A stretch of DNA of 64,000 nucleotides from Bifidobacterium bifidum ATCC 29521 = JCM 1255 = DSM 20456 (lineage in GTDB: Bacteria > Actinomycetota > Actinomycetes > Actinomycetales > Bifidobacteriaceae). How positions within the stretch are numbered: position 1 is the stretch's first letter; each line of letters begins with the position of its first letter. The stretch is taken from assembly GCF_001025135.1 (NCBI RefSeq), contig NZ_AP012323.1, positions 2,108,001-2,172,000 on the forward strand, given 5' to 3'. The notes below the pieces were generated by a model that did no database searches, was not told the DNA's origin, and saw nothing but the letters and a program-made list of their open reading frames with translations. A program made the translations under genes and the position numbers. Positions 1 through 64,000 of this stretch are shown here, piece after piece.

Positions 1-567
1 CACATACAGCACGATGCGCCGCGGACGCAGCGCTTGAGACAGGAATTGATGTCCTTTTCGTCCGATGTGCTGGGGGGATCGGCGCATGGGTTAACCTCGT
101 TTGCTTCGTGTTACATTCCGTTTTGTCGCGTCCGTCGTTCCACGCGACGACCATTATCGTTCCGTCGGGTTCGATGGTCTGCCGTCACACCGTCTTTTCG
201 GGCGGACCGGCTCTCGACGCTACGTAATACAACCTCAGATGATACCGTGCGATGCTTACCGCACGCTAAGTCTTCTTTCTGAACCGTTGTATTTCGACGT
301 TTTTTTCACCATTGCCCGGGACCGGAAGGATGGCCCGGCACAACACCCGCGACCTTGTCAGACTGCTTTCAGACTTCATTGAGGGGTATAACAGTATGGA
401 GCAAGATAACATACACATAGCGCGACCATAGTGTTGCCTACGGGATGCCGTGCTTTACGGGGCCTTTCGGGGTTCTTCGGGTGGCGTCCCGGCCACTGTC
501 ACGAAAACGCGGGCGCACGGTTGCCATGATCGCAGCCCCCGCTGGGAAGAACTGGAGAAGTACACGC
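1..567. other. no recognisable gene; region upstream of ABC permease
   Basis: I see no convincing coding sequence here; the open frames are short and have no ribosome-binding site or family resemblance. The last 15 bases hold a good Shine-Dalgarno (GGAGAAG, 554-560) for the permease that starts at 568. A TATAAC at 387-392 could be a -10 hexamer, but no good -35 lies at the right distance. Confidence 0.4.
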
Positions 568-2001
568 ATGTTCGTTCTCAAGAACGCATGGTCATCCATA
601 GTCCGCCGCAAATGGCGCACGCTGTTGACCATGTTCATCGCCATCATCGTCACATTCGGGACATTGTTCGGTTTCTCCGTCCTGCACGCCGATGAATCGG
701 CCACCGATGGCTACAACCCCCAGCTGGTCAGCGCCGTCATCCGCCCGGATGCGAAGACCAAGGCAACCTACAACGGCGCCGATTCTTCCTATACGAAGAA
801 CTACCTGGCGTTCGACGCATACGACAACTACGCGTCTGCGCTGCAGGCCGCCGGCCTGACGTACAGCTATGCGCTCACCATCACCGTGCCGGTGCGGCAG
901 AGCGGCGACGTCAAGGCCATCGCCGGCACCGACGACCAGAGCGCCGACAAGACCGGCGGCGAGATGCTGTACCGCAGCTTCTCTTCGCTGGAGGCCGCGC
1001 ATGAGAACGAGCTCGGCCGGTACAAGATCGTCAAGGGCAAGCAACTGGACTACTCGAGCCAGTCGAAGACAGGCGTGCTGATTTCACAGGCGTTCGCGAA
1101 GAAGAACGGCCTGGACGTGGGCGACAAGTTCACCGTCGCGTTCCCGAACGACGCGAAGAAGACCATCGAGCAGACCGTCCGCGGCATTTACGAGTACACG
1201 GAGCCGGCCGCCGCGGGGCAGGGTTCGGACGCCAAGCTCGCCAAGGACAACCGCGACAACGTCATCTACACCGCGTACTACACCTTCGCGATGGACGGCC
1301 TGTATGCGGCCGACGGCAAAGGCTGGCTGATTCCCGACCTGAACATCTCATTCCTGCTCGACAGCATGTCGACCTATCGGAAGTTCGAGAAAGTCATCAA
1401 GAAGGCAAAGCTGCCCGCGAACCATGAGCTCACCTCGCCGACGCTAATCGAGCACGAGAAGCAGATCGCGCCGCTGCGCTCCCTGGCGAGCTCGATGAAG
1501 CCTATGCTCGCCGCCCTCTGGATTGTGGGCGCGGTACTGTTGCTGCTTTCGTGGGGATCGAGCCTGCTGGTCGGCCGTCGGCGTGAAATCGGCAACCAGA
1601 TCGTCATCGGCGTCTCGCGTGGGCGTATCGCCTGGCAGTTCATGCTGGAGACGCTGTTGCTGAACCTTGTCGGATTCGCCGTAGGCATGGTCGTCGGCGC
1701 GTTCGCGGTCAAGCCGCTGGCCACGAAGCTCGCCGACGGCAATGCGGTCAGTGTGCCGGGCAACCTGATCTGGACTGTCATCTGGAGCGGTCTCGGCACG
1801 ATTGTGGTCCTGATGGTGATCGCCATGATCCGCGTGCTGCTGTTCCGTGTCAGGACGCTGTTTGCGGCCCGTTCCTCGAATGAGGTCGAGGTCGTGGATG
1901 ACGGCGGGACGGACGACACCGCAACAAGCGACAACGCAGCGAACGACAGTGATACGGCAGACGCCGACGATACGGCGGAATCGGCACAGGAGCAGGCATG
2001 A
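568..2001 (+). CDS. ABC transporter permease, FtsX/MacB-like
   Basis: A 477-residue membrane protein. One hydrophobic helix lies close to the N-terminus (about residues 15-40), then a roughly 270-residue extracytoplasmic domain, then three C-terminal helices (about 310-440). This is the FtsX/MacB permease topology. The last 40 residues are a cytoplasmic tail rich in Asp and Ala. I chose the ATG at 568 because GGAGAAG ends 7 nt upstream and translation then begins just before the first helix; the frame stays open further 5' without a better start. The stop overlaps the next gene's start (ATGA), so the two are translationally coupled and probably form one transporter. Substrate unknown; MacB-type exporters handle peptides, antibiotics or lipoproteins. 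The family call is firm, the substrate is not. Confidence 0.8.
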   Translation: MFVLKNAWSSIVRRKWRTLLTMFIAIIVTFGTLFGFSVLHADESATDGYNPQLVSAVIRPDAKTKATYNGADSSYTKNYLAFDAYDNYASALQAAGLTYSYALTITVPVRQSGDVKAIAGTDDQSADKTGGEMLYRSFSSLEAAHENELGRYKIVKGKQLDYSSQSKTGVLISQAFAKKNGLDVGDKFTVAFPNDAKKTIEQTVRGIYEYTEPAAAGQGSDAKLAKDNRDNVIYTAYYTFAMDGLYAADGKGWLIPDLNISFLLDSMSTYRKFEKVIKKAKLPANHELTSPTLIEHEKQIAPLRSLASSMKPMLAALWIVGAVLLLLSWGSSLLVGRRREIGNQIVIGVSRGRIAWQFMLETLLLNLVGFAVGMVVGAFAVKPLATKLADGNAVSVPGNLIWTVIWSGLGTIVVLMVIAMIRVLLFRVRTLFAARSSNEVEVVDDGGTDDTATSDNAANDSDTADADDTAESAQEQA

Positions 2002-3317
2002 ACGACACGAACACGAATAAGGCGGACGACATGAACGAGGACGACGTCACACTGACCGGTTCCGAAGGCGAGAACACGGCGGTCGAATCAGACGCGGCAG
2101 CCGACGCCACGGCCGACACGGCAACCGAATCCCCGGATGCCGCCGGAGCGAGCGATTCGACGACGGTACCGGACAGCGTGCAGTTCTCCATCGTCTTCGA
2201 CGACGACGGTGACGACTCCGACGCCATCGTGATCGACGCTGCCGACGCGGAAATCGACACTACCGCGGAAGCCGATACGACGGTCGCGACGGATGGCTCC
2301 GCCGAGGAGGCACCGGCCGACGACGAGAAGCCCGGAGATGATACGCAGGATGCCGCCGCGCAGGAGCCGGCCAGCGCCGACAACACCGCCGATAACACCA
2401 GTGCCGATACCGGCGATGCTGATACCGGCACCACGGCGGCGGACACCGCCGACGAGAACTTGGATGTGGCAGCGGCCAACGCCAGCAAGGTCAACGAAAC
2501 ACTCAAGCTGAGCACCGGGGGCAAGACGGCCGGTGATGGCCAGAAGAAGACCAGGGCCGGCAGGGTCACCGTGGCATCGGCCAGCGTCGACCCTGCAATG
2601 CGTCTGTCATCGCGCATCGACAAGGAGCTCAAGCGCAGCAAGGCGGACAGCATCCGTCTCAAGTCCTACCCGACGTTCTCGATGAACAAGGTCACAGTGA
2701 CCGACAAGAAGTCCGGCCGTCACGTGCTCGACCGCATGAACCAGGCGTTCTACGCCGGGCATGTGTACTCGGTGCTGCTGCCAGACAACGACCGCGTGCT
2801 GCACGAGACCCTGATGGGCGTGATGAGCGGCATCATCCGGCCGCATGACGGCAATGTGATGAACAAAAGCGCGAACCTGCTGGAGCTTGAGCCCGGCGAA
2901 GTCCGTGGACATCGACTGGGACTGGTGCCGCAGCAGTATGCGGTACGAGACGACATGAGCGCCGAACGCAACCTGGTGTATGCGATGGATGCCTCCGGGC
3001 GCACGTTCCTCAAGCCGAAGCCGGTGATCGCACGCGAGCTGCTGCACAAGGTCCATTTCGATGTGGATACCCCGAACGCTCCGGTTGGCAAGCTGGACGT
3101 GGTGGAGCAGCGTCGCGTGGCGATCGCGCGCGCCATCGCCTGCGAGGCCGAGGTGCTGATCGCCGACGAGCCCACGGGCGGGCTGAACGATGACGACAGC
3201 GTGGAGATCCTGCAGCTGCTCACGTCGCTCACCCACGGCGACCCCAAACGCTGCGTGATCATCCTCACCGAATCAGAAGCCGTTGCCAACATAGCCGAAA
3301 CCATCATCAAGCTATAA
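1998..3317 (+). CDS. ABC-type ATPase-like protein with acidic N-terminus and degenerate Walker A
   Basis: A 439-residue protein. The first ~210 residues are low-complexity Asp/Ala/Thr/Glu. The last ~220 residues align with MacB-type nucleotide-binding subunits. Walker B is intact (VLIADEPTGGLNDDDS). The Walker A position reads LLPDNDRVLHETL, without GxxGxGKS/T, and the signature region reads GKLDVVEQRRVAIARA instead of LSGGEQQRVAIARA. The Q-loop region (LVPQQYAVRDDMS) is recognisable. The start overlaps the permease stop by 4 nt. ATP binding is probably impaired, so this may be a regulatory or scaffold partner, or the permease may use another ATPase. MNEDDV (residue 12) is an alternative start. 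ABC ancestry is clear; its activity is inferred to be altered. Confidence 0.7.
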   Translation: MNDTNTNKADDMNEDDVTLTGSEGENTAVESDAAADATADTATESPDAAGASDSTTVPDSVQFSIVFDDDGDDSDAIVIDAADAEIDTTAEADTTVATDGSAEEAPADDEKPGDDTQDAAAQEPASADNTADNTSADTGDADTGTTAADTADENLDVAAANASKVNETLKLSTGGKTAGDGQKKTRAGRVTVASASVDPAMRLSSRIDKELKRSKADSIRLKSYPTFSMNKVTVTDKKSGRHVLDRMNQAFYAGHVYSVLLPDNDRVLHETLMGVMSGIIRPHDGNVMNKSANLLELEPGEVRGHRLGLVPQQYAVRDDMSAERNLVYAMDASGRTFLKPKPVIARELLHKVHFDVDTPNAPVGKLDVVEQRRVAIARAIACEAEVLIADEPTGGLNDDDSVEILQLLTSLTHGDPKRCVIILTESEAVANIAETIIKL

Positions 3318-3333
3318 ACGGCCTCATCTGATA

Positions 3334-3383
3334 CGCCCTCGCTGGGTGGGCAGTCCACCGGGCTATCCACCCAGCGGGGGCGC
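3334..3383. terminator. hairpin between convergent genes
   Basis: An inverted repeat of about 15 bp (arms near 3335-3349 and 3367-3381, CGCTGGGTGG / CCACCCAGCG core) lies between the ABC gene (+) and the HD gene (-). Its position suits a bidirectional terminator. Neither side has a strong T-run. Confidence 0.5.
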
Positions 3384-3394
3384 ATTGATTCCAC

Positions 3395-4132
3395 CTAGAT
3401 CATGCGCATGCGGAACCTCGCGGCCAGGGCCGGCACGTCGGGGACACCGTACTGGTCGACCAGATCCAGCCAGCGCCGCTTGTTCGCCTCCCCATAGCGC
3501 TCCGCACGCTTGGCGTAGGCTTGCGCGGTCAGGAACTTCGGCGGTATCGACTTGCTGTTGTATTTGTCGGCGACCATCACGATTTCCTGTTCCAGATTGA
3601 CCGGCATGTAATCGACCGGAGGCAGCGGCAGGTTCTGCGCGATGACCATCTGCTGGGTCAGGCCGACCCCAGTATGATTGCGCGCGAACTGGGCGATGGA
3701 CTCGTCCACGCCCTGCTCCAGCAAGTACTCGTAGCCGAGCAGGCCATGCAGGATGTAACGTTTCCCGTCGAATTGCAGCGGTTCGCCATCACTGCCGTCG
3801 TGCTTGAGCACGCGATACGTGCCGATGTCGTGCAGCAGGCCGCCGATCGTCGCCAGATGCTCGTCGATCAGGCGTTTCGGCACACGGCCACCGGTGATGC
3901 CGTCTGACGGCAGGTCGGCTTGTTCAGCTGCCCCGGCGGAATCGTCAAGCGCGTTGCCGCTGCCCTGGCCCAGCTTGTTGGTGAACAGCGCGTTCTGATG
4001 GCGGGCGAGCTGGCGGGCGATGGTCGCCACGACAACACAATGCATGTGCACCAGGTCATAGGCGGCCTGGGAGGGGGCGATTTTCTGGTGCAGCTCGTCA
4101 ATCTGGTCGAGTGTGGGGATATAACTGGTCAT
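3395..4132 (-). CDS. HD-domain phosphohydrolase
   Basis: A 245-residue protein of the HD superfamily, metal-dependent phosphohydrolases acting on nucleotides or cyclic dinucleotides. The motif LLHDIGTYR provides the His-Asp metal ligands. Other ligand-type residues are His in LVHMHC (N-terminal), His in YILHGLLG and His in ARNHTGVG. ATGs at 4150, 4141 and 4132 are all in frame. I chose 4132 because TACAAT lies exactly 7 nt upstream (4140-4145), the leaderless arrangement seen at many genes in this window; no start has a Shine-Dalgarno. The promoter sits at the edge of a repeat element. Substrate not predictable. Confidence 0.75.
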   Translation of the reverse strand: MTSYIPTLDQIDELHQKIAPSQAAYDLVHMHCVVVATIARQLARHQNALFTNKLGQGSGNALDDSAGAAEQADLPSDGITGGRVPKRLIDEHLATIGGLLHDIGTYRVLKHDGSDGEPLQFDGKRYILHGLLGYEYLLEQGVDESIAQFARNHTGVGLTQQMVIAQNLPLPPVDYMPVNLEQEIVMVADKYNSKSIPPKFLTAQAYAKRAERYGEANKRRWLDLVDQYGVPDVPALAARFRMRMI

Positions 4133-4150
4133 ACGGCTCATTGTAGCCAT

Positions 4151-4266
4151 CGCGACACGCCGATAACATCACACAATCGCAAGGTGCATTTCCGCAGATC
4201 AGCCATTTTCCGGCCTTCATCATAAACAGCGACGTCGATTGTGCTGCGCAATCCGGGCGTGTCGCG
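4151..4266. repeat. MITE-like imperfect palindrome, copy 1
   Basis: The right end (4237-4266) reads gattgtgctgcgcaatccgg followed by gcgtgtcgcg. It matches the right arm of the element at 12223-12367 with one difference in 30 bases. The left end (4151-4161, cgcgacacgcc) is the inverted counterpart of the outer part of that arm; the inner left arm has diverged. The element sits between the HD gene and the glutamine amidotransferase gene and carries no coding potential. Confidence 0.65.
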
Positions 4267-4344
4267 CCGGTGAGGAGGAAAAGAGGAGAGCGTTGCGAGC
4301 AAGTTACAGATGCCGGGTGCCATCAATCGCCCGATAGACGCCTC

Positions 4345-5211
4345 TCAGATGGAGCGCACGTGGTATTCGCCGGTACGGTTGGACGCCACGATCATCTGAT
4401 CGTTCTTCAGCGCCTTCCAGCCATCGGACTCGTTCTGCTCGAAGCCGGAACTCGCCACGACCACACCGGACGGCTTGCCGTCACAGTCCTGCACGTCACG
4501 GTACCTCATCACACGGTAATCGTGAGCTTTCTCGCCCTTGCCGTACTCGTCGTAAATCTCGACGATGCGCGGCGACGTCTTCTCGCGGCCGGCGGCGCAC
4601 AAAGCCACGAGCTGGTCCTGGCTTTGGATCATGCAGTTGTAGCTGGACTTGGGGTACGCCTGACGCAGCTGGCGTACCGCCTGCGCCACGGCCTCGTCCA
4701 GCGCGAAGCCGAACGCGATGTATTCGAGGATGACCGAGAAGAAGATCGCGGAGTCGGAACGGCCGCCGGTCGACAGGAACGCACCCTGATTGATCGGGTA
4801 CGCACGATTGAGCACGATGTTGATGCCGCGGTCGTCGGAGATGTCGCCGTTGTGGATGAAGCTCAGCCCGTTCGCGAAGAACGGCTGCTGGTTCTCCAGA
4901 ATCAGCGGCAGGTTGGAGCTGGCGAGACGCAGGTGCCACAGGCCACCGCGTGCGGGGTCGTCCGCAAAGTCACGGAAAATCGGGTCATGGCGGGCGGCCA
5001 GTGTGCTCTTGTACAGTTTCGTGCCGGTCTCGGGCTTGCGTACCTCGCCGGCGGCAAACGGCAGCTCAGTGGGGTTCGACAGCAACGCGACACCCCAACC
5101 GTCATTGTGGATCTCGCTGAGATCCCGGAAATCCGTCACCTCGTGCATGCCCAGGACGTCGTTGAGGCTCAGGTTGAATCCCGATGTCGCGTATCCCAGT
5201 AATCTGCACAT
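4345..5211 (-). CDS. class II glutamine amidotransferase
   Basis: A 288-residue protein starting MCRLLGY. Cys2, which becomes N-terminal after Met removal, is the nucleophile of class II (Ntn) glutamine amidotransferases. Further family signatures are HNDGWGVA, LWHLRLASS (binding loop) and FIHNGDISDDRG (glutaminase site). Size and sequence resemble the stand-alone YafJ/EgtC-type family rather than PurF, GlmS or AsnB. No acceptor domain is fused, so the ammonia acceptor is unknown. The ATG at 5211 is preceded by TACAGT (5219-5224) at 7 nt spacing, so the transcript is probably leaderless. Neighbours give no pathway clue. Confidence 0.8.
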   Translation of the reverse strand: MCRLLGYATSGFNLSLNDVLGMHEVTDFRDLSEIHNDGWGVALLSNPTELPFAAGEVRKPETGTKLYKSTLAARHDPIFRDFADDPARGGLWHLRLASSNLPLILENQQPFFANGLSFIHNGDISDDRGINIVLNRAYPINQGAFLSTGGRSDSAIFFSVILEYIAFGFALDEAVAQAVRQLRQAYPKSSYNCMIQSQDQLVALCAAGREKTSPRIVEIYDEYGKGEKAHDYRVMRYRDVQDCDGKPSGVVVASSGFEQNESDGWKALKNDQMIVASNRTGEYHVRSI

Positions 5212-5268
5212 GCTTGGTACTGTATCGTGCCGCGGCGGCTGACAAGCGGGCGTGGCTATAGGAGTTCC

Positions 5269-6358
5269 TTATAGCGTGCGCACGGCCGCGATGCGCACGC
5301 GGTCCGGCACCCGGCAGACACATGCCGATACGACCAATACGGCCACACAAACGGCCGATTGACGGGCAAGCGTCGTCATCAGGGAAACTGCCAGAAGAAC
5401 AAGCGTCCACCTGCCCGCTCGCCAATCGCACAACAGACGAACAGGTATGAAGCAGGTGCCGCCGCGCCAACTCTCAGTCCGCACAGGCGGCCACATATCA
5501 CCCCGAAGCAGCCAAGTCCGCCCACAGATAGCGCCTGCGCGACCCCGGCCGTGCCATATACCGGTATCATCACCGCACCCAGTGCCATCATTCCCGCAAT
5601 CAACACCAGCAACGCCGCACGATCCATCAGCCACGTATTCCTGACGGCAGCCACATCAGCCGCAGACATGCCAGGCAGCGACCACGCAATTATCGTCGCA
5701 GGCACAAGCGCCGCCAACGTCGCAAGAGGCAGACTCACGCCGGAACCGACCAGCGCAGGCAATCCAACCGTCATGGACGCCAATGGCAGCGTAACAAGCT
5801 GCGCGGCCAAACACAGCATCGTCAGCAGTGCCATCCTCGCCGTCTTCATGCAAGCCGGCAGCGTTCGTCATCCATAATTCAGCGACCTGATAATCACGTG
5901 CCTGCGTGTCCAATATCTCGCATCCGTTCTGTGTGGTGTCATACGTCAGCAGACCGGACAGCAGGTACGAGGCAATCTCATCGCCGGACAACTGTTCACT
6001 GTCTTCAGCGCTGAACAGCCATGCAGTATGATCCGCCGGGGATTCGGACAACTTGGCAGGCGTCACATATCCATTTCGACCAAGTTTCCCAGACAAGTCG
6101 GCAGCCGGCTGACCGGCCAAACGCAGACCGTGATGCCATCTCGCCGGTCACAGACAGTAGAGGTCGTCCTTGCGATAACCGGATATGCACCGAACGGCAG
6201 TACCAGCGGGACGGCTACCGCGACGGTGGCGCATAGAGCGACTATTGCGCAAACGGGACAGCCGGCAACGGTCCTGTCATGGCTGCGCCATCCGACGACC
6301 ATCGCCCGTACTGAGGCGGCTGCTGGCGCAAATACGCGGCACCCAGGCCGTAACGCAT
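5269..6358 (-). pseudogene. decayed multi-spanning membrane protein gene
   Basis: Several minus-strand frames read as consecutive pieces of one membrane protein. The order is: a start at 6358 (MRYGLGAAYLRQQ), a transmembrane segment near 6200-6270 (AIVALCATVAVAVPLVLPF), a soluble piece in another frame near 5860-6110 (LSGDEIASYLLSGLL), a long hydrophobic stretch near 5400-5849 (MALLTMLCLAAQLVTLPLAS onward) and a final hydrophobic piece ending at 5269 (WTLVLLAVSLMTTL). At least three frame changes separate them. No family recognised. It lies downstream of kup on the same strand. The alternative is two small overlapping hypothetical genes, but the way the pieces abut favours decay of one gene or sequence errors. 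Confidence 0.5.
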
Positions 6359-6429
6359 GGGCGCTTTGCCTCCGCAGTCCATCAGTCCATCAGGAGCGCA
6401 CGCGAGCCGGCAGTGCGGCCCGTGTGCGT

Positions 6430-8892
6430 CTACTGCTTAGCGAGTTTCGCCGAATCGTCGACCTTCACGGCATCATTTTTCGTCGCGTCGACCTTCGCGC
6501 CTCCCTTGGCATCTGCGGCTGCAGGCTTCGCAGCGCCGTCCTTCGCAGCGGTGGCCTTCTGCGCCGAGCCCGCAGGCTTCGTCTTGCTTCCGTCCCTCGC
6601 CGCGGACGCAGCCTTCGTGCTGCCCGAGCCACCGTTCTTCGCGGTCGGTTTCGCAGCCGGCCGTTCTTCCGGTTTGCTGACGGTCACGATATCGTTGACG
6701 CGCGGCGTGCGCGAACGCAACGCGACGCGCTTCAGACGCGGCGGTCGGCGAGTGGAGATGAACAGCGGCTGAACCTCGACCAACGGGTTGAACGGCGCCA
6801 GGCCGAACCATTTGATCGGGGAGCCGGCGACGTGACGAATCGCGTACTTGGCCTGCAACGACATCGCGCCTCGCGTGGAGATCTTGGATTCCGGCATCAG
6901 GTCCTTGTGAATCAGCACGTAACGGATGGTGCCGATCTCCGGGTCGGCGTCCACCTTCGGGTAGACGGACTTCTGCTGCGGCAGGTCACCGGAATCCGAC
7001 AGGTCGTGCATGATCTGGTGCAGGTACACCGGAATAGACTGCGACACCTTGAATCCCAGACGGATACGCACTCGGAACAGGTAGCTCGTGCCGAAATTCT
7101 GCACGGAGTACTCGCGCGTGAACGGTTCGTCGGTGGTCTGCACCGACACCGCCCACCACGCACGGGCGCGCTTGGGATGATCCGCGAAGATCGAGAAGAA
7201 GATGTCCGTATCCAGTCGTCGCATATCCGAATCGCTGGTCAGATACACGATGTTGTCGGCGAAATACGGGATGCGGAAGTCGCCGTGCAGGCGGTCAAGC
7301 GCCGGCAGGAAGTCCTTCGGCATCATGTGGCGGCGCTGCGCGCGTTCCAGACGCGTGCCCTCGTTCCACGTGTACATGATGAACAGGATCGCCAACGTCA
7401 GCAGCATCGTGAACCAGCCGCCGTGCAGGAACTTCGCCATCGACGCGATGAAGAACATCAGCTGGATGGCGAGGAACACGATGGTGAACACGACCGCCAG
7501 CACCCGCTTGCGGTCGTACCACATGTACACCGCCAGCAGGATCGTAGTGGTGATCATCGTGATCGTCAGCGCAAGGCCGTAAGCCGCCGAAATATGCTCG
7601 GAATCCCGGAATATGCCCAGCACGATGAGCGTGGCCGCGCACAGTACCCAGTTGATGACGGGAATGTACAGCTGGCCGCGGGTGCGCGCCGGATACCGCA
7701 CCTGAAGATGGGGCATCCAGTTGAGGCCGGTCGCCTCTGACACCATCGTGAACGCGCCGGTGATCAGCGCCTGCGAGGCGATGATGCCGGCCGTGACCGA
7801 CAGGATGACGGCCACATAGCGCACGTTCGGATCCATCATCTGGAAGAACGGGTTCAGTCCCTCCATGTGCTGGTACTCGGGATTGTTCTGGTTCTTGAGG
7901 ATCCACGCGCCCTGACCGAAGTAGTTGAACACCAGGGCGACCTTGATGAACGGCCACGTGAAGTAGATGTTGCCGCGTCCCACGTGTCCCATGTCGGAGT
8001 ACAGCGCCTCGGCGCCGGTGGTCGACAGGAACACGGTGCCCATGACGGCGATGCCGGCCGCATTGTGCGGGCTGAACAGGAATTTCACGCCGTACACGGG
8101 GTTGAGCGCCGCGAGCACGGACCAATCGCCGGAGAGGTTCACCGCGCCGACCACGGCGAGGAACGTGAACCACACCAGCACCACGGAGCCGAACACGCGG
8201 CCGATGCTTTCGGTGCCGCGCGATTGCACGGAGAACAGCACGACGATGATGACCACGGTGATCATCAGCGTCAGGTTGCCGTTTTCCTTGAACAGCGCCT
8301 CCAATGGCGGCAGCGTCTTCAGGCCTTCGACCGCGGAGCTGATCGACACGGCCGGGGTGAGCACGGAATCGGCGAGGAACGCCGCGCCGCCGAGCATGGC
8401 GGGGATGGCGAGCCATGCGCCATGCCTGCGAATCAGCGAATACAGGGCGAAGATGCCGCCTTCGCCCTTGTTGTCGATACGCATGGCGATGAGCACGTAT
8501 TTGACGGTGGTGATCAGCGTTATCGACCAGAACACCAGCGACAGCATGCCGAGCACGGCCTCACGGTCGGTGTTGGCGATGCCGCCCTGGCCGGAAAGGA
8601 ACGTCTGCGCGGTGTACAGGGGCGATGTTCCGATGTCGCCGTAGACCACGCCGAGCGCGACGATGGCCATGCCGAGCGAGATCTTGTTGGGGCCGGACTG
8701 CAATCTGCGCCACCAGCGGCCGATCGCTCCCTTGCTTGCGGTCTTGGCGAGTTTTTCCGCTTCCTTGGTTTCTGCCGCCTGCTGCTTTGCAAGCTCTTCG
8801 CGCTCCTCTTTCGTCAGTGTGCGACGGGAGACTTTCGGGACGTTGGTGAACGTGTCGGCACGTAACAACGTTTCATCGGGCTTTTGAGCCAT
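6430..8892 (-). CDS. kup: low-affinity potassium transporter Kup
   Basis: An 820-residue K+ uptake protein of the KUP/HAK family. After a ~75-residue hydrophilic N-terminus comes the hallmark GVVYGDIGTSPLYT, then about twelve membrane helices and a C-terminal cytoplasmic domain. The last ~100 residues are a Lys/Ala/Asp low-complexity tail not found in the 622-residue E. coli protein. ATG 8892 is chosen over an upstream in-frame start because GGAGGAAGC precedes it at good spacing. A strong promoter (TTGGAA-N17-TATACT) lies ~100 nt upstream, leaving a leader in which I could not recognise a cyclic-di-AMP riboswitch. Family assignment is secure. Confidence 0.93.
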   Translation of the reverse strand: MAQKPDETLLRADTFTNVPKVSRRTLTKEEREELAKQQAAETKEAEKLAKTASKGAIGRWWRRLQSGPNKISLGMAIVALGVVYGDIGTSPLYTAQTFLSGQGGIANTDREAVLGMLSLVFWSITLITTVKYVLIAMRIDNKGEGGIFALYSLIRRHGAWLAIPAMLGGAAFLADSVLTPAVSISSAVEGLKTLPPLEALFKENGNLTLMITVVIIVVLFSVQSRGTESIGRVFGSVVLVWFTFLAVVGAVNLSGDWSVLAALNPVYGVKFLFSPHNAAGIAVMGTVFLSTTGAEALYSDMGHVGRGNIYFTWPFIKVALVFNYFGQGAWILKNQNNPEYQHMEGLNPFFQMMDPNVRYVAVILSVTAGIIASQALITGAFTMVSEATGLNWMPHLQVRYPARTRGQLYIPVINWVLCAATLIVLGIFRDSEHISAAYGLALTITMITTTILLAVYMWYDRKRVLAVVFTIVFLAIQLMFFIASMAKFLHGGWFTMLLTLAILFIMYTWNEGTRLERAQRRHMMPKDFLPALDRLHGDFRIPYFADNIVYLTSDSDMRRLDTDIFFSIFADHPKRARAWWAVSVQTTDEPFTREYSVQNFGTSYLFRVRIRLGFKVSQSIPVYLHQIMHDLSDSGDLPQQKSVYPKVDADPEIGTIRYVLIHKDLMPESKISTRGAMSLQAKYAIRHVAGSPIKWFGLAPFNPLVEVQPLFISTRRPPRLKRVALRSRTPRVNDIVTVSKPEERPAAKPTAKNGGSGSTKAASAARDGSKTKPAGSAQKATAAKDGAAKPAAADAKGGAKVDATKNDAVKVDDSAKLAKQ

Positions 8893-8990
8893 GATGCTTC
8901 CTCCATCGACGGGGATAATCCGCACATGATATCCGCATATTCTAGGTACAGCTACTAACGGAAACCTTGGTATTTCAAATTCAAGCGGTC

Positions 8991-9019
8991 AGTATATGCC
9001 CCTTTTCGGTTTTTTCCAA
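8991..9019 (-). promoter_or_regulatory. sigma-70-type promoter for kup
   Basis: Read on the minus strand: TTGGAA (9014-9019), 17 bp, TATACT (8991-8996). This is close to consensus with ideal spacing, and it faces kup about 100 nt upstream of the start codon. Confidence 0.6.
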
Positions 9020-9055
9020 CTTGGGGAGGACGCCGGCCGCCCTTGCCGCCCCTCG

Positions 9056-10015
9056 TCACACCCCGTATACCGTGCGTGTCGTGCGCCGCGTCGCACGCGC
9101 GACTTCGGCGACGGGCAGGTCGAACACGTCGGCGAGCGCCGTCAGCGTGTACGGGATCATGTACGGCGCGTTGGTGCGCCCGCGGTATGGCATCGGCGTA
9201 AGATACGGCGCGTCCGTCTCGACCATGATGTGGTCCAGTCCGACCAGCCGGGCTGATTCGCGGATACCGTCGTTGCCCTTGTAGCTGACCGTGCCGGAGA
9301 AGCTCAGATACCAGCCGTTGTCGCGCGCGATCTCGCCCATTTCGGCGTCGCCGGAGTAGCTGTGGAACACGGTTCGCTCTGGGCTGCCGTCTGCGAGCAG
9401 CGTCTCGATGACCTCCCGGTGCGAGTCGCGGTCGTGGATCTGCATGGGCAGGTTCAGCTCCTTGGCGAGCGCGATATGCTCGCGGAAGGCGTCTCGCTGC
9501 AGTTCCTTCGCGCCTTCCCCGGTGCGAAACAGGTCCATGCCGGTCTCGCCGATGGCGACCACCTGATGCGGGTATGCGAGGGCCACGCGATGCACTTCGG
9601 CGAGCGCGTCGTCGAAGCTCACGTCATGGTGGGGCTTGTATTTCAGCGACAGACCGTCCGGCCCGGGGACGCCGCGGTGACCGTGGAGCACGGCTTCATT
9701 GGGGTGGATTGCGATGGCGGCATGAACGGAGTCGGGATGGTCGACGGCCATCTGGATGGCGGTCATGAGGTTCGGCAGCTCGCACCCGCAGTCGATGATG
9801 CCGGTGACGCCGACTGCCGCGGCTTGGGCGAGCAGCTGCTCCACGTCGTACACCGGTACTTCCGGCTGTCCTTTTTCGACGGCTTCGTGGCTCATGGCCC
9901 GCGCAAACGGAATGACGGATGCCACATGCGTATGGTTGTCGATGACGTGCGCGTCGTCGGGCAGCGGCGACGGCGCGGGCGCCCAGCTGCGGTCACGATG
10001 ATGATGCTTGCTCAT
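9056..10015 (-). CDS. tatD: TatD-family metal-dependent hydrolase (putative deoxyribonuclease)
   Basis: A 319-residue TIM-barrel metallohydrolase. Metal-binding and catalytic motifs appear in order: DNHTHV near residue 26, VAIGETGMDL, MQIHDRDSH, VFHSYSGD and VETDAPYLTP. These match TatD/YcfH proteins, 3'-5' DNA exonucleases implicated in repair. A His-rich N-terminal extension (MSKHHHRDR) precedes the barrel. In actinobacteria tatD usually follows metG. Here metG is ~3.5 kb upstream on the same strand, with degenerate genes in between, which suggests a later insertion. TACACT (10024-10029) sits 8 nt before the ATG, consistent with a leaderless transcript. Confidence 0.88.
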   Translation of the reverse strand: MSKHHHRDRSWAPAPSPLPDDAHVIDNHTHVASVIPFARAMSHEAVEKGQPEVPVYDVEQLLAQAAAVGVTGIIDCGCELPNLMTAIQMAVDHPDSVHAAIAIHPNEAVLHGHRGVPGPDGLSLKYKPHHDVSFDDALAEVHRVALAYPHQVVAIGETGMDLFRTGEGAKELQRDAFREHIALAKELNLPMQIHDRDSHREVIETLLADGSPERTVFHSYSGDAEMGEIARDNGWYLSFSGTVSYKGNDGIRESARLVGLDHIMVETDAPYLTPMPYRGRTNAPYMIPYTLTALADVFDLPVAEVARATRRTTRTVYGV

Positions 10016-10080
10016 GTCTCACCAGTGTAGCGAGCGGCACGGCATTGCTGCGCGGCCGTTCATGGGTCTCGCCTCGCCGG

Positions 10081-11008
10081 CTACCGCCAGCAGTTCTCGT
10101 AGGGCAGACCGGTCAGTCGTTCCACCACATGACGGGTTTCGGGCGTGACGTCGGCCTTGTCGCCGCCGTTGCGCAGGCGGGTGATCTCTGTCAATACGAT
10201 GCCGTCCGCACGCTTGTTGATGGCGAGATGGGCGGACACAATCCAGCAGATGACCATCGCGACGGCAAGACGGTAAACCAGCCCAGCAGCACGGCTCCCA
10301 ATCCAATGCCCGCCACCGTCGTCTGCCATGCGCGCGTCGCGTCGAAGCCGACCGCGCCCAGCACCAGGCCGGCGGCAATCGTCGCTATTCCCGAGCCCAG
10401 CTGACGGAACGATGCCTGAATGCCGGAGAACGTGGCGGAACGGTACCGGCGAGTCACGATCTGGTCGATGTCCGCGATGTACGGGAACACCGTCCACCAC
10501 GGTTCCGGCAGCGTGCCGACCAGCATCCACGCCGCGAACAGCCAGGCCGTACCAAGCCAGCCGATGAAATTGATCGCGTACAGTCGTTTCGGGCCTATCT
10601 TGGTCATCGCCCAGCCGAACACCGGCATCAGCGGCAGCGAGACGGCGGCGCATCCCGGCATCAGCGACGCGAACGCCGCCGTATGGTTCCAGTCGTACAC
10701 CACGAAGAACACGAACGTCTGGCCGAACACGTCCATCGTCACCTGCACCAGAAGGTAGATGGCCAGATGCTTGCGGAACTCCTTGACGCGCAGCGTGCTC
10801 GCATACTCGCGCAACACCAGCCGTGCACGCCGCAGCCAGCCCGCCATGCCGACGTGCCCGTCACGCTTCTCGCCCCGCGCGTGCGCGCCGAATCCGGCAG
10901 TCTCAGGCGTCATCTCCCAGGTACACCGCCAGCAGGCGAACACGTATATGCCGAACGGCATCCCCGGAATCCACAGGAACACCCCCAGCAGGATCATCGG
11001 CGATATCA
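10081..11008 (-). pseudogene. truncated, frameshifted GPH/MFS-type sugar transporter
   Basis: The C-terminal half of a glycoside-pentoside-hexuronide (GPH) cation symporter. Recognisable stretches are FRKHLAIYLLVQVTMDVFGQ, DWNHTAAFASLMPGC and FSGIQASFRQLGSGI, with several hydrophobic helices. The N-terminal half is missing; at ~11008 the frame runs straight into a LacI-type C-terminus, so a deletion fused two genes. Near the 3' end the reading frame shifts, and the last piece (ICWIVSAHLAINKRADGIVL to ENCWR, stop 10081) continues in another frame. With half the helices gone and a frameshift, it should not function. Confidence 0.7.
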
Positions 11009-11704
11009 TCATCAGCAGCAGACGGTGTACGGCCACCTGCCCCAGCTGGGCGCGCGGAATGCGGATCGAGGTGATCGGCGGCATGACCACCGGGGCGATC
11101 AGCGTGTTGTCGAATCCGATCACCGACACGTCACCGGGCACGTTCACGCCGTCGGCGGTGAACCGCAGCACGATGCCCACCGCGATCAGATCGTTGTAGG
11201 TGATGATGGCGGTGGTGTCCCCGCCCTCCAATGCGAGCGCGGCCTGATAGCCGCCCTCGACTGTGGGGTGCACCGGGCCTATCTGATTGACCTTGAATCC
11301 CATGCGGTTCCCGATGTCATGCACCGCGGCCACCTCGACTGATTGGCCCATGACGCGGCCGGGCCGGCGACGTACGTGACCGCGGTGTGATGGTAGCGTT
11401 TCAGCAGGCTCAGTGCGCACGGTGCCGATGCGCGGATCGGGCACAACGCTGGCCACGCCTTCGAGAGGACGGTTCAGCACGACCAGCGGCACGCGCTTCG
11501 CATAGTCGCGGATGAAACTGATGCCGGGCGCGTCGGTGGACAGGATGACGCCGTTCACCTTGTCGGCGAGATGGTCGAGCATCTGCTGTGTGCGCTGCCC
11601 GGACGACCCCGTTTCGATGACGCTCACCGCGCTGTCCGATTCCATGGCCGTGACCTGCGCCCCTTTGAGGATCTGCGACAAGACGCCGTCGGCACCACCA
11701 GCGC
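11009..11704 (-). pseudogene. LacI-family regulator fragment
   Basis: The effector-binding domain of a LacI/GalR repressor: MLDHLADKVNGVILSTDAPG, RVPLVVLNRPLEGV, AIITYNDLIAVGIVLRF and DVSVIGFDNTLIAPV. The helix-turn-helix N-terminus is absent, because the 5' side runs into unrelated sequence at ~11704. A stretch near 11330-11400 reads in the wrong frame. The 3' end lacks the last ~15 residues and is fused to a transporter fragment. It is a non-functional remnant of the regulator of a lost sugar locus. Confidence 0.72.
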
Positions 11705-11711
11705 GATGATG

Positions 11712-12099
11712 CTGCCGGGGAGGCCCCGAACGGGGAGAACGGAGGCGGTGCGCTCGCACTGCCGACCGGCACAGACGACCGCGAGGCCAAGGCCGCCTAC
11801 ACGTTCGCGCACAGCGACGGCGTGAAGGGGAATCTTGCGCAGGAGGGCATTCCTCCGCTGAAATCGACGCTCGGCGACCCGCGGCCCAGACCGATGATTT
11901 CTTCGGAGGGCAGAAGCCCCACGCCGTCATCGCCCAGGCGTCCAAGGACGTGCGCACCGACTTCACGTATCTGTCGTACACGGCGTACGCGAACTCGATC
12001 GCCGTGGATTCCATCGGCCAGTCATACCACGGCAAACTCACCTTGCACGAGGCCCTGCAGCAGTGGGGCGAATCGCTCAAGAAATATGGAGAAGAGTAA
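11712..12099 (+). pseudogene. C-terminal fragment of a sugar ABC solute-binding protein
   Basis: On the plus strand, residues such as AAYTFAHSDGVKGNLAQEG, then after a one-base frame change AQTDDFFGGQKPHAVIAQAS, and the ending HEALQQWGESLKKYGEE-stop (12097-12099), read as the C-terminus of an extracellular carbohydrate-binding lipoprotein. Such proteins commonly end with a helix of this kind. The 5' portion is missing: the fragment begins at the breakpoint with the LacI remnant, which faces the other way. With the neighbouring remnants it marks a decayed oligosaccharide uptake cluster. Confidence 0.6.
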
Positions 12100-12151
12100 G
12101 GCTTCACCGTACGGTAGGCCGGGTGCCGACCCGAACAATGAAAGGAACATC

Positions 12152-12268
12152 ATGCAACTGTTGTGGTCGCGCCGCCCGCACGATCGAAATCCCTTCATAA
12201 TCCGCCGTGCGCGGCAGTCCGACATCCAACCCCTGATGCGACACGCCCGGATTGCTTCGCACAATTGA
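12152..12268 (+). pseudogene. 5' start of a gene cut by a repeat element
   Basis: An ATG at 12152 follows AAAGGAAC (a good Shine-Dalgarno) ~50 nt after the solute-binding-protein remnant. It encodes MQLLWSRRPHDRNPFIIRRA, then enters the inverted-repeat element at 12223 and stops at 12268. It is probably the first ~24 codons of the next gene of the lost operon, truncated by element insertion or deletion. Too little remains to name it. Confidence 0.3.
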
Positions 12269-12367
12269 AGCACGGCATTCCGGAGAATGGCGGAATGCCG
12301 CGACCCTGTGAACGCAGATAGACGATTGTGCTACGCAATCCGGGCGTGTCGCATCAGGGGTTGGATG
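12223..12367. repeat. MITE-like palindromic element, copy 2
   Basis: A 145-bp element with two 44-bp arms (12223-12266 and 12324-12367) that are inverted repeats with only 3 mismatches. The ends read catccaacccctgatgcgac on the left and the complement on the right. Inside is a second hairpin, CGGCATTCCG (12273-12282) with CGGAATGCCG (12291-12300). A diverged relative lies at 4151-4266. No open reading frame fits inside. The structure suits a non-autonomous transposable element (MITE) or a structured RNA unit. Confidence 0.75.
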
Positions 12368-12407
12368 AAAGGCCCTCACGCTCCTATCCGATAGGCGCAA
12401 CCACACA

Positions 12408-12514
12408 CCGGAAAAGAAGAACCCGGCGGGGAAGCCGCCGGGTGAGAGAAGAGAGAGAAGAAGGGGTTCAATTATGGGGTTTCAACAACCTCGCCAACGT
12501 TGTAACAACCGCTG
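12408..12514 (-). ncRNA. candidate small RNA A with intrinsic terminator
   Basis: Read on the minus strand, this stretch contains TTGAACCCC, a pyrimidine tract (CTTCTTCTCTCTCTTCTCTC) and a GC hairpin (ACCCGGCGG...CCGCCGGGT, 12421-12443) followed by TTCTTCTTTT. The same order of elements occurs at 52362-52472. A weak -10 (TATAGA, 12521-12526) lies ~7 nt upstream of the proposed 5' end; its -35 is poor. No coding frame. It could be a free regulatory RNA or only a conserved terminator module. Boundaries are approximate. Confidence 0.4.
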
Positions 12515-12823
12515 ACATGTTCTATATAACCGCATCATGCTTGGAGGAATGATGCATGTTCCTCGGAATTATCTGTGAGATGTGTGCCCGACTTGTGAGC
12601 ATGTAGTCACATCCCGACACAATGTACGGAAAACCGGCCAATAGGCAAGGAACATGGCCGTTCTTCACCGGTAACAACTCTCCGTCACTTTGCGGCGGGC
12701 TGAGCAAACGGCAGAGCTGTTTGTAGACGAAGGCGATCCGACAGGCGAGCAAGTGGGCTGAGGCCGAAGGCCGTCCCCAATTGCAGGGCCCGAATGGCTG
12801 TCGCGTAGCGACGGTACCGTTTT

Positions 12824-12864
12824 GCCCCCGCTGGCGGGGGGCTGTCGCGTAGCGACTGGGGTGG
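12824..12864. repeat. GC-rich intergenic repeat (CCCCCGCTGGCGGGGG type)
   Basis: Reads gcccccgctggcgggggg, then gctgtcgcgtagcgac, then tggggtgg. The middle motif is also present at 12796-12812. Relatives lie at 19276-19320 and, inverted, at 19360-19400. It abuts the 3' end of the downstream minus-strand gene and may act as a terminator for it. Confidence 0.55.
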
Positions 12865-13404
12865 TCACCGGTCGTCGCAATCATCCTCTGCGGACCCACC
12901 CGCATCCACATCCTCCCCAACTACCGCAGCCGGGTTCGATGGCAGCAGCGACCACGCGTACGACACCTGATACTCATAATCGCTGCCGCGCCGCTGCTCG
13001 CTCAGCCGCAAGTATTCGTCCAGCAGGCCATTGATACGCTGCTGCACGTCCATGAGCTCGTCACGGGTCAGCAGCAGCGTCCCGGTGGTCATCGGCGTGA
13101 AGGGGAATTGCCGACGTCTCTCAGCGAGGGGTATGGCCGCGCCAGCTTCCATGACACCGTTGATGCGCATGCGCAGCGCCTTGAGCACCCCGTCCATGAC
13201 CCTCATGCGCATGGCGGAGTCACGTTGCTCGCTAACGGCCATGCTGAAGGATTCCGCGGCGGGCGCGAACGACTGTTTGGCACCAGAGGGTGCCACATCG
13301 GTCAGGTCGACTTGCTCGCCGGCCGTGAAACCGGTACCGGTGGCGACCGACGCAGCCGGTACTTGCATGATGCCGGTCATCGCAACACATGCGATAGCCG
13401 CCAA
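12865..13404 (-). CDS. hypothetical secreted protein
   Basis: An open frame of 179 codons with a signal-peptide-like start (LAAIACVAMTGIMQVPAASV) and a mixed helical body (MRVMDGVLKALRMRINGVM, MDVQQRINGLLDEYLRLSEQ), ending in an acidic tail. No family recognised. The frame opens with TTG (13404). An ATG eight codons further in is possible. A different-frame ATG just upstream (encoding MQGSDAAL) hints that the true N-terminus could be out of frame. No clear Shine-Dalgarno, and flanked by repeats. It could be a real small exported protein or a decaying one. Confidence 0.4.
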   Translation of the reverse strand: MAAIACVAMTGIMQVPAASVATGTGFTAGEQVDLTDVAPSGAKQSFAPAAESFSMAVSEQRDSAMRMRVMDGVLKALRMRINGVMEAGAAIPLAERRRQFPFTPMTTGTLLLTRDELMDVQQRINGLLDEYLRLSEQRRGSDYEYQVSYAWSLLPSNPAAVVGEDVDAGGSAEDDCDDR

Positions 13405-13493
13405 AGCGCGGCGTCACTTCCTTGCATGGCTGTCAGTTGAGCATAATATACGAAAAATATTTCCTATTTTCTACCGTTGCTCACGCATCGGAC

Positions 13494-13529
13494 GAAAAAT
13501 CCCCCTGACATTCATATGTCAGGGGGGAT
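13494..13529 (-). terminator. intrinsic terminator downstream of metG
   Basis: On the minus strand, TCCCCCCTGACA pairs with TGTCAGGGGGA across a 6-nt loop and is followed by TTTTT. It is a classic Rho-independent terminator about 50 nt past the metG stop. Confidence 0.85.
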
Positions 13530-13575
13530 TACAACAAAGCCTCAACAGTCAACGGCCCTTGTCAGCGCCTAGATT

Positions 13576-15438
13576 TCACTGCTTGAGTTCGGCTTGGGCC
13601 GCGGCGAACCGCTCAGCCTCGGCCTTCTTGCGGGCGGCGAGCTCGGTGTCGAAGCGGGTGAGCTCCTCGGCCACAGCCTCAGGCGGAATTTTCGCGAAAA
13701 TCGGATGCGGCTTCGGCACCGGAGTGCCGGCCACCAGACGCTCGCTCCCCCACGGGTGCACGGTCTCACCGAGCTTGTAGTCGCCGGTGATGATCGGATA
13801 CGTGAAGCCCGGCTTGTCGAGGTCTTCGACCTCTTCAAGGCGCGGCAGCGGCGAGAATACGCCTGAGCCGCCCAGCGCCTCGTAGACCTTCTGCGACGCG
13901 TGCGGCAGGAACGGCGCCAGAAGGTGGTTCGCGTCGTACACCGCCTGCGCTGCCACATGCAGCACCGTGCCCAGACGAGCCTCGTCGTCCTTGATCTTCC
14001 ACGGCTCCTCGGCGGAGATGTACTTGTTGATGTCGCCGACCACGCGCATCGCGGCGACCAGCGCGTTCTTCTGGTGATGCTTCTCGATCAGCGCGCCGAT
14101 CTCGTCGAACGCGTCCGAGGTCTCCTTGAGCAGCGCACGGTCCTCGTTGGTCATCGAGTCCTCGTCGAGCGCCGGGATCTCGCCGAAGTTCTTGTTGATC
14201 AGGTTGGCGACGCGATTGACCAGATTGCCCCAGCTCGCGGCCAGCTCCTCGTTGTTGTGGCGTACGAACTCGGCCCACGTGAAGTCGGCGTCGGAGGTCT
14301 CCGGGCCGGCGATCGAGATGTAGTAGCGCACGGCGTCCACGGGGTAGCGAGCGAGGATGTCCTTGACGTAGATGACGATGCCGCGCGACGAGCTGAACTT
14401 CTTGCCCTCCATCGTCATGAACTCGCTGGCCACCACCTGCTCGGGCAGGTTCAGCGGGCCGAGTTCACCGGTCTCTCCGCCCTTGGAACCCTTGCCGTTG
14501 TAGGCAAGCATCTCGGAGGGCCAGATCTGGGAGTGGAAGGTGATGTTGTCCTTGCCCATGAAGTAGTAGGCCGGGCAGCTCGGGTCGTTCCACCACTCGC
14601 GCCACTTCTCCGGGTCGCCTTGGCGGCGGGCCCATTCGATGGAGGCCGACAGGTAGCCGATCACCGCGTCGAACCACACGTACAACTTCTTGTTCGGATT
14701 GTCGATCCATCCCGCCACCGGTACGGGGATGCCCCAGTCGATGTCGCGCGTGATGGCGCGGGGCTTGACTTCCTTGAACAGGCCGATGGAGAAGTTGATG
14801 ACGTTGGTGCGCCAGCCCTTGCGGGTCTTGAGCCACGCGAGGTTCGCCTCGGCGAGCGCCGGCAGGTCGAGGAAGAAGTGTTCGGTCTCCTCGAAGCGCG
14901 GGGTTTCGCCGTTGATCTTGGAGACGGGGTTGATCAGCTCGTCGGGGTCGAGCTCGTTGCCGCAGGCGTCGCACTGGTCGCCGCGGGCGCCGTCGGCGTG
15001 GCAGATCGGGCATTCGCCCTCGATGTAGCGGTCCGGCAGCGTGCGTCCGGTGGACGGCGAGATCGCGACCTTCTGCGTGCCCTTATAGATGTATCCGTTC
15101 TGCAGGCACTGCTTGAACAGCTCCTGCACCACATGCTCATGGTTGCCGGTGGTGGTGCGGGTGAACAGGTCGTAGCTCAGGCCGAGGTCGCACAGGTCCT
15201 TGGCGATCACGCGGTTGTAGCGGTTCGCGAGCTCCTGGGCGGTCAGCCCCTCCTTCTCCGCCTCGACGAGAATCGGGGTGCCGTGCTCGTCGGTGCCGGA
15301 CACCATCAGCACGTCGTTGCCCTTCATACGCTCATATCGGGCGTAGACGTCCGAGGGCACGCCGAAACCGGCGACATGCCCGATGTGACGGGGGCCGTTC
15401 GCGTACGGCCAAGCGACATTTACCAAAACATGACTCAT
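13576..15438 (-). CDS. metG: methionyl-tRNA synthetase
   Basis: A 620-residue class I aminoacyl-tRNA synthetase charging tRNA-Met. The HIGH motif (GPRHIGH) is at residues ~16-22. A zinc-binding knuckle of the C-x2-C type follows (CPICHADG...CDACGNE, ~140-160). The KMSKS loop appears as KKFSSSRG near residue 348, the form usual in this actinobacterial type. An anticodon-binding helical domain follows. The C-terminal dimerisation domain of the 677-residue E. coli enzyme is absent; the protein ends in a Lys/Ala/Glu helix. GATAAT (15447-15452) lies 8 nt before the ATG, suggesting a leaderless transcript. A cluster of DnaA boxes lies just upstream. Confidence 0.96.
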
Positions 15439-15475
15439 AAATCCCGATTATCCGGCTCAGCGGGGACACCGCGGC

Positions 15476-15535
15476 GTATCCACAGCATTATCCACAATGC
15501 GGCGTCGCGGAATGTGAGTTATGCACATATCCACA
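15476..15535. promoter_or_regulatory. cluster of four DnaA-box-like 9-mers
   Basis: In 60 bp: GTATCCACA (15476-15484), TTATCCACA (15488-15496, perfect DnaA box), TTATGCACA (15519-15527, matches TTATNCACA) and ATATCCACA (15527-15535), all in the same orientation. They lie between divergent metG and a hypothetical gene. No dnaA, dnaN or rpmH is nearby, so this is not an obvious oriC; a DnaA-titration or DnaA-regulated site is possible. Confidence 0.5.
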
Positions 15536-15587
15536 GATTTCGCCGGGTCGGTGGCGGACCGCCGCATCGTATGGTTATGGTCGGCGT

Positions 15588-16418
15588 ATGAACAGAATAC
15601 TGCCTTCGGATATCAGATATGGAGTCGCGCCGGCGCCCGACCAGACGGATGTCGCTGAAGCGGCAAAAGTCGGCAAGCCGCAGCCCAACGCGACACAGCC
15701 CGACACAGGGCCGCCCAGCGCAACGCGACCCACTGCGGCGGCGCCAAGCAAGACTCAGCCCGGCGCAACGCGGCCCGGCACGGAGTCAGCCGGCACAATC
15801 AGCCACAGCGACAACGCCGTCGCAATCGTTTCCGACCTCATCGCGCGCGGCACCATGCCGCGTATCGACACCACGCCACTGCTCACCCACAAGGACCTTC
15901 CCGGTCCGCTCAGCATGGCTCGGCTGACGCATTTCGGCACCCTGCACTCGCTCGACCAAACCAACGCATACAGCGCCGAGCACGCCGACACCCTGTACGG
16001 CCGCGCGATGATCGCGCTGAAACTCATCCCGTTCGGGACGATCGCATGCGCGCTCACCGCCGCGTGGGTATGGCTCGGCGGCACGTTCCCGCGCACGGTC
16101 GATGTCATATCCAGCTCCCATTACCGGGCGGATTCGCACGGACGGAAGATTCGCGTCTTCAACCGCAAGACGGCTCCCGAGCACGTCATACAGGTCGGGA
16201 ACCTGCGCATCACCACGCCGATGCGCACAGCCTGCGACATCGCGCTGCTGACGCCGGGAGAGCTGAACGAGCACGACGCGTGCGACGTGCTGTGCGCCTT
16301 GTTCGAGGAGTATCAGGTCAGTCTTGCGCAGTGCATGCAGACGCTCGATGACAACCATTTCTGGCCGAACACCCAACCGGCCAGGGAACTGTTCACATCA
16401 ATGAAGCATTTCTTCTGA
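15588..16418 (+). CDS. hypothetical protein, AbiEi antitoxin-like C-terminus
   Basis: A 276-residue protein. Residues 1-70 are a Pro/Thr/Ala/Gln-rich low-complexity tract. The rest is globular and resembles actinobacterial proteins with an AbiEi/DUF559-type fold: MARLTHFGTLHSLD, then ALTAAWVWLGGTFPRTVDVI, then VGNLRITTPMRTACDIALLT. In AbiE systems such proteins are antitoxins and transcriptional repressors, but no AbiEii-like nucleotidyltransferase toxin lies next to it, so a toxin-antitoxin role is not supported here. Divergent from metG across a 149-bp region with DnaA boxes. The family hint is weak. Confidence 0.55.
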   Translation: MNRILPSDIRYGVAPAPDQTDVAEAAKVGKPQPNATQPDTGPPSATRPTAAAPSKTQPGATRPGTESAGTISHSDNAVAIVSDLIARGTMPRIDTTPLLTHKDLPGPLSMARLTHFGTLHSLDQTNAYSAEHADTLYGRAMIALKLIPFGTIACALTAAWVWLGGTFPRTVDVISSSHYRADSHGRKIRVFNRKTAPEHVIQVGNLRITTPMRTACDIALLTPGELNEHDACDVLCALFEEYQVSLAQCMQTLDDNHFWPNTQPARELFTSMKHFF

Positions 16419-16528
16419 TTGCAAGCGGTCGCGGGGCCGCATCGGCCTCCCGTCCGACTCAACCATCGACACGGCTCACCGCCACGACACATCAGCACGA
16501 CGCATCAGCACGACGAAAGGAGAGCCAC

Positions 16529-16960
16529 ATGCGAATGCCATCACAGGAGAAGACATTGCAGCGACTGCAGAATCCCGCGGAGACGCTGTGCGAGCGTCCC
16601 CGCGCGGGGACGGCCAGGCGACGGCTTCGGCACAGTCAAGCCAGACGAGCCAAACGCAAGAGCATTCCCGGCAGACGGATGCATGCTCTGCAACGACGTG
16701 AACAGGCGACGGCGTCACGGCGGTCAACGCGGGCGGCTCCTCCCCCTCCGCCGCTCAGACTCTCCCCGCTGCTGGCGTGCGATCCCGCGACCGCGCCGGA
16801 AGTGCTCTGGTTCATCGCCGAGCATGAGCCGGAACTGCGGCGCTGGCTGGTCGCCAATCCCAGCGCGGACGCCGCACTTCTGGAATACGTCGCGCAGGCG
16901 GGCGGCCCCGGCGTCAACCGCGCCCTGACCATCCTGCTCGACGGTCTGCCGGCGGCATAA
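16529..16960 (+). CDS. variant leucine-rich repeat (LRV) domain protein
   Basis: A 143-residue protein. A basic, poorly ordered N-terminal half (Arg-rich, PPPPP near residue 72) is followed by a helical module beginning DPATAPEVLWFIAEHEPELR and then WLVANPSADAALLEYVAQAG. This is the pattern of the variant leucine-rich repeat common in bifidobacterial proteins. A good Shine-Dalgarno (AAAGGAGAG) lies ~6 nt before the ATG. Its stop is only 1 nt from the convergent rsmI stop. Function unknown; such modules usually mediate protein contacts. Confidence 0.55.
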   Translation: MRMPSQEKTLQRLQNPAETLCERPRAGTARRRLRHSQARRAKRKSIPGRRMHALQRREQATASRRSTRAAPPPPPLRLSPLLACDPATAPEVLWFIAEHEPELRRWLVANPSADAALLEYVAQAGGPGVNRALTILLDGLPAA

Positions 16961-16961
16961 G

Positions 16962-17963
16962 TCAGGATTTCATTGCCAGAACGGCCGTATACACCTGCTT
17001 GCGGTTCGGCAACGAGCCATCCGGCAGCGGATGTTCGGCGACCACCTGCGCGATCGCGTCTTTGATGCGCACGCCATCCTCCAGGGCACGGTCGATGGCC
17101 AGCACGGCCAGATCGTCGATGCTCAACGTCGCCGGCGCGGCCGCCTCCGCCTCCTCATCCGACGCGCCACCAATCACCAGCACCATCTCGCCGCGCGGCG
17201 GATTGTCAACGACGCCTTGGCGTATCGTGCCGACCATGCCGCGACGAATCTCCTCATAATCCTTCGTCAGCTCGCGGCACAACGCCATCGCGCGGTTCGG
17301 GCCGAACGCATCGAGCAGGTCATCCATCGAATCCGCGATGCGATGGGGCGTCTCGTAGAACACGATCGTGCGGCGCTCGGACTGCAGCATGCGCAGATGC
17401 TGCACGCGTTCGGAGTGCTTGCGCGGCAGGAACCCCTCATAACAGAACCGGTCGGTCGGCAGGCCGGAGAGCGCGAGCGCGTCGAGCACGGCGCTCGGTC
17501 CGGGCGCGCACGTGACCGGCAGCCCACGCTCGATGGCCCGGCGCACGATCGCCAGTCCGGGATCGTTGATGGTCGGCATGCCCGCGTCGGATACCACCAG
17601 CACGGTGGCGCCGGTCTCCACACGGTCGAGCAGCCCGTCGGCCTTGGCTCGCTCGTTGTGGTCGTGATAGGCGATGACCGTGCCGTTCACGTGCACGCCG
17701 AGTCGGTTCGCGAGGTCATACAGTCGCCGCGTGTCCTCGGCTGCGACGATGTCGGCGTCCGCCAGCAGCGCCTTCAATCGGTCGGAGGCGTCGCCCACAT
17801 TGCCGATCGGCGTGGCGGCGAGCACAACAGTGCCGCTCGGCACCATGACCGTCCGCGGGGCGGCCTTCGGCTCGGTGGCGTCCGGTACAGTGGCGTCCGG
17901 TACAGTGGCGTCCGGCGAGGCGCCCTCCAGCACGACTTGCGAATCATCTTGCACAGTATCCAT
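16962..17963 (-). CDS. rsmI: 16S rRNA (cytidine1402-2'-O)-methyltransferase
   Basis: A 333-residue SAM-dependent methyltransferase of the tetrapyrrole-methylase fold that modifies C1402 of 16S rRNA in the ribosomal P site. Motifs: VLAATPIGNVGDASDR at the start of the domain, AAEDTRRLYDL, VLVVSDAGMPTINDPG, VTCAPGPSAVLDALALSGLP and FYETPHRI. A ~35-residue N-terminal extension contains three PDATV/E repeats encoded by a tandem DNA repeat. The ATG at 17963 is chosen because GATACT (17971-17976) lies 7 nt upstream, a leaderless arrangement; there is no Shine-Dalgarno. Function is firm. Confidence 0.93.
   Translation of the reverse strand: MDTVQDDSQVVLEGASPDATVPDATVPDATEPKAAPRTVMVPSGTVVLAATPIGNVGDASDRLKALLADADIVAAEDTRRLYDLANRLGVHVNGTVIAYHDHNERAKADGLLDRVETGATVLVVSDAGMPTINDPGLAIVRRAIERGLPVTCAPGPSAVLDALALSGLPTDRFCYEGFLPRKHSERVQHLRMLQSERRTIVFYETPHRIADSMDDLLDAFGPNRAMALCRELTKDYEEIRRGMVGTIRQGVVDNPPRGEMVLVIGGASDEEAEAAAPATLSIDDLAVLAIDRALEDGVRIKDAIAQVVAEHPLPDGSLPNRKQVYTAVLAMKS
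17875..17915. repeat. 15-bp tandem repeat inside rsmI
   Basis: The unit gtggcgtccggtaca occurs 2.7 times in direct repetition. On the coding strand it encodes repeated PDATV in the N-terminal extension of RsmI. The unit is a multiple of 3, so copy-number change would keep the frame. Confidence 0.8.
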
Positions 17964-18006
17964 GGTTCCCAGTATCCCGCACGCCAAGTACCTGACGGCC
18001 ACCCGT

Positions 18007-18120
18007 TGCGTACCTAAGTGCGCGCCGAAACGACAAGTGCGCGAACATAAGAACGCAAATGATCCTGTTTGCGTACCTAAGTGCGCACGGTCGTCGTTTC
18101 AGCGCGCACTTAAGAACGCA
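18007..18120. repeat. compound palindrome, TGCGTnCnTAAGTGCGC family, copy 1
   Basis: Outer arms at 18007-18034 and 18093-18120 are inverted repeats (4 mismatches in 28). Inside are two more inverted units (18037-18057 and 18069-18087). So a ~20-bp unit like tgcgtacctaagtgcgc appears four times in alternating orientation. Copies 2 and 3 are at 39041-39152 and 59141-59251. It lies between rsmI and the DedA gene. Confidence 0.8.
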
Positions 18121-18232
18121 AAACCGCCTATCCGCACCGCTATATACCGCGTCTCCCCTGTTACACCCCCGCTGGTATGGTTCTTAGAGTTTTCTTAATG
18201 GAATTACACCATTGATAGTGACGGGAATTTTC

Positions 18233-18931
18233 ATGGGTTTCGTTCATTTCATCGTCAATTTGCTGAAGGACCCTCGCGGCGCAATCGCCAGCTGGATTGC
18301 CATGGGCACCGCACCTGCGCTCGGCTTCATCTTTCTCATCGTATTCATTGAGACGGGCGTGGTGTTCTTCCCGTTCCTCCCCGGCGACTCGCTGCTGTTC
18401 GCAGCCGGCTTCTTCGCCGCGCAGGGCGACAGCGGGCTGCCGTTGATGGCACTGCTGCCCATAGTGTGGATTGCTCCGATCCTGGGCGATCAGAGCAACT
18501 ACTTCATCGGACACTTCTTCGGACGCCGAATCATCGCGTCAGGCAAGGTGAAGGCCATGACGCCGGAACGGCTGGCGAAAACCGAGAAGATGATCGAGAA
18601 ATGGGGGCCACTGGCGGTGTTCCTCGGGCGTTTCTTCCCATTCATCCGCACGTTCATGCCGTTCATCTCCGGTATTTCCGGCATGCGCTGGAGCCGGTTC
18701 ACCCCGTTCTCGGTGCTGGGCGGCCTGTGCTGGTCCACGCTGTTCACACTGCTGGGATTCTTCTTCGGCAACATCCCCGTCGTGCAGAAGCATTTCGAAT
18801 TGGTCATCGTGCTGATTCTGCTGGTGTCGCTGCTGCCGACCATCATCGGACTGCTCAAGGCGAAATTCGGCAAGAAGCCCGGTACCGCGGCGAACTCATC
18901 GAGTGTGGCGGCCGGCACGCAGAACAAGTAA
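18233..18931 (+). CDS. DedA family membrane protein
   Basis: A 232-residue integral membrane protein of the DedA/SNARE-associated family, now regarded as lipid flippases/scramblases for undecaprenyl phosphate or phospholipids. Signatures: VFFPFLPGDSLLFAAGFFAA, GDQSNYFIGHFFGRR with the membrane-embedded acidic/basic residues, and FLGRFFPFIRTFMPFISG. Five or so hydrophobic segments and a short Ser/Ala-rich C-tail. The frame opens upstream with TTG (18212) and GTG (18218); ATG 18233 is preferred as the first ATG, but no start has a strong Shine-Dalgarno. Family certain, start less so. Confidence 0.88.
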   Translation: MGFVHFIVNLLKDPRGAIASWIAMGTAPALGFIFLIVFIETGVVFFPFLPGDSLLFAAGFFAAQGDSGLPLMALLPIVWIAPILGDQSNYFIGHFFGRRIIASGKVKAMTPERLAKTEKMIEKWGPLAVFLGRFFPFIRTFMPFISGISGMRWSRFTPFSVLGGLCWSTLFTLLGFFFGNIPVVQKHFELVIVLILLVSLLPTIIGLLKAKFGKKPGTAANSSSVAAGTQNK

Positions 18932-18981
18932 CGCGACCGGCCACTCCTGTTGGCCGCCCGGCCTGCCTGATTACGTTCCGT

Positions 18982-19015
18982 TGCGTCACTGGGTGAGAGC
19001 TCACCCAGTGACGCA
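18982..19015. repeat. near-perfect palindrome after the DedA gene
   Basis: Arms tgcgtcactgggtga and tcacccagtgacgca (15 bp, perfect) around a 4-base centre. A third partial copy (cagtgacgca) follows at ~19025. There is no T-run, so it could be a terminator without a U-tract or a protein-binding palindrome. Confidence 0.6.
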
Positions 19016-19075
19016 CCCCACGCACAGTGACGCATATCAGCCCATAACCGGCACCCAATTTTCACACACGCCGGC

Positions 19076-19104
19076 TTGCATTTGGACATGGGTCGTATTA
19101 ATGT
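19076..19104 (+). promoter_or_regulatory. promoter for tRNA-Ala
   Basis: TTGCAT (19076-19081), 17 bp, TAATGT (19099-19104). It lies ~35 nt upstream of the tRNA gene in the right orientation. Confidence 0.5.
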
Positions 19105-19140
19105 GTATTGAGTTGTCCTGCGGAGCAAGGCAACATCCAA

Positions 19141-19213
19141 GGGGCTGTAGCTCAGTTGGTAGAGCGCTTCGTTCGCATCGAAGAGGTCGTGGTTTCGATT
19201 ACCATCAGCTCCA
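19141..19213 (+). tRNA. tRNA-Ala (CGC anticodon)
   Basis: Folds as a cloverleaf. The acceptor stem GGGGCTG pairs with CAGCTCC (one G-T), the D-arm contains AGCTCAGTTGGTAGAGC, and the anticodon stem CTTCG/CGAAG closes the loop TTCGCAT, giving anticodon CGC (codon GCG, alanine). The T-loop is TTCGATT, the discriminator base is A, and no CCA is encoded. Flanked by its own promoter and a strong terminator, so it is a single-gene unit. Confidence 0.92.
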
Positions 19214-19215
19214 CG

Positions 19216-19250
19216 AAGGCCGATTCCATTCCACCGGGATCGGCCTTTTT
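19216..19250 (+). terminator. intrinsic terminator of tRNA-Ala
   Basis: AAGGCCGAT pairs with ATCGGCCTT, followed by TTTTT, immediately after the tRNA. Confidence 0.85.
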
Positions 19251-19275
19251 CATTTTTCGCCCCCGATGACCATAC

Positions 19276-19400
19276 GCCCCCGCTGGCGGGGGCTGCCGAG
19301 CACAGCGAGACTGGGGGGGTCTGGAGCCGATACGGTAAAGACCGCCCCCATGGTAAAGACCACCCCCAGTCGGCTTTCAGTCGACAGCCCCGCCAGCGGG
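19276..19400. repeat. inverted pair of CCCCCGCTGGCGGGGG-type repeats
   Basis: One copy at 19276-19320 (gcccccgctggcgggggctg onward) and an opposite-orientation copy at 19360-19400 (ccacccccagtc to gccccgccagcggg), with a short spacer that repeats tggtaaagac. The family also occurs at 12824-12864. It fills the space between the tRNA and the HAD gene. Confidence 0.6.
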
Positions 19401-19426
19401 AGGAAGATTCAGCGACCGCTGGTGGT

Positions 19427-20143
19427 TCAGGAGCCGAGGCGCTGGCGGATGAAGGCATTCAGCGCTTCGGCGGTGATGCCGGCGAAGCCGTCGATGGAGG
19501 CGCATTGCGGACCGTCGGCTTTGGCGTTGCGGTTGAAGCCGAGCTGGGCAATGGTCGTGGCTCCGGACGCGACAGCCGAGGCGATACCCGTGGCCGAGTC
19601 CTCCAAAGCGACACACCTCGCGATGCCAGGGAGTGCCGCGGCACCATCGGCTCCGGCCACGCCCGTTTCGATGCCGAGCATCTTCGCCGCCGCCAGATAT
19701 GGAGCCGGATCGGGCTTATGCGGCAGGTCATCGTCACCGCAGACGAATCCGGCGAACGCGCCGGCCGGCGCATGATCAATCACGTTCTGAGCGAGCCTGC
19801 GCGGCGATGTCGTGACCAGCACGGAGGGAATCCCGGCATCGACCAGCGACCCCAGCACGTCCAGTACGCCATTCGTCCAAGGCACCCTCTCGAACTCCTT
19901 CTTGGCGACGTAATCGACCATCGCCTTGGCAATCTGCTCGGGCGGCAGATTCGTCCCGTGCTCGATCATCGTTTTCGCGCAATGGTCAAGCGGAGTGCCA
20001 GAACAGGACCACGCTAGATCCTCATCCCAATACCCGCCATGCGCCGCGGCGATCTCCATCTCGCCCTCGTGCCAGTAGGGTTCCGAATCGATCAACGTAC
20101 CGTCCAGATCCCAGAACACAGCCTTCAACAACATGTCGCTCAT
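19427..20143 (-). CDS. HAD-superfamily phosphatase / beta-phosphoglucomutase-like
   Basis: A 238-residue haloacid-dehalogenase hydrolase. Motif I is FWDLDGTLIDSEPYW (nucleophile and acid/base Asp), motif II is SVLVTTSPR, the Lys is in DDLPHKPDPAPYL, and motif IV is CVALEDSATGIASAVASG. A helical cap of the subclass-I type follows motif I, as in phosphoglycolate phosphatases and beta-phosphoglucomutases. ATG 20143 is chosen over an in-frame start 27 nt upstream because AAGGTGGG precedes it at proper distance. Substrate (sugar phosphate or other small phosphoester) not predictable. Confidence 0.85.
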   Translation of the reverse strand: MSDMLLKAVFWDLDGTLIDSEPYWHEGEMEIAAAHGGYWDEDLAWSCSGTPLDHCAKTMIEHGTNLPPEQIAKAMVDYVAKKEFERVPWTNGVLDVLGSLVDAGIPSVLVTTSPRRLAQNVIDHAPAGAFAGFVCGDDDLPHKPDPAPYLAAAKMLGIETGVAGADGAAALPGIARCVALEDSATGIASAVASGATTIAQLGFNRNAKADGPQCASIDGFAGITAEALNAFIRQRLGS

Positions 20144-20322
20144 GCACAACCCACCTTGTATTGACGCCAACTGTATGCCTGCATGCCCAGCAACCGGGCT
20201 TTCGTTTTCATTATCCCAGATGACCTCGAAGAGGGCGCCTGATTCTTGACGTCCATTACACGCTCATGACTCAGCAACGACCATACTTCGACCGAGGCAA
20301 CCCGCAATCAGCGCAAACGAAA

Positions 20323-20357
20323 GCGGGCCGCTGGCAGGATTTCCGCCAACGGCCCTC
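20323..20357 (-). terminator. probable terminator of the large sialidase gene
   Basis: On the minus strand, GGGCCGTTGGC pairs with GCCAGCGGCCC around a 9-nt loop, followed by the T-rich GCTTTCGTTT, about 90 nt after the sialidase stop. Confidence 0.6.
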
Positions 20358-20443
20358 AAGACCAGTCAACCGATTCGGTACGGGCTGCGGCAATCAGTCG
20401 AAATCGAAACGAACCGTTGACTGCCGCCGCCCAGTCGAGAGAC

Positions 20444-23400
20444 TTACCGATTCGCGCGACGGCGCAGCGACAGCGTCACACCGCCTGCCGCGAGCAGCGC
20501 CGCCACTGCGGCAAGAAGACCGAACACATCCGCACCGGTTTTCGCCACAGCGTCCGGGGTCGGCTTCTGCACGTCGCCGGTACCGGCACCAGTGCCGTCA
20601 CCGGTACCGTCACCGTCCGGCTTTTCGCTCGGGTCTGGAGTGGGATCGGGATCCGGCCCGGGCTCCGGCTCCTCGACAGCCGCCAGCGTCGCCGTATATG
20701 TCACGGTCACGGCGTCCGCGCCCTCCGGCACGTTCGCCGAACCGACCACTTCATACCGGTGCGCCGCCGTATCGTTTACGGTCACGTCGATGCCATCCGC
20801 AAGCACATCCGCAGGCTTGAGGCCGTCCGCGACCAGGGTCCGCCCGCCGTCCTCGCCGATCTCGTAGACGGCGTAGCTGTCGGCGACCACCAGCGAAGCC
20901 GCCGCACCGATCTGCATGGTGTCGATGTGTGCCCTGTCGGTGCCCTCGACGCGCCCGACCGGCAGCTCGCCACCGTTTTCACTCGCTCCGACCAAAGTAA
21001 CATTGGCGGTGTCGTACGGCAGCGACGCGATGCGGCTGCTTGACACGTTGCTCGGGTACAGGTCGAGCGAGCGCATCATGAATCGCGCGTAACCGAGATG
21101 CCCGGCGTAGTTGAGCTGGCCGGCCTTGTTGAACCACGCGGTCTTGACGCTCGCGTCAGCGGCGACGACCTTGCCAATCCACGCCTGCGCGTCGATGAGC
21201 GGCAAATCGTCTTCCTTGGCCACCGTGCGCATAGCGCCTGCATACTCGTCTTCCCCGCCGCGCACGGTGACCGGCGTCACCAGCACGACCTTGGCGCCCG
21301 CCTCCTTCGCCTTGGCGGCCACGGAGCGAATATGCCCGGCGAACGCGGCGGCGTCGCTTTCCGCAAGAATCCCGTCAGCATCATACAGGTCCGGAGCCAA
21401 GAAGAGGATGTCCGGCGAATACTCGCCCACCATCGCAGCGTAGTCCTCGTCCATCTGCTTGGCAGTTAGACCGCCCTGCCCGGCCGCCACGAAGAACTTG
21501 GCACGCTGCAGTTCGCGGTCCGTGGCGCTCAGCCCGGTGACGTATTCCCAGCGCACGCGCTCGTCGAGCAGCTGCACGATGTTCTTGGCAATCAGATGAT
21601 CCGTATACCCGCCTTCGATGGTCTCGCCACCCACGAACACGATATTTTTGCGAGCACCGGTATCGGAGATGACCGGCTGCAACGCGTTCACCGCCGCATC
21701 GACCTTCGTCACCGCCACGGCACTGGTTTCGGCGCTGATTCGCTTGGCTTCCGCATCGGTCAGTGTGCGGCTCCATGCGGCGACGTAATCGACAATGCCG
21801 GTGAGCTGCTGCGCGCCGCCGGCGCTGTCGGCCCCGCGGATCGCGCCGGCCGTGGCCGTGTTCACCGTGATCGCGCCCGGCACGTTCAGCTGAGTGCCCG
21901 CGCCGCCGCTGATCGCGCGCATCGCGGCTCCGTCAACATAGATCGTGAAGCCGTTCGCCACGAAGTTCACGGACACCGTATGCCATGCGCCATCCGCGAG
22001 GTCGTTCGTGCCGACCGTGTAGAAGTCGCCGGTGTTGCCGGAGTTGAGGAACTGCACCAGACCGGTCGCGCTCAGGCGCACGGTCGCGCGGGTCGCGGAG
22101 TCGGAGTCGCCCAGCGAGAACAGCGTCTGCGGCTGTCCGGTCGCCGACGCACGGAACCTGATGGTCACGTTGGACTCCCGCTTGCCGGCCACAGCGCTCA
22201 CCACATCGCCGCCCAGGTCAACGTACTGTGCGCCGGAGAGGAACTTACCCACGGACTTGGCCGCGGCCGGGGCGGGTTCAAGCCCGTCCGAGCCCTTCAG
22301 CCCGTTGCCGTCGGCGTCCACCGTCACGGTCGGCTTGTCCAGTGTCGTGTCGGAGCTGCTCCACCGGGCGAGCGGGTCGTCGTTGGCGATCATATTGAGC
22401 GCTCCCAGCGTGAACTTGGCCCATTCGATGTGCCCGTTCTCGCCGGGGTGGATGTCGTTGCCGGCACCCATATACGTGCCGGATTCGCGGTTGCCGCCGC
22501 CGAGTTCCAGCCACTGCTTGTTGAAGTCCACCAGCAGCACGTTCTTGTCGAGCGCGAGTCGACGTTCCGCGTCAAAGTACGTGTCGAGGTTGGCGTTGAA
22601 CGTCGCGTTGGTCGTGTAGTTCTGCGTCTGCAGCACCGGGATGGCGCCGAGGTCACGGATCTTGTCAATCAGTGTGGACAGGTTGGCGGTGTACTGGTCG
22701 ACGGTGAACGCCTGGCCTGTACGCCCGTCGTTCATGCCGAACGTGAGGAACACGACGTCGGGGTGCTTGTCGGACACCCATTTCTCGAATGCGCCGTCCT
22801 TGAGCGGCCAACTGGCGTCCGCGCTGGAGATGCCGGTGTTCATGACCACATCGTTGGCGCGGGATACACCGCGCACCGGCGTGGTGTCCAGATGGTTCGC
22901 GAACAGTTCCGAATAGGTGCGGTAGCCGCGCGTGAACTGCACGCCGTGCGTGATGGAGTCGCCGGTGAACAGCCAGTTGATGCGGTCGGTCTTTGCGAGC
23001 TTTTCGGAGAGCGTCTGCCAGTCGTCGAGCGCCTCGTTGCGGGTCTTCCATGCGGCGATGTCCACCGGCAGTTCGACCGGCTGGCTCACGGTGACGGGGT
23101 CACCGGTGATGGACACTGATTCGAGCACCGTCTCGCCGCTCGCGTCTGCGGTGGCGTCGATGGTCGCGCTCGGCGTGAACGAGCCGGCTGTCGCGTCCGC
23201 TTCCGTCACCGTGTGGTAGGCGAGCCGCTTGCCGTTGCCGCTGACGCATGCACCGGTCGCTCCCGGATCCAACCTGCTCCACCGGCATACGGGCGCGGGG
23301 TTGCTCGCCGACTGCGGGGTCGTCACGCCGTCCAGATTGGATTCGCGCGGATAGACCGCGAATGACTGCGTGCCGACGTTCTCATAGGTGATCCGGTAGG

Positions 23401-25831
23401 TCAGCGTGTCACCGACCTTGACCGGGTCTCCGTTGTCATCGGTACGTTCGATGGTGAGTTTGAGCCGCTTGGCTGCGGGATCCGGGTCGGTGACAGTCAC
23501 CGACAACTCGCCTTCGGCGAAGCTGTGCAGCGTGTCTTCGGACTGCGCGTACTTGCCGGTGATCTTCATCGTCGCTTTCGCGACGGTACCACTGACAGCC
23601 GCCGCAGGCACAGTCACCGGAACGTTCACGGTCGCGCTCTGACCGGCGGCAAGATTGCCGACGTTCACGGCTTCGGCGCTCCAATCAGACGGCAGACCTG
23701 TGGGGGTCACGGTGACGTTCGTGTAGTCGGTCAGACCGTCGTTGGTGACGGTGACCGGCGCGGTCAGCGTCCCCTCGCCTTCCTTGACGGTCGCGGTGCC
23801 GCTCGCCGTGGCGGTGAGATATCCCAGCCATTCCATCGACGCGCGCGTGTAGGTGATGCTTTCGCCTTCGTACAGCAGACCGTAACCACCGCCGGCGGCG
23901 TCGTTCAGTGCGGTGATGACCGAGTAGGCCATCGAGCCTTCCTTGAACAGCTTGCCGGCCGACCATGTGGTGCCGTCATCGAATGAAACACGCACGACAC
24001 CGTTCGCACGGCCCTCGTTGCTCGCACGCGGCGCCGAATACAGCAGCACCTTCGCCTTCGCCGAACCTTCCGGAGCGTTCGGGAACGCGCGCGTGATCTG
24101 CGCATTGTTGTTCGGATCCGGCAGCTGGGTCTCCGACTTGATCGGACCATAGTTCACGCCGCCGTCCTCCGAGATCGCAACGCGACGGTATCCCGCCGCG
24201 CCCGGACGGGAATTGAGCATCACGCGACCGTCGGACAGCTCCACGACCTTGTTCTCGTCCATGTTCGCTTCGGTCACGGGGTTGCCGGCCTTCCAGGTCT
24301 TGCCATGGTCGTCGGAATACACGGACACCGCGATGTTCGTGTTGCTCGTGGTGCGCACAGCGTATTGCTGTATCAAACGGCCCTTGTACTGCCCGTACTT
24401 GAGCTGGATGCCATGGCCGGAGGATGCGAAACGGGACTTCCACTCGTCTTCGTGACCCTTGGTGATGTCTTTGGTGATGTTGCGCGGCTCGCTCCATGTT
24501 GAGCCGTTGTCGTCGGATTCCATGACGACGGCCTGCAGCACGTTGCGTGCATCTTCCACACCCAATACGGAGCCAAAGTAGCCCTGATCGTACGATTTCA
24601 CGCAGAACAGGAAGATCTTGCCGGCTTCCTCGTCGACCACATAGGACGGGTCGGAGTAGCCGTATTTGTTGGTGGCGCTGCGTCCCTGCGCCACGTATGC
24701 CAGCGTCTCCCATGACTTGCCGCCGTCCTTGGAGATGCGCTGCACGATCGAGTTCGGGTTGGGCGCGTCCGCCGCCGATTTCGGCCGCAAATCCCATGCG
24801 GCGAGAATCCAGCCGTTGGGTGCCTGCGCGATGGCGGGGATGCGGTAGTAATCGGTGTCACCGATCTGCTTGTTGGTCGCCAGCAGGAGCGGTTCGCCGT
24901 CATTGCGCTCCGTCGGCGTGGACGCGGCGTCGTCGGCCGGCCCCGCGACGGTCACCGTGCCGGTGGTGAACGTCATGTCATCTTGCAGCACCTGCGTGCC
25001 GTCGCGGTCCGATGTGGCGCGGAATGTGGCTGTCGGCGTGTATCTGCGGGCCACGACGTCCTCAGCGGTGATGACGTGATAGGCGAACCCACATGATGCG
25101 GTCCGGTTGGCCTCCACTCCGGATCGGCAGCTGTTTCTCGGATAGGACACCACGTCCACGCGTTCGATGTTCGACTCGCTCGGGTAGGCATAAATCTTCT
25201 GCGCGGTTTTGTTGGTGTAGGTGAAGTTGAAGGTCAGCCGGTCGCCGATCTTCACGTTATCGCCGAGCGTATCGGTACGCTGCATGGCGACGCGCAGTGC
25301 GGAGGTCGCAGGGACGGCCGGCACCGTCTCGCCGGTGATGTCGACGCTTTGCAGAACGCCATTGGTGCCGTCCTGAGTGGTCGCCGACACGGTCGCGGTG
25401 GGCGTGAAGCCGTTTGCGACATCGTCTTCGGTCACCACATGGTAGGCGAACTCCTTGCTCGCGCTCCAAGTGCATGCAGCCGAAGCACCCGCCGCGAGAT
25501 TCCCCCACCGGCACATGGGATTGGGGTTGCGCGCCGACTGCGGCGTGGCGACATTGTTGAGGTTCGACGCCGTGGGATACACAATGAAACCGGTATCGGA
25601 AACGTTTTTGTAGCCGAGACTGTAGGTGAGCTTGTCGCCGACTTCGGCCGGGGTGCCGTTGCTGTCGGTGCGGGTCAGGGTGAGTTGCAGATATTCTTGG
25701 GGTGTTTCGTCCGCCGCATTTGCGCTGATGGTGCCAGCCGGCAGCACTGCCAGCATGGCGATGGCCACCAGCAGCCCGCTGAGCTTGCGCATCAGCGTTT
25801 TTGCCGTGGCACGTCGGAATATTGTGGTCAT
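20444..25831 (-). CDS. siabb1: large surface sialidase with SGNH esterase domain (siabb1-type)
   Basis: A 1795-residue extracellular GH33 exo-alpha-sialidase. After a signal peptide (cleavage near residue 40) come two copies of a ~120-residue beta module (TLTRTDSNG..., QRTDTLGD...). The sialidase domain follows, with YRIPAIA near 329 and Asp-boxes near 370 (SKDGGKSW), 440 (SDDNGSTW), 507 (SDDHGKTW), 556 and 620. Then a NEW3-like domain (~690-790), a third copy of the beta module (~790-900), an SGNH esterase domain with GDSITHG (~956), GMND (~1032) and DIHPGENGH (~1128), a LamG-like domain (~1190-1370), a second degenerate SGNH-like domain (~1390-1590), and a Pro/Asp-rich spacer. It ends in VAKTGA, a hydrophobic helix and SLRRRANR, a wall/membrane anchor. 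The esterase probably removes O-acetyl groups from sialic acid so the sialidase can act. Length and architecture match the B. bifidum enzyme as I recall it. Confidence 0.9.
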   Translation of the reverse strand: MTTIFRRATAKTLMRKLSGLLVAIAMLAVLPAGTISANAADETPQEYLQLTLTRTDSNGTPAEVGDKLTYSLGYKNVSDTGFIVYPTASNLNNVATPQSARNPNPMCRWGNLAAGASAACTWSASKEFAYHVVTEDDVANGFTPTATVSATTQDGTNGVLQSVDITGETVPAVPATSALRVAMQRTDTLGDNVKIGDRLTFNFTYTNKTAQKIYAYPSESNIERVDVVSYPRNSCRSGVEANRTASCGFAYHVITAEDVVARRYTPTATFRATSDRDGTQVLQDDMTFTTGTVTVAGPADDAASTPTERNDGEPLLLATNKQIGDTDYYRIPAIAQAPNGWILAAWDLRPKSAADAPNPNSIVQRISKDGGKSWETLAYVAQGRSATNKYGYSDPSYVVDEEAGKIFLFCVKSYDQGYFGSVLGVEDARNVLQAVVMESDDNGSTWSEPRNITKDITKGHEDEWKSRFASSGHGIQLKYGQYKGRLIQQYAVRTTSNTNIAVSVYSDDHGKTWKAGNPVTEANMDENKVVELSDGRVMLNSRPGAAGYRRVAISEDGGVNYGPIKSETQLPDPNNNAQITRAFPNAPEGSAKAKVLLYSAPRASNEGRANGVVRVSFDDGTTWSAGKLFKEGSMAYSVITALNDAAGGGYGLLYEGESITYTRASMEWLGYLTATASGTATVKEGEGTLTAPVTVTNDGLTDYTNVTVTPTGLPSDWSAEAVNVGNLAAGQSATVNVPVTVPAAAVSGTVAKATMKITGKYAQSEDTLHSFAEGELSVTVTDPDPAAKRLKLTIERTDDNGDPVKVGDTLTYRITYENVGTQSFAVYPRESNLDGVTTPQSASNPAPVCRWSRLDPGATGACVSGNGKRLAYHTVTEADATAGSFTPSATIDATADASGETVLESVSITGDPVTVSQPVELPVDIAAWKTRNEALDDWQTLSEKLAKTDRINWLFTGDSITHGVQFTRGYRTYSELFANHLDTTPVRGVSRANDVVMNTGISSADASWPLKDGAFEKWVSDKHPDVVFLTFGMNDGRTGQAFTVDQYTANLSTLIDKIRDLGAIPVLQTQNYTTNATFNANLDTYFDAERRLALDKNVLLVDFNKQWLELGGGNRESGTYMGAGNDIHPGENGHIEWAKFTLGALNMIANDDPLARWSSSDTTLDKPTVTVDADGNGLKGSDGLEPAPAAAKSVGKFLSGAQYVDLGGDVVSAVAGKRESNVTIRFRASATGQPQTLFSLGDSDSATRATVRLSATGLVQFLNSGNTGDFYTVGTNDLADGAWHTVSVNFVANGFTIYVDGAAMRAISGGAGTQLNVPGAITVNTATAGAIRGADSAGGAQQLTGIVDYVAAWSRTLTDAEAKRISAETSAVAVTKVDAAVNALQPVISDTGARKNIVFVGGETIEGGYTDHLIAKNIVQLLDERVRWEYVTGLSATDRELQRAKFFVAAGQGGLTAKQMDEDYAAMVGEYSPDILFLAPDLYDADGILAESDAAAFAGHIRSVAAKAKEAGAKVVLVTPVTVRGGEDEYAGAMRTVAKEDDLPLIDAQAWIGKVVAADASVKTAWFNKAGQLNYAGHLGYARFMMRSLDLYPSNVSSSRIASLPYDTANVTLVGASENGGELPVGRVEGTDRAHIDTMQIGAAASLVVADSYAVYEIGEDGGRTLVADGLKPADVLADGIDVTVNDTAAHRYEVVGSANVPEGADAVTVTYTATLAAVEEPEPGPDPDPTPDPSEKPDGDGTGDGTGAGTGDVQKPTPDAVAKTGADVFGLLAAVAALLAAGGVTLSLRRRANR

Positions 25832-25979
25832 ATCGAGTCTTTCTTCTCTGCGGCAGGTCAGCTTCCGAACCGATACGGGGGTAGCAGCGTCTTCTTCGGC
25901 GCAGTCGGCTTCTTTACCGCATGATTTTTATGAACTATCGGTTATATGAGAATCACAGCGATACGCTGAAATTTCCCTC

Positions 25980-26009
25980 ATTGTAGTCTACAGAGTGAAC
26001 GAATTACAA
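25980..26009 (-). promoter_or_regulatory. promoter/operator of the large sialidase gene
   Basis: On the minus strand: TTGTAATTCGTTCAC, two bases, TGTAGACTACAAT, with TACAAT (25980-25985) as -10. The block TnGTTCACnnTGTAGnCTAnAAT is also found at 28766-28800 before the second sialidase gene. Both lie ~145-160 nt before the start codon. Confidence 0.5.
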
Positions 26010-26011
26010 CA

Positions 26012-26043
26012 TGAAAAAGCCCCCGTGTTTCGGGGGCTTTTCC
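26012..26043 (-). terminator. intrinsic terminator of the second sialidase gene
   Basis: AAAAAGCCCCCG pairs with CGGGGGCTTTT around a short loop. On the minus strand it ends in TTTTT, 60 nt after the stop of the 26104-28608 gene. Confidence 0.85.
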
Positions 26044-26103
26044 TGTATGCCGTCACTCATCGGCCGGACGGTTTACCGCCGCGGCAGTGAGGTCTCGGTC
26101 AGA

Positions 26104-28608
26104 TCAGTGAGCGGAGCGGCGGCGCAGCGACAACGCCGCGACACCGGACAGCGCCAACAAGACGAACACGATGGACATGCCTGCCGTGGAAGCGCCGGTC
26201 TTGGACAGGCCGGGCTGCTCGGTGGGCACGTCGACCTTCGGGCCGGCCGGCTTCTCCGGTTCGGGCTTGGGTTCGGGCTTGGGCTCAGGGTCGACGCTCT
26301 TCTCGGCCACGTCAATCGTGAACGATGCCGTCAACGGATTCGCACCCTCCACAGGCACACTCACCGTGACCGTCACCACACCAGCCGCCGCGAACGGCTC
26401 AGCCAAATCGACCGCCTTGCCGTCAGCATCCACAGCCGACAGCGAATACTCGCCGGCAGCCAGCGCCTTCGACGAACCATCACTCATCGCCGCGGTCACC
26501 GACACCTTCGACGCATCAAACACGTCACCGACCTTCACACCAGCCTGCGACGTCACCGCCGAAACACCGGTGATGGTCGGCTCCGGCTCAGGATCGGGCT
26601 CGCTCTTTTCGGTGACGTTCACCGTGATGGAGCCGTCAAAGCCGGTCGTGGCGTCGGCATTCGCAGCGGACGTGCCGGTCACGCGCAGGACGATCTTGGC
26701 GACATCGTCCTTCTTGGCAGTTGCGGGAACATTCACCGTGACGGTCACGTCCTTGGACGCGCCGCTGGCAAGAGCGCCCACGTTCACCGGAGAGGCAGAC
26801 CATCCGGTCGGCAGATCGGCCGGAGTCACCGTCACGCCGGTGTAATCCACAGAACCGATGTTGCTCACCGGAACGGTCACGTCCACCGTGCTGGCACCCT
26901 CTTCAACCGAAGCGGTCACGTCGTCTGCGGTGGCGGACAGGTAGCCGAGCCAATCCATGGAAATGTGCGTGTACATGATGTCGTGGCTGTCAATGCCGCC
27001 GCCGGTGACCCAAGCGCCTTCGTACAGCAGACCATAACCACCGCCAGCGGCACCGCTCAGCGCGGTGATGACCGAGTAGGCCATCGAGCCTGCCTTGTAC
27101 AGCTTTCCGGATGACCACGTGGTACCGTCATCGAGCGAGATGCGGACCACGCCGTTCGCACGGCCCTCGTTGTTCGCGCGCGGCGACGAGTACAGCAGCA
27201 CCTTCGCCTTCGCCGAACCCTCGGGAGCGTTCGGGAACGCGCGCGTAATATGCGCGTTGTTGTTCGGATCCGGCAGCTGCGTCTCGTTTTTGACCGTACC
27301 GTAGTTCACGCCGCCGTCCTTCGAAATCGCCACGCGACGGTAACCGGAACCGTTACCCGGGCGGGAGTTGAGCATCACACGGCCATCAGACAGCTCCACG
27401 ACCTTGTTCTCATCCATCAGCATGCCCGTCACCGGGTTGCCGGCCTGCCAGGTCTTGCCATGGTCGTCGGAGTACACGGATACCGCGGCGTTCGAACCGG
27501 TCGTACGGCCCACGGCATACTGCTGAATCAGACGACCCTTGTACTTGCCGTACTTGAGCTGGATGCCGGCACCGGAGGTGGCGAAACGGGACTTCTACTC
27601 GTTCTCGTAACCCTTGGTGATGTCAGCGGTGATGTCACGCGGCTTGCTCCACGTCTCGCCGTTGTCCTTTGAGCTGACGACGACCGCATGCAGCACATTG
27701 CGGTTGCTCTCATCGACGCCAAGCTGAGAGTCGGCGAAGCCCTTGTTGTACGAGTGAACGAAGAACAGGAAGATCTCGCCGGTCTCCTTATCGACCACAT
27801 AGGATGGGTCGGAATAGCCGTAGCGTTCCGGGGCGTTCTTGCCCTGCGCGACATATTGGATCGGCGTCCACGACTTGCCGCCATCCTTGGAGATGCGCTG
27901 CACGATGGAGTTCGGCTGCGGGGCATCCCAGCACTTGACGCCGCTGCCGTTGGCCATCGCCGTATTGGGACGCTGGTCGAATGCGGCGAGGATCCAGCCG
28001 TTGGGCGCCTCGGCGAGCGCCGGAATACGGTAGCATTCGGTACCGAGGTTCTGGCGGGCGGTGGCCAGGCGCACGGCCTCGCCATCGGCACGGTCTGTGG
28101 GGATGGTGGCCGGATCGGGGCGCTTGCCTTCCTTCACGGTGACGGTATCGCCGGTGGAGACGATGTTGTCTTGCAGCACCTGAGTGCCCCCTCGGTCAGA
28201 GGTGGCCTTCCACACGGTACGCGGGGTGAAGCTGCCGGCCGTGAGATCATCCGCAGTGATGGTGTGGCTGGCCGTGGAGCAAGGGTAGGAAGCGCCTCCC
28301 GCAAGGTTCTCATAACGGCAGTTCGGCGTTCCTGTGGTCAGCACACCGCTCAGATTCGACTCGGCGGGGAATGCGGTGAATGCCGAACTCGTGTTGTTGG
28401 TGTTGGTGAAACTGTAGGTGAGCGTGTCACCGACATATACCTCGTCGCCGAGGGTGTCGGTACGCGTCATCGTGACGGTGAGCATGTCAGCATCATCGCT
28501 GGCCGCACTCGCGGTGGATACCCCTGCGGGCAGTACCACCAGCATGGCAGCGGCCGCCACCAGCGCGCCAAGACGGCGCAGCAGCGATGGCTTGGTCGAA
28601 TGAACCAT
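26104..28608 (-). pseudogene. siabb2: second surface sialidase (siabb2-type) interrupted by an amber codon
   Basis: Apart from one codon, this is a full 834-codon GH33 sialidase. It has a signal peptide, one N-terminal beta module (TMTRTDTLGDEVYVGDTLTY), a sialidase domain (CYRIPALAEAPNGWILAAFD, SKDGGKSW, SDDHGKTW, SLDDGTTW), a NEW3-like domain, an Ig-like domain and a C-terminal anchor (LSKTGA, hydrophobic helix, LRRRSAH). ATG 28608 is preceded by AGGAGAGG. At 27595-27597 the codon is TAG where the paralogue next door has TGG (Trp, EDEWKSRF), so translation would stop after 337 residues; the rest stays open in the same frame to 26104. It could be a recent null mutation, a sequencing error or readthrough. 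Confidence 0.85.
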
Positions 28609-28765
28609 GTGTGTTCCTCTCCTGTGCAACGCCGGGTCACGACTTTGGGCCCCGACCGCCGTTCCACCTATGGGACGGCATGGCTTCCTCACCATCGAGC
28701 GTTATTTGTATAGTATCTTGCTATTCAATCTTCATTGGCATAGCAAAATCGCTGTCGGGTACAGT

Positions 28766-28800
28766 ATTATAGCCTACATTGTGAACAAAATGACATACAA
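28766..28800 (-). promoter_or_regulatory. promoter/operator of the second sialidase gene
   Basis: On the minus strand: TTGTATGTCATTTTGTTCAC, then AATGTAGGCTATAAT, with a consensus -10 TATAAT (28766-28771). The GTTCACnnTGTAGnCTAnAAT core is shared with the other sialidase gene. The ~150-nt leader includes an inverted repeat (28718-28724 with 28740-28746, TTGCTAT/ATAGCAA). Confidence 0.55.
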
Positions 28801-28915
28801 TTGTCTGCGATTCCGTATCACCCCCCCCACTTCCCATCCAGCACCCGCCCAAAGTCCCATCCGACAGGAATAAAACGGGACGATGGCGGGATACAAGACG
28901 TCCCCATACGACAAA

Positions 28916-28945
28916 AGTCCCATCCAGCGGATGCCAGATGGGACT
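28916..28945 (-). terminator. terminator of the dnaK operon
   Basis: On the minus strand, AGTCCCATC pairs with GATGGGACT around a 12-nt loop, followed by TTTTG, about 20 nt after the hspR stop. Confidence 0.65.
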
Positions 28946-28964
28946 ATGACGGGATGACGGCCGC

Positions 28965-29477
28965 CTATTCGCGACCGGATGTGATCTGCAACGGCGCGAT
29001 ATATGCGCGTCCGCGCCGACGCACATGATAGAACGGCGACTGCCGCACCTCGACGACTTCACCATCCATACCGGCCTCGAACACGCTATCGCCGTCCAGT
29101 CGACGGCGAAGATGCCGAATCTGCCGGCGCAGCTGCCTGTTCTCCTCCTGCAACGAAAGAATATGCGTGACGCCTGCGAGATTGATACCCTCGTCCTGGC
29201 TCAACTGCTGCGCCTGTGCAAGACGCGCCACGTCACGAAGCGTGTAGCGCCGCGCACCACCCCCCGTGCGCTGAGGCACCACCAGGCCAAGGCGGTCGTA
29301 CTGGCGCAGCGTCTGGGGATGCACACCCGCGATCTGAGCCGCCTGGCTCACCGTGAACACCGGCATCTCCACGTTCAAGCCGAGCGCGTCGATTGCATCG
29401 AGATCAACGCCGCCGGAGACCAACGCCGCGGCGCAAGCAGCATACGCACGCCTGACTTCCTGTGCGATTCGCGCCAT
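28965..29477 (-). CDS. hspR: MerR-family heat-shock repressor HspR
   Basis: A 170-residue MerR-type regulator. The helix-turn-helix is FTVSQAAQIAGVHPQTLRQY, followed by the wing RTGGGARRYTLRDVARL and a coiled-coil-like stretch (LSLQEENRQLRRQIRHLRRR). Last gene of the dnaK-grpE-dnaJ-hspR cluster, the usual actinobacterial position, where it represses dnaK by binding HAIR inverted repeats with DnaK as co-repressor. Two such sites lie upstream of dnaK here. The frame is open upstream to 29681, but ATG 29477 has AAGGAG at ~10 nt and begins at the conserved region. An ~88-nt gap separates it from dnaJ. Confidence 0.93.
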   Translation of the reverse strand: MARIAQEVRRAYAACAAALVSGGVDLDAIDALGLNVEMPVFTVSQAAQIAGVHPQTLRQYDRLGLVVPQRTGGGARRYTLRDVARLAQAQQLSQDEGINLAGVTHILSLQEENRQLRRQIRHLRRRLDGDSVFEAGMDGEVVEVRQSPFYHVRRRGRAYIAPLQITSGRE

Positions 29478-29565
29478 GATCATCATCTCCTTAACGTTGA
29501 TTATCGGCTGCGGGGTGATGGTGCCCCCAGTCGCTCCGCGACGATGCGAGATGCCGCCGGGAGGA

Positions 29566-30573
29566 TTACCGCTCGGCGGCAACCGCTTCGGCGTAGCCTT
29601 CGACGGACTTGTCGAATTCCTTCGCGGCGTGCTTCGCGCCCAGACCCGGCTTCGCGGGCACGCGAATCTGCACGCAACCAATCAGGTCGCCGGCAGTGGC
29701 GGACTGAACGCCCTTGCCGCCGACACGAATCTCCGCGCCACTGGACGAGCCCGCCGGCACCTTGAACGTGACGGTCTCGCCATCGATGTCATGCGCTTCC
29801 ACGCGGGCACCGGCCACAGCCTCGCCTACGGTCACCGGCACATCCATGACGATGTCATGGCCGCGCATCGTGAACCGCGGATCCGGCTTCACCTGCACGG
29901 TCAGATACATGTCGCCGTTCGCGCCGCCGTTGCTGCCCGGCCTGCCCTTGCCTGCGATACGAATCTTCTGCCCGTCCTTGACCCCGGCGGGAATATGCGT
30001 CTTGAACTGCTTGCCGTCCACGCGCAGCGACACGGTAGCGCCCTTGACCGCCTGACGGAACGTCAACGTGATCTTGGACTTGCGGTCATCGCCGCGCTGC
30101 GGAGTCGGCGGCTCCTCATACGGGTTACCGTAACGCGAACCGCCATAGCTCGCACCGCCACGGCCACCGGCAGCCCCGCCGAACATCGAGAAGATGTCGT
30201 TGAGATTGCTCGGACCGCCGCCGGACGTGCTGAAGCGCACATTGCCGCCGTTGCCGCCGAACATCGAACCGAAGATATCCGAGAATCCGGAAGCGTCGAA
30301 CCCACCCTGACCGGAGCCGCCAGAGAAACGCGCCCCGCCCATGCCGAACTGGCGGATCGCGTCGTACTTCTGCCGCTGCTCCTTGTTGCTGAGCACGTCG
30401 TACGCCTCGGAGATGTCCTTGAACCTCTCCTCGGCCTCCTTCGTCTTGTTCAGGTCGGGATGGTATTTGCGCGCCAGCTTGCGGTACGCTTTGGTGATGT
30501 CATCCTCGGTGGCGTCCTTGGAGACACCGAGGACTTTGTAGAAATCCTTGCTCAGCCATTCATTCTCAGCCAT
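29566..30573 (-). CDS. dnaJ: chaperone DnaJ (type II, no zinc finger)
   Basis: A 335-residue J-domain co-chaperone. The J domain (residues ~8-73) contains [14 protein letters not shown] with the HPD tripeptide needed to stimulate DnaK ATPase. It is followed by a Gly/Phe/Ser/Asn-rich linker (~80-160) and the two C-terminal substrate-binding beta domains ([39 protein letters not shown]). The CxxCxGxG zinc-finger repeats of type I DnaJ are absent, so it is CbpA-like, as in other bifidobacterial/actinobacterial dnaK operons. AAAGGAGAC precedes the ATG. A 415-nt gap with a large palindrome separates it from grpE. Confidence 0.93.
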
Positions 30574-30743
30574 TCAGGTCTCCTTTCGTGTATGCGTGTA
30601 TGTGTGTCGTATGTTGTTTTTCTGTTGTTGCGTATTGGCGTTCGTCACCGCGGAGGTCGGCATGTTTGCTGTGACCGGAGCGGAGACGACGGTGATGTGA
30701 TCGTGTCTGCGGTCAACGTGCGACCGTGCGGAGACCGCAGACC

Positions 30744-30833
30744 GTGCGGAGCTGGCGGGCATGTTGTCCGACTTCGCTCCAGGCCGCTCGGGCCGAGGTT
30801 TACGGTCGGACAACATGCCCGCCCACTCCGCAC
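30744..30833. repeat. large palindrome in the grpE-dnaJ gap
   Basis: Arms 30744-30771 (gtgcggagctggcgggcatg onward) and 30806-30833 are 28-bp inverted repeats with two mismatches, around a 34-bp GC-rich loop. It lies inside the heat-shock operon between grpE and dnaJ. The remaining ~300 bp of this gap hold no credible gene. Confidence 0.75.
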
Positions 30834-30937
30834 TCGTTAGGTGCAGTGACTTGCGTCTGCATCTCCGAGTCGGGTGCATGTTTTGCGCGAGTGTGGTATC
30901 GCACGCTTGCTGCGGTGACAGCGAGATGAGACAGGTG

Positions 30938-30975
30938 GTTTGCGGAAATCTGAGGGTGGTCGGATTTCCGCAAAC
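30938..30975 (-). terminator. perfect hairpin just after grpE
   Basis: GTTTGCGGAAATC (30938-30950) and GATTTCCGCAAAC (30963-30975) form a 13-bp perfect stem with a 12-nt loop, 13 nt past the grpE stop. There is no T-run, so it may be an attenuating or RNA-stabilising hairpin rather than a full terminator. Confidence 0.5.
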
Positions 30976-30988
30976 TCCTCTTGGGGGG

Positions 30989-31693
30989 TTAGTTTTGCGG
31001 GGAGGCTACTACGACGCGGGCGGCGCGGATCACGCGGTCACCGATGCGGTAGCCGGCTTCCACGACCGTGTCGACGGTCTCCTTCTCGGCCTCGGCGTCC
31101 GGCTTGTGCAGGATCGCCTCATGCTTGGTGGGGTCGAATTCCTCGCCTTTTTCGCCGAACTTCTCCACGCCGAACTTCTCGAACGCCTTGTCGATCTTCG
31201 CGGCCACGGCCTTGAAGGAGTCGTCCATCTCGCTGTGTTCGCGGATGCGATCGATGTCGTCGAGCGCCGGCAGCAACGCGGTCAGCACGTCGATGATGCC
31301 ATGCTGGCGGAAACGCTCCTGCTCGCGCTGCGCACGATTGCGGTAGTTGACGAACTCGGCGCGTTCACGCTGCAACGCTTCGAGATAGTCGGCGGCATCC
31401 TTCTTGGCCTTGCCCAGCGGGGTCAGCGAGTCGTCGGCGGCCGCTCCGTCATCCGCACCCGCGGCAGCGGAGTCACCGGTCTTATCGGAAGGGCCCGCTT
31501 CGGCGGACGCCTTGTCCCCAGCCGGGCCGGCAGCGCCCTTATCAGCAGACGCATCCGCAGACTTGGCCGAGTCCGACGCCTTGCCGGCAGAACCGGCGGC
31601 AGCGCCGTCGGAAGGGCCGGCCTGCCCGGTGGCGGACAGGTTGTCCGCGTCAGGCAGGTCGTTCAGGTAATCGTCCTTGTTGAACTCGGACAT
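30989..31693 (-). CDS. grpE: nucleotide exchange factor GrpE
   Basis: A 234-residue GrpE, the ADP/ATP exchange factor for DnaK. Residues 1-95 are an unusually long Ala/Asp/Gly/Ser-rich segment. The conserved part begins with the coiled coil (LGKAKKDAADYLEALQRERA, then EFVNYRNRAQREQERFRQHG), followed by LLPALDDIDRIREH and the beta domain containing FDPTKHEAILH and GYRIGDRVIRAARVVV. The start codon is 2 nt after the dnaK stop, so the two are co-transcribed and probably translationally coupled. Family certain. Confidence 0.95.
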   Translation of the reverse strand: MSEFNKDDYLNDLPDADNLSATGQAGPSDGAAAGSAGKASDSAKSADASADKGAAGPAGDKASAEAGPSDKTGDSAAAGADDGAAADDSLTPLGKAKKDAADYLEALQRERAEFVNYRNRAQREQERFRQHGIIDVLTALLPALDDIDRIREHSEMDDSFKAVAAKIDKAFEKFGVEKFGEKGEEFDPTKHEAILHKPDAEAEKETVDTVVEAGYRIGDRVIRAARVVVASPQN

Positions 31694-31695
31694 GA

Positions 31696-33579
31696 TTACT
31701 TGTTGTCCTTCTTGTCGTCATCGTCCACGACCTCGGCGTCCACCACGTCGTCATCGCCACCGTTGGAGGCGGCACCCGACGCACCGGCAGCCGCACCGGC
31801 AGCATCAGCAGCGCCCGCAGCACCCTGCTGCGCGTACAGTGCCTCGCCGATCTTCTGCGCGGAAGTCATGAGCTCGCTCTGCGCGCTCTTGATCTTCTCG
31901 ATGTCCTCGCCCTTCAGGGCTTCCTTCAGGGCGTTCACCTTGTCGGTGACTTCCTTGGCGATCTCGTCGGAGATCTTATCCTTGTTGTCGTTGACCAGCT
32001 TCTCGGTCTGGTAGGCGAATGCTTCGGCCTGGTTGCGGGTCTCGGCGTCCTCCTTGCGCTTCTTGTCCTCGGCCTCGTGGGCTTCGGCCTCCTTGACCAT
32101 GCGGTCGATCTCGTCCTTCGGCAGGCCCGAGCCACCGGTGATGGTCATCGACTGCTCCTTGCCGGTGCCCTTGTCCTTGGCGGACACGTGCACGATACCG
32201 TTGGCGTCGATGTCGAAGGTGACCTCGATCTGCGGGATGCCACGCGGAGCCGGCGCGATGCCGGTCAGCTCGAAGGTGCCCAGCGGCTTGTTGTCGCGAG
32301 CGAACTCACGCTCGCCCTGGTAGACCTGAATCAGCACGGACGGCTGGTTGTCTTCCGCGGTGGAGAACACCTCGGAGCGCTTGGTCGGAATGGCGGTGTT
32401 GCGGTCGATGAGCTTGGTCATGATGCCGCCCTTGGTCTCGATGCCGAGGCTCAGCGGGGTCACGTCGATCAGCAGGACGTCCTTGCGGTCGCCCTTGATG
32501 ACGCCGGACTGCACAGCGGCGCCGACGGCCACGACCTCATCCGGGTTCACGGACTGGTTCGCTTCCTTGCCGCCGGTAAGCTCCTTGACGAGCTCCTTGA
32601 CGGCCGGCATACGGGTGGAGCCACCGACCAGCACCACGTGGTCGATGTCGCTCACGGAGATGTTGGCATCGCGCAGCACGTTGTTGAACGGCGTGCGGCA
32701 GCGGCCCAGCAGGTCGGAGGTCATTTCCTCGAAGTGCGCACGGGTCAGGGTCTCGTCCAGGTGCACCGGGGTGCCGTCGGGCGTCATGGCCAGGTACTGC
32801 ATGTTGATGGAGGTCGAAGTGGACGAAGACAGTTCCTTCTTCGCCTGCTCCGCGGCTTCCTTCAGACGCTGCAGCGCGATCTTGTCCTTGGACAGGTCGA
32901 CGCCGTACTTGTTCTTGACCTCGCCGACGAGCCAGTCGATGACCTTCTGATCCCAGTCGTCGCCGCCCAGGTGGTTGTCGCCGTTGGTGGCCTTCACCTG
33001 AATGGTGGAGAAGCCGTCGTCGTCCTTGCCGATCTCCAGCAGGGACACATCGAAGGTGCCGCCGCCGAGGTCGAAGACCAGGATGCGCTCGTCTTCCTTG
33101 CCCTTCTCAAGACCGTAGGCCAGCGCGGCCGCGGTCGGCTCGTTGATGATGCGCAGGACGTTCAGGCCTGCGATCTTGCCGGCGTCCTTGGTGGCCTGAC
33201 GCTGGGCGTCGTTGAAGTATGCCGGGCAGGTGATGACGGCATCGGTGACGGGCTCACCGAGGTACGCCTCGGCGTCCCTCTTCAGCTTCATCAGGATCTG
33301 CGCGGAGATCTCCTGAGGCGTCCACTTCTTGCCGTCGATCTCGACGGTCCAGTCGGTGCCCATGTGACGCTTCACGGAGCTGATGGTGCGATCGACGTTG
33401 GTCACGGCCTGACGCTTGGCGACCTCGCCGACCAGGATCTCGCCGGACTTACTGAACGCCACCACGGACGGCGTGGTGCGCGCGCCTTCGGCGTTCACGA
33501 TGACGGTGGGCTCGCCACCTTCAAGGGTCGCGATGCAGGAATTCGTAGTACCCAGATCAATACCAACTGCACGTGCCAT
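31696..33579 (-). CDS. dnaK: chaperone DnaK (Hsp70)
   Basis: A 627-residue Hsp70. The N-terminal ATPase has [34 protein letters not shown] and [13 protein letters not shown]; the substrate-binding domain has [17 protein letters not shown]; the helical lid ends in an Ala/Gly-rich tail with acidic DDDDKKDNK. It binds exposed hydrophobic segments in an ATP cycle driven by DnaJ and GrpE, which are encoded downstream. ATG 33579 follows AAGGAGCAC. Two HspR operators (HAIR) lie 130-210 nt upstream, one perfect, so heat-shock control by HspR is expected. Confidence 0.98.
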
Positions 33580-33707
33580 AATGTGTGCTCCTTAAATATC
33601 TTGTTCGTTTACGTTTGCTTGCTCAAGTCTTGGCCCCGCGGCCATCGGTGCTCGATCGACGCCCACGGGTCTTCGCCTCAAGGTTGCCCTCGTTTTGCCT
33701 TCCAAAA

Positions 33708-33728
33708 CTTGAGCCTACACCACTCAAC
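33708..33728. promoter_or_regulatory. HAIR operator (HspR-binding), imperfect
   Basis: CTTGAGC-N7-ACTCAAC. It matches the HspR inverted-repeat consensus CTTGAGT-N7-ACTCAAG except for the last base of each arm. Located ~130 nt upstream of dnaK. Confidence 0.75.
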
Positions 33729-33767
33729 TTTCGAGCACCAGCTTTTATTCCCACTTCTTCACAAAAA

Positions 33768-33788
33768 CTTGAGTCGATATCACTCAAG
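33768..33788. promoter_or_regulatory. HAIR operator (HspR-binding), perfect consensus
   Basis: CTTGAGT-N7-ACTCAAG, exact match to the HspR-associated inverted repeat, 40 bp from the first site centre to centre below 60 bp. A further half-site (CTCAAGT) lies near 33625. The operon encodes HspR, which supports autoregulation. Confidence 0.85.
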
Positions 33789-33791
33789 TCC

Positions 33792-33859
33792 GCTCTCAAA
33801 ACTCGCAGATACACCGATTTCTTAGCGAAAAAGCCGCCGTATCTGCGAGTTTTGAGAGC
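33792..33859. repeat. palindromic repeat, CTCTCAAAACTCGCAGATAC family, copy 1
   Basis: Arms 33792-33812 and 33839-33859 are perfect 21-bp inverted repeats (gctctcaaaactcgcagata + c). A second copy with longer arms is at 49267-49356. It lies just beyond the HAIR sites, between dnaK and the phosphatase gene. Confidence 0.8.
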
Positions 33860-33873
33860 ACCCAAATGCAAAG

Positions 33874-33907
33874 AGCCGGCCGCAACCATCACAGGTTGCA
33901 GCCGGCT
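33874..33907 (-). terminator. terminator of the alkaline phosphatase gene
   Basis: On the minus strand, AGCCGGCTGCAACC pairs with GGTTGCGGCCGGCT (one mismatch) around a 6-nt loop, followed by CTTTGCATTT, ~50 nt after the stop. Confidence 0.65.
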
Positions 33908-33956
33908 GGCGTATCAGTCACCCTAGGCGACGTCACGAATCGCGGCGAGCGTCAGC

Positions 33957-36089
33957 TCAGCGGCGACCCGCCTTGACGGAGCGCACGACCATCGCGCCGG
34001 CGCCCAGAGCGAGCACCATCAGCGCCAGGCCGAGCACGGTCGCGCCGGTCTTGCCCAGAGGAGCGGTCGGCTCCTTGACGGTGCCCTGAGCGACAGTGCC
34101 GCTGCCGTTGCCGCCGTTCGGCGTCTTGTCGGCGGAGCCTGAGGCGGACGGGAAGCTCACGGAGGCGGACTTGCCGGACTGGCGGCCGTTCACCGTCAGC
34201 GTGTAGGACGCGCCCTCGGCCGGAGTGAAGTCGGCGAACGAGATCGAGGTGGTGGCCGCGGTGGCGACGCGCACGCCGGAGAGCGGGGTGGACGTGTTGG
34301 ACTCGGCGACGACCTTCTTGGAGGCGTTGTCGACCAGCTGGTACGACAGCACCGCGTCACCGTTGAAGCCGGTGACGGCCGCGCTGTACTTGCCGTCCTT
34401 GTCCTTGTTCACGGTGACCTTGCCGCCGTTGGACAGGTTGTTCTGCGACGTGGTGTCGGTCGCCAGGCCAAGGGCGCCGGCGATCGTGTAGAAGTTATCG
34501 GTCTGGTCGGTCAGGCCATCCACGCGGGACGCACCGGGACCCGATGCGGCGATGCGCAGCTGGGTGCCGGTGTGGCTCATGTTGCCCTGGGCCTTGCTGG
34601 AATCGGCCGCGCCTTCGGTGTCTTGGCCGTCGGAGTACAGGTTCTTCTCGGAGGTGCCGTAGGAGATGGTGGTCTTGGAGCCGTCGGCGTTCTTCAGCAC
34701 GGTGCTCAGCGCGTAGTACGGCTGGGATTCGACGATCTGCGAGGTGTGGGCGTGGTCGGCGGTCACGATGATGAGGGTGTCGCTCAGGTTGACCTTCTTG
34801 AGGGCGGCGGAGATGGCCTTGTCAAGGTCGTCGGTCTCGCCGATCTGGCCGCAGGCGTTGGCGTTGTGGTCCTGCTTGTCGATGGAAGCGCCTTCGACCT
34901 GCAGGAAGAAGCCCTTCTCGGACTTCGGGTTGGCCTGCAGCAGGTCGAGCGCCTTGTCGGTGAAGTCGGCGAGGGACGCGCCCTGATTGCCAAGCCACTT
35001 GGCGTTGGTGGTGCACACGGTCGGGTTCTCGTCCTTGGCGGCGTCCTGCTTGGTGGCCACAGACGGGTTGAACTGGGTCGGCAGGTTGCCGTCGCCGAGC
35101 AGGGCGAGCACCGGCTGGCCATCCTTGTAGGTCAGGTTCTTGAAGCCGTCGACGTCACCGCTCTTGACGGTCTGGAAACCGCGGTCAGCGGCCTGCTGCC
35201 ACAGGGTGTTGCCGTTCTCGTCGAGCTGGTTGAAGTACTTGGCGCCGCCGCCGATGGTCACGTCGGCGCGCGTGTCGAGCAGCTGCTCGGAGATGGAGCC
35301 GATGCCACCGTTGGCCTTGAGCTGGTCGGCGAGGCACCTGCCGATGCCGGCGAGCTCGGCGTCTTTGATATCGACCTTGCCGTCGCCGTTCTTGTCGGTG
35401 CCGTCCCACTTGCCCTGCGGGCCGTAGCAGGCGCGCTCGGAGGAGTGGGATTCCTGGACCGCCGGAGTGGCATCCTGGATCTCGGAGGTGGTCACGTTGC
35501 CGGTGGCGAGGCCGTTGGCCTTGGCGAGCTCAATGAGGTTGAGCTGCGGGTTGCCCTTGACGTCCACGGACACGGCGTTGTTGTAGGTCTTGGTGCCGGT
35601 CGCCCAGCCGGAGCCGGAGGCGGAGGAGTCGGTGACCGGGGTGATCACGCCGGCGGTCTTGGAACCGGTGAGCTGGCCCTTGGAATCCTTGGCCATCAGC
35701 GAATCGTTGGAGCTGCCGCCCAGCGAGAACGTGGTGTACTGGCCGACGCCGCTTTCGGCGGCCTTGCCGGTCGAGGTCTGGAGTGCGCCCGGCTGGCCGA
35801 TCTTGTCGAGGCCCTGGAACGTGCCGTTGACGCCGTGCAGGTAGTTGCGTGCGACGGTGATCTCGGAATCTCCCATGCCGTCGCCGATGAACAGGATGAC
35901 GTTCTTCGCCTTCGCGTTGCCGATCGTGGCGATGCGCTGGGCGCCGCCGTGCACCGACAGGGCGTCCACGCCCTTGCCGTTCAGATCGTAGGTGCCGCTC
36001 GCGGCGAACGCCGGAGCGGTCAGCGCGCCCAGGGCCGCAGCTGAGGTCAACGCCGCGACGGCGCCTTTGAGCATTTTGTTGATGTTCAT
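33957..36089 (-). CDS. surface-anchored alkaline phosphatase (PhoA family)
   Basis: A 710-residue secreted phosphomonoesterase. A signal peptide (ALTSAAALGALTAPAFAASG) precedes the catalytic domain. NVILFIGDGMGDSEI holds the first metal-ligand Asp, VTDSSASGSGWATGTKTYN near 153 holds the nucleophilic Ser, GFFLQVEGASIDKQDHNAN holds metal ligands, and IIVTADHAHTSQI holds Asp/His ligands. An insert near residue 230 (DKNGDGKVDIKD) looks like an EF-hand/dockerin calcium loop. The C-terminus has a beta domain, a Gly/Ser spacer, LGKTGA, a hydrophobic helix and KAGRR, a wall/membrane anchor. It releases phosphate from external esters. A PHO-box-like sequence lies upstream. Start and family are secure. 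Confidence 0.92.
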   Translation of the reverse strand: MNINKMLKGAVAALTSAAALGALTAPAFAASGTYDLNGKGVDALSVHGGAQRIATIGNAKAKNVILFIGDGMGDSEITVARNYLHGVNGTFQGLDKIGQPGALQTSTGKAAESGVGQYTTFSLGGSSNDSLMAKDSKGQLTGSKTAGVITPVTDSSASGSGWATGTKTYNNAVSVDVKGNPQLNLIELAKANGLATGNVTTSEIQDATPAVQESHSSERACYGPQGKWDGTDKNGDGKVDIKDAELAGIGRCLADQLKANGGIGSISEQLLDTRADVTIGGGAKYFNQLDENGNTLWQQAADRGFQTVKSGDVDGFKNLTYKDGQPVLALLGDGNLPTQFNPSVATKQDAAKDENPTVCTTNAKWLGNQGASLADFTDKALDLLQANPKSEKGFFLQVEGASIDKQDHNANACGQIGETDDLDKAISAALKKVNLSDTLIIVTADHAHTSQIVESQPYYALSTVLKNADGSKTTISYGTSEKNLYSDGQDTEGAADSSKAQGNMSHTGTQLRIAASGPGASRVDGLTDQTDNFYTIAGALGLATDTTSQNNLSNGGKVTVNKDKDGKYSAAVTGFNGDAVLSYQLVDNASKKVVAESNTSTPLSGVRVATAATTSISFADFTPAEGASYTLTVNGRQSGKSASVSFPSASGSADKTPNGGNGSGTVAQGTVKEPTAPLGKTGATVLGLALMVLALGAGAMVVRSVKAGRR

Positions 36090-36237
36090 GGATCTCTTCT
36101 TCCAATCACGAAGCCGGGCATGCCCCGGCGGTCAATCACCGGCGCCGTCGGGCACAGCAAGCCTCTCTCGGCAGCGCCGGAAGGCCTCGCGGCCCTCACC
36201 GAGCAAACTATGTCGGCCATTCAACCGTCACGCGACG

Positions 36238-36259
36238 AGTATCCGAACGTAACGTGAAC
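36238..36259 (-). promoter_or_regulatory. possible PhoP box upstream of alkaline phosphatase
   Basis: On the minus strand GTTCACGTTAC is followed directly by GTTCGGATACT, two 11-nt direct-repeat units beginning GTTC, as in actinobacterial PHO boxes. GATACT could be the -10. This is inference from pattern and gene context. Confidence 0.3.
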
Positions 36260-36284
36260 TTCCGCGGTCATTTTCCGTAACCGA

Positions 36285-36353
36285 GAGAACGGTTTTCATT
36301 TTCAAAGAGCCTTACACACACCCCTTTCTCTTTGAGAACGTTTGCAGTATAAT
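36285..36353 (+). promoter_or_regulatory. promoter and LacI-type operator candidates
   Basis: TATAAT at 36348-36353 is a consensus -10 with a poor -35. Two similar half-palindromic sequences, GAGAACGGTTTTC (36285-36297) and GAGAACGTTTGC (36334-36345), have the central CG typical of LacI-family operators, and one overlaps the promoter. This suggests autorepression by the following gene. Confidence 0.4.
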
Positions 36354-36421
36354 GAAACGAATATGATGTCGGCAGTCACGGCACGATGGGGAATTCAACA
36401 CACAGCAAAGGAGTTGTCTAC

Positions 36422-37444
36422 ATGGATAAAGCAGGAATACGCGAAGTGGCAAAAGCGGCAGGGGTCTCCATATCCACCGTATCCCGCGCATTCGCCCACC
36501 CCGAAGTCGTGTCGGAGAAGACACGGCACAAGGTGCTGCAGGCCGCGGACCAGCTCGACTTCAACATCTCCCGCTCGGCCGCGGCCCTGAAATCCGGGCA
36601 GACGTTCCGCGTGGCGCTGCTCATGAACGAGGAGATCACCAGCTGGTTCAACACCCAGATCTTCGCCGGCATCAACTCGATCATGCACGACGCCGGCTAT
36701 GACATCTCCGTCTTCCAGCACATCGACACCGCCGACATGCGCCGCAAGTTCTTCACCGACCTGCCAGTGCGACGCAACGTCGACGCGGTGTTCGTGGCGT
36801 CCTTCGCCATCGACGAGAAAGAGGTCGAACAGCTCAAGCGCATCCGCGTGCCGATCATCGGCATCAACACGCCGTCCATCGACGGATTCGACGCCTCCAT
36901 CAGTATCGACGACGAAAACGGCATGTACACGGCCACCCAGCATCTGCTCAACCTCGGCCACAAGCACATCGTGTACGCCTGCTCGGCGGCGTCCGAGTCC
37001 ATGGACTCCTCGATCGACGCCCGCGGCCGCGGATTCATCCGCGCCTGCGAAAACGTCGAGAAGAGGCGCGAACTCAACTGGCAGGTGGTCACCGTGCCGC
37101 GCGGACGCGCGTTCGCCGATTCGGCGCTGTCGGCGCTGCTCGCGCTGGACGAGTTCCCCGACGCCATCTGCTGCCAGATAGACATGATGGCGATTCCGCT
37201 GATGCTCAAGCTCGAACGCTACGGACACCGCACGCCACGCGACTACTCGATCATCGGCTTCGACGACAGCCCCTATGCCGACACCGTCAACCTCACCACC
37301 ATGAAACAGGACCCGTTCAAGATGGGACGTTCGGCCGCCCAGAAGGCAATCAAGCTCATCAACGGAGAGGAACCCGAGAAGCCGCATGAAATCGTGCAGC
37401 CGACCCTGATGCTGCGCGAGTCAGACGCCCTGTACACGGACTGA
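36422..37444 (+). CDS. LacI-family transcriptional regulator
   Basis: A 340-residue LacI/GalR repressor. The DNA-binding head is GIREVAKAAGVSISTVSRAF with hinge LDFNISRSAAALKSG. The periplasmic-binding-protein-like domain contains VALLMNEEITSWFNTQIFAG, HIVYACSAASESMDSSIDAR and DYSIIGFDDSPYADTVNLTT. ATG 36422 is chosen because AAAGGAG lies 8 nt upstream and the HTH starts at once. No sugar gene is adjacent: the alkaline phosphatase is divergent and a decayed gene follows. The target is therefore unknown; possible operators are in its own promoter. Intact, unlike the LacI remnant at 11 kb. Confidence 0.92.
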   Translation: MDKAGIREVAKAAGVSISTVSRAFAHPEVVSEKTRHKVLQAADQLDFNISRSAAALKSGQTFRVALLMNEEITSWFNTQIFAGINSIMHDAGYDISVFQHIDTADMRRKFFTDLPVRRNVDAVFVASFAIDEKEVEQLKRIRVPIIGINTPSIDGFDASISIDDENGMYTATQHLLNLGHKHIVYACSAASESMDSSIDARGRGFIRACENVEKRRELNWQVVTVPRGRAFADSALSALLALDEFPDAICCQIDMMAIPLMLKLERYGHRTPRDYSIIGFDDSPYADTVNLTTMKQDPFKMGRSAAQKAIKLINGEEPEKPHEIVQPTLMLRESDALYTD

Positions 37445-37451
37445 ACCCGTT

Positions 37452-37508
37452 TCAGACCGCCAGGGCGCAGACCACCAGCGCGATCAGAAGTCCGAATATG
37501 GGATTCAT
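37452..37508 (-). CDS. possible 18-residue membrane peptide
   Basis: Encodes MNPIFGLLIALVVCALAV, a single hydrophobic segment, with GGAG 4 nt before the ATG. It lies at the end of a decayed region, so it may be the last relic of a gene set (for example a holin-like or accessory peptide) or chance. Low confidence. Confidence 0.25.
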   Translation of the reverse strand: MNPIFGLLIALVVCALAV

Positions 37509-37526
37509 CACGCTCCAATCCCACCA

Positions 37527-37787
37527 TCAGCCGGTCACGATCTTGTCATACGGGGCCTCTGCGGCCACCGCCGCGACCAACAGCCGCAACCCGTACCGCC
37601 ACACGTCACCGGTGTGCCGCCAGTTCTTGCCCGCATCGTTGTACTTGTGACGCCAGTTTGCCGTTGATGACGGTGAGGCCTTCGGCTCCGGCGGCGTATG
37701 AGCCGTCGGGTGTGTTCGAGGAGCTCAGAGTGATGTTGCCTTCGGCGTCGACGCCGGCGGAGGGTTTCTTACCGACGTACATGGACG
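37527..37787 (-). pseudogene. C-terminal remnant of an unidentified gene
   Basis: Two frames on the minus strand read as one protein end. GVDAEGNITLSSSNTPDGSY and EGLTVINGKLA come first; then, after a one-base frame change near 37640, WRHKYNDAGKNWRHTGDVWR and LLVAAVAAEAPYDKIVTG-stop. The 5' side runs directly into the 3' end of the histidine phosphatase gene. I do not recognise the family. Confidence 0.4.
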
Positions 37788-38477
37788 TCAGCAGTTCCAG
37801 CGCTCGATGACACGGTCCCCCTTGTATACGGACAGAATCGAATAATGAGCGGTATCCAGACGCAGCAGACGCGCGAAATGCGGGTCGACCCCCAGCCAAC
37901 GTGCCGTAAGGATGCGCAGCACATGCGCGTGCGCGACGAACAGCACGGAATGGCCGCTCTCCATCAGCGGCACCGCCTGATCGATGGCCTGCTGCACACG
38001 GTCATAGACGTCGCTCAGCGACTCGCCCGGCCCGTTATGCACGGGAACCTGCTCGCCGTCCGGCAGCGTCTCCGTCCAGTCACCTTCCATTGTGGGGCTC
38101 AGCGCATCGGGGCCATCATTCCATAGCTCCCAAGAGCCGCCGTGCAATTGCGCGATGGTCTGACGGGTACGGCCCTCCGCCCGGCCGTAATCCCATTCCG
38201 CGAGCGCCGGCAGCGTACGCGGAGCGAACCCGGCGAGGCTTGCCGTCTGCTGGGCCCTCTTCAGCGGGCTGGCGTACACGCAGTTCTCGCCGAATCCCTG
38301 CGGAAACGCCGTCTGAATCCGGGTGCCGGCATCGCGGGCCTGTCGCTCGCCTTCGGCGGTAAGAGGAATATCGGTGCGCCCGGTATGCTGCCCGGACTCA
38401 CTCCACACAGTCTGCCCGTGTCGGAGCAGAACCAGTCGCCCTGCCGTAGCCGCGTTGCCACCTGTCGTTTGAGTCAT
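37788..38477 (-). CDS. histidine phosphatase (phosphoglycerate mutase family)
   Basis: A 229-residue protein of the histidine phosphatase superfamily. LVLLRHGQTVWSESGQHTGR holds the catalytic RHG. YASPLKRAQQTASLAGF, the acid/base region LAEWDYGRAEG and the second His in VLFVAHAHVLRIL complete the active site. Size and the broad-specificity signature fit a PhoE/CobC-like phosphatase more than true glycolytic mutase. ATG 38477 is chosen because TACAGT (38485-38490) lies 7 nt upstream (leaderless pattern); the frame is open further 5' without a signal. Substrate unknown. Confidence 0.85.
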   Translation of the reverse strand: MTQTTGGNAATAGRLVLLRHGQTVWSESGQHTGRTDIPLTAEGERQARDAGTRIQTAFPQGFGENCVYASPLKRAQQTASLAGFAPRTLPALAEWDYGRAEGRTRQTIAQLHGGSWELWNDGPDALSPTMEGDWTETLPDGEQVPVHNGPGESLSDVYDRVQQAIDQAVPLMESGHSVLFVAHAHVLRILTARWLGVDPHFARLLRLDTAHYSILSVYKGDRVIERWNC

Positions 38478-38561
38478 ATGCAGTACTGTACTCAACCTGC
38501 AGCATATTCGCATGCCGAGGCCTATACGCGATGCGTCTCCACCTCGCAAAATAATGGTGAC

Positions 38562-38978
38562 ATGACAGAATTTCAGGATGGACCGGGCAACGGCGGATCG
38601 GGCCTCGACGGTTCAAGCACCGATCGGATCATCGAAGGCTTCGCCCGAATCAACGAGAAAGTGGATGCCATGCGTAATCAGCGTCTGAACGACCCCGACT
38701 CCCTCGGCGATAAGGCCGTCAAATTCGCGCTGCCGTCCATCGCGGGATTCGTGGCCGGCAAGCTGTTCACTCTGGCGTGGAACAAGTTCGTCGCCCGCAA
38801 GCGTCCATCCGATGGCACGGGCGAGCTGGGGGACGGAGTCGTGGACCAGCAGGAGAGCCTGTTCATGAGCATCCTGTTCGCCGCATTGTCCGCCGCCGTG
38901 GGAGCCGCGGTCTCGCAGCTCTCCGATCGCGGCTCCAAAGCCCTCGTCGCTCGCCGTCACCGTCGCCAATCCGACTGA
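38562..38978 (+). CDS. DUF4235 domain membrane protein
   Basis: A 138-residue protein with a hydrophilic N-terminus and a segment LPSIAGFVAGKLFTLAWNKF, then a second hydrophobic stretch SLFMSILFAALSAAVGAAVS, ending in a basic RRHRRQ tail. This two-helix pattern is DUF4235, common in actinobacteria and of unknown function. The ATG has AATAAT 6 nt upstream, so it may be leaderless. Divergent from the histidine phosphatase gene. Confidence 0.7.
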   Translation: MTEFQDGPGNGGSGLDGSSTDRIIEGFARINEKVDAMRNQRLNDPDSLGDKAVKFALPSIAGFVAGKLFTLAWNKFVARKRPSDGTGELGDGVVDQQESLFMSILFAALSAAVGAAVSQLSDRGSKALVARRHRRQSD

Positions 38979-39040
38979 TAATCACTTGGCGTCGTCCAGC
39001 GCATTGTCGCCGTGCATCTTCTATGCGCATCAGCCCGTTT

Positions 39041-39152
39041 TGCGTCTTTATGTGCGCGCCGAAACGACAAGTGCGCGAACATAGGAACGCAAATGACCCT
39101 GTTTGCGTACCTAAGTGCGCACGGTCGTCGTTTCGGCGCGCACTTAAAGACG
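39041..39152. repeat. compound palindrome, TGCGTnCnTAAGTGCGC family, copy 2
   Basis: About 90% identical to copy 1 (18007-18120) over its whole length, with the same four alternating units. Outer arms 39041-39068 and 39127-39152. Lies between the DUF4235 gene and the nitroreductase gene. Confidence 0.8.
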
Positions 39153-39235
39153 TTCTGGGGCGCCAGCATTACCGACGTGTTCCCCGTCAGCGCAAATGGG
39201 TGGCTCTTGGGGCGTCTCTTTGCGACAATGACAGC

Positions 39236-40015
39236 ATGGTTACCAACAGCACTATCGAGACGCTGCTCAATCGCAGGTCCATCCGCAAATTCGTTGCCGA
39301 GCCCTTCGACGATGATACCGTCGCCACGCTGGAGACCGTGGCCCAGCACGCCGCTTCCAGCCAGTATCTGAACGACTGGTCGGCTGTCCGTGTCAAGGAT
39401 CCGGCGCTTAAGAGGCGCATGTCCGAGATCGGCAGGCAGCCGTATATCGCCGAAGCACCGCTGCTGTATGTGTTCGTCGCGGACGAGCACCGCAATGCGA
39501 TTATCGCCGAGTCGAAGGGCGTGCCCACGGATTCGGACACCTACGGTCTCGCCGGTAGCTACCGGTTCTCTCAGGCCCAGAACGATGCGGTTCTGGCTTT
39601 GCATGCGATGGAGACCGCCGCCTATTCGCTCGGCCTGGGATGCGTCATCCTCGGTTCCCTGCTCAATGATGTTCCCGGTCTGATCGAAGCGCTGCACCTG
39701 CCCCAGTACACGTATCCTGTGCTGGGATTGGCGATCGGCAAGCCCGATCAGGCTCCCGCGCTCAAGCCTCGCATGCCTCGCGAGCTGCAGTTCTTCGATG
39801 ACGTGTATCCGTCGGATGATGACGCCACTGAATCCATCAAGGAGCGTATCGGCGCCTTTGACGTTTCAGTGCATGAGTACTACGATTTGCGCAACACCGA
39901 TCGTCCCGTTGACGCATTCAGCGATCAGATCGCCTCGATTGCAGCCCAGCGCATGGACGCCACGCATCAGGTGATACCGAACGCCACATCGCAGGGATTC
40001 CGTCTCGACCGGTAA
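39236..40015 (+). CDS. nitroreductase-family flavoprotein
   Basis: A 259-residue FMN-dependent NAD(P)H oxidoreductase of the NfsA/FRP-type nitroreductase family. LLNRRSIRKF is the N-terminal FMN-phosphate site, followed by AQHAASSQYLNDWSAVRVKD, the helix DAVLALHAMETAAYSLGLGC with GCVILGS, and PVLGLAIGKPDQ. The C-terminal extension after FDDVYPSD fits the longer NfsA subfamily. It reduces quinones, nitro compounds or flavins; natural substrate unknown. GACAAT (39224-39229) lies 6 nt before the ATG, suggesting a leaderless mRNA. Confidence 0.9.
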   Translation: MVTNSTIETLLNRRSIRKFVAEPFDDDTVATLETVAQHAASSQYLNDWSAVRVKDPALKRRMSEIGRQPYIAEAPLLYVFVADEHRNAIIAESKGVPTDSDTYGLAGSYRFSQAQNDAVLALHAMETAAYSLGLGCVILGSLLNDVPGLIEALHLPQYTYPVLGLAIGKPDQAPALKPRMPRELQFFDDVYPSDDDATESIKERIGAFDVSVHEYYDLRNTDRPVDAFSDQIASIAAQRMDATHQVIPNATSQGFRLDR

Positions 40016-40031
40016 ATGACCCCCAAACGAT

Positions 40032-40080
40032 AATGGGCGGTGGTCGGAACCTGATATCGGGTTCCGACCACCGCCCATTG
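40032..40080. terminator. strong hairpin after the nitroreductase gene
   Basis: AATGGGCGGTGGTCGGAACC pairs perfectly with the segment ending at ~40080 (20-bp stem, short loop). Between convergent genes, so it probably terminates both directions despite no long T-run. Confidence 0.65.
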
Positions 40081-40146
40081 TGTTATCTGACTCGTTTGTT
40101 CGGTCCTCGCGGATTCGCCTATTCGGCGAATGACGGGAGAAGAGCG

Positions 40147-40398
40147 TCAACGCCACCGCGGCTTGTAGCCCTTCTTGCGGCTGTGCGGTTTTATCTGCTG
40201 GTTCAGGGGGACATACGTGTGCTCATGAGCGGGATCACGATGCGTCAGATGCCAGGTGCCGCAATATTCGCACCGATACACCCACAGCTCCGCTCCGCGT
40301 TCGATAAGGCTCTGATCGGCGGCGTGCTGCGCCTGGGCCTTGTCATGGTACATGATCTTGTTCGAGGTGGAACAGCGTTTCGGAGTGAAGTAATGCAT
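40147..40398 (-). CDS. small zinc-ribbon-like protein
   Basis: An 83-residue basic protein with one CxxC pair (YRCEYCGTWHLTH) and His residues that could complete a metal site; the C-terminus is basic (SRKKGYKPRWR). No named family. A compact protein of this kind beside an rRNA operon could bind nucleic acid, but that is inference. Expressed toward the nitroreductase gene; only ~115 nt separate it from the 5S gene. Confidence 0.55.
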   Translation of the reverse strand: MHYFTPKRCSTSNKIMYHDKAQAQHAADQSLIERGAELWVYRCEYCGTWHLTHRDPAHEHTYVPLNQQIKPHSRKKGYKPRWR

Positions 40399-40512
40399 AG
40401 CAACACCACAGTCTAGGACAGGGATTCTTCTGTTGCAACGGCTGTTGTTGTGTTTGGGTATGGGTGGGCCCCCGGGGGTTGTTGGCCTCGTCCGGGGGTC
40501 CTTGTCGTGTGG

Positions 40513-40629
40513 TGCGGCGGCGTGCTACTCTCCCACACCCTGTCGGGTGCAGTACCATCGCCGTGCCAGGCCTTAGCTTCCGGGTTCGGAATGGGACCGG
40601 GCGTCTCTCCTGGGCCATGGCCGCCGCAA
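40513..40629 (-). rRNA. rrf: 5S ribosomal RNA
   Basis: The minus strand shows the conserved 5S core GATGGTACTGCACCC, GGTCCCATTCCGAACCCGGA and TGGGAGAGTAGCACGCC, about 117 nt, downstream of the 23S gene. Ends estimated to within a few bases. A GC-rich inverted repeat at ~40468-40503 may terminate the operon. Confidence 0.93.
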
Positions 40630-40814
40630 ATCTTGGGTTATCGGCCGGGAAACAGGGGTTTCCCGCCGGCGTGTGGCGGTTCGGGGACCGGACAATGGAC
40701 GCGATTCGTTGCTGTTGACTGATCGTGCGCGTGTGAGGACCGTGCTCCCTGTGCGCCTTCGCGGGGCCCTGCCGGGTCCTGCGCCACACACCCTCGCGGG
40801 CGTGTGGATGTGGG

Positions 40815-45842
<5,028 letters not shown>

Positions 45843-46359
45843 AACGAAAGGGAACCATTGATGACCCCAAAAATTGACGCGACTTCTTAATAAGGAAAAG
45901 AAGTCCGCACGAAAAACCCCGGCCCCCATCAAGCGCCCTCGCGCACCCACGGGCAAACACCCGCAGGCGGGAACCGGACTGGCATAAAATCAACCAAAAA
46001 AGTAGTACAAACACACTCTTGAGTTCTCAAACCACCACCACTCGGCCAGCTCAGCAACCCCAGTGAAGAAGTCCATCGCTAACCGGCAGCGAGTAGATAA
46101 CTTACACGAGTTGGCCGACCAACGCAAATCGACAAGCCCCAAGACACCCAAAACCGTTGAAACAACAACATTCCATCGGCGTGTCGAAAATCGTCAAAAT
46201 ACGCCTTCAATACCAACTTCAGACCGTCTTTCGTTTCCAAATCATTAGGAAAACGGTCCTTGTACGGCGTGTTGTGCAATGATCCCCACACGGACGGCGG
46301 CCATTCACCCACCGTTCAACGCCGGAAGGCAGACACATTCCTGTGGTAAGCCTGTAATC
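45843..46359 (-). promoter_or_regulatory. rRNA operon leader and promoter region
   Basis: A 517-bp gene-free region between the 16S gene and the divergent sirtuin gene. On the minus strand TTGCGT (46122-46127), N17, TAAGTT (46099-46104) is the best promoter guess; another -35-like TTGACG lies ~75 bp further upstream. The leader has TTTGAGAACTCAAGAGTGTG (near 46010-46035), a box-like antitermination/processing element repeated in the spacer. Exact start sites are uncertain. Confidence 0.45.
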
Positions 46360-47112
46360 ATGAAACACATCGCAGTATTGACGGGCGCCGGCATCTCCAC
46401 GTCGGCGGGCATCCCCGACTTCCGCGGCCCGGACGGCATCTGGACCAAACACCCCGAGCAGATGAGCGTCTATGACATCGACTCCTTCCTGTCCGATAAG
46501 GAGGAGCGCGAATACTCCTGGCGCTGGCAGAAGGAATCACCGGTATGGAACGCGCAGCCCGGAGCCGCGCACAAAGCACTGGTCAAACTGGAGAAAGCCG
46601 GCATGCTCACGCTGCTCGCCACGCAGAACTTCGACGCACTGCACGAGAAGGCGGGTAACAGCCCGGACGTCATCGTCAACCTGCACGGCACCATCGGCAC
46701 CTCACACTGTATGAAATGCCACGCGAAATACGACACCGCCGACATCATGGCCCGCCTGGACGAAGAGCCCGACCCGCATTGCCACCGCACGCTTCCCTAT
46801 AGTGGCGGTATGCCCTGCAACGGCCTGATCAAAACCGATGTCGTCTATTTCGGAGAGGCCCTGCCGGACGGCGCAATGGAGAAATCCTATAAGCTGGCCT
46901 CGCGCGCGGACGAGCTGTGGGTCATCGGTTCGACGCTGGAAGTATATCCGGCGGCGAGCATCGTGCCCGTGGCCGCACAGGCGGGAGTGCCGATCACCAT
47001 CATGAACATGGGGCGCACGCAATGCGACCGTCTCGCGTCGCGTCTGATTCGCGACGACATCGCAGTTGCGCTGCCGAAGCTGGTGGACGAGACCATCTCC
47101 GCGGCACAGTAA
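46360..47112 (+). CDS. NAD-dependent protein deacylase (Sir2 family)
   Basis: A 250-residue sirtuin. The NAD-binding GAGISTSAGIPDFRGPDGIW opens the protein, then TQNFDALHEKAG and the catalytic His in VNLHGTIG. The zinc ribbon is CMKC...CHRTLPYSGGMPC, followed by DVVYFGEALP and IGSTLEVYPAAS. It removes acyl groups from lysines and yields nicotinamide and O-acyl-ADP-ribose. ATG 46360 places the NAD loop at residue 9, as in other short bacterial sirtuins; the frame is open upstream but not conserved. The Shine-Dalgarno is weak. Divergent from the rRNA operon. Confidence 0.92.
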   Translation: MKHIAVLTGAGISTSAGIPDFRGPDGIWTKHPEQMSVYDIDSFLSDKEEREYSWRWQKESPVWNAQPGAAHKALVKLEKAGMLTLLATQNFDALHEKAGNSPDVIVNLHGTIGTSHCMKCHAKYDTADIMARLDEEPDPHCHRTLPYSGGMPCNGLIKTDVVYFGEALPDGAMEKSYKLASRADELWVIGSTLEVYPAASIVPVAAQAGVPITIMNMGRTQCDRLASRLIRDDIAVALPKLVDETISAAQ

Positions 47113-47169
47113 CGGCGCAGTAGCGGCACGGCTATGCAACGGCCAGCCATGACGGCCGGCTTATACGCA

Positions 47170-47207
47170 GCGGGGGCGCCCGGACGAGATGGTCCGGGCG
47201 CCCCCGC
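47170..47207. terminator. strong hairpin between sirtuin and ilvA genes
   Basis: GCGGGGGCGCCCGGAC and GTCCGGGCGCCCCCGC form a perfect 16-bp stem with a 6-nt loop between convergent genes. No T-run, but it is very stable. Confidence 0.65.
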
Positions 47208-47274
47208 ATGTCATCGGCGTCAAAGCCGCACCGCTTCATTTCGCATCTGCGAAAGCCGGCGGAAACCCACGGCG

Positions 47275-48540
47275 TCAGTAAATGCGCTTGGGCTGGAAGC
47301 CTGCCTCCTTCAGCGCCATGAGAATATGGTCGATGTGATCCGGACCATTGGTCTCGACGGTCACACCGAGCGAAACCGCATTCGTATAGTGGCCGGACGC
47401 CTTGAACTGGTCGTGATCCAGAGCGATAACGTTCGCGCGTTCACGAGCAAGCAGCTGCGCCACCTTGACCAGCTGGCCAGGGGTGTCAGGCAGCTCCACC
47501 TCGAAGTTCATGATGCGGCCGCGGGCGATCATACCCTTCTGAATCACCGCACCCATCGTCACCGTATCGATGTTGCCGCCCGACATGATCGGCACGACCA
47601 CGTGCGGGCCGGTCGCGGAGGCGAACTTGCGCGAACGCAGGTTCAGGTGTTCCAAAGCCGCCAGAGATACCGCGCCCGCAGCCTCGATGACCAGCTTGTG
47701 CTTCTCCAGCATCAGCAGGATCATCTCGTTGATATCGCGTTCGGTGACGGTGACCAGATCGTCCATGAACTCGTTGAGCAGGGCGAACGGCAGGTCGCCG
47801 GGGTGCTTGACCGCAACGCCCTCGGCGGACGTGACGACCTGATCGGCCTCGGTCACCCGTCCGGCGGCGAACGAGTTCTTCCATGCCGGGCTGCCTTCGG
47901 GGATCGCGCCAATCACGCGAGCCTCGGGCTTGAACGTCTTGATGGCGAGCGCCACGCCGGCGCCCAGGCCACCGCCGCCCAACGGCACCACCACGTCGGT
48001 GACGTTCGGCACATCCTCCAGAATCTCCAGGCCAATGGTGCCCTGACCGCAGATGACCTCGTAATCGTCAAAGGGCGGCACATAGATCATGCCTTGCGTG
48101 GAGGCCAGTTCGGCGGCATGGGCGGCCGCCTCGTCGAACACGTCGCCGTACAGCACCACATCGGCGCCGTACGCCTTGGTGGCGTCTACTTTCAGCGGGG
48201 GCGTAATCTGCGGCATGCAGATCGTCGCCTTGGCATGACGCTCGCGCGCCGCATACGCGACGCCCTGCGCATGGTTGCCGGCGGACGCGGTGACGATGCC
48301 GCGGGCGATCTGCTCCTCGGAAAGCGACGCGATCTTGTTGTACGCGCCACGAATCTTGAACGAACCGGTCACCTGCAGGTTCTCCGGCTTGAGCAGAATC
48401 TCATGCCCGGTCAGCTCAGACAGTGTGCGAGAGGGAATGATCTCAGTGTGACGCGCGGTGCCTTTCAAACGCTTGGCGGCGAGCTTCAGCTCGGCCGCGT
48501 GGTCACGCTGCAATGCCTTAAGGACGTCTTTCTGTTCCAT
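47275..48540 (-). CDS. ilvA: threonine dehydratase (threonine ammonia-lyase)
   Basis: A 421-residue PLP enzyme converting threonine to 2-oxobutanoate, the entry step to isoleucine. The PLP Lys is in NLQVTGSFKIRGAYNKI; other marks are TASAGNHAQGVAYAAR, VPLGGGGLGAGVALAIK and VPIMSGGNIDTVT. A C-terminal ACT domain (ELPDTPGQLVKVAQLLARER) suggests allosteric control. The length with a single ACT domain fits the shorter IlvA/TdcB-like type. ATG 48540 is chosen because TACAAT (48548-48553) lies 7 nt upstream, implying a leaderless mRNA; the frame is open a further 136 codons upstream without signals. The ~256 bp up to tadA hold no gene that I can see. Confidence 0.93.
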   Translation of the reverse strand: MEQKDVLKALQRDHAAELKLAAKRLKGTARHTEIIPSRTLSELTGHEILLKPENLQVTGSFKIRGAYNKIASLSEEQIARGIVTASAGNHAQGVAYAARERHAKATICMPQITPPLKVDATKAYGADVVLYGDVFDEAAAHAAELASTQGMIYVPPFDDYEVICGQGTIGLEILEDVPNVTDVVVPLGGGGLGAGVALAIKTFKPEARVIGAIPEGSPAWKNSFAAGRVTEADQVVTSAEGVAVKHPGDLPFALLNEFMDDLVTVTERDINEMILLMLEKHKLVIEAAGAVSLAALEHLNLRSRKFASATGPHVVVPIMSGGNIDTVTMGAVIQKGMIARGRIMNFEVELPDTPGQLVKVAQLLARERANVIALDHDQFKASGHYTNAVSLGVTVETNGPDHIDHILMALKEAGFQPKRIY

Positions 48541-48796
48541 ACTGCGTATTGTATGCGTCGCCCTGCCGAACGGACGCGGCCGTCTCACCTGCGATTGCCG
48601 CAGTCGCGGCGGCCCGTCGGAGGACTGGCCGGAAAACAGTTGCACGTATTCATAAGTCGGCTTCGTTGCGAGGCTCCCTTCGTCGCCGGGCGTCTGATGT
48701 ATGACGGTCTCGATGGTAGACGAAACGTAATTTATTGCCACGGTATCGCGTGTTTCTTGCGCAAGGAAAGAAATAACCCGCATACCGGTCCGGCAA

Positions 48797-49249
48797 TTAT
48801 CGTCGTGAGGCGAAGAAGCCGGTGAGCAGACGGGCGCATGCCGCTTCGCGAACGCCGCCGACGACCTGCGGCACATGCCCGACATGCGGATCGCGGGGGA
48901 TGTCCCAAATCGAACCGCACGCCCCCAGCTTCGCGTCCCAGGCCCCAAAGACGATGCGTCCGATGTGCGTCTGGATGCACGCCCCGGCGCACATCGGGCA
49001 TGGCTCCAATGTCACCACCAGCGTGCAGTCGGCCAGATTCCAGTCGCCGCGGGCCTGCGCGGCCTCACGCATCGCCTCGATCTCGGCATGCGCCAACGGA
49101 TCGTGCCCCGCCTCGCGACGGTTGCGCCCCCGGCCGATCACCGTGCCTCGCTCGTCGAGCACCACGGCACCGACCGGCACGTCACCCTGCTTCCCGGCGC
49201 GCTCTCCCAGCGCAATCGCCTCGCACATCGCCTCGTCAAGTTCGCCCAT
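48797..49249 (-). CDS. tadA: tRNA-specific adenosine-34 deaminase
   Basis: A 150-residue cytidine-deaminase-fold enzyme that converts A34 to inosine in tRNA-Arg(ACG). The zinc site consists of HAEIEAM (His and catalytic Glu) and TLEPCPMCAGAC (two Cys). Also DVPVGAVVLDERGTVIGRGR and GRIVFGAWDAKLGACGS. Size is normal. GATAAA (49258-49263) lies 8 nt upstream of the ATG, consistent with a leaderless transcript starting beside the palindromic repeat. Confidence 0.93.
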   Translation of the reverse strand: MGELDEAMCEAIALGERAGKQGDVPVGAVVLDERGTVIGRGRNRREAGHDPLAHAEIEAMREAAQARGDWNLADCTLVVTLEPCPMCAGACIQTHIGRIVFGAWDAKLGACGSIWDIPRDPHVGHVPQVVGGVREAACARLLTGFFASRR

Positions 49250-49266
49250 GCGCCCAGTTTATCGAA

Positions 49267-49356
49267 ATCGCGCTCTCAAAACTTGCAGATACAAAATCAG
49301 AACCGCCATTTTCCAATACATCGACTTTTGTATCTGCGAGTTTTGAGAGCGCGATT
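49267..49356. repeat. palindromic repeat, CTCTCAAAACTCGCAGATAC family, copy 2
   Basis: Arms 49267-49297 and 49326-49356 are 31-bp inverted repeats with one mismatch around a 28-bp spacer. The inner 21 bp match copy 1 at 33792-33859. Lies between divergent tadA and the esterase gene. Confidence 0.8.
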
Positions 49357-49406
49357 CATGAACAACCACCAATCAGGCACCATGCCGATGCCGTATATTG
49401 AGGCTT

Positions 49407-50153
49407 ATGGGCGAAGAAGCAGCACACGATACGACACGACGTCTTTCCGACGTGATTCCCGGACGATTCGGCGATCCGGTCTCGGTGCAGTATGCCTGGA
49501 TGTCACCCGAAAACGCCGAAGCGATGCCGACACGGCCGTTGTTCCTCGCGCTGCATGGATGGGGATCCAATGAACGCGACATCGCCGGAATCATGCAGTA
49601 CATCGCCCCCTACAACGATGTGGTGTCGCTGCGAGCGCCTCTGGTCCTGCACGCGCCGGAAGGCGTATCGGCCGGCGCATACAGCTGGTTCCATGACGCT
49701 GTGCCTTCCGGAGACGACCTGGATCACGACATCGCGGCCGCCGCACGCGCGGTCGACCAGTGGGTCGACGGCCACATCCCCGCGACGCGCGACGTCGTGC
49801 CGATCGGGTTTTCGCAAGGCGGGGCCGTCGCGGTCCATCTGCTGCGCATGCACCCGGAACGCTATCGCGCCGTCATCAACCTGTCGGGATTCCTCGCGCC
49901 CGCAGGCGTGCCCGGCACCGCGCCGGCGGATGACCGGCTGACCGACTTCGAGATACCGGTATATTTCGGATACGGCAAGAACGATGCGGTCATTCCCAAA
50001 TATGAGCTGTTCGCCGCGGCCGCGTGGCTGGAAGAGCACACGTGGCTGACGACGAAAAGCTACCGCGGGCTGGACCATGCGGTGAGCCTGGACGAGTTTT
50101 CGGATATCCGGCAATGGCTTGTATTGCACGACATCGCGTCCGGCGTGCTGTGA
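49407..50153 (+). CDS. alpha/beta-hydrolase (carboxylesterase/phospholipase type)
   Basis: A 248-residue serine hydrolase. LALHGWGSNERD is the oxyanion region, VVPIGFSQGGAVAVHLL holds the GxSxG nucleophile, YFGYGKNDAVIP the catalytic Asp and GLDHAVSLDE the His. This is the abhydrolase_2 carboxylesterase type, acting on small or acyl esters. TATATT (49394-49399) lies 7 nt before the ATG, a leaderless pattern. The TTG nine bases upstream is less likely. Physiological substrate unknown. Confidence 0.85.
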   Translation: MGEEAAHDTTRRLSDVIPGRFGDPVSVQYAWMSPENAEAMPTRPLFLALHGWGSNERDIAGIMQYIAPYNDVVSLRAPLVLHAPEGVSAGAYSWFHDAVPSGDDLDHDIAAAARAVDQWVDGHIPATRDVVPIGFSQGGAVAVHLLRMHPERYRAVINLSGFLAPAGVPGTAPADDRLTDFEIPVYFGYGKNDAVIPKYELFAAAAWLEEHTWLTTKSYRGLDHAVSLDEFSDIRQWLVLHDIASGVL

Positions 50154-50186
50154 CCCGCGCGACCCCATCGGCCGCGCCCACCCCGT

Positions 50187-52256
50187 TCAGATGCTGCTGT
50201 CGGCGTCCACACTCATGACGAACACGTTGCGGCGCAGGGCCTTCGCCTGGGCGCGTGTGATGTCGCCCGCCTCGAGCATGTCCTGGATGATGCCCAGCTC
50301 GATGCCATAGCTCTCACGCTTGATCTCTTCCGCCTGAGCGATCGCCTTCGCGCTGCCGCCCATGTTCGGCCGTGACTTCAACGCGCCCTCGGCCCGGCGA
50401 TAATCGAGGATCAGCGCCGAGCAGTGCTCCGTACGGTAGGTGCCGCGTCCCATCTCCTCATACAGCCGATCCACCACGTGCTCCATCACGTCGAGCTGCA
50501 GCAGCCGGGAGTGCGCGAACATCTCGTCCTCGCTGATCAGTGGCGTGGTACGCCGGATCTTGCTGCTGATGCGCCGTCCGAGATTCTCCGCACGACGTTC
50601 GAACGCGCGCATGCGCCCGCGAATCTGAGACACCGCATGGCCCGAGGAGGAGACCGTGGACGTGTGCCGCAACGTGTTCATGATGTCATCCATCATGCGT
50701 TCGCATGCCTCCACGCGCATGTCCTGCTCCGCCGCATCATCCAGCGGGTGCATTTTCAATTCGGCGAGCAGACTCTTGAGATAGTCCTTCTCCCAGTGCA
50801 GCGCCTCGATCTGCAGCCGCTCCAATCCCTGGGGGTCGGATTCCCCGACGCGCTGCTTCAATCTCGTGATGCGCTTCGTATACGACTCGATGACCATGAG
50901 CACCGCGCGGCGGTTCTCATCGTCGACTCGCCCCGTCAGCTCCTCGACGGTCTTGCGTAGGATCTCTATGGTGATCTCCGTCATTTCGGGTGCCATGCGG
51001 TCACGGTTCGGAGCGAACAGAGGCAGCATGAAATTCGCCAATAGTAGCGTGACGACGATGACGCCGGATGCGATGAAAATCAACTCGTCGCGCATGGGGA
51101 ACGGCACGCCCCAAGTGACGGTGAACGGGATGGTGAACATCAGCGACAGGGTGATCGTGCCCTTGGCGCCTCCGAAGGTCATCACCGCGGCGCTGCGCCA
51201 ACGGGCCGGCGTCATCTTGCGCCGTTTGCCAGTGTTGACGTCGCGCGCCAAACGCAGCATCCCGGCCACCCACAGGAACCGCATCGTCACCACGACCAGC
51301 GACACCAGCAGAATCACGATGCTCAGGCGCACGTTGCTCACGCCGGGATCGTCCCAACTGGCGCTCATCGCCTTCGGCAGCTGCATGCCGAGCAGGATGA
51401 ACACGGCACCGTTGAGGCTGAACGACAGCACACCCCATACGCTGGACGACACGATGTTGGTGCGGGCGACGTTCGGCCCGATGCCGGTCCGGTCGAACCG
51501 CACGAACAGGCCGGACGCGACCACCGCGAGAATGCCGGACACGTGCAGTTCCTCTGCGGTCAGGTACAGCATGAACGGCAGGAACAGCTCCATCAATATG
51601 CGGGTGGTGGTGGTCTCCCAACCCAGCGAGCGCACGGTTTCGAACAGCCAGTTCGCGAGCAGGCCAATCGTCAGACCGTATACGGCACCGCCGATGAACG
51701 AGAGCGCGAACTCGCCGGCAGCCCGGCCGATCGCGAACTCGCCGGTGATGGCGGCGGCGATGGCGAACTGGAAGCCGACGATGCCGGACGCGTCATTGAA
51801 CAACGACTCGCCTTTGAGCACGCCCAACTGGCGCAGGCTCAGCGACGCCTCCTTGCCCAGCGAGCTGACCGCCACCGCGTCGGTCGGCCCCAGCGCCGCG
51901 CCAAGCGCCAGCGCGGCGGCGAGCGTCACGGACGGCCAGACGGCATGGACGATGACGCCGACCGCCACCATGGTGGCGATGGCCAGTCCGATTGCCAATG
52001 ACAATGACAGTTTCAGCGATTTCAGCAATTCGGATTTGTCGATCTCGTGCGCTTCCAGATACAGCAGCGGCGCGATGAACAGCACCATGAACAGTTCGGG
52101 ATTCAGGGAGGCGTTGGGGAATCCCGGCACCTGCGTGATGATCGCGCCCATCGCGATCTGAACCAGCGGAGTCGACACCTTGGGGATGAACCGGCTGGCG
52201 AACGACGAGAATACGACGACGCCGATAATGCACAGTATCAGCTGAAAGACTTCCAA
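50187..52256 (-). CDS. Na+/H+ antiporter (CPA1 family)
   Basis: A 689-residue membrane protein. About twelve helices occupy residues 1-425, with the ion-site motifs LGAALGPTDAVAVSSL and GVLKGESLFNDASGIVGF of CPA1 (NhaP/NhaK-type) exchangers and RWRSAAVMTFGGAKGTITLS. The last ~260 residues form a soluble, mostly helical cytoplasmic domain (coiled-coil-like, with LKQRVGESDPQGLERL), probably regulatory. The start is TTG at 52256 (GGAG 6 nt upstream), giving the first helix at residue 3. It exports Na+ or other cations in exchange for protons. A candidate small RNA or leader ends ~105 nt upstream. Confidence 0.88.
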   Translation of the reverse strand: MEVFQLILCIIGVVVFSSFASRFIPKVSTPLVQIAMGAIITQVPGFPNASLNPELFMVLFIAPLLYLEAHEIDKSELLKSLKLSLSLAIGLAIATMVAVGVIVHAVWPSVTLAAALALGAALGPTDAVAVSSLGKEASLSLRQLGVLKGESLFNDASGIVGFQFAIAAAITGEFAIGRAAGEFALSFIGGAVYGLTIGLLANWLFETVRSLGWETTTTRILMELFLPFMLYLTAEELHVSGILAVVASGLFVRFDRTGIGPNVARTNIVSSSVWGVLSFSLNGAVFILLGMQLPKAMSASWDDPGVSNVRLSIVILLVSLVVVTMRFLWVAGMLRLARDVNTGKRRKMTPARWRSAAVMTFGGAKGTITLSLMFTIPFTVTWGVPFPMRDELIFIASGVIVVTLLLANFMLPLFAPNRDRMAPEMTEITIEILRKTVEELTGRVDDENRRAVLMVIESYTKRITRLKQRVGESDPQGLERLQIEALHWEKDYLKSLLAELKMHPLDDAAEQDMRVEACERMMDDIMNTLRHTSTVSSSGHAVSQIRGRMRAFERRAENLGRRISSKIRRTTPLISEDEMFAHSRLLQLDVMEHVVDRLYEEMGRGTYRTEHCSALILDYRRAEGALKSRPNMGGSAKAIAQAEEIKRESYGIELGIIQDMLEAGDITRAQAKALRRNVFVMSVDADSSI

Positions 52257-52361
52257 GGCTCGCTCCGGCTCTCCGTCGGTTGTGTGGGATTACTTCACAA
52301 TATAAACCGACTCCGCACCCGACACGTTAACTTCGGCGTCCGGCTTAACGGCTGCGCGCGG

Positions 52362-52472
52362 GCAAAAAGAAACCCCGGCGGTGTTGCCCGCCGGGGAGAG
52401 AAAGGAGAGAGAAGAAGAAAGGGGTTCAGTTATTGAGAATCGTGCTGCCGATTCCCGGTCGGCTTGTGCTGA
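52362..52472 (-). ncRNA. candidate small RNA B with promoter and terminator
   Basis: A well-formed independent transcription unit on the minus strand. Promoter: TTGCAC (52501-52506), N16, TACTAT (52479-52484). The RNA would begin with a small hairpin (GCCGA...TCGGC), then AACTGAACCCC, a pyrimidine tract (TTTCTTCTTCTCTCTCC) and a hairpin (CCCCGGCGG...CCGCCGGGG, 52373-52396) followed by TTTCTTTTT. Same order as the unit at 12408-12514. No coding frame. It could instead be an attenuator for the antiporter gene 105 nt downstream. Boundaries approximate. Confidence 0.5.
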
Positions 52473-52632
52473 CAGTTAATAGTAAAACACCCGTTTCTTG
52501 GTGCAATGCTGAGATTGTCTGAAAGCTTCCTGTGAGTTGATGTCGCGGGCTGAATCCCATCACATGGTAATGGCTGTAGACTGTAGTGTGGCGCCGTGCG
52601 CCATACACGTGAGCGCGAAAAGGAGAATCCTC

Positions 52633-53214
52633 ATGCTGCTGTCCGACCGCGACATTCTCGCCGCCCAGAAGGACGGTCATATTTCTCTTGACCCATGGAC
52701 TCCGGAAATGGTGCAGCCCGCGTCGATTGACGTGCGCCTCGACCGTTTCTTCCGCCTGTTCAACAATCATGCCTACACATACGTGGATCCGGCCGAGAAC
52801 CAGGGGGCGCTGACCGAGCAGTTCGACGTCGCTCCGGACGAGCCGTGGATCCTGCATCCGGGCGAGTTCGCGCTCGGCTCGACGTGGGAGTACGTCAAGC
52901 TCGACGCGACGGTGGCGGCACGCTTGGAAGGCAAAAGCTCGCTGGGCCGTCTGGGCATCCTCACACATTCGACGGCCGGCTTCATCGACCCCGGTTTCGA
53001 GGGGCATATCACGCTGGAGCTGAGCAACGTGTCGACGCTTCCGGTCAAGCTCTGGCCCGGCATGAAGATCGGGCAGATGTGCTTCTTCCAGCTCAGCTCT
53101 CCGGCCGAGCACCCTTACGGCTCCAAGGGCACCGGCTCCCATTATCAGGGCCAGCGCGGCCCGACCCCCAGCCGTTCCTACGTTAACTTCTACAAGGCCG
53201 ACGTCAACGACTAG
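52633..53214 (+). CDS. dcd: dCTP deaminase
   Basis: A 193-residue trimeric nucleotide deaminase producing dUTP from dCTP (in some actinobacteria directly dUMP). Motifs: [54 protein letters not shown] with catalytic Glu/Ser, and [16 protein letters not shown] at the nucleotide-binding C-terminus. AAAAGGAG precedes the ATG by 7 nt; the longer upstream frame is not conserved. Length matches the family. Confidence 0.95.
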
Positions 53215-53238
53215 AGCCGATACCCAAGTTCTTTGACG

Positions 53239-53279
53239 CAATGTGCCGGCGACTCCATGACTGGGCCGCCGGCACATTG
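53239..53279. terminator. hairpin between dcd and alpha-galactosidase genes
   Basis: CAATGTGCCGGC and GCCGGCACATTG form a 12-bp perfect stem, followed by GTTATG. Placed between convergent genes. Confidence 0.6.
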
Positions 53280-53305
53280 TTATGCTCCGTTCGATGCCGT
53301 CTGGC

Positions 53306-55585
53306 TTATTGGCGAATGGCGGTGAACAGCACCGACTGGGCCGGATGCAGCGATGGAGGGCGCAACCCGTAGGTCATCAGCGCCCGGCCCGTCATCAGCA
53401 CGCCGTCTTTGGTCCACCAGCCCAACGGCGACTGGCCGCTGCCAAGACCAAGCCCGTCGAGATCGAGATCCAGCCACAACGGCTGTATGCGGTACGTGCC
53501 ATCGGGGTCAAGACCGGGCACGCGAATCGGCGCCGCAGGGAGAGTCTGGGACGTTGTCAGTTGCGTGAACCGGTAGAACGCCGCGGAACGATCCGGCTTG
53601 ACCATGCCGTCGACCCGGACGGCCGGATCGGCGATATCGGCGTGCACGCACGTGTCGATCGCGAACCATGCGCGGTGCCTCTTGTATTCGGCGACCCATT
53701 CGCCGAGCTTGTTCAACGCCTCGTCCGGCTCCTTGAGCAGATTCCATTCGACGCCCATGTGCCCGAAGAACGCCATCGCCATGCGCATCTCCTGGCTCGT
53801 GGCGCGATGCGTGGAATGTGCAGGACTCGCCCCCACATGCTCGCCCATCATGCAGGGCGGCACGAGCAGCGACGTGTACCGCTGAATATCGGCCCGCTCG
53901 ACCGGGTCCACGCAGTCGGACGTCCACACGCGGCTGGCGAATTCGAGTATGCCCAGGTCGATACGGCCGCCGCCCGATGCGCAACTCTCAATCTCCAGTC
54001 CCGGATGCGCGACTTCGAGGTCACGGAACATCCGGTACACGGCGAGCGTCTGCCCGTGCACCGCCGGCCTGCCGGTACGTGGCGAGACCGCCTCGGTGAC
54101 GAATTTGTTGTGGTCCCATTTGATGTAGTCGATGCCCAACTCGCCGACCAGCGCATCGATGGAATCATGGATGTATCGGTAGGCGTCGGGATTGGTCAGG
54201 TCGAGCACTTGCTGCGAGCGTCCCTGCATCGGCAGACGGTTCGCAGTCGGGCGCAGCACCCAGTCAGGGTGGGCGCGGGCCACGTCGGAATCCGGGTTGA
54301 CCATCTCCGGTTCGAACCACAGGCCGAACTCCATGCCTTTTCCGTGCACGTAATCGGCGAGCGCCTTGAGGCTCTTCGGCCCGTCCGGCCACACATCCTG
54401 CGCTATTTGCCAGTCGCCGAGCCCGGATGTGGAGTCTCGGCGGGAGCCGAACCAGCCGTCATCCACCACGAACCGTTCGACACCGGAATCCCCGGCCTTA
54501 TCGGCCAGAGCCTTCAACGTGTCGTAGTCATGGTCGAAATACACGGCCTCCCACGTGTTGAGAATCACCGGACGCGGCTTGACGGCGAGATCCGGGTGAC
54601 AGGAGCGTACGTAATCATGGAATCTCGCAGCCACCTCGTTGAGCCCGTCACCGTACGACCCGTACAGCCACGGGGTGGTGTACGTTTCGCCGCGGGCGAG
54701 CGTGGCCTCGCCGCCGAGCAGCACCTCGCCGCCGCCAATCAGACCGGTCGTATACGGCTGACGCTCTGCCGACAGCACGGAATTGCCGCTCCAGCCCACA
54801 TGCGCCGAATAGACCTCGCCATGCTCGAACCCGAAGCCGGGCTCGCCCGCGGAAAGCAACAGAGAGGCGTCAAAACCTGGGCGCCCCGCCATCGAGACCT
54901 TCTCGAAGCGTCCTTCGGTCAGCGGCTGCCGCTGCGGGCTGCGTTCGCGCAGATGATGGCCGGTGGTGGTGAGTATCTCCGTGGCAAGTGCCGGGAGCGG
55001 GAAGCCGAGTTCGACTTTACCGACTTCCAAGTCACCGGTCGGAAGATTACCGGCTGGAAGATTACGCAGCGTGGTGCGCTGTCTGATCAGTCCGCCGGGC
55101 AACAGTTCGGCCGTCCATGACAGTTCCACGCCCTGCTCGGCATCCGACGCGGTCACGGTGACGACCGGCACCTGTTGCGTGACGGTATGCGCGGCACCGT
55201 CCACGCCGTCAGACACGTCAACGCCTTGGCGTTCGTCCTGACGGATTGCGATGCCGGTCACCGTGAATGCACAGAACGGCGTTACGCCGGCGCGCCGGAT
55301 ATCCAGTCGCGGTGCCCCTATCCACGACTCGCTTTGCGTGGGCATGATGCTTGGCCAGGCGGTCTCGTCCAGCGCGCCGGACACGCGCTGCGGCCGCAGG
55401 GCGTCGTATGCGGCGAGTACGGTTCCCGGCACCGCGAGCGGGCGGCCCCAGTGCACGAAGCGCGGAAGACCGTGACCGGCGAAGATCAGCGCGAACGCCA
55501 CATCAGCAGCCGGCTGCTCAGCATAAATAGCGGTGAGTTCCGTTCCATCGGCGGCGGCGCCATGGAATTGTTCGATGAGTGACAT
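53306..55585 (-). CDS. alpha-galactosidase (GH36)
   Basis: A 759-residue intracellular glycosidase releasing alpha-1,6-galactose from raffinose-type sugars or melibiose. An N-terminal beta-supersandwich domain (1-~330) is followed by a TIM barrel. NTWEAVYFDHDYDTLKALAD, FVVDDGWFGSRRD, GLWFEPEMVNPDSD and IDYIKWDHNKFVTEA hold the nucleophilic Asp near residue 490. ESCASGGGRIDLGIL and RVWTSDCVDPVERADIQRY hold the acid/base Asp near 556. A C-terminal beta domain ends the protein. No signal peptide. GAAGGGA lies 6 nt before the ATG. Length is typical of GH36. No transporter is adjacent. Confidence 0.93.
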   Translation of the reverse strand: MSLIEQFHGAAADGTELTAIYAEQPAADVAFALIFAGHGLPRFVHWGRPLAVPGTVLAAYDALRPQRVSGALDETAWPSIMPTQSESWIGAPRLDIRRAGVTPFCAFTVTGIAIRQDERQGVDVSDGVDGAAHTVTQQVPVVTVTASDAEQGVELSWTAELLPGGLIRQRTTLRNLPAGNLPTGDLEVGKVELGFPLPALATEILTTTGHHLRERSPQRQPLTEGRFEKVSMAGRPGFDASLLLSAGEPGFGFEHGEVYSAHVGWSGNSVLSAERQPYTTGLIGGGEVLLGGEATLARGETYTTPWLYGSYGDGLNEVAARFHDYVRSCHPDLAVKPRPVILNTWEAVYFDHDYDTLKALADKAGDSGVERFVVDDGWFGSRRDSTSGLGDWQIAQDVWPDGPKSLKALADYVHGKGMEFGLWFEPEMVNPDSDVARAHPDWVLRPTANRLPMQGRSQQVLDLTNPDAYRYIHDSIDALVGELGIDYIKWDHNKFVTEAVSPRTGRPAVHGQTLAVYRMFRDLEVAHPGLEIESCASGGGRIDLGILEFASRVWTSDCVDPVERADIQRYTSLLVPPCMMGEHVGASPAHSTHRATSQEMRMAMAFFGHMGVEWNLLKEPDEALNKLGEWVAEYKRHRAWFAIDTCVHADIADPAVRVDGMVKPDRSAAFYRFTQLTTSQTLPAAPIRVPGLDPDGTYRIQPLWLDLDLDGLGLGSGQSPLGWWTKDGVLMTGRALMTYGLRPPSLHPAQSVLFTAIRQ

Positions 55586-55687
55586 TGCGAATCCCTTCGG
55601 AACGTGCCATTGATATATGGTTCGCCTCCGATGCTACGACATCGTTCCGTCATGTCACCGCATATTCAGCGATTCCGGGGTATGAGA

Positions 55688-55724
55688 AGGGCTCCCGTTT
55701 TCCGATGTGGAGAGCGGGAGCCCT
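55688..55724 (-). terminator. terminator of the P-type ATPase gene
   Basis: AGGGCTCCCG and CGGGAGCCCT pair around a 17-nt loop. On the minus strand it is followed by TCTCAT. It lies ~30 nt after the ATPase stop. Confidence 0.55.
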
Positions 55725-55751
55725 GACTGCCGGTGGAGGCTTATGGCATTG

Positions 55752-58703
55752 TTATGCCATGATGCCGCGCTTGCGGTCGATGGCGCGCATGATCGCCTTG
55801 TAGATTTCCGAGGCGATCAGTACGACCGCGGCGAGGCAGATGCACTCGACCCATGCCCACGGTCCGAGCGGCGTGGTGCCGAACGCGGAGTTGAGGAACG
55901 GAACGTAGATCACCACGAGCTGCAGCACGACAGACAGGCCGATCGCCCCCCACAGCCACTTGTTGGAGAACAGGCCGACGAACGCGGACTGACGTGCGGA
56001 ACGCGATGCGATCGCGTTGAACAGCTGCGCGAACACGAGAATCGTGAAGCCCATTGTACGGGCCTCGATCATCTGGAATTCGTGGGTGCCGCCGATGGAG
56101 CGGTCGGTGAACAGGCCACCTTCAAGGTGCATGTCCATGCCGATCAAGGTGACGGCCGCCATGATGATGCCGATGAACGCGATATCGATCCACATGTCCC
56201 TGTCGATCACGCGGTCGGTGAGCTTGCGCGGGCTGCGTGCCATCACGTCATCGGTCTGCGGGTCGACACCCATCGCGAGCGCCGGGGCGGCGTCGGTCAG
56301 CAGGTTGATCCACAGCAGCTGCGTGGCGAGCAGCGGCACGGCGACACCGGTGGTTCCCGGCTGCGTGATGCCAAGCACGCCGGCGAGCATGACGCCGCCG
56401 AACACGGTGAACACCTCGCCCACGTTGGAGCTCAGCAGGTAGCGCAGGAACTTGCGGATGTTGTCGAAGATCACACGGCCCTCGCGCACGGCGGCGACGA
56501 TGGTGGAGAAGTTGTCGTCCGCGAGAATCATCTTCGCGGATTCCTTGGTCACCTCGGTGCCGGTGATGCCCATCGCCACGCCGATGTCGGCGGACTTGAC
56601 GGCCGGGGCGTCGTTGACGCCGTCGCCGGTCATGGCGGCGATGTTGCCCTGGCGCTGCAGCGACTCCACGATCTTGAGCTTGTGCTCGGGGGCCACGCGG
56701 GCGTACACGGAGACCTCAGAAGTCGCCTTGTCGAACGCCGCCTCGTCGGGCATCGCGTCGAGCTGATCGCCGGTGAGGGCCTTGCCGCCCTTTTCGATGA
56801 TGCCCAGATCGGAAGCGATGCGGGCCGCGGTGAGCGGGTGGTCGCCGGTGATCATCACCGTGCGGATGCCGGCGCGATGCGCTTCGGCCACGGAATCACG
56901 CACTTCGGTACGCGGCGGGTCGATGATGCCGACCATGCCGGCCCAGATCAGGTCACGCTCGATGACGTCGCTCTGCTCGGAGATGTCGGTCACCTGGCCG
57001 GCTGCATTGGTCTTGATGCCGGGGATATCGGCCAGGGATGTGGTGCCGAGCGGGCGGTACGCCTCACCCAGCGTGCGGTATGCCTCGCCGGACAGACGCT
57101 CGACGGTCGCGAGAATCTCCTGGCGGTCGCCTTCGGTCATCGGGCGGACGGCGTCGCCAACCGCGATGCGCGTGCAGTAGCCGAGCAGCACATCGGGCGC
57201 GCCCTTTGCATATACGCTCAGGTTGCCGTTGTCGCTGCTGTCCTTGCCGATCACGGCCATACGCTTGCGCTCGGACGTGAACGGAACCTCGGCCACACGG
57301 TCGAGCTTGCCGAGGGCGCGGTCGGCCTTGATCTTGCGGGAGGCGACGACGAGCGACACCTCGGTCGGGTCGCCGACGATCTCCCACTGGCCGGCATCGT
57401 TCTGACGCAAGTCACCGTCGTTGGCAAACGCTCCGACGGCGATGGTGCGCAGGGCTTCGGCGTTGACCGGAGCGCTCTCCTCGATGGCGTCGCCACCCAT
57501 GCCCAGCATCTTGCCCTTGGGCTCGTAACCGGTGCCGGTGAGCTGCACTTCACCGCTCGGGGTGACGATGCGCTCGACGGTCATCTCGTTACACGTGAGC
57601 GTACCGGTCTTGTCGGAGCAGATCACTGAAGCGGATCCCAGCGTTTCCACGGAGCTCAGCTTCTTGACGATGGCGTTGTGCTTGGCCATGCGCTGCACGC
57701 CGAGCGCGAGAACAACCGTCAGAATCGTCGCAAGACCTTCCGGCACTGCGGCGACGGCCAGCGAAACGGCCAGCAGCAGCGAGTCGATGAGATCGTCGGG
57801 CATCTTGTGGAAGCCCTGCGTGATGAACAGCGCGACGAGCACGACGGCCGCGATGATGCACACGGCAATGCCCAGGATCTTGGAGACGTGGGTCATCTCC
57901 TTCTGCAGCGGGGTATCCTCGTCATCGGTCTGCGACAGCATGTCGGCGATCTTGCCAACCTGCGTGTTCATGCCGGTTCCGGTCACGATCGCGCGGCCGG
58001 TGCCCTGGGTGACGGACGTGCCGTTGAAAATCATATTGGTGCGGTCGCCCAGCGCCTTGGCGGAGTCGAGCGTGTCGGGCTTCTTGCCCACCGGCACGGA
58101 TTCGCCGGTCAGGCTCGCCTCGGCGATGCGCAGCGACGCGGCGGCGAACAGACGCCCGTCGGCGGAGACGGTATCGCCTTCGCCAAGCACCACGATGTCG
58201 CCGGGAACCACGTCGGCGGTGTTGATGTGCACGATTTTGCCGTCACGCAGCACGGAGGTCTGCGGTGCCGTCATTTGGGCGAGCGCCTCCACCGCCTGCT
58301 CGGCACGGGCCTCCTGAATATAGCCCAGCACCGCGTTGACGATCAGGATCAGGATGATGACGATGGCGTCAAACGGCAGCACTTCGCCGGCCGTTCCGTG
58401 CGAGCGCTCGATGAACCATGCGATCAGTGAGATGACAGTGGCGGCAAGCAGCAGGTACACCAGCGGATCCTGGAACTGCGCCAGGAACTTCTTCCACTTG
58501 GGTACGGGCGGCGCGCTGGCCAACTGGTTCGGGCCGAATTTCTCCAACCGGCGCTGCGCCTCGGCGGAACTCAGGCCGGTGTTGGTATCCACATCCAGCG
58601 CCTTGGCGACTTCGTTCGCCTCGGTCAAGCTGGGATCGACGTCGTGAAGCAGGCCTTCCTGCGACTGCACGCCTGTGGATTGATCATTTGTGTGATCAAC
58701 CAT
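55752..58703 (-). CDS. cation-transporting P-type ATPase (P2, calcium-type)
   Basis: A 983-residue P-type ATPase. An N-terminal cation-ATPase domain (LSSAEAQRRLEKFGPNQLAS) is followed by four helices around the actuator domain (IAEASLTGESVPVGKKP) and M4 with AVAAVPEGLATILTVVLALG. The phosphorylation site is SVICSDKTGTLTCNEMT, the hinge TGDGVNDAPAVKSADIGVAM, and six C-terminal helices complete the protein. The PEGL motif in M4 and overall layout place it among P2A/PMR1-like Ca2+/Mn2+ pumps, although Na+/K+-type bacterial members look alike. AAGGAG lies 6 nt before the ATG. Exported ion inferred only. Confidence 0.9.
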   Translation of the reverse strand: MVDHTNDQSTGVQSQEGLLHDVDPSLTEANEVAKALDVDTNTGLSSAEAQRRLEKFGPNQLASAPPVPKWKKFLAQFQDPLVYLLLAATVISLIAWFIERSHGTAGEVLPFDAIVIILILIVNAVLGYIQEARAEQAVEALAQMTAPQTSVLRDGKIVHINTADVVPGDIVVLGEGDTVSADGRLFAAASLRIAEASLTGESVPVGKKPDTLDSAKALGDRTNMIFNGTSVTQGTGRAIVTGTGMNTQVGKIADMLSQTDDEDTPLQKEMTHVSKILGIAVCIIAAVVLVALFITQGFHKMPDDLIDSLLLAVSLAVAAVPEGLATILTVVLALGVQRMAKHNAIVKKLSSVETLGSASVICSDKTGTLTCNEMTVERIVTPSGEVQLTGTGYEPKGKMLGMGGDAIEESAPVNAEALRTIAVGAFANDGDLRQNDAGQWEIVGDPTEVSLVVASRKIKADRALGKLDRVAEVPFTSERKRMAVIGKDSSDNGNLSVYAKGAPDVLLGYCTRIAVGDAVRPMTEGDRQEILATVERLSGEAYRTLGEAYRPLGTTSLADIPGIKTNAAGQVTDISEQSDVIERDLIWAGMVGIIDPPRTEVRDSVAEAHRAGIRTVMITGDHPLTAARIASDLGIIEKGGKALTGDQLDAMPDEAAFDKATSEVSVYARVAPEHKLKIVESLQRQGNIAAMTGDGVNDAPAVKSADIGVAMGITGTEVTKESAKMILADDNFSTIVAAVREGRVIFDNIRKFLRYLLSSNVGEVFTVFGGVMLAGVLGITQPGTTGVAVPLLATQLLWINLLTDAAPALAMGVDPQTDDVMARSPRKLTDRVIDRDMWIDIAFIGIIMAAVTLIGMDMHLEGGLFTDRSIGGTHEFQMIEARTMGFTILVFAQLFNAIASRSARQSAFVGLFSNKWLWGAIGLSVVLQLVVIYVPFLNSAFGTTPLGPWAWVECICLAAVVLIASEIYKAIMRAIDRKRGIMA

Positions 58704-58913
58704 AATGGTCTCCTTGATATAGCCGCGGAGTAGTCAGCCCTCACGATCACCGGGATCGTCCCCTCCCCCGGTCATCTCGATAAAGCTGCGCGGTTATGGG
58801 CACCGGCGCAACTGCTGCCGATGCATACTGTTGCCATTATTCCACAAACCCGTCATCGCTTGGCGAAACAGCCCTTTACGTGTTGTCCAAATATCAGCAT
58901 TCCGCGAACGATT

Positions 58914-59081
58914 TCAGGCGACACGCTCACACAGCGCGAGCAGCCAGCGGAGCGTCGCCATGGTGTAATCGAACAGTTCGTCGTCCATGCCGAAATACCG
59001 CTCGCAGCACTCCCTGCTCACATCGACCATCGCAAGACCTTCTGGCTCTCCGGGTATGAATGACGCCGCCCGATCCTGCAT
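58914..59081 (-). CDS. small hypothetical protein, 55 residues
   Basis: Begins MQDRAASFIPGEPEGLAMVD and continues to FDYTMATLRWLLALCERVA-stop. Composition is protein-like, with a Cys pair (SRECCERYFGMDDELF) and an amphipathic helix at the end. There is no good Shine-Dalgarno. It could be an intact short protein or the end of a decayed gene; it lies between the P-type ATPase gene and a repeat element. The ~200 bp on its left contain nothing I recognise. Confidence 0.35.
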   Translation of the reverse strand: MQDRAASFIPGEPEGLAMVDVSRECCERYFGMDDELFDYTMATLRWLLALCERVA

Positions 59082-59140
59082 TCATCATACGTGCCAAGGC
59101 AAGGAACTCCGGCGGCTTCGGAACCGGACGAGCTTCGTTC

Positions 59141-59251
59141 CGTTCCTAAGTGCGCGCCGAAACGACAACTCTGCGCACTTAGGAACGCAAACTATGCGAT
59201 CTGCGTTCCTATGTTCGCGCACTCGGCGTTCCGGCGCGCACTTAGGAACGC
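59141..59251. repeat. compound palindrome, TGCGTnCnTAAGTGCGC family, copy 3
   Basis: A diverged third copy with the same design: cgttcctaagtgcgcgccga at the left edge, its complement at the right edge, and two inner inverted units (59172-59190 and 59202-59221). The central spacer differs (ctatgcgatc). Confidence 0.75.
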
Positions 59252-59332
59252 AAACCGAGTCTCTCAGGAGATTGGGGCGATTCGCGCGCCGCGAATGGCT
59301 GTTTGGCGTGGGGGTCTGGGACAATGGCACGT

Positions 59333-60331
59333 ATGGCAATCAAGAAAGGTCCGACCAAGGGGTCGGGAGGAAAACACCGCAATGCGCTACGCGGCAAGGG
59401 GCCGACGCCCAAAGCCGAGGATCGCGTGTATCACAAGGCATACAAGGCCAAGCAGGCGACGAACCGTCGCAAGATGGCAGATCCACGACTGGCAGCCCGC
59501 CGTCGCGCCGCGAAGTTCACGTCCGATTCGGACGATCTGGTCATCGGCCGCAATGCCGTGCTGGAGGCGCTGCGCGTCGGCGTCCCCAGCATGCAGCTGT
59601 ATATCGCGACACGTATCGAGCATGATGACCGTACACGCGAGATCATCAAGCTCGCCGGCGCACAAAGCCTGCACCTGCTGGAGGCCGACCGTCTGGAAAT
59701 GGATCGCATCGCCCGGTCGTCGAACCATCAGGGCGTCGTGCTCAAAGTGCAGCCGTACCAGTATTCGTCTCTCGCCGAGCTGGCGGATATCGCCGAGCGC
59801 AAGGCCAAGGCCATGGACGTGGTGAATTCGCCGAGTGCGCGCATCAACGCACGCCCGCTGTTCATCGCGCTCGACGGCGTGACCGACCCGCAGAACCTGG
59901 GTGCGGTGATTCGTTCGGCCGCCGCCTTCGGTGCCAACGGCGTGATTCTGCCGGAGCGTCGTTCCGCTTCGGTCACCGCTGCCGCGTGGAAGGTATCGGC
60001 CGGTGCCGCGGCGCATATCCCGGTGGCTCGCGTGGTGAACCTCACCAAGGCCATCGAAAGCATGCGCGAACGTGGATATTACACGGTCGGCCTAGACGGC
60101 GGCGGCGATAAGCTGGTCGGCGAAACCGGTTTCGAGACCGATCCGCTGATCGTCGTGCTCGGTTCAGAAGGCAAGGGACTGAGCCGACTCGTGCGCGAGT
60201 CGTGCGACGCGATCGCCGGCATTCCGATCACGTCCATGGTGGAGTCTCTGAACGCCTCGGTCGCAGCCGGTATCAGCCTGTACGCGGTCGCCCGCGCCCG
60301 TCGCGAAGCAGCGGCAGCCGCCACGAAGTAA
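59333..60331 (+). CDS. rlmB: RlmB/TrmH-family 2'-O-ribose methyltransferase
   Basis: A 332-residue SPOUT methyltransferase, probably the 23S rRNA Gm2251 enzyme. A basic N-terminal extension (KKGPTKGSGGKHRNALRGKG) precedes the substrate-binding domain (VIGRNAVLEALRVGVPSMQL) and the knotted SAM domain: LFIALDGVTDPQNLGAVIRS, IVVLGSEGKGLSRLVRE and ITSMVESLNASVAAGISLYA (motifs 1-3). ATGs at 59324 and 59333 are in frame. 59333 is chosen because GACAAT (59320-59325) lies 7 nt upstream, the leaderless pattern. Family is firm; exact rRNA target inferred. Confidence 0.9.
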   Translation: MAIKKGPTKGSGGKHRNALRGKGPTPKAEDRVYHKAYKAKQATNRRKMADPRLAARRRAAKFTSDSDDLVIGRNAVLEALRVGVPSMQLYIATRIEHDDRTREIIKLAGAQSLHLLEADRLEMDRIARSSNHQGVVLKVQPYQYSSLAELADIAERKAKAMDVVNSPSARINARPLFIALDGVTDPQNLGAVIRSAAAFGANGVILPERRSASVTAAAWKVSAGAAAHIPVARVVNLTKAIESMRERGYYTVGLDGGGDKLVGETGFETDPLIVVLGSEGKGLSRLVRESCDAIAGIPITSMVESLNASVAAGISLYAVARARREAAAAATK

Positions 60332-60367
60332 TACCCATATCTCCCCCCTGCTGCCGGCGGGGTCATC

Positions 60368-60428
60368 GAGCGGAACGAAAATCGGGGTGGCCGCCGCAAT
60401 CGGCGCACCACCCCGTCCGGTTCCGCTC
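60368..60428. terminator. bidirectional hairpin between convergent genes
   Basis: Outer arms GAGCGGAAC (60368-60376) and GTTCCGCTC (60420-60428) enclose an inner stem CGGGGTGG/CCACCCCG. Lies between the rlmB stop and the DUF4032 stop. Confidence 0.65.
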
Positions 60429-60442
60429 AGCAGCTCCACATA

Positions 60443-61858
60443 TCAGTGGCTCCACACCGCGGCATCAGGATCGTCGTCGGGATTGTAATCATCATCGTCG
60501 ATGGGCTTTTCGTAATTCGCCTCATCGTCGACCACGCCGGAATCCGCTTCAGCGTTGAGCTCGTTCACGGCTTTGTCATCCAGCTTGTAGTTCGGCAGCA
60601 CGGATTGGATGTAGCTTTCCACAGCCTCGCCCATCGGCACGTCGTGGCCGGCCTTCTCGGCAAGGAACCAGCGGTGATCCAGCACCTCATGGAAGAACTG
60701 TGCCGGCTCGATCTGCGAACGATATTCACGTGGAATCATACGCACAGTCGGCTCATACACCTCACGCATCCAATCGGTGGCGACGATCTCCAACTCCTCG
60801 CCTTCACGCCACGTGGAGGCACGGTACGCATCCAGATCGTTGAGCAGGCGCCGCGCCTGATTCTCCTGCACATCTAAACCGGTCAGTCGCAGAAGCTTGC
60901 GCGACGCATAGCCAGCATCGACCACGCGCGGGCGGACCAGCACACGTTTGCCGTCCTCCGCGGTCTTCATCTCCAGCTCGTCCACGTCGAAGCCCAGGTC
61001 GTTGAGCTTGTTGACGCGCTGCTCGATCTTCCACATCTCATCCGGGCCGAACTTGTCGGTGTCGGTCAGCGTGCTCCACAACGAGTGGTAGCGGTCGACC
61101 AGACGGTTGCCCACCTCGATCTCGTCCACGTCGCTCGGCAGCAGACGGCCAGAAGCCAAATCCATCAATTCACCGATGATGTTGGTGCGAGCCAAGTCGA
61201 TATCGTATTCACGCTGGCCATCGGTAAGCTGCACCTGCAAATCACCGGTTTCGGCGTCCACCAGGAAGGCGGAAAACGCGTCGGCATCACGCAGGAACAG
61301 GACGTTCGACAGCGACACATCGCCCCAGTAGAAGCCGGCCAAGTGCAGGCGAACCAGCAGCACGGCAAGGGCGTCGATCAAACGCTCGGCAGTATCCGGC
61401 TGGAGATTGCGGGCGAACAGCGCGCGGTACGGCAGTGAGAACTTCAGGTGACGGGTGACCAGAATCGCTTCCAGCGGTTCGCCGTTGCGGTCATGACGAC
61501 CGGTGACCACGGCAATCGGGATGACGGTCGGCAACTCGAGCTTCTGCAGTCGGCGCAGAATCTCATACTCGCGCTCGGCCACCTGACGGGTGATCTCTTT
61601 CATGGCGTACACCTCGTCGCCCACGTGCACAAAACGCACCACATGGCGGGAGATGCCTCGCGGCAGGTTGGCCAGCAGGTCCTCGGGCCAGGTGGCCAGG
61701 GGCTTATGCCAGGGCAGCGTGAACATCTTCGGGTTCGAGCTGGCGGCGGTGATCTTCAATGCTTGCGGCTCAGCTGAACTGGCATGTTCGTCTTCGGCTT
61801 TGACGGACGTGGCCTTCAGCGCGCGCGGATCCATCTGAGGCAAATCGTTCAACTCCAT
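60443..61858 (-). CDS. DUF4032 protein with kinase-like core
   Basis: A 471-residue cytoplasmic protein. Residues ~70-230 resemble a lipopolysaccharide-kinase/protein-kinase fold: VRFVHVGDEVYAMKEITRQV (Lys-containing strand) and LHLAGFYWGDVSLSNVLFLR at the catalytic loop (WGD in place of HGD, with Asn four residues on), then AFLVDAETGD. The DUF4032 domain follows (~240-430), with WFLAEKAGHDVPMGEAV, and an acidic tail. Widespread in actinobacteria; function unknown. TAGAAT (61866-61871) lies 7 nt before the ATG, a leaderless pattern; this promoter is inside the 3' end of the preceding pilin gene, which overlaps by 10 nt. Confidence 0.8.
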   Translation of the reverse strand: MELNDLPQMDPRALKATSVKAEDEHASSAEPQALKITAASSNPKMFTLPWHKPLATWPEDLLANLPRGISRHVVRFVHVGDEVYAMKEITRQVAEREYEILRRLQKLELPTVIPIAVVTGRHDRNGEPLEAILVTRHLKFSLPYRALFARNLQPDTAERLIDALAVLLVRLHLAGFYWGDVSLSNVLFLRDADAFSAFLVDAETGDLQVQLTDGQREYDIDLARTNIIGELMDLASGRLLPSDVDEIEVGNRLVDRYHSLWSTLTDTDKFGPDEMWKIEQRVNKLNDLGFDVDELEMKTAEDGKRVLVRPRVVDAGYASRKLLRLTGLDVQENQARRLLNDLDAYRASTWREGEELEIVATDWMREVYEPTVRMIPREYRSQIEPAQFFHEVLDHRWFLAEKAGHDVPMGEAVESYIQSVLPNYKLDDKAVNELNAEADSGVVDDEANYEKPIDDDDYNPDDDPDAAVWSH

Positions 61859-62709
61859 GTGTTCGATTCTACGTGGTGCTTGGGAAGTGCAGCGAGTAGC
61901 GGCGACTTCGGCGCATTATTCTCGCATACGAATAGATCATCTGTATGGGATTTGCCGGCCGAATTGACGTCCCGTATGCGACGCCTCATGCGCAATCTGA
62001 ACAAAATGAACGCAACAAGTAACATGAGCCCCGCTGCCGCGGCAATGCTGCCTACGGCGGCACCCGTACGACCGATAAGGCCAGGATTGCCCGGCTCCTC
62101 GCTCGGGTTATTTTCGGGCGGGGCAACAGGAGTTCCAGTGCTAAATTTCGGCTCTACTGTGATGTTGAGATCAGCGGATGTGCCTCCACTGCCAGGAATC
62201 GAGATGAGGAACGGATCACAGTCGTATGCCTTGTTGGCTTTCGCCGAGCTCGTGCGAGAGACCAGATATAGGCCGAGCGGCAGATTCTGGAAAGTGAGCT
62301 GACCAGCTACGTTAGTGGTGCCGGAATGCTGGTACAGCTTGTTTTTCGCCGCGTGCGCAGCGAGCTTCTTGGCAGCATCGTGATATTCACTTGATGTCAG
62401 GCGTTCCCAATCGGCAGTGAGGCCGGAAAAATCGCCGACGGTTTTATATGAGGAGACGCTACCATCATTGTTCGTTGTGACGGTGGCGACGCGCACGATG
62501 GAATAGGTATCGTCGGCAAGCAATTTGGGCGAAGCCGTGTCTCGGCCCCATACGGCATTGATGGTGAGAGCGCCGAAAGAATCAGCTTGCGCATACGGCA
62601 CCATAGAGCCGAAGGCTGCAAGAACAGTGAGGACGATAGTAACGGCGGCGGCAATCATGGCAGCAATGCGCGCCGCACCATACTCGCTTCCGCTATGCAG
62701 GTCTAACAT
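61849..62709 (-). CDS. minor pilin-like surface protein
   Basis: A 286-residue protein. A signal helix (IAAMIAAAVTIVLTVLAAFG) is followed by an N-terminal domain (GALTINAVWGRDTASPKLLA), a Cna-B/SpaA-like beta segment (AGQLTFQNLPLGLYLVSRTS), then IGRTGA, a hydrophobic helix and a long basic cytoplasmic tail (FRLRMRRRIRDVN...). The IGRTGA site replaces LPXTG, so it may be a pilus base or tip subunit, or simply membrane-anchored. ATG 62709 overlaps the sortase gene by 17 nt, and AAAGGA lies 10 nt upstream, so it is coupled to srtC. Confidence 0.75.
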   Translation of the reverse strand: MLDLHSGSEYGAARIAAMIAAAVTIVLTVLAAFGSMVPYAQADSFGALTINAVWGRDTASPKLLADDTYSIVRVATVTTNNDGSVSSYKTVGDFSGLTADWERLTSSEYHDAAKKLAAHAAKNKLYQHSGTTNVAGQLTFQNLPLGLYLVSRTSSAKANKAYDCDPFLISIPGSGGTSADLNITVEPKFSTGTPVAPPENNPSEEPGNPGLIGRTGAAVGSIAAAAGLMLLVAFILFRLRMRRRIRDVNSAGKSHTDDLFVCENNAPKSPLLAALPKHHVESNTWS

Positions 62710-63676
62710 GTCTGCCCGGTCCTTTCCGCCGTGATGAATGTGATTGGTTATTTGTACTGTCTGGCTGAGGAGGCAAGTCACCGTCCGGCTCGATATCCGC
62801 AGAGTCAGAATCACCAGATGCGACCTTGGCGCTCCCACTCTGCCGGCGTCGCCGCTCATGGCGCTGCCATAAATGCCATGCGATGAGCAAGGCAATCAGT
62901 GCAAGAGACGGCAACAAGTACTGCAGCGGAATGTCCACGTGGAACGTGGATTTGGCGTCATCCTGCTGCTGCGGCGTGTATGGGATGCGATGGCCACGCA
63001 CCAGCAGCCGATGCGTATTGACCGCATACGGCGTACAAGTGATGAGCGTGACCAAATCCTTGCCGGGCTCAATTGCCAGTTGTTTGGTATCGGTCGGCAG
63101 AACGGTAGTGATCTTATCGACCTGATACGCATATGTGTCTTTAAGTATTGTGATGTAGAACTTGTCGCCTTTTTTCATAAGGTTCAAGTCCGTGAACAGT
63201 TTTGCCGTGGGCAAGCCCCGGTGGCCAGACAGCGCCGCATGAGTGGACGCACCGCCAACTGGTAGTGAGGTCTGTTCGAGATGTCCGATGCCGGATTGCA
63301 GTACTTTCTCGGAAGTGCCGTGATAAATCGGCAAGGTCTCCTCGAGCTTAGGCACAGTGATGTATCCCATCATGCCGTCACCGTCAATATTGAGCAGACT
63401 GTTATATTCCTCGTCCGTGGATGCGGAATTGACGGCACTGGCAAGAGCGTCGGTCTCTCCTGCATCGTTCTGGGCGAGCTTTTCGTTATAGGCGTGCGCA
63501 GCATCCAGCACCTTCTGGTACTGTTCCTGGCTCAATGCTTCAACGCTGGCGTCGTAGTTATTTACGGCGCGGCTGGCGTTGCGCATAATGAGGAAGTTGC
63601 TGATCGTCGGATAGAACAGAATGAGCATTCCACCGAGAATGACCAGTAAGGGCAGGATGTTGCGCAGTCGTTTCAT
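62693..63676 (-). CDS. srtC: class C (pilin) sortase
   Basis: A 327-residue membrane transpeptidase that polymerises pilins. An N-terminal membrane helix (LPLLVILGGMLILFYPTISN) is followed by the catalytic domain with MGYITVPKLEETLPIYHGTS, the catalytic His in HAALSGHRGLPTAKLF, the Cys in LVTLITCTPYAVNTHRLLVR (TLxTC) and the essential Arg there. A second helix (YLLPSLALIALLIAWHLWQR) and a basic/acidic tail end the protein, the usual class C layout. It lies between an LPGTG major pilin (window edge) and the minor pilin. Confidence 0.92.
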   Translation of the reverse strand: MKRLRNILPLLVILGGMLILFYPTISNFLIMRNASRAVNNYDASVEALSQEQYQKVLDAAHAYNEKLAQNDAGETDALASAVNSASTDEEYNSLLNIDGDGMMGYITVPKLEETLPIYHGTSEKVLQSGIGHLEQTSLPVGGASTHAALSGHRGLPTAKLFTDLNLMKKGDKFYITILKDTYAYQVDKITTVLPTDTKQLAIEPGKDLVTLITCTPYAVNTHRLLVRGHRIPYTPQQQDDAKSTFHVDIPLQYLLPSLALIALLIAWHLWQRHERRRRQSGSAKVASGDSDSADIEPDGDLPPQPDSTNNQSHSSRRKGPGRHVRPA

Positions 63677-63756
63677 CGAGCGTTCTTTTCGCGAGGAAAC
63701 CGTGTTGTGGGCGTAGCGGGTGTGTGCCCTTCACGCCCAAAACACGGCCATGCTCG

Positions 63757-64000
63757 TCAGGCGTTCTTGCGCTTGAGAGTCCAGGCAACGCCGAGCGCGA
63801 TGACCAGCACACCAATCACCGTGAAGGCGATGGTACCCATGCCACCAGTGCCAGGCAGGGTAACACCGGACTTGTTATGGACCGGGATGACACCGTTCGA
63901 TGCGGTCTGGTCGTAGTCGCTGCCATTGTTGTTGTCGTAGGTGATGGTGACGGTGGCATTCGTGGTGTCAGTGCCGTCGTTCTGGCCATCAACCCTCACG
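63757..64000 (-). CDS. major pilin, C-terminal part (runs off window)
   Basis: Only the last ~80 codons are in the window. The visible end has a beta-strand region (TNATVTITYDNNNGSDYDQT), the sorting signal GVTLPGTGG, a hydrophobic helix (GTIAFTVIGVLVIALGVAWT) and the positive tail LKRKNA. This is a canonical LPXTG substrate for the sortase encoded 81 nt downstream. It probably is the shaft (FimA-type) subunit; the pilin motif and N-terminus are outside. Confidence 0.85.
   Translation of the reverse strand, partial: VRVDGQNDGTDTTNATVTITYDNNNGSDYDQTASNGVIPVHNKSGVTLPGTGGMGTIAFTVIGVLVIALGVAWTLKRKNA

Follow-up and report, generated by a model that had tools for sequence, protein, structure and literature searches.

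The window, a stretch of 64,000 nucleotides from the genome of Bifidobacterium bifidum ATCC 29521 (JCM 1255T), carried two adjacent sialidase genes on its minus strand, siabb2 and, downstream of it, siabb1 (Table 1). The siabb2 frame opened with an ATG at 28608, preceded by AGGAGAGG, and closed with a TGA at 26104. The first-pass annotation had described this frame of 834 codons as intact except for one amber codon, and the frame check agreed, the TAG at residue 338 being the only internal stop. The same annotation had placed TGG (Trp) at the aligned position of the paralogue, which was borne out, as siabb1 has GAAGACGAGTGGAAGTCCCGTTTC on the same strand where siabb2 has GAGAACGAGTAGAAGTCCCGTTTC around the stop. 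The frame beyond the TAG was open, LSKTG anchor included, in support of the proposal of a single-base nonsense change in a gene otherwise intact. Between siabb2 and siabb1, one promoter-like site was found on the minus strand (26009–25980; mean in shuffles 1.0), and no terminator-like site was found on that strand. Between the end of a MerR/HspR-like frame (28965) and siabb2, a 13-pair inverted repeat with a T-rich tail (28916–28945, minus strand) resembled a terminator.

Table 1. Sialidase genes of the window and parts of the interrupted frame (positions are those of the window).
Feature	Position	Strand	Basis or comparison
siabb2, exo-alpha-sialidase gene (GH33), 834 codons plus TGA, one interruption	26104–28608	minus	Pfam BNR_2/BNR_3; solved relatives such as 1eut
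Amber stop (TAG) in frame at siabb2 codon 338	27595–27597	minus	
N-terminal part retained, 337 residues: signal peptide plus the beginning of the sialidase domain, including R194 and D228	27598–28608	minus	
Part lost: remaining sialidase domain (E400, R416, R489, Y511), C-terminal domains and anchor; frame open throughout	26107–27594	minus	
Y511 codon, aligned with Tyr370 of M. viridifaciens sialidase	27076–27078	minus	alignment to 1eut
Sortase anchor motif LSKTG, residues 801–805, lost	26194–26208	minus	L801 likewise in BF-1 (PMC8603203)
siabb1, open frame for an intact sialidase of 1795 aa that includes a GDSL esterase domain; the Trp and the six mapped catalytic residues are all retained	20444–25831	minus	

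With the stop filled, the siabb2 protein matched Pfam PF13088/PF13859 (BNR_2/BNR_3) above cut-off and contained five Asp boxes, four of them complete and one degenerate, consistent with a sialidase-type beta-propeller. Among solved structures, its closest relatives were sialidases, for example 1eut (E 2.2e-107), the enzyme of M. viridifaciens. The Tyr370 of that enzyme, presumably the nucleophile, aligned with Y511 of SiaBb2, and the catalytic roles of the R, D, E, R, R, Y set in SiaBb2 are assumed here from work on the 1eut enzyme. According to this alignment-based mapping, four of the six catalytic residues (E400, R416, R489, and Y511) lie after the stop and only R194 and D228 before it, and the translated product does not hold the complete set. 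Nor does it combine a signal peptide with a sortase motif, LSKTG at 801 lying beyond the stop. Judged from its sequence, siabb2 is by family the gene of SiaBb2, and its predicted translated product is an incomplete sialidase. A signal peptide on SiaBb2 has been described previously (PMC5626965).

A search of 112 Bifidobacterium genomes, including that of the strain itself, returned 18 matched stretches in 10 genomes, of which 17 were aligned (16 from nine further genomes plus the siabb1 paralogue, with the strain's own siabb2 left out). None of the 17 contained a stop, and at the codon-338 site, which 16 of them cover, Trp was found in 13 (12/15 without SiaBb1), so that homologues and paralogue carry a sense codon there. 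Trp was not universal at this position, since one stretch (L052) had a gap and the two most distant ones (L049 and L054) had other residues; the solved sialidase 1eut has Trp there as well. Identity between SiaBb2 and SiaBb1 in the catalytic part was 104/157 before the stop vs 175/211 after it; conservation thus does not drop in the part that is lost. In another Bifidobacterium genome (contig C63), two siabb2-like genes (L041 and L050), 62% and 59% identical to SiaBb2, were adjacent, a pair as in B. bifidum.

Full-length SiaBb2 orthologues have been described in ATCC 15696 (835 aa; PMC5626965) and in BF-1 (BF1_0299, 834 aa, anchor at L801, listed with PRL2010 BBPR_1794; PMC8603203). The read-through frame of the present strain agreed with BF1_0299 in its 834 residues and in its LSKTG at 801, and the printed N-terminus of the BF-1 protein differed at one of the first 10 residues (PMC8603203). 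Published surveys disagree on the constancy of siabb2 in the species, SiaBb1 and SiaBb2 orthologues being stated as present across all B. bifidum strains in the available part of one report (PMC12856340), vs three adult-derived strains without GH33 genes in that of another (PMC10000437).

The whole-genome search marked one TAG inside the siabb2 frame and revealed no second full-length copy of the gene in the 2,211,039-bp single-contig genome, the next match being siabb1 at 65%. A third sialidase gene, SiaBb3-like, was present as an open frame of 1831 codons (L097, 780–6275, minus strand), and its N-terminus contained the signal-peptide string printed for BF1_0115/BBPR_1596 (PMC8603203). This contradicts the expectation of the first-pass annotation that the strain would rely only on the larger esterase-sialidase. 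Over seven Pfam families of the milk-sugar pathway and of anchoring, internal stops were absent from the matches to GH20 (0/4), GH29 (0/1), GH95 (0/1), GH2 (0/3), sortase (0/4), and LNB phosphorylase (0/2), and present in one of the three BNR_2 matches, siabb2. The resulting count of 1/18 covers the matched domain stretches only, in a partial survey of the pathway, and shows that stops are not spread throughout the assembly. Both fucosidase frames were open, at 1964 codons for GH95 and 1488 codons for GH29. Besides siabb2, the only broken pathway gene met in this partial survey was gltA.

The gltA gene, which encodes the LNB/GNB solute-binding protein and adjoins permease genes beside lnpA, contained an exact 17-nt tandem duplication that shifted the frame near the C-terminus (L080, 938–971; G000:C1, about 1241537–1241570). 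A frameshift in GL-BP, the gltA product, has been reported for JCM 1255T as the one exception to a complete enzyme set, sialidase being absent from the table rows compared in the available part of that report (PMC6143587). Elsewhere a "17nt frameshift" was ascribed to lnpA (PMC11206791). That assignment was rejected at face value, as both lnpA copies were open at 751 codons and the duplication sits in gltA; the published gene name looks like a slip for gltA. With the 17-nt duplication in gltA and both lnpA copies open, the genome therefore agrees with the lesion of JCM 1255T.

GCF_001025135.1 (ATCC 29521) has been used as species reference through GTDBtk (PMC13368793). Exo-alpha-sialidase activity is absent from JCM 1255T according to a second-hand statement in PMC11206791, the primary source being Kiyohara 2011. 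The same report found no growth on 3'/6'-sialyllactose, the only sugars on which failure was complete, growth on the other HMOs tested being slower. Its authors guessed at siaBb2 mutations and described the genes of the strain set as "highly alike"; the siabb2 stop is not mentioned in the available part of the text. In table 1 of PMC4559671, JCM 1255 was scored negative on HMO, LNnT, 2FL, 3FL, 6SL, and mucin, with strong positive scores for LNT and lactose; the text of that paper, unlike its table, placed JCM 1255 among strains with little capacity to grow on LNT. Point mutations or regulation were suspected by its authors, because gene numbers equalled those of good growers. Growth on 6SL is not a clean read-out, because JCM 1254, the source of active SiaBb2, was likewise scored negative on it (PMC4559671). 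Neither PMC4559671 nor PMC11206791, as far as their available parts go, names the lesion itself, and none of the titles among the literature matches listed concerned the siabb2 stop.

The function of the gene has been addressed in another strain, ATCC 15696, in which disruption of siabb2 markedly lowered sialidase activity and reduced growth on 6'SL after 24 h, while a plasmid copy of siabb2 restored the sialidase activity of the mutant, identifying SiaBb2 as the main determinant of the sialidase phenotypes there (PMC5626965). Because the type strain has been reported as sialidase- and sialyllactose-negative and engineered siabb2 loss gives a similar defect, the amber codon is most likely, with a probability of about 80%, a real strain-level loss-of-function mutation of siabb2, very probably present in the type strain JCM 1255T. 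The genome holds no further intact siabb2, and none of the 53 tRNA genes detected in it encodes a suppressor. Translation would stop after residue 337, inside the sialidase beta-propeller, and the 337-residue fragment, if stable, would be exported and unanchored; lacking the catalytic Tyr together with the Glu and two of the three Arg that bind substrate, it should be inactive. SiaBb1 and SiaBb3 would remain as open frames, yet SiaBb2 is the reported main determinant in ATCC 15696, and by analogy with that strain its loss would leave little or no exo-sialidase activity and free no lactose from sialyllactose. The sialidase-poor, sialyllactose-negative cells predicted in this way match the published behavior of the type strain. 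A complete absence of activity, if true, would require in addition that SiaBb1 and SiaBb3 contribute little or nothing on the substrates employed. The gene is known and the allele an ordinary nonsense allele, with no new mechanism involved.

A sequencing error, also raised in the first-pass annotation, is compatible with the sequence. Here the TAG would be a base-calling error in the assembly and siabb2 would be intact in the strain, as might be suspected from a single-base difference with every downstream feature intact and from the absence of the stop from the type-strain literature searched, within the parts available. An intact gene, however, does not predict the sialidase- and sialyllactose-negative strain that was reported (PMC11206791), the same assembly carries the gltA lesion described for JCM 1255T, and siabb2 alone carried an internal stop among the 18 domain matches. 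Such an error is thus considered unlikely.

The amber could also be real while the sialidase-negative state arises mainly from another cause, a defect of surface display, regulation or sugar uptake that would also lie behind the failure on 2FL and 3FL. The breadth of the failures in table 1 of PMC4559671, sparing LNT and lactose, points in this direction, but the strain grew, more slowly, on other HMOs in PMC11206791, failing completely on 3'/6'SL only, and the four sortase matches had open frames. The gltA lesion, for its part, should not block the use of lactose freed from sialyllactose. A different main cause is improbable on this evidence. Nevertheless, the amber does not explain the failure of JCM 1255 on 2FL and 3FL, and neither does the gltA lesion; a broader defect may play a part, the strain being 2FL- and 3FL-negative despite open frames for both the GH95 and the GH29 fucosidase. 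The high LNT growth in the table of PMC4559671 is itself a misfit with the gltA lesion.

Read-through of the amber by a suppressor tRNA or by near-cognate decoding, with some full-length SiaBb2 being made, would accord with a frame that stays open and conserved after the stop, but is very unlikely. The genome contained 53 tRNA genes (RF00005; tRNAs outside the Rfam model would escape this count), and ARAGORN, applied to the stretches holding all 53, gave sense anticodons only and no CUA anticodon. TAG ended 4 of the 31 selected long frames of the window, the siabb2 fragment among them, and 3/29 when both siabb2 halves were left out, the frames having been chosen by length and codon-position GC. 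Because TAG ends other long frames and no CUA tRNA was found, UAG is an ordinary stop here, which disfavors the suggestion of the first-pass annotation that the codon is suppressed. Programmed read-through or a recoded UAG was likewise not indicated, no UAG-decoding tRNA being found and UAG being used as a terminator, and the reported absence of sialidase activity (PMC11206791) also speaks against full-length product. That siabb2 yields two independent proteins, with translation of the second beginning internally, is hardly credible. An in-frame GTG at 27513 would give a 469-codon frame, and of the 10 listed in-frame starts within 300 nt after the stop, GTG at 27309 is the one preceded, at a distance of 7 nt, by a GAAGGA resembling a ribosome site, while GTG at 27399 has a closer AAGG. 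However, this GAAGGA belongs to the codons of a SKDGG stretch similar to an Asp box, initiation at 27309 would omit E400 and R416, and any internal product, lacking a signal peptide, could not meet the exported first part.

The first-pass annotation had also offered a recent origin, on account of the otherwise open frame, as one of three readings. It is plausible, but a lack of additional stops dates the change only poorly. Under a substitution model giving transitions a weight of 2 and each transversion one of 0.5, a random substitution would create a stop in about 2.1% of cases, and zero further stops are compatible with up to about 142 substitutions (95%). Because that many substitutions are allowed without a second stop, intactness alone is no proof of recency, and dating the mutation by the absence of further damage was dropped. 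A young allele, which is plausible, is better argued from the full-length orthologues in ATCC 15696 and BF-1, insofar as these are described in the available parts of the reports.

The siabb2 amber, read as a genuine loss-of-function allele, provides a specific molecular explanation for a trait that had been reported but left unexplained in a strain that stands for its species, namely the lack of sialidase activity and of growth on sialyllactose. Surveys of gene presence would miss such an allele, because siabb2 is present and nearly unchanged. If the allele is confirmed, JCM 1255T could serve directly as a siabb2-null in studies of mucin foraging, cross-feeding, and adhesion, and would be ill suited as a reference strain in these fields. 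A rather doubtful extension, drawn by analogy, is that the type strain may be a natural "sialidase cheater", which has lost its main surface sialidase, carries a frameshifted LNB-binding protein and lives on sugars trimmed by its neighbors, as the engineered ATCC 15696 siabb2 mutant did beside the wild type in co-culture on HMO (PMC5626965). If true, species-level statements on sialic-acid cross-feeding and on SiaBb2-mediated mucus adhesion that rest on the type strain would be misleading.

Reports on adhesion differ among strains. The siabb2 mutant of ATCC 15696 showed almost no adhesion (PMC5626965), whereas BF-1 mutants with a transposon in one or the other sialidase gene adhered to mucin as the wild type did (PMC8603203). 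A study of mucus adherence used the type strain JCM 1255T and named SiaBb2 as a possible adhesin (PMC7998455); because of the amber allele, the strain used there should be without anchored SiaBb2.

Compared with known systems, the locus resembles that of BF-1, in which a 1795-aa sialidase gene (BF1_0298) adjoins an 834-residue SiaBb2 with its anchor at L801, as here. SiaBb2 is full length in both BF-1 and ATCC 15696, whereas codon 338 is TAG in the present strain; the SiaBb2 of JCM 1254, from which active enzyme was cloned, is listed at 87 kDa. The gltA frameshift of JCM 1255T is alike in that it, too, is a single lesion of this strain and affects a gene for milk-oligosaccharide use, and differs in affecting a transport protein through a tandem duplication rather than through a nonsense codon. 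The engineered siabb2 disruption of ATCC 15696 (PMC5626965) shares with JCM 1255T the loss of the same gene together with reduced sialidase activity and 6'SL use; the lesion was engineered and complemented in that study, whereas here it is natural.
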